Part shown: positions 1 to 64,000 of the stretch, piece by piece
Numbering within the stretch: the first letter of the stretch is position 1
How the letters are laid out: each line of letters starts with the position of its first letter
Source: Clavelina lepadiformis
Taxonomy: Eukaryota > Chordata > Ascidiacea > Aplousobranchia > Clavelinidae
Direction of reading: 5' to 3'
DNA length: 64,000 bases
Assembly (NCBI RefSeq): GCF_947623445.1
Contig: NC_135246.1
Coordinates: forward strand, 14,491,856-14,555,855
Notes under the pieces: generated by a model
The model's database searches: none
What the model saw: the letters and a program-made list of their open reading frames with translations, nothing else
What the model was told of the DNA's origin: nothing
Position numbers and translations under genes: made by a program

Positions 1-2122
1 TATATTTAGTGCAATGTTCTTATGTTTATTATTAACGTGTCTGCGACTGATTGGGTAGGTATTTATTTATTAAAGAAAGCACCAATGTCTTGCCGAAAAA
101 CGCATGGTTTGAACATAAAATAGTCTTTTTTATGTGATGTAAGGATTATTAGTAAAGGTGTTGGGCCGTGTCACAAGTAATGTATTTGCTTCATTAGAAA
201 GCGCATGAAATGATGCTAAAAATATCGTATACTAAAAGCGCGGCTTGGAAGTGCAAAAACACTGTCTCATCAACCAAGAAAACCCAAAAAAGTGAGCGTA
301 GCTGCCGTACGTATACGATATGTACAGTAATTACTAATCCACAAGATTAGCAGGATGGTGCGTGTTTATTGCATGCGCAGTATTGGTCAAATAAATTTAT
401 TACGGTAAGAAAAGCAGAATCCGCTTCGATTAGAAGCCACACAAAACTCTTTTCAAGAACGAAAAAAAGCCGCGACACCAGTAATTCAATCAATCATTTT
501 TTTTGTCAAAAGCGCGTTGGGACGAAAAATCAAGCTAGTTGCTACCAGCACGCGCAAATGAACGGGAGAAAGTGACCAAGCCGAAACGTGCTCAAAAATA
601 ATTAAGGTAATAATTACTGGTAACAACTAGCACGGCTACCAAACCCATAAATAGTTAAATCTACAAAATATAAGTTAAGAAAGAAGCGAAGTTAAGAAGA
701 CGAGCAGGTAGTGTGTTCAAGCAACAGATGATTGAAAATCGCATCAATATATGCTGTACATCAATGGATGTGGAAAGAAGTCTCATCCTGCGCATGAGCC
801 CGGTTTTTGGTGGCCATAGCACTAAGGAAGGGCGTTGTTGATGAGCCCGAGTTTGTACAGCAAAAACGCACACCAATGATAATCTTTGAAAGATGTGATG
901 AAATTGCTGCTGGTTGCAAGATGGAATTTTCACTGGTACGTCGACAGTGATGCACGGATTAAAAATAAATTTATAAGAATTAGTGTAAATTTTAATAAAT
1001 TTATACAAATTTATATTCTTTCAACTAAAAAATAAAGCAGAAAAAATCAAATAATTCTGAATAGATTTTAGAAACACTAATTTAAGCTAAAATAAATTTT
1101 CATAAATTCAACTAACATAAAACCAAAAAAATATATGAAAACTGATAGGTATTCTACGCCGCAGACTGTACAAGGCAGATTATTGCCTTGCCGTCTTGCA
1201 TTCTTGACTCGATGACTTAATATAGTTTTTCAACTGGTGACAGCAAGGAATGAAGAAAGAAATAGAAACACGTGAAAGTTTTTGCCACTGCCTTCAGCTT
1301 GTTATTACAATGGTGTAAACGCATTGCCATTGCCACGGTGCCTGGCTTTCGACCCGTAAAATTGAGCGTGTGTTAAAGCTATATACCTATAGATCTATAG
1401 GTCTTTAAAGCTATAAGCTTTATAGCTGTAGGAAATCTCACACAAATGTGTATTTTACGTACGCGTAGACAAAAACATCTTTTGAGCCTTAATGCTAATT
1501 ATACTGTAGATTATGCAGTTTTGGATGAATAACAACGTCCGAAAAAAAACAGTTACAATTTTCCAGAAAATCAAGACTGAAGATAATCTACCCTATGTAT
1601 TATAATTATATTATACACGGTCCGGGTCGTGCCAAAAAATAACGAAAAAATTGACAATAACGCAATTTAGGCTAGCTACATATCTTGAAAAGTTTGTTTG
1701 TATTTTAACCACGCAGGCTGTGCATAACCTTGTTAATCTATTACAGTGCTGTTTCAGCATAAAGAGACCACTTTTGCTGCATAGTATATTCACACGACCA
1801 ACACATTTTACCGCACAGCAGGGGAGACCAATACAACGCTTAGAACAATTAAGGTATAGTTATTTTTAAATGATTTTTGCAATCAGGCTATACATTACAA
1901 GTAAGATTAACAGAAATAATAACTATAATAGTCACAGGAAATATAACGTTATGCAATCGCACACAAAAACGGCCGTAAAGAAAATGACAAAAGAAAATGA
2001 AAAAGACAGACATAAGAATCTAACGCAAAAGTTTTACGAGCATATTAAAAGAAGGCCATTTACCGCTATAGATCTCACTCCAACAAACCACATGATAAAG
2101 TTTTGAAAGTGAGTCGGCCAGT
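1..2122. other. Intergenic, no supported gene
   Basis: No open frame here has splice sites, domains or composition that support a gene. A pair of palindromes at about 1385-1427 is listed separately. The end of the minus-strand CUB gene lies just to the right, so part of its 3' UTR probably falls near 1.9-2.12 kb. Confidence 0.5.
1385..1427. repeat. Two adjacent palindromes
   Basis: ACCTATAGATCTATAGGT at 1385-1402 is a perfect 18-bp palindrome. It is followed at 1409-1427 by a near-perfect one (AGCTATAAGCTTTATAGCT). Together they could form two small hairpins. No flanking gene is evident and no function is assigned. Confidence 0.6.
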
Positions 2123-4722
2123 TTACATTTTTAGCCTGCAGGCTATTGCTAAAAAATTGTGACAAACAATGAAAGCTAAAAAAGAGATATTTGGACGACA
2201 ATATGTGGATAACGCAATATAAAATCAATAAACATAAATCCTGTGATGTTAGAGAGAGCCATTGGCATCAATCAGCGGCTTCGGGATGTAGTTTATCAAG
2301 CAATTTCTAGTGGCGCGATCTAACAGATTTCTGAAAATTGCAAAAATGTAAAATTGTTGAAAATGAACTTCAAGCAACGAAATAATAGGACTTAACATGT
2401 AAAACGCTTTCAACCTTTTGTTACATATCTACATTGACTTACAATATGCTTTCCATTTCATGTGAAATCCACCATGTCTATTTTTGGACAAGGAGTGAAA
2501 CTCAATCCGGACGATGCCGCTGTAAAAACGGAGAATTGTGGGGATATTTTTCTGCCCATAAAAAATCTTTCTCTTCTGAAAATTTTTGGGTGAAAATAAA
2601 AAATCTTTACTTATCTCTGAAGTTTTTTAACTGGATTCGAAAACAATAGGTATTACACTTTGCTGTAATGCTCTTTGGCTGGTTAGAGTACCAACCAACA
2701 GGTTTTAATAAATTGTCACATGGTGGTTTAACCTTTAAACAAACAATAATAAAACCAAACAAAAAATAGCTAAAAACTATAAACAAACAGCACAAAAACA
2801 CAAAAGCTACAGATGATAACTGCCTGCGTAGTCATAACATGAAATACCTTTCCATTTCCCTCTGATATTTTGAGGTAAGCGTTTACAAGACATTTCCCAA
2901 TTCGCCAGTAATATACAGAATTAAGTTTATCAAAATTTCTCCAGTATTTCTTTTCAATCGGCAAAACATCGTTAAAGTTGAAGTCTGTTACATTCACCAT
3001 CACTTTCTGAGATAAACGCAAATGCTTAACTAAAATCGAGAAAAACTCAACCAAATAAAATATTGAAAAAGAAAAACTATAACGTTTTGGCTCGTTATCC
3101 ACAAGCACTTATAAATATGTCAGCAGAGTTTATAACAGAGAATTAAAAAATCAAGATCGCTGAAAATTAATTACATCTTTAGCTTATACCATTGCTCTTG
3201 GAGCCTGGATAACCCAAGTGCGATTGACCCCACTCTGGTATCCTTTGTCGCTGTGAGTCCAGTCTGGCGTTATCACGCCAAAAGTGCCCATGATGGGTGC
3301 AGCTGAAACAAAAGTTTGCTCGATTTAAATTCAGATGAAAGAATATTCTTGAGCAAAGAATTAAACTCAATAAAGTGTACATAATTGTATAAGTGTATAT
3401 TAGTATTTAAGTCTATAAGTGTATAGGCTGTACAAAAAAATAAAAAAAGATCAATAAAAAAGATGTTTTCCATTAAAAATGATAACAATATTTTCCGCAA
3501 ACAAGGTAACCTTGTTGGCTTGTTGTATATTTAAATATCATTTAAGTTAAACCTATGGATGTCCATGTCATTACAAAACCAGTCGAAACAGAATCTCCAC
3601 GTCCAGAATGAAAATGGATTGTCACGTGGTTGCCTAGAATGAGAGTGGCCGGGGGAGGATTCGCCGAACAGTATCGTCCGCCAACCTAAAGAAATACGCT
3701 ACGTTCATATGAGGTACAAGCTTGTGATGGGTGTGGCTTTGATAAAAATGGCAGCAAAATAAGTTTGGCCAGCTCACATAATGGAAGCATAATAATTTAT
3801 AGCCGATGCAGATCTCACGACAGGTTCAAGTAACATGGGTATAATTGACCTGTTCTCCGTTGTTATAAATTTTAACGTAGTCGCAATCTTCACAGTCACA
3901 GCTTCTGCTAGCATAAGTTGGTTCGATGTTGAACGAAGAAAATCGTAAAGTCATATGCTGAATAATAAAGAATCTCAGAGAACCCTGAATTATTGTGGGT
4001 TTAGCAAAAGTTAGCTTTCTTATTTAGCAAAATCTTAATAAACGCAGCAAACTTTTCCAATTTGCCGATATTTTTAATCAAATAAAATACATAAATGAAT
4101 TACTTTTTTGTGTATTATAAAATTATACATGGAAAATAATAAACAAGATAATAAGTGTATGAATAAAATATAAAATAAGACAAAATGCATGAACAAATTA
4201 GACTTTTTCTGTATTATCTAATTTTATCATCTTATATTTTTAACTTATAAAATTTTTACCTTTATTGTTTTAATTGTCCATTTGCAGTTTATATCTATAG
4301 GATATAGTGCTTGAAAATTGTTCAAGGAAAATCGTTTGGGAGTTTCCAATATACCGGAGGACGTCGTTCTCCGACGAGGACCACACAACTCTGAAAACAA
4401 ATGTTTTGTAAATTAAGTAAATATCAAGAAAATTAACGAACTCTCTGTCTATACAGTTGACAATAGTTATAAGTAAGCTCTGTACTAGTACCAAACTCTG
4501 TAATACAAATAGCTAAGATCCAATCAATCAACCAATAATTATTCTTGAATATTGTTTAATAACATTATAGTTAGAACCAAAGACTTAGGATTTTTCTTGG
4601 AAAGAATTTTGAAAAGGATTATTAGGCCTACCTTCATGATCTGCACTTTTTCCAAACGCAACGTTGCATGAAAGAAGTCCTACAAGACTTAAGACAAATA
4701 AACAAACGTTCCAGTTGTTCAT
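2123..4722 (-). CDS. Secreted protein with two CUB domains
   Basis: Nine-exon model, read right to left: 4632-4722, 4260-4390, 3850-3957, 3553-3685, 3190-3302, 2848-3006, 2659-2732, 2443-2519 and a tentative last exon 2123-2175. All phases join, giving 312 aa. Exon 1 is a signal peptide (MNNWNVCLFVLSLVGLLS). Exons 2-4 form CUB domain 1: a first Cys (LCGP), INCKWTI, then a CDCEDCDYVKIY strand, VGGRYC and a GFVMTW end. Exons 5-8 form CUB domain 2: GTFGVITPDW, NRTWVIQAP, PVGWYSNQP and IEFHS...GGFHMKW. CUB2 lacks the first disulfide pair (R precedes TW where C is usual) but keeps two later cysteines. CUB domains bind proteins or sugars outside the cell; the partner here is unknown. Exon 7 has a weak donor (GTGTAA) and the last exon, which codes a short hydrophobic tail, is uncertain. 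Confidence 0.82.
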
Positions 4723-7062
4723 TTTTAATAGCCTGCAGTAATTTATTTTCTATCAAAAAAGTATAAGTTTACTAAAGCAAATAAACCAATTTAGCAATAG
4801 ATTGCTATATACTTGGCCTATTTTAAGGATAAGAACCTACAACTACAATTTACTAATGTTATTCCGCACAAGTCAGGGACCATCCGTCGTTTAGGTCAAT
4901 CTCTATTTACCCAGAAACACACGTAACCTTTTATATAACATGGGGTGGCAATTTGTTGAGGTTTCAAAACTTATAACTTCGTCATCCATATGCTTGACGG
5001 TGTTGCTGTACTGTATAGCGTTACGGTGATAAAGAAACAGGAAAAAGGTTTTGGGGATGATGAGTCAAGTTGCGGCAACCGAACAAAATGAGTTTGACTT
5101 ATTCATTCATTGAAAACTGCGATATACGCAGCGTAATCATTTTGCATGCGCGCAATCTATGACTTTCATGTCTCAATATTTTTTTCACAAAATGCAGCCC
5201 AAATAACACTAACAAGATTTTTCCAAGTCATCACGCATGCGTTTATATGAACTGGAATAAATAAACTGGAAAATCAGGTCACTTAAACAAAATTGTAGAA
5301 ATAATAAAAATAATTTTTATTGTAACGCCTAATAGTGATTTTAATTTGCGGTCTTTGCGAAAACACTTAGTGTAATTATTTAGATTATTGCTAATAGAAG
5401 ATTGTTTTTGGCCTGTGCATGCCTGGTTTAGTTATTTTTAAAATATATACGTAATTGGCTGTTTTAAAATTCTGCACAATTTTAGACCTGTATTATGTCA
5501 CAACACAGTTTTTGGTGAAGCCATTGGAAAAAAATGTCATTTCATGACGACGAATCACGTCCTCACATTTACGCATTTCATGTTTGTCTAATCTCACTTT
5601 CCTTTCAGCTTACAGCGGAACTCTCACGTTCCACTTATTTGTTATCTGCATATTAGTTGTCCGCAGTTATACCAGCATAACAAGTATAGTGAAATATATA
5701 GTTTCAACATTTTGCAAATTTCATTTTCAGGCCCATTATCGAATTTCCTGTTTTTTGCATCCCAGGTATTCGCGCCGGTGCAACGGCAACCGCAATTTTT
5801 CATTCGCTAATGTCTGTTGTTTGACGACAGCACCCAAATTTCGAGTTTTCATTGACGACGAAAAAGACCAATGAATTAACCTAATATGTGCCACGCGCAG
5901 AAAAATATTCAGTTGCTGATCAATATTAACTCAACTGACTTATTTTTAGCCGATGAAATAATCGAAAGCAGCAGGCAAATACTATATATGCTCAATTATA
6001 CAACTTGGGTAAATGTCACAAAAAAAACGTGAAAAGAGTAAAACAAGACTTCCAAACATTAACTTTTAAATCGGAAAACAAGCAGAAAGAACACAGACAA
6101 GCCTCCTTTATGAAAAGTGTGTATTGACTTTAGATACAATCTTTGCGTGTGCTATAAGTGTAAACACAACATAAGCAAAAAGCTCTTTTCAAAGCAAGCG
6201 ATCTGTGAGCCTTTGTATACAGAAGGCCTGACATAAAACAACAATAAGGCGGGCGTGAACCACGGACATCGACATATACAAAAGTCGTATCAGCCGGATT
6301 TGAGAGGCTTAAAGTCCGGATTAGATATCATTTTACACTGCACTGGGTTGCTTTGTTTCGAGAGGTATGACATGGGTGCCATTAAAACGTGCGTTGGACA
6401 ATAGCGGTCAATAAAACAAAAACTGATATAGGCGTTTTCAACCACAACAATTTGATATTTTAATTTCATTATTATATCAAGCTTAGGAATATTCTAGTTG
6501 TTCTACCTTTCATACGAAAGTTATGAGATGCTTTTATATCTGGACCTTTCTCATGTAGCAAAGAGGTGGGAAATAGATAAAAGATTGGTTATTTCATATT
6601 CGACGAAAGCCAACAAATGTACGTCGAGAACAGCTGGCAACATACTTCAAGCCATATTGCCAGGGATTATGTCGAAGTTCTCACGGAAAAAATACGAAAA
6701 TGTTTAATTTCAGCGCTTGTTGAAAACAATATCCAAACAGTGAAAGAGATAGAACTATATCTGTCTTTAAGAAGTATCTGCTATTGCAAAGGACGTATAG
6801 CCTTTATCTTCTATGGCGCATTTTTTAACGAACGAACCAACAGTGGCAACTTAAAAGCGTTTGGTGATTTTCTGACTTGGACCATAAGCAAAACTTCTGT
6901 TTTTTCTATAGATAAAAATAGAGCCCCACCATATTTAATTACAAGCGACAGATAGCGTTTTTTTTTCTATGTGCAGTTGCTATTAAGGGATTCGTGTGAT
7001 TCACCTGAAAAGTACTTGGAAATTTCAGTGAAAAATCGGGTTTACTCGAAATTCGTCCAAGT
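4723..7062. other. Intergenic between divergent genes
   Basis: This stretch separates the divergent starts of the minus-strand CUB gene and the plus-strand gene at 7063, so it should hold both promoters. Open frames at 5584-5874 and 6617-6955 show no recognisable domain and no matching splice partners. I see no repeats or RNA genes. Confidence 0.5.
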
Positions 7063-10000
7063 ATGCCCACCACAGCATCGCCGCTGAAAATGTCGAAGCT
7101 GATTGGAAGACTGAGTCAAGTCCAGTATGTTCCGATTTATGACGCTAATCGAGCAAAAAGAAGACAACAAAGGGAAATAGAGCTACATGGGAACGACTCC
7201 CAAGTAAGCGGTGACGTAACAAACTAAATATAGAAACCGACGAGCTTGCATGAGCATGTTTATAATCACTTCATAATAATTACATAATACGCGTAATAAG
7301 CAGCAACATGCATATCTATAACTTATGAAACCATTAACAATTATATTAACATTATTAATAGTTATATTAACTCTTAACAATTAATTAACAGCGAAATACG
7401 CAGATCGGTTTAAAGAATATGCGTTATTTGTTTTTAATTTTCCAGGGACCCGCGTCCAACCCCAACAGACAACAACGAGATCCTTACGCTACATACGATT
7501 TTCCATCCACGTATCTCGGGATCAGACATCCCCTTCCATTACCTAAAGTTGAGGCCACGTATGATAGATCTAAACTAAAACAGCTGGCAGCCTTGAAGGG
7601 GGACGCCACGCATAAAGGTAGCAGGAAGATGCGGAAAGAAAGTGCCTCCTACGACATCCCGAAGCTGGAGGAAGATATAATAAAACGATCTCCGCGTAAT
7701 CAGAAACTCGAAAAACTTATGGCGATTGACACGAGCAACAGGGAACCGGTGGCAACTCTGCACCTTCCCAGGATTATGAAGTCTTTTATACCAACAGTTA
7801 ACCGAGCTGGGACTAATAGAGCTCAAGGGGAAGGGAAGTCGTCTTGGATAGATCTCATGTCCAATAAAGCGATCAAACAAGTTGCTCCTTGCACTTATAA
7901 AATGGCATCGGTATTTATTCTTATTTTTATAATTTCGCTCGCTGTTTGCAGTATACTGAGATAAACTTTAACAAGCACTTTCGTTTACTCGCATGATAAA
8001 AAAATACGAGACAAATATACCGCTCGGGACATTACTGTTCAGTATAATTATAACAATGTTACTTTTATCAGCAGAAAACAAACCCCTTGTTATCGAAAGT
8101 TAGTGTGGCCGAAGATGAAACAACCACGACGAAATTATTTCGCCGACCGCTACCACCTCTGCAAACTACACCGTCTCCAACTCGGTAAGCAAGAAAGCTA
8201 ACCAGTTAAATAGAGATTAGGTAAACCAAAGAGAAAACCAAAGAATTGGAAAGACGATACGATTATTATATATAAGTAAACTATCAATTCACAGCACAAT
8301 GTAACAAATATCTTTGCTGTAATATTTTTAATTACCAGTTATTTCCGTTCTTCTCAACATGTCATTCTCGCTACCTAACGTTGTCAACGCCACTGCACAT
8401 TTCTACAACGTTTAATAACCTTTATCATTTTTAAAGCAGTTTGCAAAAGTCTAGAACTGAGAATGTTTGGCACCCCGGGGATTCCCATCAGCTTCGGAAA
8501 TTTCGAGAAAAAGAGAAGAACGCCAAGTTAAAAGAAACGAAATTACCCCACCATGTGGAAGACGCAAGCAACAAAGCTCTAGAAACTTTGCTGGAAAAAC
8601 TGGACAGTACTAGAAAACTAAACCTACCCGGTGACTCAGTTAAAAGATCAAAACAAGTTACTAACCCATCCAACAAAGGTATTTGGGAAAGCAGCTCAAA
8701 CAAACCGAAAATTCTGCGGAGCCGCAGACGCAAAAGGACAGAGAGTGACCGACATTTTGGAAGCATGAAAACTGGAGTGGTTTTCAATAAGCTTCCTTCT
8801 GACCTCATGGGCAACCTCCAGAGGAACTTTCAGAATCTCGAATACTATCTTGGAAGAGTGGATAAACGAAGAGGGGCGGTTGATAAAGAAAACGTCGTTC
8901 ACATTCCCACAGGTATGGGGTATTACTGTACAAAGATATCTTTCATTTTTTCTCTTACTTGTAACGCATTAGTACCACAAATCTTTGGGTAAATTTTTGT
9001 TAGATTGCAATGTACAAGAAATTAGAAATCATTCCCTACTAATCCCTTTCCACAATAATTTATTGCCTTAGCTGTATGACCTTGTTCAAGTATTTGCTAA
9101 TATATTCTGCTTCGAGTCTTCAAGGCTTTGATGGCAGAAATTTTGGGATATCACAAACTCATGCGCTCAAGTCATTTGTCTACCTGTGCTTATACTAATA
9201 CAAACACTCTGTTGTATGAAATGATTGCCCGCATTGTTGATAACACTGAAGCAATGAATTTGTTGATACAGAGCATACTACGTAAAAAGCCGAAGTAAAG
9301 TTTTGGTTTCCGGTACCCCGATTATGGAAACTACTTATTCAAACCATGACGTTGGTTGCCCTTGATGTTATTTCTGATTCTGTTACTTGTTCGTGGATAA
9401 AGTTGTTTATTGGTTTACTTATGTTCATAAGTTGTTTACCAATAACAAATAAGTAGCGTAGTAACTAACCACAGAACCGGTAAACAAATTCGTGCCGGTG
9501 CTGACAAAGACGAAGTCAATAACGTCTGCGAATAAAATGACCGCTAGTTTATTGGTTCTAATATTTATTATTCGAAAAACCCCCGGTCCCGAAACGTCGC
9601 TCCAAAATGAAACAAAATCGAGCAATTTTCTCAAAGCATTTACGAAGTCTTTGTATTTAACCTTGTTTTGATGCCATTTAAGTAAAATGTTTCGTTGAAA
9701 CCATCACAACCTCACTGGTCACTGTATATGCAGACCTCCACTCATAACTTTTCAATTACATTTTCCAATTTTTTAACGTAATTCCGATATACAGGTACAG
9801 TAGTTTCAAACCAAAACAAAAATTTTGCGAAAACAGATGCGGTTAATCAGTAACGGAAGATGATTAATTTCGTAATCACCACATGAGTAAAAGTATGTAG
9901 ATAGCATATATATAGGCTATCACGATACTAAAGTGCCACGAAAATATATTTACGCAGGTAGAATTGAAGATACGCCGCGCTGGGAAGAAGGAAGTGAGGT

Positions 10001-11162
10001 GGATGAAGATGCGATGGATCACTACTTTCTCAGAAGAATGACGCATCAGCGTGAGAAAGGAAATGACGTCAAAATACGTTACGCTCACCGCAGTTCAAAC
10101 GACACCCCGACCTTGGATCAAATGCCCTGGGAAGACAAAGATGTTGTGAAACCGGGACGGAAAGTGAATTTCTCGGTGGTTCAACAACCGCTAAAAGATC
10201 CTCTAAAGATTGAAGCCAAACTTAAAGTGGTTAAGCGCCTCACAATAACAATGCCCAAGGTCCCTCCGCCCAGCCCAGAACTACAGACCGGCAGACCGAG
10301 ATCCAGAGGCAAAAGAAAAAGGATGACCGAGTTCAAAGACGAGTGTAAGAAATGCGCCGCTGTCGTGGAGAAATATCAGCAATCAAAGGTCGCGCTCAAA
10401 TCAATGAATCCAGCGACCAATATTCCACGAGAGACCGTCCTTCCAGACATACCAAAAGAACCAGTACACAGCATGACTACTTTTGATTCTCACATCAATG
10501 AAGGTGCACTGAAAACTGCTGCGGATTTTCCAAAACAAGAAAAGGCAAAAACTGTGAACCCTGATTCTACCAGCTCCCTCGCAGATAAACTGATCGTGGC
10601 GCATGGAGCCATGAAAAAAAGACACAAGTGCCCGAAAAAAGAGGTAGTTATCGCGCCTTTTAAGGTTTCCATCAATGATAAAGCAAAGGATGTCCCCAAT
10701 CGTAAAGTGGAAAATCGAAAACCCGCTTCCAGCGAGTATAACATGACTCAAATCACAAAACCTTTCACGTTTTCCTACGTACAGTCTGTTTCAAGCAAAG
10801 ATGAAGCAAGGGAAACTGCAAAAACGCATCAGCCAAGCAAAAAGAGTAACTTGGAACAACTAGACGTATGCAACGAGGCACATAAACAATATACACAAAG
10901 CTTCAGCGGCAGCGCCCTTAAGCCTTCTTATATCAGTAACTTTGTGTCTGTAGATCAGTCAAAGCAAATTTATCAGGCGATCAACGGTAAACAAGAAGAT
11001 GTTGTGGCGTCGGAAACAATCTCACTTGACAAGGCAACAGACTGCGATGCGATATTGGCCCCGATGACACCTTTGGGAAAAGTCAAGCCTAAAAGATCGG
11101 ACCGAGTGAGGGTAAAGTTATTACCCAGCAGACAAAAGACGGAACCTACCGATGAAAAATAG
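7063..11162 (+). CDS. Unrecognised basic protein, six exons
   Basis: Model: 7063-7203, 7446-7910, 8075-8184, 8440-8912, 9138-9281, 9958-11162, giving 845 aa with continuous phases. The ATG at 7063 opens exon 1 (MPTTASPLKMSK). I do not recognise the family. The protein is rich in K, R, S, P and looks mostly disordered. The N-terminal third holds three similar motifs: TYDFPSTYL, TYDRSKLKQL and SYDIPKLEEDI. Exon 5 codes a compact, probably helical segment (LLYEMIARIVDNTEAMNLL) unlike the rest. Basic clusters (SRGKRKR, RSRRRKR) could act as nuclear localisation signals. The last exon is 401 codons long and ends in TDEK. Exon 3 could also start three bases earlier. The donor of exon 2 (TCG then GTATTT) is the least certain, because reading through it gives a hydrophobic tail and stop at 7964. 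Exon 5 is 144 nt, so skipping it would keep the frame. Confidence 0.72.
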
Positions 11163-14100
11163 GCGACATTTAATACGGCGATGTGATTGTCGGCTGAAGA
11201 TATGAGGTCATGACCCCGACAAGGTGGTACGGATGCCGCGTTTCCATCATTATCAAGTAATAGCACAAACATCATTACAATGATTACGCAACACATTACA
11301 AACAAACAAAGCCCAATTCGCTCTGCTGAACCAGCAAAACAATTGCCACGTCAACTGACACCAACCAAACTCGTCCGACTGTACCGTCTTGAAATAGAAT
11401 AGAATACAAACGTCCAAAAGATTTCATGGGCTATATTATGTTTCAGAGTAACAAGCTAAGTCTTTTTACTATAAATAGACTTGCATGTGTTTCTTTATAA
11501 ACGTAAAATTAGTTGCTAATATCTGTATTCCATCGTCGTTGCAACATCTATTTGCGTTACAATGATTCTTTTTGATCTCAAATAAACATGCTGTTGCTTC
11601 AGAGCGAATTTATGTAAGTTAGATTGAGGTCGGAAAATAAACCGTTTTACGTTAGGAGGATTATAATTGCTCGCTTTGAAATATGCAATCTACAGTAATT
11701 CTAATACAATTAGTATGTAACCTTTAGATTAATGAAAATCAAAATTAAATATATTCTAACGACGACCGTCTAAGATATAGCAAAACAAAATATAATGTAT
11801 AATGCTTGGTATACCGATGTGTTGCGCTATAGAGCGATAATGATTAATGAAAATAGAAATGAACACATTTCATTGGTGTCATAGCTAATCAATCAATTTC
11901 AAATTAGTGTCTGAATACGCTGATAAGCAAAAAACATTAAGAACTTTGTTTTCAAACAAGCATTTCAAAATCCAGTAGAAGTCGCTGTTTAGCCTTCCAG
12001 TCTTATTCTCCACCCACCAGTCTCTGCTTAGGAACTCTACATACACATAGCTATAAGGTGCATTGTTATGCCACTTAAAAATCTAATGGCTTCAAGCAAC
12101 TGGCATTCCGGCAATGTACAGGTAACTTGCGGTCAAACGAATTAGTGACACCGGGAGACGTGTTAATTCCACGAGCAAAAAGCATACAAACGTTGATCAA
12201 TACTCATTAGCGAGAATTTAGAAGGGTTCTGATTAGAAAATTGATCCGTTGAAGAATCTGGCTGCCAAGGAATTGTCACTAATAATTATGCAAAGGCACT
12301 ACGTCACCATCCACTTGCCGAGAGACGTGCTTTGTAAAGTGAGTCGTGCACGCCGTGGGATTTAATGCTGTAAGAACTAAACAGGAATGCGAGGGGCGTT
12401 AGCGCGAATTTTTAAAATGAAATACTGCAACCTATATACGAAAAGAAAGGCAATTTCCCACCAACGCATATTATACAAGCGGGTAATTGCGGATTTATTC
12501 AATTTCGTGACGTAAATAATTGACTTAAACATATTAATTGCTGTTGACAACCTTAAACTACCGAAAAAATGTTTTAAAGTAAACCCCGAGGCAACGTAGT
12601 GCCAAAAACTCTGCGCAGGCTATTCCGCTAAAATCTACTTTGCGTGTTATTACCGGTATTCGCTTTCCAGTTTAAGAAGATCGAGTTGACCTTATACGCA
12701 TTTAAAACAACACAACCATGTTTAATTTTCCGCCGAATTACAAGATCTTATTTTAACGACGCGCATACACGAAGCAAAATTTTTAAATATTACTGTTAAA
12801 GAAAAAAGCGCGACTACGTCCGCCATTAAAAGTCTCGGTCGTGCTGCGAGTCGAGTCACTTTAGAACATCTCTTCCCAAAGACAATAGACAGGGGAAGCA
12901 GAGTCGTTATCGTTTGGCAGTAACGCGTCAAGCGGCTACCAGCGCTTCTTACCAGTGATTAAGTTGGCAATTTTAGTTTTATTTTTGTGGGCTGGATGCA
13001 CGAAAATTTGCATCTTAAGACGGCAAAGGACAAGTGGTTTCGGACATTTTGGGTGAGTGTGTATGGGTGCTTTTTTGCTGCAGGTAAATGGCGAATCTGA
13101 CGCAAAGTGGACCATTGCCTACATAATTGACCAACGCATAGTAATAGGTCCTGATGTACAAACATGAAAAAGTTGAGAAAGATGCATACAACGACATTGT
13201 AAAGAGCAAATAGCGCCGCCTGCATTCTATGCTGCTCTTTATAACAAATGTCAGCCGTGTAGTTCACACAGATTACATCAAAGTAATGTAAAGATAGTGA
13301 TTACTTCAAAATTGCAAGTTGCAAGTGCATATAGACTATAGGCGAGGCTGTTAATTTTCAGAAAAAGGCCCAAGGAGTCATATTGCTCTGTTAATGTTCT
13401 ATCACAGAATGATAAGGATGTTAAAGTGTTCAAAGTCTCATATCTAACAAGTACGGTGACCGAATATCTGAAATGTCTTTATGTAACCTTTCATGTAATC
13501 TGCAAATGATAAATCGTCATTTTCTGCTATTGAGTGTATTAATAGAACGTATATTGCTTCATAACAATGATCAAAAGCGTTGACCTTTTACACTTGCTGG
13601 TATTCTGGTCAATTATCGCTTTTGAAATGTGATAGCGCAGTTGATCGAGCGTAATTGATCGTGTCAATACTACAGAGTAAAAACGCGCATGTTCTATAAA
13701 AATATTTAACATGAAGAAAGATGCAGAACTTTTACCTTTAGAATCAAGTATTTTAACACACCACTGCCATAGAAATGTTACATTTTAACTTTCATCATTC
13801 TACCCCTATTGGTCGCGCGACTTTACCATTCGATACAAGTGCTTATTGCTGTGCTGACGTATATCGTAAACGAAGAAGTGATTTGAAAAAAAACTGACGT
13901 GTCACCCCATTACCACGGCTATCGTGACAAACAACAGATTAGCAATACAACCATACCATGAAATTGACGTCAATAAATTATATGTAATGGATGATATAAC
14001 TAGTTATAACTTAACGACAACGAACATAACTTAAACGAACTGTTAAGGCATTGGAGTCATGACCTGATTGTTTTCACTTACGTATTCTGTCTATAGGGGA

Positions 14101-15025
14101 TATAGTTGCATTAATGTTATGCTGTGACACTATTTTCAGCGTGTATGTTTTCCTGTAGTTAGTAGACCTTAAATAGTGCCACGTCACAACATGTCTCTAC
14201 AAAGGACTAGCAAATTAATTCAATACTGAAGCGTATACATACGATGTATGAAGTCGAATTTTGACATGCATTGATAATTTTATTACTTCAGCAAATTACA
14301 TTATAACAGGCAATTTAACGTTTTAAAATTTTTATTTCCTTGTTGCAAATAGGGCAATAAACCGGTTCTTTAGTTTTATTACTCACAACAAGCCATATGC
14401 CAACTTTAACTAGAAAAACTCAAAACAAACGACCCAATCACCAGGCATTAGCAATTACTACGGCTGGACCAAAACAAACTCTCACATATGCAAGAGTTAA
14501 GTTCACTCTATCAAATAAGAGCTAGAAAGCCAGTTATTGGAACACAGTTAATGCATCATATTATGACGAAGTCAGGGCAAATGCTTTTCGTTAAATTGAG
14601 TATGGCGAGAAAATGTTCACATTTACGCAAAAGATGGTATATTTAATAAATAACGCCTAGGGACATGTGCGTTTGACACATTATGGCTATCAGATCAGCC
14701 AACCTTCATCAACAGAGCCCGATATTGAAGAATAAATGCTTTGCGCTCGAAGTAGCAAAGTTCAAGTGTGGTCGAAGGGACATTTCGTAAAGATCAAAGT
14801 TAAGATCTTCGTCACAAACCAGCTAAGACACATGAACGCTTTGTTGCATTAACCAGTGAATTGATGATAACCGCTTGAGGTTGTCCCGCGTAGACAAGGT
14901 TGCAAATAGTTGATTTTTTAAGTATATTTGTACATTTACAGAATAAAGATTATATTGTATTATAAGTACATAGACATCATGAAAACTTTTTTATATTTTA
15001 TATTCGCAGCTGTTTTGTTCAAAAA
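11163..15025. other. Intergenic; no gene seen
   Basis: The first part is the 3' UTR of the gene ending at 11162. The remainder is AT-rich with no supportable exon, repeat array or RNA gene. The promoter of the trefoil protease gene should lie near the right end. Confidence 0.5.
11581..11586 (+). promoter_or_regulatory. Candidate polyadenylation signal
   Basis: AATAAA lies about 420 bases after the stop codon of the gene ending at 11162, on the same strand. It is the first good match on that side. Confidence 0.5.
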
Positions 15026-18000
15026 ATGCATCTGTGGAAACTCGCCAAGCTGCTGCTGGTATTATGTTTTCCAGGGGCTATGACACTAAATTTAGCAGGT
15101 AAGGGGAGTTGCATTTAACATGCAAATTAATTTGGACAGAAATAGAAACCAAAAGTTAATTTTAAAAGTAACATTACCGGTTTGGTGCTGTATTGAGCTT
15201 TATTCCATTACGGCTGTCGAATTTTAAAAAGAAAAACTCTTCTACCAGCAGCGGTAATAAGTTTGTCGGTTATAGATTCCGTTATTTCTGTCTGCGTTAA
15301 AAGTCATAGTTTGCAAATAGCTACAAATCGTCTTGTGTTAATACGAACGATAGACTTTACCATAAAGAATTCGTAAAAAGCAACCAGGAAGTCTTGAAAT
15401 TAATTTTTAATTAGCATCAGAGGGTCGTTAAAACCACATAAGCTGAACCGTAAAGATTTTCTGAGCAAAACTCAAGCAAAATACAAAATTTGTACGTGAT
15501 AATTATGATATTGGCCATATGGTTAATCCGTGGCGCAACGTACCAAAATAAATGTTCTAATTACGCAGCAAATTACAAAGCGGTTAATTAAAACTAAAAA
15601 CTAAATGTGCTGTGGCATCAAATTTCGAAAACGGTCACGCAACTGAAAGCCCCTTCCATAGTTAGAATTTGAAGAATAGATCATTTGAAAACGTATTTTG
15701 CAAATTATGAATGCAGCATCGTCAACGATAAAGAGTTTCACAAACAAACAAACACAACTTTGTTCGATGAAATAGGCAACTACTGCCACACGTTTTACCG
15801 CTAATGGACATGCAAACGTGCTGCATATACATTATTTGCGCATAACAATATCAATAAACGTGAATTTCGTATATGAAAAAGGTCAAACATTTTGTTGCCT
15901 ATGAAATATTTTGAGAATTTGATTTCAGTTTTTGTCGCTTACATCAGAGCTAATATTTCATGTAACCTTGATTACACTGTCACAACTTTGGTAAGAGCGT
16001 TTTTTTGTACAATTTATACAACAATTTCCCCGATTGAAACCTTGCTTGTTTTATTTGTAAACTTTCTCAGTTAACGTGACATTAACATCCTTACAAGACT
16101 GATCAGCTTGACGCAAATAAGCGTGCATAATCGGCCCATAGTGTTGTGATAACTTGAGACCAGTAGCACGGTTATACAAAGCAATACACGACTTTAACGG
16201 GTGTAACCATACATGTTCTAATCCAATTTATAATGCGTCACACCCATGCAAATTGGTAATTGGAGTAATGTGTATTTAGAAGTGGGTATTAAAGACAAGA
16301 ATTTGGAAATGGGTTGGACCAAATACGCGCGTTAGAGACGGACAATGATAAAATAAATATCCCTCATACTTGAAAATTGGTATTCCGGTTTGGTTAGAAA
16401 GTTTGGTATAGCTTATGATTACTGTAGATTGCTATTTTCAACAAACGTGCTTAGTTGCAAAGTCTGTTAAAATTGCATACTAGCCTACTACACGACTTTT
16501 CCGTAAAAGTTGGGTTTGAAATAAGACGACAGTCAAACAAAAGTCATTGCAAAACAATTTGGGCCGCTATGCAGGTCGTTTCAAATAACTTCCGCATAAT
16601 AATTTTCCAATTTTCGTCATAGTTGGGCAACTTTTGCAGAATTGCCGCTTGATTTTGTCGGTAACGTGGTAAAATAACATCAATTCTTCGTAGCACACAG
16701 AAATTACAGACGCCGCAAATTGCAGACTTTTTTATACAAAAGCGATTGTGTAATTTGCATTGAGGCACGAAACATGATATCACATGTAAATCTTTCACCT
16801 TTCACAAAACCAATATCTGTCTGGCTATTTCAAGCGACTTTTGTGACGAATCCTAGCAAAGGAAATTTCGCTGTATAAGTGAAATAAAACCACGATTCAA
16901 CCCAACAAATTACAAATCAATAACAAACGTGATCACTGAAACAGAGGTTAATTTTTGGGGAACGCATTTCAATATTACGAACAAACTTTAATGTCATAAC
17001 CGGAATATGTTCAAAACAGTCTAAATAAATCTATCAAACCAATAGGTTTTTGTATTTTTCTATAAATACGGTCTTGGTTTTATTCCATCCCTCAATGATC
17101 TCATTTTAATTGTTTTCATTTTTTCCCGTGTTGTTTTTAACTCCTTTGATGAAAGAAACATGGCCGCCTGATATATCGCAATGATGAAATCGTATTTGCA
17201 CCTTGCTACAGAAATAATAGCACAACATTTTAAGACGTATTCCGGTAAACGTATAAGATCAGACCACAGCCTCGGCCGTGTATGCCTCGAAGGTATACCA
17301 TCCCATCCATATGGAGGTACCTGCTGGTACCAAAGCCTGTCAGTAAATAACTCAACAAAATAACAAAACAGCAATCAAAGCGGTATTAAACATTCTAAAA
17401 GGCCCCGGTAGTTCAACGCCATAAGCTTGGCTAGCAAAGCTGCCCTATCAGCTTGTTAAGTTTAGATTAAACGGTATTGCTCAAAATGTTCTCCTTTTAA
17501 ACGAGAATTTACGGGTTGGGAATTTGGAACCCTATATCCACCACATTCAGATACTGCTGTTTGTTTAATTGCGAATGCTGCTAACCTTAAACCTCTTCAC
17601 ACGGTGCTGACAATATTATGCTGGTGCCTGGTATTGCTGCCTACATTTTACACCTTCGTTAATAAACTTGAAACGTCGCCACTATCTAAAGGAGAATATT
17701 TTTGCTCTGACAGAATTATCTGTACCATTCAGCTTCCACCGAAGTCCAGTTTGTCGACAGGTGGCAGCGAAAAGACCATGTTTTGTCGGATGGGGATCGG
17801 CGATTAATTGTTACGCGATAAACTGCTGCTACGAATTCAACCTCTTCAAGCCATGGCTATCCTGCTTTCATCCAAGTGAGTAACAGGAAAAGAAATTGAA
17901 GTTCTGATCGCGTTGTCGCTTAATGCAATGACTCTCAAGCACTATTCATCCGGGCATCAAGCACTGATTATCCGGGCATCAAGCACTGATAGGAAGTTAT

Positions 18001-21000
18001 TGGGTGTGGCGTGGAAAAATTTCCAATTTAACTTGACTGGTACTGTATTGTGACTAAGTGGGCGCCGTGTGGTGAACAGTGGAAATGGGCATTTAAGAAT
18101 GACGAAAAAAGTTAAAATAAGCAAAACTGAATAAGCATTTCATATGGTGCCGCAAAACAAAAATTTTGAGGACCATTGGTTTATTGTACATTTACCACTG
18201 AAATAGGGACGCCTTGATACAAACTTTTCTAACGTAGCCTGAATCCTATTTTGCAAACACTGTGGTTATATTTAGTTTTAATGCAGGTAACCAGCAAGAG
18301 ATTCAAGGCAGAGTGGCAGTCACAACAACGCCTCCAACAACGCCAAAATCATTTCTTTTTCCACCCCTTTACCTGTTGGGAAGAAATATAGCTCATACAA
18401 AGTAAGTCCTTGAAGCGAATCGGTGACGTTTGTTGCTACCGTCATAAAATCTTTAGTTTTTTTAAACCTATATTAATTCTACCATTGGAACAAGATTAAA
18501 ACGAAACAAGGCTACACGGTCAACGAAAGGTGGAATAACTCACAACGTATAACGAGCTTATAACTACAGTATATAAAAGAAAATCATAAACTTTTGATGA
18601 AACTATTTTGTTTACTATATTTTAGACTTGTTTCGATAATGGTATCACTCTCTAATTGGTGCATATTTGCATAAGTCAACGTTTTCCCATCACGTGATAT
18701 GATACCATGCAATGTTCAACTAAAGCCAAATGCCATTATATTTTATGTAATTATATTATCATTATATTCTATACATTTGGGCTATACAGCTGCCGACGCA
18801 CATTTTGTAAACAACATCAACATATTAGTAAGGTGTTCCCACCCTAAAATTGTATTATTACGTAGTTCAGTAACCAAAAATTAGGCCGTTATTATTCATC
18901 AATTTGTCGTGGTTTTAGTCATTTGATGATCATAATTGCTTACATAAACATTTAGCACGGTACCGGTCACCATCGCTACTACTACAACCAAAGTTCCCCA
19001 AACTCCAAGAGCTTTTGTATCAAGCATGTGAGTAAATGACAATAAATGCTGGTGCTTCATAAATGATCAATTTCTATCAGCATGTTCTTCACATAAAGGC
19101 CCTTTACGGATAAACTGATATTGTATTACATTTGAACAAAGTGATGTACTTACAGAAATAACCCTAGAAAATATAGCCAAACGGATGACCTTGTTGCCGC
19201 AATTTTGGCAAATTTGATCGAACAAGGCAGAAACAGCAAAAATCCCGAGTCGAGTTCGGTGAGCAATGCAGTGGCTCAACCTCAACAGACATTTGGGCCA
19301 ACTGCTTCGATTCCCATCTCATTTTCAAACGTCGTTCAAGGCAATGGCCCATACATACGAGCCGTCACAGACTCGCCCACCACAACGAGCAACAAACATC
19401 TTCCCTCAAGCAATAATCCAGGCTCCAAGACAACTTGCGTACACGAAGCTATCAGATCTGATTGTGGATATCCAGGCATTAGCGCCCAAGAGTGCGTGGA
19501 ACTTGGCTGTTGCTGGGATAGCAGACACGTTCGAAAAATTTGGTGCTTTTATCCTTCAGTTGTCATCCAGGAGGAACTTTATGTATCTCCTCCTCCGATT
19601 GAAGACGAAGACGAAACAAATCAAGGTACAGCGGGCATTCTAGAGTTTAAACATATAAACGGCCAACAAATTCGACTGCAAACAGCTTTTGTATTTTATT
19701 TATTTATTTATTTATTCAGAGGGAAGTCCTGGTCCCAGAAACGAGAACGGCAGTGATAAGGATGAAGGCATCGTTGAACCTCCTCCGCCTCCTACTCTAA
19801 CTAGAACAACTACAACAGCAGCAGCCGAAAACAAAGAAGAGGAGGAACTTTTGGAAAACATTTCAAAGGAAGAAGATTTTCTCGCCTTAGTGCAGGAAGA
19901 GTTATCAGGTCTAGGACAATATGCCTATGACAACACTACGACAGCAAACCCCTCAATACCAACGACACGGTCCCATTACTTCACCCGGTCAACCGAAAGT
20001 TCAGTAGCAACAACAACAACGACCTCTCCACAACAAAACCGCTTAAACGAACCCGAATGGCTTTTTCAACTGATAGCAAATGAAACAGCAAGTTCCTCGA
20101 AATCAACAACCACGACCAGAGAGGTAAGGACTTAGCCAATGCATATATTTGGTTGCATACGAGTAAGGATGATCCATTCAAGATACTCTGGGCATTTCAG
20201 ATTTGAAAAGTTTTAACGCTCAGAAACCTTGCGCCAAAAATGCTTGAAGATTGCTGGAACAATGTTTACTGACACCAGTCACTAGTTCACAAAAAAACAA
20301 AACATTTCGAGCCTTTACAATGCATTCGCTTTCGAGTGATGCCGGTAGATTATTATACGTCATATTTGACGGGCTACGTATTTTGTGTTATATAATAAAC
20401 TATCGTCCAGACTGGGTTGTTTATGCTGGTTATCCAGTTCATTGTGCTTATGAATATGATCATAATATCACTTTTATATTTACAGGACATTTTACCACCT
20501 TATACTGACGGCTTTAGTGATACATTAGGGAACACAACAACGGGAAACACAGGTCAGTGTTTAGATGAGCAAGTATAGAAAATAAACATTTTCAGTAGCA
20601 TAAATGGTTGGTGTTATTTTGTATAATCTGCTTTTAAAGATTTGCCCTTGGCACCGATCCTAACGCACGGGTCAAACGGTGTGCAGTCACCTCAGTCACT
20701 GGATGACATAGCCGCGTTTTTCAAACTTTTAGACGACTTGGAGAGAAAACGCCAGAAAGATGCGAAATCTCAAAGTCGAGTTTGCAAAGTGGACGAGCAA
20801 GGTAAAATCAACATTTTATATCTTTGGTCTTTCACCTTTCATCCCAACTACCAACCGAGAATCCATGGCTACAAGGTAGCCAGCATTTAGAAACGAATGA
20901 CAAGCTACCTTCATGAAACAGCACAATATAGTACATAATAAGAAGCACTTATACTTACAATAATTTTGATAAAAATTCACCCAACTTCTTGTTGACAGAC

Positions 21001-22531
21001 TCCGGCGAAATATTTTCTCTTAACATTTAGCGCCGGCGCGCGATTTGTTTACCTTGTGATTGGCACACGCAAGCAAGTGAGGTAAACGCACATTTCAAAT
21101 AGGGAACCTCGTGCTTTCGAGGTGAACATAAGCACCCCCGTATACTTCGGCCTTTTCAGTCTCCGGCATAACGTCATACTAATGTCCACACAACACCAAA
21201 TCTTTAAATCAGTAAATGTCAAAGTAGTATAGTTGCGGTATTTATTACAAATTTCAAATGCAGATTCTTGCTGTCGTTTGGACCCCACAGCACCCTGCTG
21301 CGAATTCCACTTAGATAGAGACTTCGCTCATAGAGCAGCTCCAATGACCCGCATTGTTGGAGGTGGACCGGCAGGCCAACTTCGACATTCCGTGGCCCAT
21401 CTGGCCAAAGGTCATCCGGTACCTAAACATTTTTGCGGAGGCATCTTGATTGACAACCAATGGGTGCTAACTGCTGCTCACTGCGTACTAGAATACTGCC
21501 ACGGCTTTAAGTGAGCATTTTTCGTTATTTGAAATATTGGACGTCTTTGATTTAAAAAAAATATGTGCTCTTTCTAAGTTTTTGAATCTTGCAGGCCCAC
21601 AACTGACCTGCTGGTTAGCTTGGGAAAATATCACAAGTCGCCCTTTTACCGTGACCGTGGTCAGCAGGATATTGGGGTGAGTGACGTCACTTGTCATCAA
21701 AATCACTGCAAGTCAAGTGGCCAGCCACGATTGAACGATGTGGCACTACTCAGACTATCTAGGTAAGCCCAAGTCTATAAACTACAGTATGTATCTATAA
21801 ACTGTGTCTCATGGTGATCGTTATTTACCGATAAATAACCCTCAGTATAATTAATCTTTGGAAAAGGTTAAATTAAACTACTATTCTTCCATGACTTTAA
21901 TCGATGCTGTATTCCAGGCCTGCTTTTATCACGCAATACGTTACACCAGCGCCAATGCCCGCCCCATTTGAAGCGCCTCTACCGAACAGAAACTGTGTTG
22001 TCTTAGGCTTTGGGTTAACTCAAGGTAACATTTATTTTTAATAAACTACCGATGCAGAAGTCGTATGCTGTAACTGTAGGAGTTTGATTCGTTTTAAGTT
22101 ATGTCCAACAATATTAAATACTGCTACTATTTAGGCAGCGGCTATGAAAGTGTAATGAAAGAGGTTTCGGTTCCAATGATTTCCAATCAACGCTGCAACC
22201 AGCCCAACTGGAGAAACTGCGTCATCCGTGCATGCATGATGTGCGCTGGCGACGTCAACATTGACCCGTGCGATGGCGACTCAGGTGGGAAAGAACTTGA
22301 AATAGAAATTGTAACCGAAACCTAGGTGAATAAGAATATCTATTTATGTGTTTCTAAACAGGTGGTCCTTTGTTTTGTCCGCGTTCGAACGGGTTATATG
22401 TATTGCATGGGATTTATAGCTGGGGTAGGTGCGGAAGTGAGGTAAGAAAACCAGCCGTCTACACCAGAGCTTCATATTTCATAGACTGGATCAGCCGCAT
22501 CAGACAGACTTTTGTTGGCAACTTTAAATAG
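15026..22531 (+). CDS. Secreted trefoil-trefoil-trypsin serine protease
   Basis: Thirteen exons: 15026-15098, 17714-17875, 18287-18401, 18956-19027, 19156-19625, 19720-20123, 20486-20552, 20640-20801, 21264-21510, 21595-21762, 21918-22024, 22135-22284, 22362-22531; 788 aa, all phases joining. Residues 1-24 are a signal peptide (MHLWKLAKLLLVLCFPGA). Two P-type trefoil domains follow, about residues 38-78 (C-x8-C-x9-C-x4-CC-x11-CFHP) and 235-274 (GCCWD, WCFYP). A long Thr/Pro and acidic linker leads to an S1 protease from RIVGG at 538. His581 (LTAAHC), Asp639 (NDVALL) and Ser732 (GDSGGP) form the triad. Asp726, six before the serine, predicts trypsin-like cleavage after Lys or Arg. It is probably made as a zymogen cut before IVGG. 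Trefoil domains bind mucin-type glycans, so mucus, gut or tunic localisation is a reasonable inference. Catalytic residues are all intact. Confidence 0.9.
17948..17990. repeat. Two-copy 22-bp tandem repeat
   Basis: The unit ATCCGGGCATCAAGCACTGA plus TT occurs twice in a row, with a partial earlier copy just to the left. It lies in intron 2 of the trefoil protease gene. Confidence 0.7.
19694..19716 (+). repeat. TTTA microsatellite at a splice acceptor
   Basis: Five to six TTTA units run directly into the acceptor TTCAG that starts exon 6 at 19720 of the trefoil protease gene. The repeat therefore serves as the pyrimidine-rich tract of a 94-base intron. Length changes here could affect splicing of that exon. 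Confidence 0.75.
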
Positions 22532-23999
22532 ATATCTCACCAATGACAGCTATACGAACTCAATCCATCTTATCAGCAAAGTTGTTTTAATTGTTGAAAG
22601 TCGTTTTAGAAAAAGGATTGTTCTTGCATTTTGACAGACCACTTACATCGATTAACCTTGGTCTGTTTTGTTATTTAATCGTTTTGTTTAGATTTATAGC
22701 GGCGTAGTTCCTGAGTGAATCGTGTGCATTTTTATAGTTTTGCTCCATCTGGGTAGTTTGTGTCCACCGGTCATTTTAGTCGTTATTTTTGTGACCATGA
22801 CAAGGTGACGTATGTCTGTCACATACATAGTGCAATTTGGTGATCCGATGCATTTCCACGATGCTATAAAAACATTAATGTGTTAATGTTTAAAACATGC
22901 CGTTAATGTGTAGCCAGTAGTGCAAAAGAAACACGATCATCTAATTCTCTTCACTGTGATAGATAATAATCATTATTTTGCGAATGTTCTGACAGTCCTG
23001 ATTCATAACAATCTTGCTCTATTATAGTATTTTGAATAATGCGTAAGCAGTTATTCGTTTTGACTTGTTTTGAATACAAGAAGTTTTTTCAGCTTCTATC
23101 TGATGCGAATAAAACTAATTTTAAAGCTTAACTGCCGAAGACGGTCCTCTTATGACACCAAGCGGCAGAAACACAATTTATAAACTAGTTTTAAAATATC
23201 CGATATAAAGCGTCTGTAGCGGAAATAGTTCTCGCATGCCGCTGGCTTGTTACAACCAAGATGTGGTTGAGCCACGCCGCAAATGTTGGGCGCGGCCGTG
23301 CATTGTTGAATTGATCTTTGGAAGCAACTTTTTCTTTTTGGCACCAACTGTAGTTGTAGCGACAAGCAACACAGCCAGCCACCAATTAGAAAGGAGATCA
23401 ATCTTTCACTGCATTGCAATCAAAACACTGCGAAATCTTTTTATTTGCGGATTTATACAGCTTATAGTTTCGCAATTTTGGAAAACGCTCTTTACCATTT
23501 TGTCAGATAACTATCTTATAAGATAAGAAGTGGGAATGATTTAGAGACAATGTTAAGCACGAGCTTTTAAGTGCATGATAGTGTGAATGAAAATGATATA
23601 CATTGTGGCGTGGTTACATGGAGATGAATAGAACTGCACAAAATTTACACAAGGATAAAGCAACTGTAAAAAATGACATTAATCTCTAAAAACACACATA
23701 GCGCGACGTTCATCCTATTTGACAAGAGTGCAAGATAACAACAACCAACTTAAGTTTTCTAATTGCCTTATTCTATTTTACTACCCATATCGGAATAGAT
23801 TGGATTACTATAGTACAGACGAAAATTATAAAAACTAATTAACAAACAAAACAACAAATGGAAAAACGTTCGGTCAACAACCTATGATGATTGTGGGTAA
23901 AAAAATACTTTCAACGGGCTTTGATCACCGCAAACATGCATGAGAATAGAAGAGGGTAACAAAATTTTTGCATTTGGATATCACCAACAAAAAACTAGT
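22532..23999. other. Convergent intergenic region
   Basis: This region lies between the 3' ends of two convergent genes and contains the AATAAA at 23108. Open frames near 23.15-23.53 kb overlap on both strands, but none has a recognisable domain or splice partner. Confidence 0.5.
23108..23113 (+). promoter_or_regulatory. Candidate polyadenylation signal
   Basis: AATAAA lies about 580 bases after the stop codon of the trefoil protease gene, on the same strand. Confidence 0.4.
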
Positions 24000-26900
24000 T
24001 CACATGAAGAAGATAGCAGCGAGAAAAGTAAGTATGGTACACAATGCAATGACAGCTCTTCCTGTTTTAGAAGATACTGCGCCGTTCCTTTTTGTGGTAG
24101 TAGAGGGGGGAGGTATACTTGCGGAAATCTGAAAAATAACATAAACGATTAGGTCACATTCTTTTGGCTGCAGGTTAACTCACAGGGAGCTAACAATAGA
24201 ACTATGAGATTAACTATAGCCACACAAAACGAGTGATACAACCTATTCATATGATAAGCGTTGGCTGCGTGACCAATGCTGAGTAATGAAATACGTACCT
24301 GCACAAGACTTGAGGGATATTTTGAGTCTCTTGTCTGACACCAGTTTTCGTCATAACCGCCACCTTCCATTGGGCTTTCAACCACGAATCTGCAGTAGTG
24401 AGCACAAAATTATTTTGATTGTCAAAAACTTCGGAAGGAAATGTGCTTCGTTTTGTGTCAGTGTTATTTCCGATTTGCAATCAAAAGCAGAGCTATGTGA
24501 TAACTAATAACAAGCTTACCTGTACCAGAACATCTTGTCGCCGCCTTCACAACCGTTGGCTTGACAATAGAATGTGTAAGTTACCTCGGTGGCCCCGCTA
24601 GGCACTGATCCGCAGTTGTTTTGATTAATTGAGCTACTACCTGTAGCGTTAACACGAAATCTTGTCAATTAAAGTTTGTTTAGCTGCAGTTAGACGTCAA
24701 TGCTACACGACACAAGCCTTACGTAAGATGTTCATTTCTTGGTTGTCCTTTACAAAGAGCGTGCCATCCTGTTGTAACTCCCATTTGATTTCTATGTGAC
24801 GATTATTTCCGCCTGTGTCACCCACGTTGACGCAGAAGGTTTCTACGAAGAAAGGGGGTAAGTGGTTTTAACTCGTTTTGTTTCTGAGACACTTCCTGGT
24901 AAACAGTTTCTTACACCCAACATTGTAGGCGGAGGTATGGTTTAAAGTTTCTCCTTTCCTTACACATCATGCGTTTTCAAATTTTGGTCAAGTTTGTATA
25001 TTAGAGACCTTTATAGTTAAAATAAAACTTACTTTGAAATGGAAGGGTCGTGACCTTGAAACCCAAAGGTCGAGCTTCATTGGCTTTAGGGTCTGTGATC
25101 AAAACATAGGTTTGGTTGTAGGAATCCTCAGGTATTGGGTCCCAGTCCTAAATAAACACGGCACAAGTCATACAGTAATATTACATAAGAACATGTCAAG
25201 GCAAAAAAATAAGTTATACAGGCATTTTCAAAGTAAATATTTAAGCCAATTGCGTCGCGATGCTGTGAATGCCATAAACCAAAATGTAAACAATGCGTTT
25301 AGCGTAGCAATAGTGGCTGTTTGTTTGTTGTGTTGACATTATATTTATGGCACAACGATTGGTGAGATATAGAGAATGAAATCATATTAATCACGTCAGC
25401 TAACAAATAAGCTATATAAATTCACCATTGGCCATATGAGTCGTCAAAGGGTACATACAGTATGCGAACCTTACTGTGCGTAGCAGCTATTATTAATTGG
25501 CTACAATACAGTATTTTGGTAGCATTAAGGAATCATCTACCAACGGTCAATCGTTTGTCTTAGTTGTGCAAGATTAACATGAAAACGTTATTCACTCTGA
25601 CCCCAAATAGCATTTTAACACAGCGTCGTATACTTACTTACTTACTTACCTCAGGACTAGTACATGCTTGCTGTGATGACAAAGTTATATACGTTGACAG
25701 CAACAATAAAATGGCGCACAACCTCATATTCTACAAAAATCTGTTTCTATACGCCGACTACAGAAAAGCCTACTTCTTAATTCAAAAGTAAAATCACATG
25801 AGTGTCCGAAATTTGTCTGCAGAAAAGTGATTTTTTCATTCGTAGAGATAGAATATAAAAGATTCTGAACAATCGATGACCTTTGCGGTTTGAATCGCAG
25901 TCCTTAATGTTACTAAATATATACATACTGGCCATCAATTTCAAACCGCATTGAGAAGAAACTGCATTTCTCAAAAATATTCTTTTCGTACGTACTTTAC
26001 GAAACAACCGGTTTCGCCACAACTACTTGCATCTTAGCCTGTCATTTATGACTACCTTGCCGCACCGAAGGATAAGAATAAAAAAGCTTATCACCAGAAA
26101 TAGTAACAAATCTTTTTGTAACTAAAGGCAGCAACTATAGTCTAAAGCGCAGCAACTATACTGGGCCTTCACATTATAATCAGCAGTGATTGGTTAGGTT
26201 ACTCAAACCTACCTCAAACTATTTCTCTTGGTAACATATTATGATACTTTACTATACTCTATTCGCCCGATTTAGGCAATGTTATTTCGAGATACTTGTG
26301 GTCTTAACGTGTGGCTGTGGCTAGTAAGGATAACATGGAATATAACAAAAACGGTCACAAGTACCTACAATTACAATCCTTTCAAGCTGCTGTAAATGCA
26401 CTTATTGTCCTTTTTCAATTTTTCATGTTTCTGCAACTGCACTGGCAGGCTGGGCTGACGCTAATCTCGCAAAATTTCCTTCATGTTGTCAACAAACTAT
26501 ACCGGAAATGAACAAATGCGTATAAAACGACAATTTTTTTTCGTTTTCATTTGTTAATCCCATGATAGTAGCCTACATAACTCGCTAGCTAAGTATGCTG
26601 AAATGATTGCGGAAATAGCAAAGACCATGACGTCATTTTATTGTCTTTTAAATGACTCAAGCGCTCACTCTAACGAATGCAAAGTACTTGTTAAACATAT
26701 GCGTCTTTTGCAACGTCAGCTAGCACCTCGCCTGTGTTAGCGTCTAGCGTTAAGTGCTTACGATGCCACGGAAAAGTCTGGATTAAGCTGTTTCTATATG
26801 TATATAGAATGGTTAGTCCGTATATAAACTACGACAAGAGGTCAATTTTTTCCAGACTATTACCTCGGGGCAAGAACGGTTACTGTACGACGTAACAGTT

Positions 26901-29900
26901 GACATGGCGACTCTTTTAGTGGTAAAGGACTCTGCATCGTTTTTTTGTGAGGTTGTTGTGGACGGCTGAATACTTGCAGGAAGCTGAAAAAGTCAATGAA
27001 ACCACTTACGATGCAAAATTACCAACTGAAGCGAACAATACCTACGAAAGGGTTATAAGTTATTGTCAGTGGTAGGATTCAAATATTTTAACATTCGGTT
27101 CTCTCACTAGCAGCATGCCATATTGACCCGGGGCCGATATACACATAGGCCTATATATACGCTTGTTAACAACCGGTTCGCGGAGGTCATTAAAATTCCG
27201 AGAACCGGTTCGCACGAACCGGTGCGAGCTGGCTGAAGTCCACCACTGGTTATTGTAAAATGAACACTGCTCGTGCGTTAGCTACACGTGAAAAATATTA
27301 AGTGAAGTCATGCAAACCTGCACAAGACTTGAGGGATAATTTAAGTCTCTTGTCTGGCACCAGTTTTCGTCATAACCGCCACCTTCCATTGGACTTTCAA
27401 CCACGAACCTTTTTGAAATAGTCAGCACGGAATTATTTTGAATGTCAGACACCTTGCTTTGCCTATATACCTACATACACAAGTGTTTGCTTTTGTTTGT
27501 TGCTGCCAGTGTTTTTTATGTTTAGCGATCAGAGGCAAAGCAATAACGAAAGGAATTTCGATCTTACCTGTACCAGAATATCTTGTCTCCACCTTCACAA
27601 CCGTCCCCTTGACAATAGAATGTGTAATTTACCTCAAAAGCCCCGCCCGGTACTGTTCCGCAGCTGTCATGATTGATCGTGCTACCACCTACATAGCCAT
27701 TACATAGTATCAAGTTAAACAAACTCTTGAAGATTGTCATAAAATTACATTAACAAAACCATCAAAGCAAAATTTCCCAAACTGGAAAAGATTGAACCGG
27801 AATTATTTAAACTGGACTTAATCACCTAGAAAATGAAAATGCGGAATTGATCAAACCGGAAATAATTAAAACGAGGAATACCAAAGTTTTAGCGTATTAC
27901 ATTAGATTTCAATATAACCTGAGTTAAAACTTTCAATATTTTGTTGTAATATTTTAAATATGTAATTTTATAATATGTAATATATTATCTTCCCTTTTCC
28001 ATTTATCAACGTGCTATAGTTTTAAGTGTCGCAACTTTTAGTAGCAATAATTAGGCGGCAACATTAACCACCAAAAGTCTTACATAATTCGTTTGCATCT
28101 TGTTGGTTTCTTACGCAGAGTTGACCAGATTGTTGTAACTCCCATTTGATTTCTATGTGACGATTATTTCCGCCTGTGTCACCTATACTGACGCAAGTAG
28201 CATTGCCTACAAAGAAGCAGGATAAGTGGTTTAAAGTCTTTTGTTTTTGAGGCACTTTCTAATAACATCCTGTATCTTACATTTACAATGCATGGAACTA
28301 CGGACCAACTTTTCTTCTCCCAGTAACGCAACTCAATAATCCAATAAAGCTTACCATGAACTGAAAGGGTCGTGACCTTGAAACCCAAAGGTCGAACTTC
28401 ATTGGCTTTAGGGTCTGTGATCGATACAAAGGTTTGGTTGTAGGAATCCTCAGGTATTGGGTCCCAGTCCTAAACAAATATGAATGCTATATAATGTTGT
28501 TTGTTGATATTATAGTTATTGCACAGATTGATTAAATTATGAGAGTGAAATCGTATAATTCTTGTCAGCTAACGAATACTATAAATTCATTATTTTCCGC
28601 TGTTGTAGTAGCTTACTTTATGTAGCAACTGATAGTTGTGCAAAAATATTTTAGTAGCATTTATGAATCATCCACAAACAGCAAATCATTTATTCTGATT
28701 ATATAATAGCAGCATCAAACATTATTCACATATACATCGGAAGAATTACTTTGATTTGTTTTATGGACATGTATTTATTATGAATAATTATGTATTTATT
28801 ATTATTATGAACACGCACAACAGCAATAACAAGAAAATGGTTTCCAGCAAAGGAAATAAGAAATGAAGAAGTGAAGAAGTGAAGTGCGGAGAACTAACGT
28901 CAGAAAGTATAAGTGAAGAATGGCCACGCATCTCACATATGCAGACCGAGTGAAGCGACAATGGCACAACGATATCGCGGCTGAGTACAGCAACCATCGA
29001 GAAGTGACGATCCAGTTAGCAAACGACAGTAAAAGGGAAGACATCTACAAACTGATAAAAGAAACCCAAATACCGCTTAGCTACATTGAAGGGATCATCC
29101 AAAAACCAGGAAACGTGGTAAATATAACGATAGAAAGCAAGAAAAATGCAATACGCTTTGCAGATATATCTCGGAAGCTACCAGAAGTGAAATACGCCAC
29201 AGCTCATGGAGACGACAGAACAGATCTCACCATCAGATGGGTGCCAATCGATTACCCGCAACGACATCTGGACAAAATCCTTGCGAAATATGAAATCAAA
29301 GGCCCAGCCCAGCTGGGAAAGGACAAACACGGAATCAGAGATGGCAGAAGGATTTATAAAGTACACAAACAAATGACGCAACAACTGCAACTCCCCTCAT
29401 ACTTGTACCTGGGAAAGATTCGATGTGCGGTGAGTTACGACGGACAGGTTCAAACATGTTCTTATTGTTCCGAACAGGGCCATAAGTTCAAAGAATGCCC
29501 CAAGAGAAAAGAGTTATTGGAAATGGTCGAGGAAAAGAGAGCCCACAATGCAGAGATCAGCCGGCCAACAGAGGTGAATCCACCAAAGGAGAGCCCCAGC
29601 CACGACCCAAATGAACCAACCCCAGAACAGCAGAAAACACGAGAAAACAAAAGAAACGACATGAACGTGGACGCAACAGAAAACCAGAAGAAACAGGAAA
29701 CACAACGAAAAATAAATGAGCCGCGACGTCGAGCAAAGGAGACGAGCGCCTGGGATAGGAGCCGAGCAAAATCAAGGACTCCACGGGAAGAGAGCCCGGA
29801 GCTCAACTCTAATGCGAACCGAGGGAACAAAAGGAAAGATATCAGCGGGGACTCAACAGAAAACCAACAAGAACAGGAATCACAAAGAAGTAAGATAGGT

Positions 29901-30424
29901 CATATGGCATATGACTTTGCCGAGTTGCCAATAGACGAACTTACAGATTTCCGATGTGCTTGCAAAAATTATGTACAAGTCAGGAGAAGCAACGACCCAG
30001 AGAAAGAAGCACCACAACTTGAACAACCGGTGTACTGCGAGGAATGTAATGGAGCTTTAATACGATGCAACTGTACCGACTTTTCGTTCCATTTCGTAAA
30101 CAATAGATACGATCAATGTTATTTTAAATGCTGTGACATGAAATATAAACCGAACCCTAGCGAACTCAATCACACAATTTTCTGATCTAAACTGTGTTTT
30201 TTCTATTTCCGATAGAAACCTGTGTTTCCCTTTTTTTTACGAGCATTTTTTTTTAAATTTTCATTATTAAGCGTGTCTTAATTGTTTGAGAAACGTTTAA
30301 TAAACAAAAACAACATGTATTTACAGTTATTCAATCAACTTACCTCACATGTTTGATACAAACGTAACGATAAAATAAACGTAATATAGGTTACCAGTAG
30401 CAAAAAAATGCCGCAGAATTTCAT
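24000..30424 (-). CDS. GPI-anchored-type protein with two novel Cys-rich modules
   Basis: Eleven exons, right to left: 30344-30424, 28355-28469, 28084-28206, 27568-27688, 27318-27408, 26864-26983, 25033-25147, 24723-24842, 24520-24640, 24299-24389, 24000-24128; 408 aa, phases all joining. Exon 1 is a signal peptide (MKFCGIFLLLVTYITFIL). Exons 2-5 and 7-10 code two copies of a module of about 150 residues that begins DWDPIPEDSYNQT and contains GDTGGNNRHIEIKWELQQ, FYC, GCEGGDK, FWYR and SPMEGGGYDENWCQT. Exon 6 is a Ser/Thr linker. The last exon gives a Thr-rich stalk, small residues (NGAVSS, 381-386) and a terminal hydrophobic run with no cytoplasmic tail, as in GPI-anchor signals. Each module follows a cysteine-glutamate junction (TCE, CPE). 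I do not recognise the module family. The role is unknown; surface recognition or adhesion is only inferred. Introns contain a hAT MITE and an antisense retroposon. Confidence 0.85.
27067..27248. mobile_element. hAT-type MITE, 182 bp
   Basis: The left end is CAGTGGTAGGATTC and the right end, read from the other strand, is CAGTGGTGGACTTCAG, so the ends are inverted repeats. The element is flanked by a perfect 8-bp duplication GTTATTGT (27059-27066 and 27249-27256). An 8-bp duplication is the rule for hAT elements. It has no coding capacity and contains ACCGGTTCG palindromic stretches. It sits in the intron between exons 5 and 6 of the two-module gene. Confidence 0.88.
28920..30185 (+). CDS. 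Zinc-knuckle ORF1-like protein, 421 aa
   Basis: An uninterrupted frame from ATG at 28920 to TGA at 30185. The N-terminal half (about residues 1-180) resembles the nucleic-acid-binding part of LINE ORF1 and ZCCHC3-type proteins. It ends in a CCHC knuckle, CSYCSEQGHKFKEC, near residues 181-194. A charged, low-complexity middle follows, containing an internal duplication: DMNVDATENQKKQETQRK and DISGDSTENQQEQESQRS. The C-terminal end carries a second cysteine cluster (CAC, CEEC, CNC, then C and CC) that is not typical of ORF1 proteins. The likely role is RNA binding. A polyadenylation signal lies at 30299. The frame is intact, which suggests a recent insertion or selection. Family placement is by pattern only and remains uncertain. 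Confidence 0.75.
   Translation: MATHLTYADRVKRQWHNDIAAEYSNHREVTIQLANDSKREDIYKLIKETQIPLSYIEGIIQKPGNVVNITIESKKNAIRFADISRKLPEVKYATAHGDDRTDLTIRWVPIDYPQRHLDKILAKYEIKGPAQLGKDKHGIRDGRRIYKVHKQMTQQLQLPSYLYLGKIRCAVSYDGQVQTCSYCSEQGHKFKECPKRKELLEMVEEKRAHNAEISRPTEVNPPKESPSHDPNEPTPEQQKTRENKRNDMNVDATENQKKQETQRKINEPRRRAKETSAWDRSRAKSRTPREESPELNSNANRGNKRKDISGDSTENQQEQESQRSKIGHMAYDFAELPIDELTDFRCACKNYVQVRRSNDPEKEAPQLEQPVYCEECNGALIRCNCTDFSFHFVNNRYDQCYFKCCDMKYKPNPSELNHTIF
30299..30304 (+). promoter_or_regulatory. Polyadenylation signal of the retroposed copy
   Basis: AATAAA just upstream of the A-rich end of the insertion, 114 bases after the stop codon. Its position fits an insertion made from a polyadenylated transcript. 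Confidence 0.6.
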
Positions 30425-31708
30425 ATTATCTCCGAAATTCTATAAAAGTTCTACTACTTCAAGGTAAAGTTATATGAATTATTTTTAGAATAGACTTCTG
30501 TTTTTTCATGGATCTGTTAAATTTGTGTCCTCTCGTATTTGATCATCCTCTTTAGTGCAGTGCTTTACAACCCTAGGAAATTTATTCAAAAAAACCTATT
30601 ACATACAACCAACCGGAGTTATTGAAGAATAATTGCAAAATTAACTTTCAGAAACCCGAGAAAGAACTTTGTTTAATTACCGGTAACTGAAATAAGTAAT
30701 TAAATAAGTAATAGTAACCAAACAATAGTTAAATAGTAACCAATAAATAAGTAATTAAATTTAAAAATTCTTAATGCAAAAATACAAGGGACGCCTGGGC
30801 TTAAACTTCCAATTTCCATGAAGAAACACATAGTCACTCAACCTTTTGTCAGTCGTCGGTAAAATAGAGCTTTTCTACTTTCCTAAGAACCATTTCTATT
30901 ACGGTTACATCTTTTTGAACATGGCTTACGGGATTTTAAAAAACTTTCTCAAGTTGGAAATCTACCCCATCGCTGTTCTGGTTGTCACAAAATTGTGGGG
31001 AACGAAGTCCCAGCTGCGTCTATAGGTTGTTAATCCTTACTTTTTGACAAAATTTACATTACTGATTGAAGTGAACCGCTATTGCAATTATCTTAAAATG
31101 AGGGGCAAATCCAAGCTAATCTTACATGAAAGAACACTATCAAGTATCAACTGAACATTTTGGTAAAATATTTTTGAAAATTATTTGTGATTAGGTAGTT
31201 ATCGGCAAAAGAAAATCATAAAAAGTCTCAAATTTTGGCTCATTGTGACGTAGGTGAAGGATCTTGTTACGTCATGAACCAGTCAAGATGCTTGACAACA
31301 TGCTGCATTTGTTGCTTTCCTTGCGTGGAAGTCAACTGAAGTCAGAAGAGTTGGCCATAGGAGTTTAGCCTGTTCACCTACCAAGCTATTGGCAGAGAGA
31401 GCGATCTATACAGCTGTAACAGATACATACGTGATATACAGTAAATATTGCTAATGTATGAAATTGCGAATGTTGTGTGTGATTACCTATGAGATCACAG
31501 GAGACTTGATCTGCGTTACAATTACGGCCAGTTTTGCGATTTTTTTTTTGCTTATAATTACCTAACCAAAAACTATTTTTCAAAAATATTTCACCAGGAT
31601 ATTCAGTGAGTAGTGTTCTTTCATATAACATTAACTTGTTTTTAGACTTGCGCTCTTAGACTCCTCTGACATTGTTAGGAAGCGCAAGCTTTGAAACTCA
31701 GACTCAGT
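30425..31708. other. Intergenic upstream of the two-module gene
   Basis: This region should hold the promoter of the minus-strand two-module gene. It is AT-rich with a short stretch of AATAAGTAATTA-like repeats near 30.69-30.77 kb. I see no coding exon. Confidence 0.45.
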
Positions 31709-31712
31709 TTAA

Positions 31713-32745
31713 CCCTAGAATGCATACATGAAAAAACTTACGCCAATGCATAACAGGGGTCATTTTGACCCCTATTGCTATTACATGCAATTCTATTTTA
31801 AAGACATTGAATATTTTTCTTCTTGTTCTTTCCTTGTCTCTTCCATTGGCGTTATGATGACATATCTAGAGTTTTTGCTGCATTTTAATGAAACAACCGA
31901 CGTAAAACAGTATAAAGGAGTCGATGAGAAAATGAAAGAAAATTCCAGAACAGTTCACATTACAACGCATAGCCTGATTCATTTACTGCATTTGTTGTAT
32001 GTGATCATGGTCACGCTGTGTTCTGGGCACACGGGTCTGCAACATCTTGAGCAACATTTTGCAATTAACTTTCTTATCCTTTGCGTGTGGACATAAGGAA
32101 CACCGTTTCCACTTCTGCAACGTGTTTGCTGTGTGCAGGGATGTACTTCGAAAAGCTATGCCACATCTCACCATAGCCTCTCTTGTGGCTCTGTGGAGTT
32201 GAGGAATTTTCTGTCTTGTCATTATGTCGAGCAAAATGAGGCAGTTAGCAAGATCTGTTATGAAACCTCGATGCTTTGAACCTTGTCCACTCTGATAATC
32301 AGGATATACTTGTCTGAATATGGTATATGCATTTAGAGCTGCGATGTCAAGCAGGTTGTAAAAGAGAACTAGAGGCCATCGGCGGGTTTGTCGTTTGCAA
32401 AGATATGTTTGAACCATTTGGTCAACCAAGTCAAAACCAATCTTTGTCTTGTTATAAAACCTGATGATCTCAGGCCTCTTTTTTGGGTCTTCTACGTTAA
32501 TCTTATATCGTGATGCATGCTACGGGTCAAAATGACCCCTGTTATGCATTCTAGGGGTATTTAATGAAAAATGCATTTTCCTTGTCAAAAATAAAATTTT
32601 ACAGAACAACCGTTTTCTCATCATGTATAAGTATAAAAGGGCAACAAAGTCAAGAAAATCCAGGAGTTAATTCGCAATATGCGTTAAGCAGTTATGATGA
32701 ATAGCAACGTTTGGGTCATTTTGACCCCTGTTATGCATTCTAGGG
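31713..32745. mobile_element. Internally deleted piggyBac element
   Basis: The element starts CCCTAGAATGCATA and ends in its exact inverse, TATGCATTCTAGGG. TTAA flanks both sides (31709-31712 and 32746-32749), the piggyBac target duplication. Inside is the C-terminal part of a transposase on the minus strand. The palindrome GGGTCATTTTGACCC recurs near both ends (about 31758-31774 and 32713-32727), and a second right-end-like copy lies at about 32523-32556. At 1033 bp it is too short for a full transposase and is non-autonomous. Confidence 0.92.
31979..32519 (-). pseudogene. piggyBac transposase, C-terminal remnant
   Basis: Reading leftward from about 32519, the frame gives DPKKRPEIIRFYNKTKIG, then DLVDQM and TRRWPLVLFYNLLDIA followed by LNAY. 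This matches the last third of the DDE_Tnp_1_7 transposase, including the Asp of VDQM. After RCSLCPHAKD the cysteine-rich tail continues in a different frame (KCCSRCCRPVCPEHS, ending at 31979), so one small indel separates them. The N-terminal two thirds, with the other catalytic aspartates, are missing. It cannot encode an active enzyme. Confidence 0.88.
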
Positions 32746-32749
32746 TTAA

Positions 32750-34160
32750 ACGAAGTATCACCGGTTTCAACAGTTTTAAACTTCCACGATTTGAAACCTC
32801 ACGCCGTCTCTTCCTGTTTATTGCCTGCGATCACGTCTTCGTTATATTGTGCCAAAACGACTTGTAGCAAATACGTTGCTTTTCGCTTATCATGCAGTTC
32901 ATGAAGTAAAAGAACGAAACGATAATGCATTCGTGCAGTACGAAATCTACAACTTGTACGTCTGGCGCTCAATATTGTTAAGCTGCAAATAAACTAACTG
33001 CCTATTTCACTGTTGATGTTTCTTAAAACTGTACTTGTAAGCGGCAATTATAACTAGCAACCGATTATAACTAGAAAGGCTCGTAAAATTCACTCCTTTT
33101 CTTCGTTTTCATTCGGCAAACCTATGCCAATAAGCTACACAACTATTCAACATAGTAACCTAATCAGCTGTACAAACAGCAAAAAAGAAGGCCAATTTTC
33201 TGTTTCAAAGCCATGTAACTTTTGAGAAGAAAAGTGAAACATATACTGCAGTAAGCTATGAACTCAGTACACGGTACAGTAGTATAAGCTGAAACCGGCT
33301 AGTTTCGAATGTGCTTTTTTGCTTGCTGGACGTCTTCTGCCTGATCTGAGGTACCTATTAAAACTTAAGTGCGTAACTAACTGATGACGCAACGTCAGGC
33401 TTTTTGAGAACTAAATTGCCACGGGGCAAGTGTGATATGACTACGAAACGTGATCAAAACTGGCAAATTTCGTCTGAAAATAATTCGCTATACAGTGATA
33501 GCGTTTTGCCTGATTTATTACTGCCTTTCGAACAATAAATCTGCGTCGCTGCAGAAAAGCAGTCACATGGCAATCAATTTACATAAACTGTAAAAAGCAC
33601 AGAACGTGTTATTTGTGCGCTTATAGTTGCCTGCGTCTAATCTCGCCATAGTTGCTTTGCTGTGTATCGCTGACTTTACACTCCAACCAAAATAAAGCCC
33701 AGCTGTGCGTTACAAAAAATATTATTTTGAAAGCACAACTATGTAAACCATTTAAGAGGTCAGTCTAGAATACACCACGGTGACTATTTCGCTCAACTAC
33801 AACAGAATAGGCCTTTTTACCGCCAATACATTTACATAATTCACTTTACAGTAATGGAAAAGCACCTACAAAAATTCCATTAAATATACGGTAATACGGT
33901 ACAAGAACGCTTTTTGCAGGTAAAAAACATCTTGAACAATTTCTTGACAAGCTGTTACTGGCAAACAACTACAATTGCACATTTATGGCAAGCACACCAA
34001 TCATTGATACTTTTGCCGCTTAGATTACTTATATCAAGGATCGCTTCCTCAATCTACATAACTGAATTTATTAGTTGGGCTTAATTTTTACAAATTATTA
34101 TTTTTAGGGGTGTGTATGTTTGGCTGCAAAAGACGGCTGTTGAGAGCTGCTAAATACTCG
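32750..34160. other. Intergenic between piggyBac and SEC62
   Basis: AT-rich sequence with no supportable exon or repeat. The right end includes the SEC62 3' UTR, with an AATAAA on the minus strand at 34067-34072. Confidence 0.5.
34067..34072 (-). promoter_or_regulatory. Candidate SEC62 polyadenylation signal
   Basis: TTTATT on the plus strand, so AATAAA on the minus strand, about 90 bases after the SEC62 stop codon. Confidence 0.6.
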
Positions 34161-37100
34161 TTAAGCAACTTCTTCGGGTTTGGCATTTATAATTTCGTAA
34201 TCGCTAGAAGAATCGCGGCCATCCGATTTATCTTCGTTCTGTGAGTGGTCCGATACTTCCTCGGCCGATTTATCTTCCTGTTCAGCAACGTCGGGATCCG
34301 ACGCATTTTCTGCCGCAACTGTCACTGGTTCTTCTCCGCCGATGTCATCAACGTCACCGACATCAGTTGCGACAGTAGGCTCGGCTTCTTCATTCTCGTT
34401 TTCTTCGCCTTCTTCGTTACGATTGCCCTCGTCTTCAGAGTCGCTCAGTTTATCTGCATAAGTAAAATAACAATTTAAAGTTGGTTGCAACGGCAAAGCA
34501 GTAACATCGACATCTGGTCCATATTGTTTCAAGTGTTGCGCATTTCTGCCTTTGTAGCGCCGTCAGCTCGGTGGTGGAGTGGTCAGAGCGTTGGGTTCAC
34601 AACAACGCGGCCGTATTCGATACCCAGTGGCGCTACCATTGTGGCGAAAGCCAAATAAATGTGCTGTTTTTATAAGTAACTTGAAGCCTATACAAGCACA
34701 ACTTCAGCATCACAGACAAACAGAATACTGATATCACGAGCCTCTCACATCCTGAAACCCGCACTAGTTGCAAAGGACCATAAACGATCACTATAAATGC
34801 CAGCATTCTAGTCACCAATCAGAACTACGCTTTTTTAACAACAGCTGCAATGTTCAAAAAATATCAAAGGATGTGCCAAACCGAATAAAAACTGGATTTG
34901 TGAAATGCAAATATAACAGATTTTGGTAAATTAGGGAACCCAAGTTTGCTAAGTTTGAATATAGTGCTTAATCAAATCAAAGTAACAGTCACTGGTAAGA
35001 AAGAATAAATACTTAGTCTGTACAAGATACAAATCCACCTGGTTTTCACTGACACAAATTAACATTTTTACAAAATAATTCGAACATTATCAAAGGCACG
35101 GAGCCCTAACATTTTTTCCTTATTGAATCAATCAATTTCACCCTTATTGCTTGAATTTGCCTGCAATATTCATCTTCGCAGAGAAACAAGAAGGAATTGA
35201 TTCAACACATATCGCTAACGATAAATTAAGAGTTTTTGCGTGCACGGTGATAAAACTTAAGCACATCTCAACTAAGCTTGAAATAAAATAGAAGAATTTA
35301 AACGCTCGAGGTTAAAAAATTAGTGCCCTAATTCCTGTTAACTTTCTTACCTTTCTCTTTTGTGGGGTTGGAGAATTCATGTGTATAAAATGGCTTAAAA
35401 GACTCGAAAAATCCGACATCAGCTAAAAGGTTAGGCAAGAACCAGACTTGGTGTTTTCCAAAAGTAACCACCCAGACAATGGCGAATACGAAGGTACGAA
35501 CTAAAACCAAATTTGTTATTTTAAATCATATAGATTTTAGCATTTTCACAAAAAAATTGATGTGACACTTACGAACAGCCATGCCCATGATAGCTCCGAC
35601 AAATACTGCACCGCAGACAGAAAGATAGTAAACACCGATGCGTACTGATGGTGGCCACAATGGGAAAAGGGTTGCTCCAATGATACCAAGTACCATAAGT
35701 CCACCTAATCACACAATTCAATCTTGACAATATAAAGAGTGAACATGTTTTTAAAGGTAATGATTGATAATGTAGGTAACTGTAGGTTAACTGTAGGTAA
35801 CTGTAGGCAATGTTCCCTCTAAGCTGCGCGCGTGCGCAAATGCGCACTGCTGACACGGTCTTCGCGCACAGAAAATCTGTGTTGCGCACAAGAAAATAAG
35901 CCAACCTGAATTGAAAATAGAATAAACGCATAATAATGGCCACAGTGCGCACGTGGCACGTCTGATGTTGCTCACAGTGGTCCAAGGGACCGCTCAGGGA
36001 GTTAGTGTGTTTGCTCAGACTCGTGAAAAATTAGAGGGAACATTGACTGTAGGTACTGTAGGTCAGGGCTTCTCAAACTTTTTTGCTCGCGACCCCTTTC
36101 AAACTTCTGAAGTTTTCGGCGACCCTTCACGTTTAAATTGATAAGCAGTGCGAAATATACATTAGTCATTAGTGACATTTATTGAGATACAAAGACTGAA
36201 TTCAAGCAACCAGTACTCAAAGCCTACTTACTACTTTACACATATGTAGGCTACTGCAAACAAAAAAGCACACACATTTATTCAGTGTGATTGGTCCGAC
36301 TGCTTTCTGCTACAAAGCAAGTCCAGCCGTGGCTCAATATCTGTTAATGCTGGTCTCAAGGCGGTTTCTATGTTTATTAGGCTGGAAGTATATTTTGTTT
36401 TGATTGTATTTTGTACTTCGTGTAAAATTGGTATACGCTCTGCGACCCCTTGCGGGGTCGCGACCCCCAGTTTGGGAAGCCCTGCTGTAGGTAACTGTAT
36501 GTATGTTGGTAATTAGTTAATTACAAAAGGGCTTTCTGAAGTATTACACCAATCCTAATTGCCAGATTGCAAACTACAGCAGTAGTTCCTTAATGAACAA
36601 TTGAGCGTACTTTGCTTGACATAACTATATGACATAAAGCATTGAAAGAACGTTGAAGAACCTGCATCGACATACCAAGTATTTTTTTTCTAGTGGTCAG
36701 GGGATCATAGATCCAGACATAAAGATCAGAAGAATCCATGAAAATTTGCTCCTCGTGCACCTCCAGCTTGTATTTCTTCTTTTTCTTCTTTTCTCCGTCC
36801 TTTTCCTTCTTTGCTTTCTTTTACGTATTATTTATGATCTTAACAGGCTAATTACCAGATAATTTTACTTGCATGCAAGGCAAACATTGGCATTTATGGT
36901 TAAATGGGGTTGTCTTCCTTGGCATGCAAGTATTTCCACTGTGATTGCTATGATTCAACTTAGATTACATGGTCACTGGAAGATTACGAAGTATGAATTT
37001 CAGGAAAACAGAAAATAAATCAATACCTGAGGTTCCTTGTCATCTTTTTTCTCCTCTGTCTTTTCTTTTTCTTCTTCCTTCTGCTTCTTTCGCTTTCTTG

Positions 37101-39876
37101 GTTTAGGCGTTGACTTGCCATCATCTTCATTTTTAGGTGCTTTTGATTTCTTGAGAAACAAATTTCATTTCAAAAACTACCAGTTCACAACTAGCTGCTG
37201 TTAGTGAGTGGGTGGGTGCTGTTAGTTAGTGGCCTTAACTAGCAATAACTTGGCCAGTTTTAAAAAAAGATACAGCATTACAAGTATTGGTTGATTATAA
37301 TGAGAATTTTTCTTAATGTGAATCGCCTTCCTTGAATTGGTTGCATACAACATAATAGCACAGTAAATATTTTCATGCATATTTCACTAACTTTTTCATC
37401 TTTTGATGTTTTAGTATCTTTTGAGGTTTTTGATTCCTTGAGAACTTTCATTGCACGATACAGCATTCCATTTTGTAGCAGCCTGTGCAATTGTATTTAA
37501 ATCTTGTTATGTAAAAGAATAAACAACATGGTAGTAAAACTATGCTTTGGGCCAGGTGCAACAGTTTTATGTGAAGGGCCAAAATTAAGAATTATGAAAA
37601 GTGCTAGGGCCAGACAATCAAGCAATTACGTAATCTACACACAAAGGTGATGCAAGACCAGATATGATGACATGCTATGGTGCTGAGTGCCAACAAACTT
37701 AAACCTTTGCAAGTGCTAACAAATTAGAGTTAAAATGACGATAGCTAAATAGCCAACAAATTGTTGTATGGTGACATATTTATGTTAGAATCATGTTTGC
37801 AGCCTGACATTCCCTCTTCAAACTACAGCATCATCTTTTACTGCATCAACATCATTTTTTTCTTTATTTAAAAATGTTGATAAAATATGCTGTTTTTTGC
37901 ATTGTCTAGCCACAAAAATGATGTACTGTTAAGTGCCGAATAATCATGAAGATAAGCAGGGGTGATCTAAAAAACTTGGCTCCCCACCTCACGTTTCACC
38001 AAATCCCAAAGATAACCTTATCGCTTTGTAGCTGAAAGGTTTCAGAATCTCTTAATGTTATACATAATTAATGTCAAGTTTGACATTTTTTGGTTTCAAT
38101 ACTTTGCAACAAACGTCAACAATACTATGAGTGATGTTATAATGGAAACCGTAATGACATGTACAGTTAACAAAAACAAAACAAAGATAATAAAGATGTT
38201 AATAAAATTGCACACCTTTGATTTAGGATTGCAATTATACATTTATCTACACTTTTCACTGTTCGAGTAGATAATACACATCCTATGTTAAACGTAACTA
38301 AAAGATAAGTAAACACATAGTCATGTTAATAAATATAAATGAAACTTACGTTTCCATAAATCTGACTGCGTCATCACGTGTCTGAAAAACTGGATCTTGT
38401 TTCTTGCTTCTTTTCGCCCAATTTGACTCCATCAGTGTATCGACAGCCTTGTGACCTAATAAAAGCTTGTTGAAATGAATCATTTCATTTTATGCTTTAA
38501 TCCATTTTTATCAACTTGAAGGCATAATTAAATGAAACACAACAAACCTACGAAATATTCAAGATTTTGTTTTTGGTATATGGTTGTTTTCTTTGGAGCA
38601 TTAAACCGAACATATTTCGCAATTTCAAGGTCTTCCTTACTTGGTTCAGGAGGACCATTCTAAAAACAATAGTAATCTAACATAAAGCAGAATAGACATT
38701 ATATTTCAGATATTCTGTTTAATTACTTGCTAAAGCTTCTAATAAATTTTTGCATCCTTATAAGAAACTGTGTATAAATGCAGACTTGTATATATGCAGA
38801 AACAAAACCAGAAATTTTTGTATTTAGTAACATCAGAAACAAATGGATATTGGACATCAATACAAAAAAGATAGCTTTATCGCAAATACATGTATGTCTT
38901 GTAATTATCAAGGGCATAGAAGCATGCTGCTATTGTACCAGTACCTCAAAAGACACAGCTTTATTGTCATGACCACTAATAACCGTATCTTCCTCAGCTT
39001 TTAATGCAGAACGAAATGGGATATTAATGACCATATTCACTAGCACTTATGTGTTAACTGAATAAATAAATATCTGACTTGCTAGAACATTTTTAATGTG
39101 TCTTTCCTACCTGAAACCTTAAGAAATTACAGTTTACTGTGGCAAAAGCATACGTGCACTTATCTGAACAGGAAACAGGATGAGTGTGTAATACGTGTAC
39201 AATATGCAGCACAACTGGGATCTGAACAAGCTTCTGGAAAAATTTAACTGGTTTTCTACCCATTAAGACTTACCAGGAAAAAGTACAACAAATATTACAA
39301 ATACTTATGGTTAGTGTGTATCAAAATGCATACGAAATTATCATCTTTTTATTAACTACAACATACATGTACATCAAGAAGATAACACAAAGCACAATAA
39401 CCAGTTACCTGCTGAATGATTCAACAGCACAAAAATCACACGAAGAAAAAGCTTTACATGGAATAATTATTTGTAAACTATCTAAGCAGACGTGCCATAA
39501 GAAAAATACTATACTTCCTTTTTCTAATTAATTGATTCTATTATTTCTGGTTTTCGACCATAAATAATAGAAAAACCAGATGCTACTAAAACAGAGTAAA
39601 AAGATGGATGAATTTTTAGGATGCATTGTTGAAAGGAGTAAGGGGTGATTAAATTTAAAGCTTAAGTCAATCTTTTCTCCATTAAGTATATACTAGATAT
39701 ATATATATATAACTAGGCAATAATATATAAAAATGCTCATCATCAAAATTGTAGGTCTAATTCTAATAGATACAGTATAAAATATTTATAAGATATATGA
39801 TATCGTACAAGTGACATATGTAATAAAAAATAAAACAAACCTCATGTTTATGCTTCTTTCTTTTTCTTTCTGCCAT
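34161..39876 (-). CDS. SEC62: Translocation protein SEC62
   Basis: Nine exons, right to left: 39841-39876, 38548-38659, 38350-38455, 37392-37482, 37027-37149, 36676-36817, 35573-35704, 35351-35500, 34161-34453; 394 aa, close to the 399 of human SEC62. The start MAERKRKK matches the vertebrate MAERRRHKK. Then come AKYVRFNAP, GHKAVDTLMESNWAK and a Lys/Glu-rich cytosolic stretch. YVWIYDP, a first membrane segment ending in GATLFPLWPP, GVYYLSV and a second segment follow. The signature FLPNLLADVGFFESFKPFY comes next, and an acidic tail ends DYEIINAKPEEVA. Sec62 sits in the ER membrane and works with Sec61 and Sec63 in post-translational import of small secretory proteins; in vertebrates it also acts in ER-phagy. 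No residue of note is missing. Two hAT MITEs and a tRNA-like element lie in its introns. Confidence 0.97.
34554..34636 (+). repeat. tRNA-like SINE fragment or pseudo-tRNA
   Basis: The ends GTAGCGCC and GGCGCTAC pair as an acceptor stem across 83 bases. Between them is an A-box-like GTGGAGTGGTC and a B-box-like TATTCGATACC. A CGTTG/CAACG stem encloses a 9-base loop, and the T stem is poor, so a working tRNA is unlikely. It lies in the last SEC62 intron, opposite in strand. A tRNA-derived SINE head is the best guess. Confidence 0.45.
35808..36045. mobile_element. hAT-type MITE, 238 bp
   Basis: Ends are CAATGTTCCCTCTAA and, inverted, CAATGTTCCCTCTAATTTT. The flanking 8-bp duplication is ACTGTAGG (35800-35807 and 36046-36053). 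The interior is rich in GCGCAC/GTGCGC and has no coding frame. Confidence 0.9.
36064..36484. mobile_element. hAT-type MITE, 421 bp
   Basis: Ends are CAGGGCTTCTCAAACTTTT and, inverted, CAGGGCTTCCCAAACTGGGG. The flanking 8-bp duplication is CTGTAGGT (36056-36063 and 36485-36492). GCGACCCC motifs lie inside both ends. It has no coding capacity. Confidence 0.92.
39697..39710. repeat. Short AT microsatellite
   Basis: A run of AT dinucleotides in the first SEC62 intron, just left of exon 1. Confidence 0.7.
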
Positions 39877-42800
39877 TACCAGGAGCAAAAATTACAGCAG
39901 CAAATTACAAACAGTAACTTAAAAAGGACAGAAAAGCTTGCAAGATTTGAAACCCTGTACAAACATAAATTTCCAGGAAATTTTAAAATAATAATAGAGT
40001 GTGTATAGTGAGAAAAACAGACAAAATGTATTCACTAGTCTATTTATTAATGGTCAATATACATCATAGGCCTACACTAGCGGAATAAAAAATCTAAAAC
40101 TGCATGGTAACCTAAACAAGTGCAAATCTGCTATCACTGATTAACACAGTGAATCATGTCTAAGTTAGAGGTGACTTAACAAAACTTGCTTTCACAAAGA
40201 ATACCAAATCAGACGGGGTTGTTTAATGTTTTTGGGTTTTAAACTGGTCTCACAAATTTCCCTAATGGTCTCTCAATATTTATACTTTTGCATTTATAAT
40301 TTATAAATTGTTTCGATATACACATTGGGTTGCTTCCCAAATCTGGAAAAATCCTCATGCAGCATGTTGTTACGAGTAGGTGGTTAAGTTAGGAGAACAG
40401 GTATGCAAAAAGTTTATTAAAGCTAGGCCTATATAGGGTTTAAGCCTATTAAATTACTTTTTGCCAACGACTATATACTACTGTATACATATGTATAGGC
40501 TAATATAGAAGGTAAATTAAGAGTTAGATTGTTAATAATGTAAAATGATACAACACTGGAATTAAGTTAACAAAAAGCTGAAAACAATAATTTGTTTTTT
40601 TTTTAAAGAAATAGTGACAGCCCAAAACTTTTTAGGTCAAAAACTTAAACACAAGGGCAAACTACACTGAAATTTGCAATGTGTCATTGATAGGCTATAT
40701 CAGCTGCATATTTTCTTAGACCCTTTCCGAGTTACTGTTTGAGCGGCAAGAATTTTTTGATCGAATTTTTAATCTAAAACTAATCCCTGACCTCACCTTT
40801 AACTTTTCATGACTAAATTACGCACAAAATTTCTCCACTTCCACAAATAACTGCCTCATATTAGACCTAGTGTTGACTGTCATTTTTTAAACAAAACAGC
40901 TGACGGAGCCGTAGTGCAGCAATGGCTGAATAGGTAACACAGTAACATAAGTGTCGGTGTAACTAACTACTAGGCTACTGGTTAGCGGTACTGGTTTCCT
41001 TTGTTTTACATACAAATGTATAGCTTACAACACAGACATTTGCTAGATGCAAATACGATGACGTCGGCTGAACTCAAGCGACTCAAGCAATCTTTACCTC
41101 AAGCTATAGATATCATATACTGTAAACAAATAAACACTAAAGTAAATTAGCAGCAACGTCGCAAAAAGTAAGGTTGCAACTAAGAACCAAAATTTTATGA
41201 ACAGCTTCCACGAGCAGGTTAAGTGTTTTTACCAGCCTTGATTTGATTATTGGTCTGATTTGCCCATCTGTCAATTTGTCTATCTGTTGACAACATAATT
41301 GGAAAACGTCAATCTAGATTCTAGAACTTTATTTCAACCCTGTCTAGAAAATTTGGGTTTCTTGGTTAAATTGACGGCGGCATTCATGACTCCCGGTAGA
41401 TTTGCCTAACGTTACCCTAAACTCAAGATCGAAAGAAGCGTGTTCGGTAAAAGTGAGGTTTTTTATATTTAAAAGGGCGATTCATAAATGTTTTTAATTG
41501 TTTAGATTTTTTTCTCTTTTGATTCTATTAATTGCTAATCGAGGTACTAAGCCTTGCATTTTGCAGATCCAGAAAGAAGCATAATATTATGCGCTAAACA
41601 CGCAAACAAATCTGACTTCGAAAAGACGTTTCACACGAACGGTCTAGTGTGCCTCCATACATGAACAGTAATTTTTTTCGTTGTGTAGCAGTAAATTATA
41701 GGCCTATTTATATAGGGTCGAAGAACAATGAAATAACGACGATAACAGAAACGGACGACACTAATTACAATGCACTGCGCAGCTACGCCAAAATAACTAC
41801 GGTAAAATTGGATTTTTTAAACGGTTCGGACAATCTCACAGCTTTTCAGCTGTTAACGTCGTAAAGTCTGAGACAATTGCCACAACCTGTCGCTGACCTT
41901 TAAAAAGACTAATTAAAATGTGGGCCGAAGACAATAACCAGTATTGTGTAGTTTGTGCGTGCACATTGCAACAACTGGAAAACAAAAGTTAACCAAGAAT
42001 TCTGTGCTAAATTAATGCTGTAACGAAGCGATTGCGACATAGTAATACAGTTGTCTATGTTTCCTACACTACAATTTCATTCCACCCCATTCGTCAAGGA
42101 TTAGCTCATAGGAAAGGGAAAAAGGAATGCACGGATTCATCGAAACAAGAAAATTTATCGGCGTTTTCCAGACAACTGTATATTGCAAGTGAATTTAAGT
42201 CTGTTTTACAAGTGTAAGTGGTTTTTATACCGCCATCCAAATCTGGAGATTAAATTAAATTTGGTGACGGTGCTACTGCTAGCATTTTATCGTAAGCAAC
42301 ACTGTATATAGGCCTAACATCTTACTCGTTGTAGGCTCTCTGGGTTTGTCGCTTTTTTCCATTCTAGGTGATTTGATTTAGCTGTTGGCCAAACTTAAAA
42401 AACTTGGAGACAAATATAAGCGTTGCAGCAAACAGTAACTTAGCTCTATTTGAAACCGATTTTGAAGACCCTCGAAACGCAAAAGAGGCCCCCACTAAAT
42501 AAACTTTTTCCAGTTGAGGACGTTGAAATTTGACAGGTATCTGAAAGCCTATACCGATCATTAGTTTAATAAAACATAGTAAATTAAGCTTCGATTAAAG
42601 TGCAAATTACGAAATAAATTAAACAATGCACATGGCGCAGCATTTTGTTCAAGTTTTATTGGTTAATCCTTTTACGTGTCATTTTTTTACAAAGAGGCGT
42701 GTATGACCACACCTGTGAAAAAGTTTCAAAATGAAGAAAGTAATCTCACTTTTCAGTTTAATTTCCCATCATCTGAAAGTCTTACTTACTGTATCTTCTC

Positions 42801-45800
42801 CTTACAGAAAAGTGCAGCCACAGTGAATACACCTATTTTGCTTTTCTGCTAGCTAGCGGCATAGAGTAAATTAATAGCTACGTTCATTTTATTCACTCAC
42901 TAGCGCCACCCACGTCCACAGCCACATGCACAACAAACATTGTGACTAAAACGGCCATGCTCTGCAAATTCCTTCACACCAATAAGTGTCGTTAACTTAT
43001 CGAAAGCAAAATAGATACAATATTTCGATGTTTATCTGCTTTTTATTTATTTAACTCTTTGTAGCATCCCCTGTAAAAAAGTGATTTCAGCACCCCAGGT
43101 GAAGAAACGTTGCTTTAGCATATAAATGAATATGCCATGGAATCTGAAATTCATTTATTTAAACAAATAAATATTACTTGTTATGTAATTAAACGCGTGA
43201 TATAACAACAGGAGAAGACACCAAATCCCTTGGCAGACAATATATCCGAGGCAGCACGCCACTACAACACCGCACACTTTTGAGAAACGAAACAAGCAGT
43301 GAAATACCAAAAACTCTTAACGCATCGTTATGTGGTCAACTTTATTTCAACACCTCATAAAATGAACTGGCGTATTAACTATAATCCAGAATTCACGCCG
43401 CCTTTGCAAATTACAAAAGACACTTTGTAAAATGTGCTGGCTCTCAGCACGAATATTACTACTTAAACACGAAGACTTTCCTCTTTCAGGGCGCAGAAGA
43501 TCAAATCGGCCTTGGATTCTTACTCTTTAGGGTATCTAGTTACACAGTTGCGCTTTCGTTTGCCGGGGCGGGGATCAAGGGGTGCGTGTAGGCCCACACA
43601 CGCTCAGTTGTTAACCTTTGACCTTTTATCGCTCTTGAAGACTATTCAATTTCATATTCTTGTCATCCAAATTGTTCAAACGCCACTGTCGCTTGATAGC
43701 AGTTGGCGTGGTCCTTTGAAGTCCGGAAGAGCCCGCACGGGTCGATTGCAGATTTTTTATTGACTCTGCTGAAACCATTTTTGACCTTGAAAATATTCAT
43801 AACTTCTTTGAGAACTGAACAAAGCAACGGCATAGCAAAAATCATCAATTGATAGCATCATTATAAAGTTTTAAGTTAATGTTCTAGGTTCTATTTGATT
43901 GACATCAAATCTTTGTATATCCCCTTTTTATATTACAAATCAACACAAACAAAACCGTTCTTAAATTGTGCTTTTAATCTATATAAGTTGTATGTCTTAT
44001 CTTATATGTTTATGCCATTTAAAACGTATAAAGCAAGAGCTCCTCCAAACAAAATGCAACCAGGTAATACCATATCTGCGGCTAAATATTTTGGTATTCA
44101 ATAACAAATGCATCATTTCTTGCATGACATTTGACGCTTATCAGTGGAGAGATTGCCACACCACACCATACCTCCTGTGGCATAATTGACCCGATAAATT
44201 TTATCAAATTTCTTTTGCGGTTTTGTGCTGCCATTGCGCAGTTCGATCTATTTTGCAACGCCTCTTTTCGGAGCGTTTTGTCTTGAACGAAAAGGAGTGA
44301 GTAACCTATATAACGATAGCAAACCGCATTATGCTCATGTTTGGTGTACTTACTGGTTCAGAAAACAATTCACATTTTGCCATGACTGAATTGAGACTTA
44401 TCCATTTCACAGACGAACTTCATTTATTGTGTTTGGTGTATTGGCTAAAATATCACAGGTGGAAATGCAAAAATGAAAGAAACTTATTGCGACATTGCAA
44501 AACTTTGTCGTGTTTTAAAAAAAATACTTTGAAACAAAGGCATGACCGCTGTCCACAGTACTTGCATAAAAGCAAAACTGCATTTTAAAATTGCCTGAAG
44601 CACGTAAAGAGAATAATCGAAAACTTGCAAGAATATGTGACGAACAGTTGCTAAAGTAAAGTCAGGATAACAAATGTTGAATTTTATATTAATGTTTAAA
44701 TCTAAGATAACAAAACAAAATGGCCGATCGCCAAATAGATTTCACTTTTCAATACTGAATGTCAAATGTAACAACGCAAAATGGCTGATCGATTGATATA
44801 TTTCGAATCCAAAATATCGCGATTCAATAAACAAGTTTTTTCACGCAAAAAATGAAAAGACTGTGAAACTTTTTACGCTTCTTTTTATCAACATGATTTT
44901 TACCATAATGTGAGAATACAAATAACGAAACCGTTCCAACAAAACGTCTAATAATATCGTTTACCTAATTTTAAATATAGCAAAGATTTGAAAAGTATTT
45001 CGTCTCAATATCACCTGTAACAGATACTCGAGGAAGAAAAATGCTGTTGATGCCAAAATACTTCGATTTTGCCATTTGCTTTAAGTTTTTATTGTTGATG
45101 CTGCTATAGCCATCAGAAACATCCTCTCTCATGTTGGGGTTTTAATCTTAAATGTCAATCAGTTTAACACTATCATTCATTAAATGTCTAATGACATCTA
45201 AATAGCTCATTATGTGTATAACTTTAAACGAAATACTCCGCTAACATTTTGTAATAAAATAACAAGCCCATTACAAAAAACGGTTTATATGTGATTTCAC
45301 CTTTCCCTACACCAAATACGAAGAAAGTATTATCAAACGAATACGGCGTTAAAGATCATTCACTATACGATGCTGCATAATTCCAGCATCTGATTAAGTA
45401 GCAAAATCTTTCCATTCGTAAAATGGTTCAACTGAGCTAACCCCATGTCAACCTTCCCAAGACCATCATTCATTGAAAGCTAACGTCGAATCAGCGGGGT
45501 CAAACTGGGGGCAGATGGACTGGGCACGAGTTGGTTATCATCGTCGTTGATAAAGAGAAAAACGATTGTTGGGATTCTAGTTGGTTTTTGCTTCTGCCTT
45601 ATTGGATTTAGACGATAAACTATGCACGTTTAGAGTTTATCCCCTATGAGGTCACAAAGTTTGGCCGATTTCTGACAGCGATCGACACACGAAAGGATTT
45701 TTATGCTACAAGCTGCTTGAACAGAACTTTTTTCAGTTTGGGCTGCTATTAGGGATATTTCGCTTTAAATTCGTGAAAAATTGGCTTAATAAAAACGCCT

Positions 45801-46415
45801 TAATAAATGATTTTTAGGTTTAATTCTAATGATTGCTGAAAGTATTCTAAAAACTTTGTTTGTTGTTTTTGAAGCGTGTTTAATTCAAGGCACCTTTCTG
45901 AGAATTACTAACTCAGATATGGTGTCAACGCGGTTAAATCGACTTAATGTTTCCGAGCAAATTTCTTCTCAATTACAATTATACATCTTTGACGTTAGGG
46001 GATTCATATTTATTACCTTTCAACGACAAGAAAAGCAACTTCCGATAAAACACGAAAATATTTCGTGAAATCGTGTACGTCATATTGTGGGACCAAAAGT
46101 TATTGCACAAATTATGAAATTACAAGAAAATTCCAAAACTTACTCTTTTTTGAATACTAAACATAACTCCAGTGTCACTAGCTATCGAAACATTGAAAAC
46201 AGATTTTATACGGCTTTATATGAAAGAAACTTGTTCAACACACGAAAAGTTAAGAAAAAAATCTATTCCAAGATTCACATTAGACAAGGCAACTAGAAAA
46301 TAACAAGAAATAACATGCAACGTTAAAATCCAGAAAAACAATCGAAGCTAATTTGCGGCTGCAAAAAATGTTTTTGCCTGTGAAAAATGTTCATGTATGT
46401 TGCTGTTGACATTTT
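39877..46415. other. Long non-coding interval, SEC62 to FOXL2
   Basis: No frame here has a domain or a convincing splice partner. The left end should contain the SEC62 promoter and the right end the FOXL2 3' UTR. Four of the eight exact TAGGCCTA octamers in the window fall here. The remainder shows nothing I can name. Confidence 0.5.
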
Positions 46416-48125
46416 TCACCGGTTATATGAAGAATGTACGTTAGAATAAACATTGGACCCAACGTTATGAACAACGCAGGGGGAGAGGCCGGCCATATCA
46501 GTCGATGCTTGCTGGGGATACTCATACCCGTATCCGGCCGAATACGGAGGAGTAGCCGGGGTGCTGTACGATTGAAAGCTACAGGTTGAATTGCAGTCGC
46601 CAGGGACGAAACTTGATCCGAGAGTGGGATGAACGTTGTAATAGGAGGGATTTGTTCGTGTGTATGTTTGCGAGGAGGCCGTCCTGCACATATCGGGTGA
46701 TGGATATTGCGCATGTCCATATGTGTTCATAACCTGCCCGCTAAGAGATCTTGACGGGGACCAGTCACTGTAGCGTCCGTACGAGCCCAGGTGGTATTTG
46801 GTATTGTGACTAAATTGGGAATACGAGCTGTAAACATTGTCCACAAATCCAAACATGGCTGCTCTGGACGGATCCAACATGGATGAAACTGCTCCAGGAG
46901 TCGGCCTGTAAGGTCTCTTCATCCTTCTCCGGCGTCGGTAGTTGCCATTTTCAAACATATCTTCGCAGTTTGGATCCAGCATCCAATAGTTTCCTTTTCG
47001 TTCTCCTCCGCCTTCTCTTGGAACCTTGATGAAGCATTCGTTTAAGCTCAAGTTGTGCCGAATGCTGTTCTGCCAGCCCTTCCTGTTCTTTTCATAGAAG
47101 GGAAATTTGTCGACAATGTACTGATAAATGGCGGACAAAGTCAGTTTCTTTTCTTCGGACTCACGAATAGCCATTGCGATCAAAGCTACATAGCTATAGG
47201 GAGGCTTTTGTACTCGGTTCTTTTCGTCGTCTTTGTTCGTCGTTTTAGCTGAATTCAAATCTTTTTCATCGGCGTTGTTTCTATTGTTTGATTTGGCCTG
47301 CTCTGGCTCTTTTGTTGACACTTTTTCTTTAATGGAACTGGTTTTATCACCGTTGTTGCATTTCTTATTGACCGGTAAAATTTTTGTCTCATTTTTGTTA
47401 GATTTTTCACAATAGTCGTCCGAACTGCTCGAAATCTTATATTCCATCGGTTCGTTGCTGCCACTGGAAGACAGATCCGACGAATGACTTTCTGAAGAGG
47501 CTGAAGACTGGACTTCACTCATTGCAACTGGAAACTTGCGGTCTGGGATTGGAGATGTCGGTCCATTTCTGGTCATTGCATCGTTCTTGTATGATCCGTC
47601 ATCAAACCTTTCCTTGTGACCCTTTCGTGAAAGACAGGAGCTCTTGTTATATTCGCTTGAAGAAGTCACTTGATTAAAGTTGCCGTTTCCATCTGATAAA
47701 ACCTTTTCCGATGAACGCTGCCTGTCCGTCGATAGATTTTGATGGATTTCACTATAGTTGTGAATGGAATCAAGCTGACTTTGTCCTACATGTTGACGTC
47801 CATGGTGGTTGCTGACGTTAAGACTGGCGTCATCTGTGACGTAAGCTTGCGGATACTCCTCAAGTTTAGATGAGGTAGCGTTTGCGTAATAGTCGTGTCT
47901 TTGGTGGTAAGAATTTTTGTTCAACTGATCATTGCACCCAGGGTTATAACCGAAACTGTAGTTTTGTATGGAGGTGGGTGTATCATAGCAGGGATCGTAC
48001 TGGCCCCAGCATTCTGCATTGTAAAATGTTTTTCCATCGTAGCTCAACTTTTCGTAACCTTGCAAACAGCGATCGCTCGACGATTTCAGAAGTAAATCGT
48101 GGCCGTAGTTCATTGCCGCAAACAT
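46416..48125 (-). CDS. FOXL2: Forkhead transcription factor FoxL2
   Basis: A single exon of 569 codons. An in-frame TAA lies five codons upstream of the first ATG (48125), which fixes the start. The forkhead DNA-binding domain spans about residues 300-400: [17 protein letters not shown], then [32 protein letters not shown] and RRRRRMKRP. The wing segment and the trailing arginine block are the FoxL2 signature. The long N-terminal half is Ser/Asn-rich and disordered. The C-terminal part is Tyr/Ser/Pro-rich, with many SY and YS pairs as in FoxL2 activation regions. At 569 residues it is longer than the 376 of human FOXL2, through the N-terminal extension. FoxL2 acts in the nucleus, in vertebrates chiefly in ovary and pituitary; the ascidian role is not known from the sequence. 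Intronless structure is normal for FoxL2. Confidence 0.96.
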
Positions 48126-51100
48126 TGGATCCAATTCTTATTGTGTGTGTTTCTTGTATTTTCCGAAAATAAATCTTACCAGGAAAGTAACGCAGTTTTT
48201 CTAAAATATATCTGTAACATTAAACATTTTTGCTTAGAAAATCAAATCGCAGTATTTATTCATTGTTAATGTACTGTGGCGAAACCGACCTCAAGTAGCT
48301 CGGAATTTAAATTGAAATCACTCCATGCAATGAAAAAATGCGCTTGATTTTGTCAACGCACTCAAACTACTCTGTTACAAGCTTTTTGCTATATATATTA
48401 TTCTTGTTTCGCTTCCTTGCTGGGTACAAGGGCGCCAACAAAACAAAACCAAAAATCTAAAAGTATTTAAAAGAAAATGAAAAAAAGCTTAATTTTTTGC
48501 CACATAGAGGCCTACGTATGTACCAAAATTTTTACAACGGTAACTTTTACGTCAAATAACATCATTTTATTCTGTGCCTCACCGAAGAAATATTGTTACA
48601 AAAATTCAACGTTATTAGTTGTCCACTCCAATGCCAAACTCTTTCGTTCTCGCCCGAAAATGACGTGGCAGCTATAACGTTATCTTGGTTAGGGGAAATA
48701 CGAAGATAAACTTTAATCCGTTTTTCTCAATGAAGTCGAGGAATAAACCGCTGATTTGGGGTGGATGACGTTGATGTAGTACCATACGCGGCGATCCTTC
48801 ACGCATGACGTAATGCCATATTGTACGTTATTTTTACTGGACACAATAAAATGCATTTTCAAAAAGCCACCCAACGTTAAAAAATCAACTTTTACTCCCA
48901 CATTAGCCAGTCATATAGGAGCCGATATGAAATAAATAGCTATCATTAATATCGGTTTAACATTTTCCGGCTTATATATTTTATAGCGACAATTTATAGA
49001 TTCAAAATTTTCCTAAAATACGTTGTGCTAGAAACTTGTTGCATGCTACTTTGTATTGGTAAACTCATTCTTATTAACTTGTATCAATTTGCGAAAAATT
49101 GAAAAAAAATTGTATAAAAATACTAACAGTCTAAATATAAAAATATGCAACCTTTACCGTAATTCCTTTGCTAAAACTATACTGCTGAAATGAACCATCC
49201 GGTAAACAACTTAAAGTAAACATTTGCTGATGAAAAAAACTGAGCCATCCAAAAGATACAAAAGTGAAATATGAAGATGTAGCATTACAAGACAAGTAAA
49301 AATAATAATATATTTTAAAACAGCAGCCTATAGCATATCGATAATTCTCGTTTGGCCGCCGTCCTTTTTACCCACCTTTCAACGACCATTTGTTTGAACA
49401 GATAGTGCGGATCCAGTTACTCGGTCAAGAGGCAAAACAAGACAACTACAATAATACACGTGCGAAAAGCGTTTAGCTTTGCGTAAAATGAGTAAGTCAA
49501 ACAAAAACGTTTAGCTTTTCGATAGGAGGCGTAACTCCATTAGACACACGCATATTCTTACAAAAGTAACGATTTAATGGAGAAAGAGCAAAGATGTAAA
49601 TGTTATTCTTAGCCTGAAAGTCGAAAAATACAGTTTTAAATTTTAGAAACATTTAATCAATGTCATAAGTCACTATAAATAACTACTAAAATTAGGCATT
49701 AGTTTTACGAATTATTTATTACTATTTAAACGGTTACAGCTAAAGTTAAGAAAAAATATTTTTGTTTGTTAAGCGTCATTTTATGTTTTGTATTTTTGCA
49801 AAATCTAAAATGAAATATAGCTTCGCAAAGGAAAAGGAGTGAATGATTAAGTGATCGTCCTCAGTGGTCATTTGATACAATCGATACAACGATGGCACAT
49901 CAACCTGTGCAAGTTTTTTCTCACAACCAAGCTAATCATTTCACTGCGCTTGTTGCTTCATCATAATTGTGCGTTTGCGCATCGGGTAATTTACAGAAAA
50001 CTATTCAGCCATTTTGAAGCAGTAAACTATATCGTCAGGCCTACTTTTGAAATACTTTATAATTTTGTGCTAAACACTACGCTCAGTTTAATTCACCAGC
50101 ATGTAAAAATATCAAGTGTGGGTTCAGGTTTAACCTTTAGAAAAAAAATCTTGCTCTTAATGGTTCTTGAAATGAAAACATGGACAATAACTTAAATACT
50201 AAATATAGTAAAATAAGTAAATAATCCCTGCCTAATACATTCGCAACTTTAGTTCATAAATCAGCAACCAAATACAGTTAGCAAAATCTGCTCGTCCTTG
50301 GAGCTTCCCAATTTAAAAAGTCCTTTGCTGTACGTAAATCGTTTTCGAGAGAATCTGATAAAGCTGCCGTTTAAGGTCTATAAGCGGTGACTGCCTGATC
50401 CAACTAAAAAGCCTAGCCCACGTCGATTGAATTGTTGGGTGGCATTGGAAAGAAGTAAAAGGAGGGCGAAGGGGGTGAACGATTTCGATCAGCGATGCCA
50501 GTCAGAGGAGGTAGAGCGAGAAATCGCATTATAGAACCTGAAAAACTGCTACTGTGCCAGGGCGGACTCGTTTCCTTCGAACGATGACAACTCTCTCGGA
50601 AAAAAACGTCATCACAAATTAAACGATACCTTTTTTTTAAGATCTTGCTGGAAATGTGCTTGACAACTAAATTTGTAACAGGGGCTAGAATAAAAGGTTT
50701 GCATACAAAGCGTGCGAGTCTCATATTTAAGCCCTATACAAGACATGCATAGCTGTTATCGCCGCTCTTTACTATATTTGCTTGTGGTTCTTAGATTTAG
50801 TTTGTCTACTAGTCCGGTATTTCTTACAAAATGCTATAGCGCAATTCTATATTTTTGATTAAAAAAGCAATATTGATAAGTAACATCCGCCGGGTAAAAT
50901 TAGGTTTAACACGCACGGTTGTCGTCTCGCAGAGTGTTTTCAGGCGATGTTAGTTTTCAACTTTTTTGGCCGAAATTATTTCGATAAAGATGAATTTCAG
51001 TGACCCAAGAATGCATTCACCCAACAAAATCATCTTCAATGAAGCGCATCAGTCATCTGTGAACAAGATTTTCCGTAAATTTTAACAGAGCCTTCCGTTA

Positions 51101-54100
51101 TACTTCGGAATAGAACCCACACACGCCGGGGTAATACAAGGGGTCAAAGACTGAGGGTTTTGAAGTGAAACAAATTGTAGCGATCTAAATCTCAATCAGT
51201 CATCAACAGCATCAACGTTTATTCTAAAAACCTTCCCGGTCTCTCAGCGCGTCACGTATGGCGTCATTCAACGGAATCTTTCGTGTTTAGTGTCCAGGTC
51301 CGGCTGTGACGCGGAACCGACTTTTCAGCGAAATTGTTCGAATGTTTTAAACGGAGATTTCACGTGAAAAGCCGGAAAAGTAAAAGCTATTTAGACGGAA
51401 ATTTGAAATTGTCGTTCATACGTTAGTGGAAGGATCAATTACTGCATAAAGGGGCTTTCAATTGTACAACGTATTCAACTATATCGGCCAAAATGGCGAC
51501 AGAATTGAAAGGTCATGAACGAAAAATCGGTCGGTAGGAGTAACCGGCAGCAGAACACTATAGTGGCCACCCGCACTGTCAGATATATATACTTAGATTA
51601 TTTTATATCGTAAAGTCGCTTTTCTCATTACGTGTACGATATGCTGGTTCCATAGACCTATTACAACGAAAAACCACGTATAATGAAATATAACGACGTC
51701 ACCAAAACAATACTCATACGTCAGTCAAATCTAATTGGTCGAATGTCTCCCTCTACATGTGCTTGTTATCGCCCAGTGCCACAGCTACAAACAAATTAAC
51801 GGACAGAGACCAGTTACGGCGCCACGTAATTGTAGGGAGTCTTGGAATGCATTAAAATGGCCAGCAGCCAGCTGATCAAGAGCGTTATAAATTATGCTTT
51901 AAACGTTCATTGGATAACGTTCAAAATCGGATCTAAATGACATGTAAACAGATATAATATTGACCTACCACGTCGACGATTTGTTATAACGCGATTTTAA
52001 TAATAGTAAAAAACAAGAACTAGGATCTTTTCCATTTCATATAACTGTGTATACCACAAAATAATCTTTCTCACACAGCTCTTTGTAAATTAACGCTGTT
52101 TTTTTTCCGCAGAAATTTTCAAAATAAGTTGATATTACTCCGCTCGCAGCCTTGACATTTGCTTCTTTTGCAGTATATTTGCAACCAATATACAACTTTG
52201 AAACTATATATGCGGTTAGATTTTATAACCACTATATAAGAATTGGGGATGTTCATTGATCAAGTTCAACTCTATTAATTATGACAAATATTACCGTGAA
52301 ATGCGAGCACCTGGAAGCCAAGGTTTGAGGCGTTTCTGAATTCCAGTAGCAGCAGGAAGAAAGCGGATTCAGAAAGGAGGACGGATGCCACATGTATCGC
52401 GTAATTAATCGCTGAGATAGATCAGATAACGCTGACTGTAGATATAGCAGATGTTGTGGTTGTCTTCCACGATATCGCGCATAGACATAATTTATCAACC
52501 AACCGGTTTTCGATATTGCAAAATTCTTGCCATTATTGAAATTCTAATGTAAAATATATAGTAATTGTTTTTTGAATCGAACGTTAAATTAGTTAACATA
52601 TAGACCTACTGTGCATAGTCACTTTTCATAGTGCGATGCGCACTCTATTAAGCATGTTTCTTTTTCCATATTCGCACGACCGCAGTTAGACTTCTGAAAT
52701 TTTGTTACGGTCGTAGGCCTACCAATCGCGTTTATTTGTAATAACTGGATTTCTTTACGCTATTCTGCACATAAATAAAAAAATCCTGCTTTATCGAATA
52801 AATGATCTTTTCGCTTTAATCATTATTTCATGTCACTGTATAAGTTTCTAAATTTCTTAAGAACTAAACTAAACCGAATCATATAAGACAAGGATTGAAC
52901 ACGAATGTAACCAGCATTTACAGTTTCCTTTCAACCGGTTGCCCAACCAAAATGACATTTATGAAATAAAAACAGATCAAAAACGCTTCATCATTATTCT
53001 TACAAGCAGATCAACTTTGGGCCAATGAAGTACATATTAACTTCAAGAAATTTCGCAATTTGACAAGTATGAAAAGTTTGACATTTTACAGTTATAAGTT
53101 TTTGTTGTCGCTAAAAACATCAGCCCAAGAGAACGAAATAGTTCAACAAACTGTATTTCATCAGTTCATTTTGCACTACCGGATATATTTGCCAACGAAA
53201 ATAGAAAGAATTGCATCGTTTCATATTCTCAAAAAGCGTAAAAATATGACGATATCTAACGACAGTCACGCCAAGCGCGAGCCACGCTTGAATTAAGTTG
53301 AGATTTAGCGTTGCCTCGGCCGCATATTTACCACCCACGCCGTCCTCCTTATAGTAAATAATTGGTTCATAGGTTTGCGTTATCCGTAGCCGTCTTTTTC
53401 CGTCTGTATGCTCTTAATTGGGGATTTACCGGAGGCATTTGGCAAGGCCTTAAAAAAGTTACGGATGAACGCAAGAAACTTCTACATGTACTTAGGGGAA
53501 AAACATCTATGAAAAACTTGTACACGTCTTTTGTTGATCTAGAAAGCGTTGCCGTGCTGCCCGAACCCTTGACCCAGAGAACCATGCAGAAAGGGCAGGG
53601 CACTCACGAAGCCTGTTTTATATATGATGTTGTTTTACTAACTAACTGAGAATAAAAGCGCCCGACTTCAATTTTTTCTTCCAGGCTTCATTTGCATAAG
53701 CCTAGAACAAGGGTTAAGGTCGCACAATGTCATTACATAATTAGATTCCACTTCTATAAATATCGCCATTAGCCTAAACTGGTGTGGCATGAAGTACGTT
53801 AAAACCAAACAGTCATATCGCAGTTGTAGCAAAATGCTGAGTTTGTACTTTAAGTAGGCCTATATACATCTCTTTTCAATATTTGTTAAATTTACATTGG
53901 AACTTTCATGATTGAAACATTACATGACAGTTAGTAATAAAATAGGTTAGGGCGCAACTCATAGTCACGCAACTCGAAAAGTAGAAAAGAGATGCAGCAA
54001 AAAACTTTTTCACTTTTATAAACCGATTATACGACTTCGTGTTTGTGGTACGTTTCATAATCTGAAAACAGACACAAATTTGAATCTTCATTTTTTTGTT

Positions 54101-54459
54101 GTGGTTGTGAAGGAAAAATTTTGTGCTTGAGGTTTAGTTTTAATAATCTCTTGTATTGTTTTATGTGATCTACTGAAAGTTTACTGTCTACTTTTCTTAC
54201 ATCAAAACATGTCTTTTCTGTGAAATTTAGCAGAGATAAAATCAAAAGCTATGAAACAAGCCTGTATTTCACCAAAAATCCGAAAAAAGTGAAAACTACA
54301 CTGGGTGCAAATGCTCAAATAAATTGTTTTACAGTGCACATGAAACGTTACAACCTTACCAACCACAATTACTGTAACTGACAGCATGTATTAGGATTAG
54401 TATGATGGATAGCGCTGCTGCTACCTAACGGAAAGGTGTATAAAGAGCAGAAAAAAGTT
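48126..54459. other. Long non-coding interval, FOXL2 to Hand
   Basis: This 6.3-kb region lies upstream of FOXL2 and downstream of the Hand-family gene and is the natural place for their regulatory DNA. A GC-richer patch at about 50.4-51.3 kb and an open, coding-like patch at 53.36-53.65 kb stand out. Neither has a supportable gene model. Confidence 0.5.
53362..53649. other. Unexplained open patch on both strands
   Basis: The plus frame runs 95 codons to the stop at 53649, and the minus strand is open over 53367-53603. The composition is less AT-rich than its surroundings. Motifs such as RGKTSMKNLYTSFVDLES (plus) and GSGSTATLSRSTKDVYKFF (minus) look protein-like, but I do not recognise a family and see no splice partners. 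It may be a repeat fragment, a lost exon or chance. Confidence 0.25.
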
Positions 54460-55863
54460 TCATTTGTGCCAACTACCAAGAGTAGTTTTCTGAAGTGAGA
54501 TAAAGTTATTTGAAGTTCCCCTGGTCTGGCTAAGGTCCATATCACAGTCGAAGTTATGGAGAGACAAATGTTCAGGACATTTTCGCTTTTCGATTTGCCT
54601 TATGTGGTGATTTTTCTCGTGTCGTTCTATTTCTTCTTGAATACGATTCTGAAACAATGTTTTATAGCAGATGTGAGTTATTGCAAGTTATGTTAAATAA
54701 AAACAACGTTAAGATCCCATTGCACAGCTAAGGAACTAAAGTTACGCCTCGGTCTGTATAAATGTATCCATGCTACTAACACATCAAAAATATGGTGATT
54801 GGAAGCATAAAAAGTAGGCTATTAGTAACAACATACCCAGTCTGTCTTTCTTCTTTTAATAGCAACCATATTTGGGTCGATCTTGAACTCATCAAGTTGT
54901 CTTTTGTTGTTATTCGTCTCGTGGCAGATTTCCTCATCTTCGGAAATAAAAAATGAATCTTCACAGGGATTAGATGAGGAAGAATTCTAACAAAAGATAA
55001 ACGTGTACTTAACCGCATTCAATCGATACGTGGAATAAAAGTCTGTGCTGATTCCGAAGCCAAAATTTGTAAATAGAACTTCAACTCACCGTTTTGTCTT
55101 TCTGCAAAACATTGCCTAAGTACTTGATATAGTCGGCCGCTAGTCTAAGCACTTTTATCTTTGAGACCTTAGTATCCGAAGGTAAATTAGGGATCCTGTT
55201 TCTCAGGTTATCAAAGGCTTTATTGATGCTTAAGTTGCGTTCTCGTTTTCGAAGATTCGTCTTCACTCGATGGTATTGGATTATGGATTTGTTCGGTGAA
55301 TAGCTGGGCCTCTTATTTTCAAAAGGGTACCTCTGAAGAAGTGTGAAGCCGTTAGCTTCGGCGTAATTTTCCCGTTCTCCATCAGGACTCACGTAACACG
55401 CTTTACTGGTATTAGAAAGCTGAGGAAGCTCGATCGGTGTATACGAGAAATGAGTTTGGGATGAATTGCTACCCACCCTGTCATACGAAAGATCAAAATA
55501 CTTTTGACTGCTTTCATGGAATTGTCCTGTGTTTAAAGATTCAGTTGCAATGGAAGGTGCGATTGTAGGATCCAGGAACGTTTCCTGAGGATGACATAAC
55601 TCCTGGGCAGAGGTCATAGGAACCGTGGAAGCTGCTCTGTCAAAATGTGCCGTCCATTTTTCGTTTAAGTTCTGTTCATCTTCATTATAATAAGACGAGT
55701 ATCCATCTTGGGCGCAATGGTTAGGTCCCAAAAAAGATCTTGCAGACATGCTGGAAAACTGATCTTCCGTTGAAGAAGGTTGTTGCTTATATTGAGCAAA
55801 GTCTGAATAATCTAACCCGAAGTCTAAAGTCTTTTCATTCATATCAACTATGGTTGGCGTCAT
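54460..55863 (-). CDS. Hand: Hand-family bHLH transcription factor
   Basis: Three exons, right to left: 55090-55863, 54837-54986, 54460-54648; 370 aa, all junctions in phase 0. Exon 1 ends with a basic helix-loop-helix domain at about residues 203-255: [19 protein letters not shown], the loop IPNLPSDTK, then [16 protein letters not shown]. The loop and start of helix 2 match HAND proteins (IPNVPADTKLSKIKTLRLA) better than Twist. The basic region is less conserved, so the divergent ascidian Hand-related gene (Hand-r, also called NoTrlc) is the likeliest counterpart. The N-terminal 200 residues are Ser/Tyr/Gln-rich. The tail has an acidic patch, a basic KRRK and a charged helix ([15 protein letters not shown]). 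Hand factors act in the nucleus as dimers with E proteins in heart and lateral mesoderm. Hand versus Hand-r is not settled here. Confidence 0.85.
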
Positions 55864-58438
55864 TATACAGCTTTGTACCTCGATGAAAAAACATGTAAGA
55901 TTACACTTACATAATTTTAGCTATAGAGCCGTCCTTTGTCACTTGTAATCAATTATAGTTGTTAAACGTTAAGTCGATTCGTCATTAAGTTCTTTTCTAT
56001 AACTTTTACATCTAATGCTTCTTAATTTAAATGTCTAAACTTTCCGTTTTTTTTTCAACTAGAATCCACGAGTAAATTTCTTCCTGTACTAACTTTATAC
56101 CATCTTTGCATTTTTGCTTTTCATGAAAGTGAAAAAAGCCGAAACTTTGCAGTAGTAGCGGTCAATGCGACACTTCCAATCGTATAGAGAAAGATTCCAA
56201 GCAATCATATAATATCACCTCACTTTTATCCTTGTCAAAATAGAAAAGCGAAACGCGGTGGAAAGAGAAAGGCTCCTACGGGACTAATTAGTGTTTGCAA
56301 ACTTGGTCAGATGATGATGTAATGAATTAAAAAGACGTCGCATTGTTTCAAGAGTTTGCGCGGCGATTTAAGTGTGTTTATCTTTTATTTACATCAGGTG
56401 TCTCACTAAGACTAAAGCATTAACAAACAGAATCAAATATAGTCGACAGACTGGACCGAGTTTAGAACAAGTGCTAAGTGAAACTTAACCTGACACCAAA
56501 CACACATTTGAGTGACAGGGCGAATAGCTCTCGAGTCTAAAGATATTGCCGACAAATTTATTATTCGAATGACCTACATTTCTCTTTTGACCAGCCGCGA
56601 TAATAAAATATTTGGGAGATGTTAACGCATTACACGAATAGTACGAAACATCTGAAAACTTTAATTATTCACAATGGGTTACAATCACAAAGACTATTCA
56701 GTTTACCGAAAGTCTGCCTGTTGCAAAAACACGTAATTAGCACTTGCACACTTCTCAGACACAACCGTCTAGTTTGCGACAAGTGAAAAACAATTTTTAC
56801 CTTACTCAAAATTATTTTATTTGAAAGTGAATCAGGATTCACGCTGAGATGACGACAGCAACTTTAATGGATAAAAAAAGGAAAAATTTAAAGTTAGTTT
56901 AATTAAATTTCCGACTTTTTCGGAGATAGTCGAAATAGTTCGGAAACGACTTTTCGCACCCTACATTTTAACTCGTAACAGTTTTAACGATTTACGTTTA
57001 AGATAATTTTGTTGTTGACTGTAATATTTTAGAATTTTTATTCAATTATACTAGTAAAAACAAAAAATGATGGTTTTAAAAATAAACCTATTTCTTATGC
57101 ATCCATAACACACATTGCGTTAGGTAAGAATTTAGCAACTATACATTTGACATGAGTATTTTATTTAAAAAAGTTGGTTTTCGTTGGTGTGAGTATGAGC
57201 TATTTGAAGGGTCGCATGAAACTAAAATTTATTTCAGACTAACGCTTTCGAGTTATGGTGGAGCAATTTAGGTTAACAATGAGAAGAAATAAAACTTCTC
57301 ACGGGCCCCAGTATATCGGATTTACGAAACTTCACTTACACCTTGTAAGTAATGAGGACAAAACTGACCGTACAGCGCAATACACTTTTAATTCTTGAAT
57401 CTACGTTATTTAGATTTTGAGGGCAACTAAGCCAGAGACAGCTCATACGGAAATCGACCGATTTAGGCCTTGGTGCCGAGAGGCAATGGTATACGACTAA
57501 AGATAACAACGTGAGATATAACGACGCGTGCTAAAAAGCTTTATTAGGCAATCTAAACAATCCATTATCACCTAACCAAGCAGCATGATATTGTACAAGT
57601 ACCGTAAAGTATATTTGCTGAGCACTTCTAAAACTGAAGTTCGGAATGGACGTTTTGGTCGCACTTCTTCTGAATTTTATTACAACAGTAAGCTGTGAAA
57701 GACACGATCGCTTCTTGAGAAGCAATAAGTGAAAAAATAAATACAAGTAGAAAAAATAAACCTATGCACAGTATACTCAAAGACGAACAAAACTTTTAAC
57801 AAAATGACTGTAGAAGAATCGCCGTACCGCAGACCAATTATATCTGTCATTATCAACAACAAGTTCAAAAATTATCGATATTACCAAAATCTAAAGCACG
57901 AAAGTACCAAACACCTAAAAGAAGTCATCGAAACCGCAAGAACCTTGCTTGACTAGGTGGTTACGTCAGCTGGTTCAAACCGATGACCCTAACACTGTAC
58001 GTTTAACAGGACGATGCTTGTCCTCTCAAAACGAGGTAATATCTGACATGAGAGCACAGTGGCGATATGTGACTGGTGAATGACATTCTTTTGCATGTTA
58101 ATAAATAAAAAAAATTTTCTTCAGTTCAACCCAGTAATAAGCAGGACTGAAATAAAGCAGTCGTTTTCATGCTTTTGGTATTTTTGAAAACTTTGTTATT
58201 ATAAATAGACGGTATAGGATACCTATCAAGCTGGAAAAAGTTAAACAACACAATCGATTGTGACGCGATCTGTCACGTGATGTATGCGTACATCCTCATC
58301 GACGTCATAACCGGGATACACCCGCATGTTCTCCGCTGACGTAAGACGTGTGGCCGCACGCAACAAGAATTAAGTGTTACGTCACGAAAGCAAAGCGTGA
58401 TACAGCGTGTTTTGCTTCCGTTTTCCAGTGGGTACGAG
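55864..58438. other. Hand upstream region
   Basis: AT-rich, with no supportable exon. It should contain the Hand-family promoter on the left and the PPP2R3 3' UTR on the right. No repeats or RNA genes were recognised. Confidence 0.5.
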
Positions 58439-61400
58439 TTAAGTCAGTCGTCGGGTCTGGCCATCCCCTTGTAGCTGGATGGTGGTGACGGGGCCATTTT
58501 GCCCCACCACATCATTCAGCCCCAACTTTTGAAATTCTGCTTCAATTAGGGGGTCGGTTTCGTCGTCAAACGACCTATCATACAACAAAACTCGTGAAAA
58601 TCTCTCTCACTCTCTCAAATAGCCAAAGTTTTATGACAAGTTAACTGCAAACAATTACCCTATAACTGCGTTAATAATGTTAAACGGCACTGAACTCTAG
58701 TAACAACTGATCTGATTCTCAACCAACTTACAAGTCAAGTGCATTGAACTCTGTAGCTTGTTCCTCGGCCACCAGAATCTCGTATTCCTCCGCCGCAAAC
58801 TTTTCCCAGTCGCTGGGCTCGGTCAAAGTCGAGTCCACGTCCTACGAAAAAGACATAGTTTCGTTTCTGAAGGGTTTTCTTAAAATCGTAACTACGAAAC
58901 ATTGAGATCATTTTGACTCGTAATTTACAAGCACAATGGTATTGTGAATACGTTCAGTGTTTTTCGAGGTACAACGTACAAGTGGTAATTGCTGAAAATA
59001 ACAACACGCAACAACTTAAGCAACTATAATCACGCTTTTGAACAGAACCAGACCCAAAAGGACGTAAAAATAAGAACGGACCTTTTGAGGGGCAAACGGG
59101 TCTTTCTGTTCGTGGTCCAGATACTTTTCGACGTTAAAGAAAGTATCAAAAAAGACGTGCGCCATCTTGCAGATCTTGAGGTCTTTTAACGTGACGAATT
59201 CCTTGGATCTGGGTTTGACCATGTCAAGCATCTGACAAATCATAAGGAAGATTAAAACAAGTGCTCGTATTAGCAGAGGAATTCAACTTCCCAATGTTCA
59301 GATGATAAAAACCCAAATCACTTTTGATGTAAAATCAGCCCAAGTAATTTCAGTGAAGACAAGTGTGTGATAAATGTGCAATTGAAACATTGAACAAAGT
59401 CAATACATTTTCAGGCAATCAAGTTTCCTTACTTGACAAACGCAGTCTTCAAAGGGCAATGGCTCTATATCGAGTTGTTCCAGCTTTCTCATTTGCTCTT
59501 CGTAAAAGAATTCCATTTCATACATAGAAATCACACCATCTCCGTCCATGTCCATACATCTGAACCAGTATTCTATGCTGCAAAGTATAGGCACAGGATA
59601 TGAACAACTTAGCTAATAATCCAACAGTTTCTTGACAATGCTAAACCTTACAGAAGTACAAATGTGTGTCTTCATACCCATAGATGCATCTTTATTTTAA
59701 ACATGAACAGTGGCGTTACACTTTTAGTTCATAACTGTTCTGCCTCTATTTCGTAGCATTATACCACTATTCAATCACCGTTTTGCATTTGCGGAAAACC
59801 AGGCACACGTTGTCGTCGACTGCTACATAAGCTCACCTGGTATGCGACTTTTTATCTTCCTCTGACATCAGAAACCAAACAAAGTCTACGTATGACATCT
59901 TGTGAGCACGATGGTCTGATGAATCCCACCGCGTGACGGCACCACAGAGGACGCGCTCAATAAGTCGGGATGACAAAGCTGAAAACGTGAAGCATTCAGT
60001 TGTAAGTTACGTGCTACGTCTAGTAATACGTCAAGGGAAAATCCATTCAGAACAAACGAAACAGGCTCATTTACGTAAGTGATATGTAAGTACGCAAAAT
60101 TGGCAGCAGATCCAAATTACACCTGACAAAAGTACCATTTAATTTAGCCTATGTGACTGGAAGCACATATTACTCGATAGCCTTATCATATCTCACAAAA
60201 TGTCAAAAATGAAAACTTCAAAACAAGTTATTCTACGGGAATAAAAGCCATAATATAGAACCTTCCTATCACAGCAGTCTCTACAACCAGGAGATAATGA
60301 CCGAGTAATTCTGTGCAGTCACAAGAGTAGGCCAAATGATTGTTTCAGCGACCATGACTCTTACCTCCATTAGCATGACGGCAGAGGTCAAGTTTATCGA
60401 TGACCAGGTCGTGGTCAGTGTCAAGCTCCCAGAACTTGCAGTAAATGACGTAAAAGTGCTCGTAGGAGAAAAAGTCTGTGACAGCGTTGATATCTTCCTC
60501 GTCGTCCAAGATGCTTAAAATCTGCAACACAAGAACGGTTTATTATCGCCTTAGCAGTAGACAGTCACTATCAAGAATACGGTAGGAATAACTTCGATGT
60601 ATAGTACAGTGGTCCACAGGGTAAATAGTACAATACCGGTACAACTGTATACTACTGTCAATCGTGTACTGCATAGCATTATAGTATAGTCCTACTACAC
60701 AACAACAAGTAATGTAAACTAAAGCGTGGAATTAGATTGAACAAAAATGCTGTGGTAAGTTAAAAACAAGTCATTTTTCTTCAAATCTAAAACCTAAGAA
60801 CGTCATTGAGCCCCGCTTACCGTTAAGAAATTGCCTTTCCTTAATTCTGAGACAGTAATTTGGCCTGACCACGATCGATTGACGGTGTAGAATATTCTCG
60901 CTATGACCTGAAGTATTTCATATACAGAAGCAAGATAAAGATAACGTATTCAACGTTACAACACAAATTGCATACAACTTGGTTCAGTCACTCTGACTCA
61001 TTACGACATAAAGAAGCTTTGATAGGTCACAAAATGGTCACCACGCTCACCGTGTTCATATAACGAGAGTGAAATTCCGGGGCTTCTCTGAGAAAGACAA
61101 GGCCGGGGTGGGACTCGACTATGTCCTGAAATGATCATGGTTTACAGGTCAGTTTGCTAAATAGTTAGTGTTGAAATTATTATCTCAGTGTAGAAGTTAG
61201 ACGGAAATAACTTGGTTGCGACCGAAAGTGAATCAGGTTTATTGGAACTATTTTTAGCAGAAATGGGCAAGTCAAGTATCGCTTTTAATAATAGGCGGAA
61301 CATCCTACTATAGCCAGCATTTGTTCGGTTCTGCGTATAGCATGGGTAATATGTAGCACTGCATTCGTGCAGACTAGAATGACTTTCGCAACGGGTGGTA

Positions 61401-63919
61401 CACGTAAAATGCATGAGCATGAGGGTAAATAACAACCTGCATGAGAGGAAGAAAATCGTGGAATTCGAGAAAGGTTTTCTTGCCCTTGGACATCATCTTC
61501 ACAAATCGCGAGGCATCGTCGTGACAAGATGAGCTAACTCTAAATCACAATAAAAACTTGTATTAATGGATTCAAGCACACTTAACGTTTGGTTTGGGGT
61601 TAAGACTGTCCCGAAAACCGGTGTCTTAAACAAGATAAGAACTTCCAATTGTCAAATTTAATAAAAATTCCCCAAACGAACAAACTGTCAACCCTTCCTA
61701 ATTGTCTGTTTTAAATGTGGCTTCCTTCATCAAATCCACCCACTTACCTTTTCCACATAGAGATTAGGTCACTCTTGGTAACAGTATCAGAATCACCCTT
61801 GACTGCAGCATTGAATACGGGAACTTTCCAATATTCCGAGTAACCGCAAGCCTGTGAGTTAAAACTAATTTGTGACATCCGAGCTTGGCTTGATACTAAT
61901 TCTTTACTGGAAGCAAGTGGTCCATAACGGTACCACCCATAGAAAACCGCACAAATGACAGTGATGATGAGTTTTGTGTATTAAAAAATATGCACTTACT
62001 TTTGCTATGGGTGTCAGTTCCCTTCTGTGAAGACGGTCCTTGCCGGTTTGTTGGAAAGCTTCACTTATTTTTCTCAACGTCGCTTTGATTTCATCTGAAT
62101 GATGGGCATAGCAATATGTTAGATTAAAATGCTTAACAGTGATTTATAAAGAAAGTGATTTATAATAAATGATACTGTGATCAGCAAATTCAAAAAAGGC
62201 GTAAGACCCTAATGTTGCTCGCGGTGTGACTGCGGTTGTGATATTCTCTGAAACGGCGAAGGATATCGCGATGATCGTGTATTATTATTATTTGGAATAA
62301 AATCATGTGGTTAGGCGGAGGTCACCGTTGAACAAACCGGAAAATTGGATAGAAAATTAATTCCATAGAAATCAGCATGGAAAAGAAGCATTGCAGGTTA
62401 TTTTGAGGAACTGGATTTTATCCTGGATTGCGTCAATGCGATGGCAAGTGTATGCGGTAGGCAGAGCTGCATGTTAAGATCAATCGATCTTATTTCGAGC
62501 ATTTCTTTAACGTATCAAGCACGACTTTCTGCGGTAACAAGCTTATGTATATTGCAATATGATATTGCTTTTGTAAATAAAAATCGATCAAAATGCGCAC
62601 GAGGCAGCTGTTCATACAGTGCGTTGGATTTCGCAACAAGTTATTCATAAATAACAGCCACCGTACAGTGCAACGTGCAGACGTCACCATTGGGGTATAT
62701 TTGCATTTCGACATTTGTCGTGCATATTATTCTGTTTCCGTGAAACAAGTTTTATCACTCTGTAACGAGTTGGTTACAACACAGGTGTTTGTGACATCAC
62801 AATCACTTACCAGTACATCTCGGCTTTCCTCCAGGATAGTAGAACCTTGGAATCTTTGCGCTCGACTCTGTTGCCTTTTCCTCCGGCTTTGTTTTTAAGG
62901 GAGACTCGTTGGAGGAGTCTGTGTTCTGTAAACAAATATAAACAATGAATTAAAATATACGCCATTTAACAATGGTGAAATAACTGATTAGGCTTAAATA
63001 TCGGGTAAGTACAGTACAAGATTAAACACACACACACATACACACACCTAGTTTGTAAAGAATCAGTGTATCAGTGCATACATCTCACAACAACACATTG
63101 CAAAGTTGGCAATACGAAATGTTTTTGCATACAAGTCTTCTAATTGCAAGAGCTTAGATTTGGAGTAAGTATCAGAGGAAACCGGAAAAAAGAAATGACA
63201 AGGAACAGAGGGCATAGTGCGCTAAATAGGTTGCCAGTTTTGGTGAATTGATAACAAAACTGCATAATACAGAACTTCGCTTCACCAACGCATTAATTCA
63301 AAAACTTAAGACAAGGCTTGAACTGATAATGGTGAGAGACACAATACCAGGAAGTCCACTTAGTTCGTCAATTTTCGTTTCTCTTGTCAACAAACTTGCA
63401 GGCATGAAAATTTGTCCAGCAAAAAGTAAAACTGCTTGTTTCATATTTTCATTCCAGATATAGATTTTGCAAACCGAATATCAGCGATCATAGTGATACT
63501 TGTTTAAAGCATACATCGAATATAACTCACTCAACGAAGCACCAATAACCATGGTCGTTGTAATGAAAAACGTGGTGTATTAGTTTGATGAATTAATTTC
63601 CGGTAAAAACGTCAAACACAACAATACGGTCACGAAGCGAAAACTAACACAAATTACGACCTTCGACAAAGCCTTTGTTCAACCCACAGCTTATACACCT
63701 CGATAAAAGGCTTACGAGAAAGCGAAAATATGACATAAGAACATGCCATATGGGGAAGTATCACAACCAAGATTAACGTAAGACGGTCTCGATACTCACT
63801 TTGCTTGGTGCCATTATGGCATGCATGAGATTTTCAATTAGAGGGATAGCGTATCTCTCGTAAGACACACCGTCCTCTGCTGTTGTTCGCATACCCGATG
63901 ATTGAACGTAGGAGGGCAT
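58439..63919 (-). CDS. PPP2R3: PP2A regulatory subunit B'' (PPP2R3, PR72/PR48 type)
   Basis: Thirteen exons, right to left: 63800-63919, 62811-62925, 62000-62094, 61748-61851, 61437-61539, 61051-61125, 60821-60907, 60365-60521, 59837-59978, 59433-59577, 59082-59231, 58732-58841, 58439-58574; 512 aa, near the 529 of human PR72. Landmarks are [94 protein letters not shown] and ANVFFDTFF-like [21 protein letters not shown]-hand 1 is at 267-278 (DTDHD) and EF-hand 2 at 342-353 ([12 protein letters not shown]), both with calcium ligands. The subunit binds the PP2A A/C core and gives calcium-sensitive substrate choice. The A, B or C paralogue cannot be decided. One donor is unusual (GTCCGT after 59082). 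Longer 5' isoforms could start outside the window. Confidence 0.97.
63026..63048. repeat. CA microsatellite
   Basis: About eleven CA units with one CATA interruption, in the first intron of PPP2R3. Confidence 0.85.
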
Positions 63920-64000
63920 TTAACACACAGTCACACACAGTATTAACGACAACCTTGCGCAAGACTTGCTTACTGCGCTATAAATAATGCAAATTATTAA

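Follow-up and report, generated by a model that had tools for sequence, protein, structure and literature searches.

Among described cell-surface proteins, the closest in layout to the gene considered here are the two-domain GPI-anchored receptors of the Ly6/uPAR and Ig types, while two domain families, the ephrin domain (PF00812) and the WIF domain (PF02019) of WIF1 and RYK, recall its repeated module when inspected by eye. Ephrins are GPI-anchored in ascidians as well. Budding, regeneration and self recognition in colonial ascidians all require surface proteins, and orphan GPI-anchored proteins are plausible candidates for such roles. Here, we consider one orphan encoded in a 64,000-nucleotide stretch of the Clavelina lepadiformis genome (hereafter the window), corresponding to positions 14,491,856-14,555,855 of a 20.45 Mb contig. 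We read the locus as one gene for a secreted, probably GPI-anchored glycoprotein with two disulfide-rich modules, which would derive from fused tandem one-module genes and would likely bind a ligand. We give this reading a probability of roughly 0.6.

Six exons can be defined for each of two copies, all on the minus strand and all with AG acceptors and GT donors. The phases following successive exons are 0, 1, 1, 2 and 0 in either copy, and both sixth exons are in phase 0. Running from 30424 down to 24000, exons 1-6 of copy 1 (leaving by a gtaata donor after 26864) and exons 2-6 of copy 2 splice in frame and without a stop into a 408-residue protein. The features are listed below, with every exon except the second signal-peptide exon belonging to the 408-aa model.

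30344..30424, minus strand: exon 1, start codon and signal peptide, ending in Cys-Glu right ahead of the module exon
28917..30185, plus strand: 422-aa open frame of an ORF1-like mobile element, lying in intron 1 and not part of the gene, with a weak zinc-knuckle match below cut-off
28355..28469, minus strand: exon 2, first part of module 1 (DWDPIPEDSYNQT...)
28084..28206, minus strand: exon 3, second part of module 1 (GDTGGNNRHIEIKW)
27568..27688, minus strand: exon 4, third part of module 1 (YTFYC, GCEGGDK, FWYR)
27318..27408, minus strand: exon 5, last part of module 1 (DENWCQTRD)
26864..26983, minus strand: exon 6, Ser/Thr-rich linker, alignable to the GPI-tail exon of copy 2
25650..25727, minus strand: second exon encoding a signal peptide (MRLCAILLLLSTYITLSSQQACTSPE), related by homology to exon 1, with phase 0 and a GAG/gtaagt donor, and left out of the NCBI model
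25033..25147, minus strand: first part of module 2
24723..24842, minus strand: second part of module 2
24520..24640, minus strand: third part of module 2
24299..24389, minus strand: last part of module 2
24000..24128, minus strand: last exon, Ser/Thr stem, GPI-type tail and stop codon

The spliced translation agrees letter for letter with LOC143464611, an uncharacterized C. lepadiformis protein of 408 aa at NCBI, whose record carries no assigned function and no precomputed Pfam domain. The original prediction had described a signal peptide exon, two four-exon modules, a Ser/Thr linker and a hydrophobic tail; all of these are present, and the joining of exons that it proposed is the same as that of the NCBI gene model. 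The 26864/25147 junction is likewise backed by this model, which is itself predicted. The gene is therefore already in NCBI as a predicted uncharacterized protein, and it is the module that stays unplaced.

The mobile element in intron 1 had been absent from the earlier reading. It is a high-copy element: with the first 213 residues of its open frame as query, the genome shows at least 151 matching places (305 candidates, 150 scored), some at more than 90% identity. Around 17.943-17.950 Mb on chromosome 1, five copies follow one another at intervals of about 1.57 kb in what looks like a tandem array, a spacing that suggests a short element consisting only of the open reading frame. Upstream of the surface-protein gene, a transposase piece at 31983-32519 (minus strand) matches DDE_Tnp_1_7, which we take to be of the piggyBac type. 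On the plus strand, 19145-22530 encodes a trefoil domain together with a trypsin-like stretch, perhaps of one trefoil-protease gene, whose end, as read by eye, meets that of the surface-protein gene in a tail-to-tail arrangement. The window also contains a forkhead domain within one long open frame (46416-48137, minus strand) and a bHLH domain within an open frame (55081-55920, minus strand). No RNA families were found in 22000-32500.

As read by eye and from hydropathy, the 408-aa protein starts with a signal-like hydrophobic stretch and finishes with a Ser/Thr stem, an N-G-A triplet, a polar spacer and an 18-residue hydrophobic end with no residues beyond it. These last 18 residues have a mean hydropathy of 2.65, and there is no cytoplasmic tail. 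The N-terminal signal, hydrophobic tail, polar spacer and small-residue site that characterize GPI-anchored proteins are all found, judged from sequence and hydropathy alone. The protein is thus probably secreted and, with predicted GPI addition, anchored at the cell surface, in agreement with what had been proposed. The protein carries five N-glycosylation sequons, and Ser/Thr make up 39% of the linker.

The two modules (149 and 150 aa) are 77% identical. At the DNA level, the blocks with module exons 2, 3, 4 and 5 are 93%, 72%, 76% and 86% identical over 136, 163, 187 and 124 nt, respectively, and the duplication of the module is therefore not due to chance. The conserved motifs GDTGGNNRHIEIKW, GCEGGDK, FWYR and DENWC, to which attention had been drawn at the outset, occur in both copies. 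The copies are under coding constraint, with a dN of 0.133, a dS of 0.304 and a dN/dS of about 0.44. Synonymous divergence varies by exon (24299-28469), being 0.04 in exon 2 and 0.12 in exon 5 versus 0.59 and 0.62 in exons 3 and 4. This unevenness (P about 1e-4 in a Fisher test on rounded counts, the test having been picked after the numbers were seen) suggests gene conversion of the outer module exons.

The mature modules contain 8 cysteines (module 1) and 6 cysteines (module 2), both even counts, with the pair at 96 and 107 occurring in module 1 only and both of its members missing from module 2. The modules are thus predicted to be held by disulfides. In a single-sequence AlphaFold2 model (mean pLDDT of 37.8), beta strands appear in the modules at low confidence only, and the modules are probably mostly beta-strand.

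The evidence for how the two modules came together lies in two exons. The second signal exon (25727-25650), which is intact and was absent from the earlier reading, aligns locally with exon 1 with a score of 28, start codon and donor included, compared to 17.5 for the best of 500 shuffles. The linker exon in turn aligns with the GPI-tail exon of copy 2 over its first ~80 nt with a score of 23, the best of 500 shuffles reaching 14.0. Because a signal exon stands in front of module 2, the ancestral gene is likely to have had one module, and because the two signal exons are homologous, as are the linker and GPI-tail exons, we infer that two tandem one-module genes were fused. Most simply, a whole one-module gene would have been duplicated in tandem and the two copies then fused, with single-module isoforms being possible. 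The ancestor would have consisted of a signal exon, four module exons and an exon with the Ser/Thr stretch and GPI tail. After this gene was duplicated in tandem, copy 1 would have lost its hydrophobic tail, with its last exon turning into a linker, and a donor in the linker exon would have come to be spliced past the signal exon of copy 2 into module 2, yielding the fused protein. The order given here for these steps is presumed.

The same exons could also belong to two separate tandem genes, one for a 233-aa secreted one-module protein and one for a 217-aa one-module GPI protein, with the 408-aa model being an annotation merger. When exon 6 is left unspliced at its gtaata donor, it reads through to an in-frame stop ending at 26813, giving the 233-aa product, while the 217-aa form would result if the second signal exon were spliced to module 2. 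Besides its homology to exon 1, the second signal exon retains a strong, canonical gtaagt donor, whereas the gtaata donor of the linker is weaker. An AATAAA also lies ~170 nt past the potential stop of copy 1, although chance alone would place 1.02 such signals in the 1.1 kb stretch inspected. It may be that automatic annotation merged two tandem genes to produce LOC143464611, a point that we count against the single fused gene. However, NCBI annotates the joined 408-aa protein, and the tail of copy 1 is not hydrophobic. The linker exon furthermore ends in Cys-Pro-Glu, fitting the conserved cysteine that stands just ahead of the module in each of the three exons able to lead into one (TCE, SCPE and ACTSPE), and the 188 candidates retrieved with the 217-aa form from 5.77 billion proteins (lengths 119-380) included no match at E<=10. 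We consider two separate genes unlikely.

A further possibility, overlapping with the fused gene, is that both forms are made: an alternative first exon would produce the one-module GPI protein and an upstream promoter the two-module protein, corresponding to a monovalent and a bivalent receptor. The linker exon and the second signal exon are both in phase 0 and are thus able to use the same acceptor, and the latter is still open with its cysteine kept. Counting against this is that the same search of the protein collection (188 candidates, E<=10) returned no single-module product, and we entertain the production of both forms only tentatively.

For the fused, two-module protein that we favor, the most likely job is ligand binding by the two modules. 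Paired on a flexible, Ser/Thr-rich stalk, they would bind a ligand on other cells, matrix or microbes in a contact-dependent manner. As it stands, the locus seems to illustrate neatly how two tandem genes can merge into a single two-module gene while the older signal exon survives, and its importance would be greater if a structure revealed a new fold or a binding partner turned up.

The original prediction placed the module in no recognised family and suggested a profile search. In Pfam, under filters that leave most matches weaker than an E of about 0.1 unseen, neither copy has a match above cut-off, with the same outcome when pieces were used, and no strong match to a known domain emerged. 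The 217-aa copy-2 form has no match in NCBIfam, and the PDB holds no significant match by sequence (copy 2) or by profile; the module thus remains without a recognised family. The Pfam families FN-plug, DUF3019, Cadherin_2 and IL17R (E 0.028 to 0.19) fall below cut-offs, and the copies disagree on them. An immunoglobulin domain was also considered and rejected: there is no Pfam Ig match, and the PDB antibody matches (E 0.035 and 0.48) misalign the cysteines and are, like the Rab matches, attributable to chance. ML/NPC2, ricin-type trefoil and CUB patterns, also considered, receive no support in the Pfam scans.

Searches for homologs gave a similar picture. Among 5.77 billion proteins, LOC143464611 itself is the sole match at E<=10 among 4,432 candidates, in a search that detects relatives sharing exact five-residue words. 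Because the collection includes many vertebrate proteins, lamprey among them, as well as LOC143464611, the absence of relatives sharing such words is meaningful, and the suggested restriction to this lineage is borne out at the sensitivity available. Viral and prokaryote contigs, searched with two short peptide patterns only for each, yielded no relative. Within the genome (209 Mb in 95 contigs), queries with exons 2, 3 and 4-5 recovered no copies beyond the two modules of LOC143464611, in a word-based first look by which distant copies could be missed. The published assembly is described as comprising 210.1 Mb in 102 scaffolds (PMC10884593), slightly larger than the copy searched. Literature listings on tunicate and Clavelina surface, secreted and regeneration proteins, on WIF in ascidians, on Clavelina allorecognition and on the locus name show nothing on LOC143464611. 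As only one gene was found, the idea of a recognition or adhesion family is not supported; what stands is a predicted surface protein with an unplaced module, and no expanded recognition family was found.

A more far-reaching reading would make the module a new extracellular domain confined to Clavelina or close relatives, displayed in one- and two-module GPI forms through alternative first exons. The fusion would then have been recent and have occurred by exon skipping, with the GPI-tail exon becoming the linker and the ancestral signal exon being kept. We regard this combination as doubtful.

Were the module instead a diverged WIF domain, the protein would bind Wnt. With a home-made profile built from five WIF1 sequences, Drl-2 and the Clavelina RYK-like domain, module 2 scores 10.0 bits (P about 3e-5) and module 1 scores 6.0 bits. 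The score of module 2 was reached by none of 20,000 shuffles (14,576 reported, best 8.9) and by none of 10,000 in another set. A stretch of ~55 residues in module 2 is collinear with the family in having a W, then G-[TS]-V-P, then FxC, and by eye, an intron lies a few residues ahead of GTVP in the RYK-like gene and likewise in the module. However, the family was picked by eye among thousands, for which a P of 3e-5 is within chance, and WIF is therefore a lead only. The 6.0 bits of module 1 were reached by 3 of 10,000 shuffles (best 12.2), the hhalign probability is 3%, and neither module has a Pfam WIF match, whereas the genome's true WIF domain (RYK-like, on chromosome 9) matches Pfam at 2.9e-26. 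Also by eye, the LxG motif that WIF domains carry close to their beginning is missing from the module, and the intron in common is not in the same phase. When aligned WIF1 sequences were supplied to AlphaFold2, mean confidence over residues 31-170 was 29.6 versus 37.6 without them, and the whole-model mean pLDDT was 36.7 with WIF relatives versus 37.8 without, both with a MAFFT alignment that is imperfect and misplaces the central strand. Overall, we consider a WIF domain improbable.

Descent from an ephrin domain appears more improbable still. By eye, the spacing of three cysteines in module 1 (26 and 11) is close to that in a Clavelina ephrin (27 and 11), YTFYCQ in the module resembles YTFYFQ, and CQTR occurs near the end as in ephrin-B2. 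When scored with an ephrin profile made from Clavelina and human sequences, however, the modules obtain -0.1 and -0.4 bits, values matched by 2,398 and 4,078 of 10,000 shuffles, and the hhalign probability is 0.3%. Module 2 is without two of the compared cysteines and so without the full set of four cysteines that are conserved among the ephrin sequences. The curated Pfam profile matches neither module, while it readily finds the Clavelina ephrins: a scan of the genome gives 14 matches, none of them at the LOC143464611 locus. The ephrin genes of Clavelina lie on chromosome 4 (16.77-16.81 Mb and 4.49 Mb) and chromosome 7 (11.96-12.00 Mb), and by eye, the receptor-binding domain appears split over one exon more in the chromosome 4 genes than in those on chromosome 7. 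Both WIF and ephrin are persuasive by eye and unsupported once scored, which indicates how easily a cysteine-rich module of 150 residues suggests relatives by eye.

In comparison with these known systems, the similarity to the WIF domain is a weak, collinear one over ~55 residues of module 2, from which the module departs in its extra cysteines, its mostly different exon borders and its lack of the LxG motif near the start, and the score is not significant after the choice of family. To ephrins, the likeness lies in the GPI-type tail, as in the ephrin-A type, and in the cysteine spacing of module 1 as seen by eye, whereas the lack of profile support, the absence of two of the compared cysteines from module 2 and the presence of clear ephrins elsewhere in the genome set the two apart. 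Finally, although its module matches none of their families in Pfam, the protein resembles the two-domain GPI-anchored receptors of the Ly6/uPAR and Ig types in its signal peptide, repeated cysteine-rich module, Ser/Thr stem and GPI-type tail.
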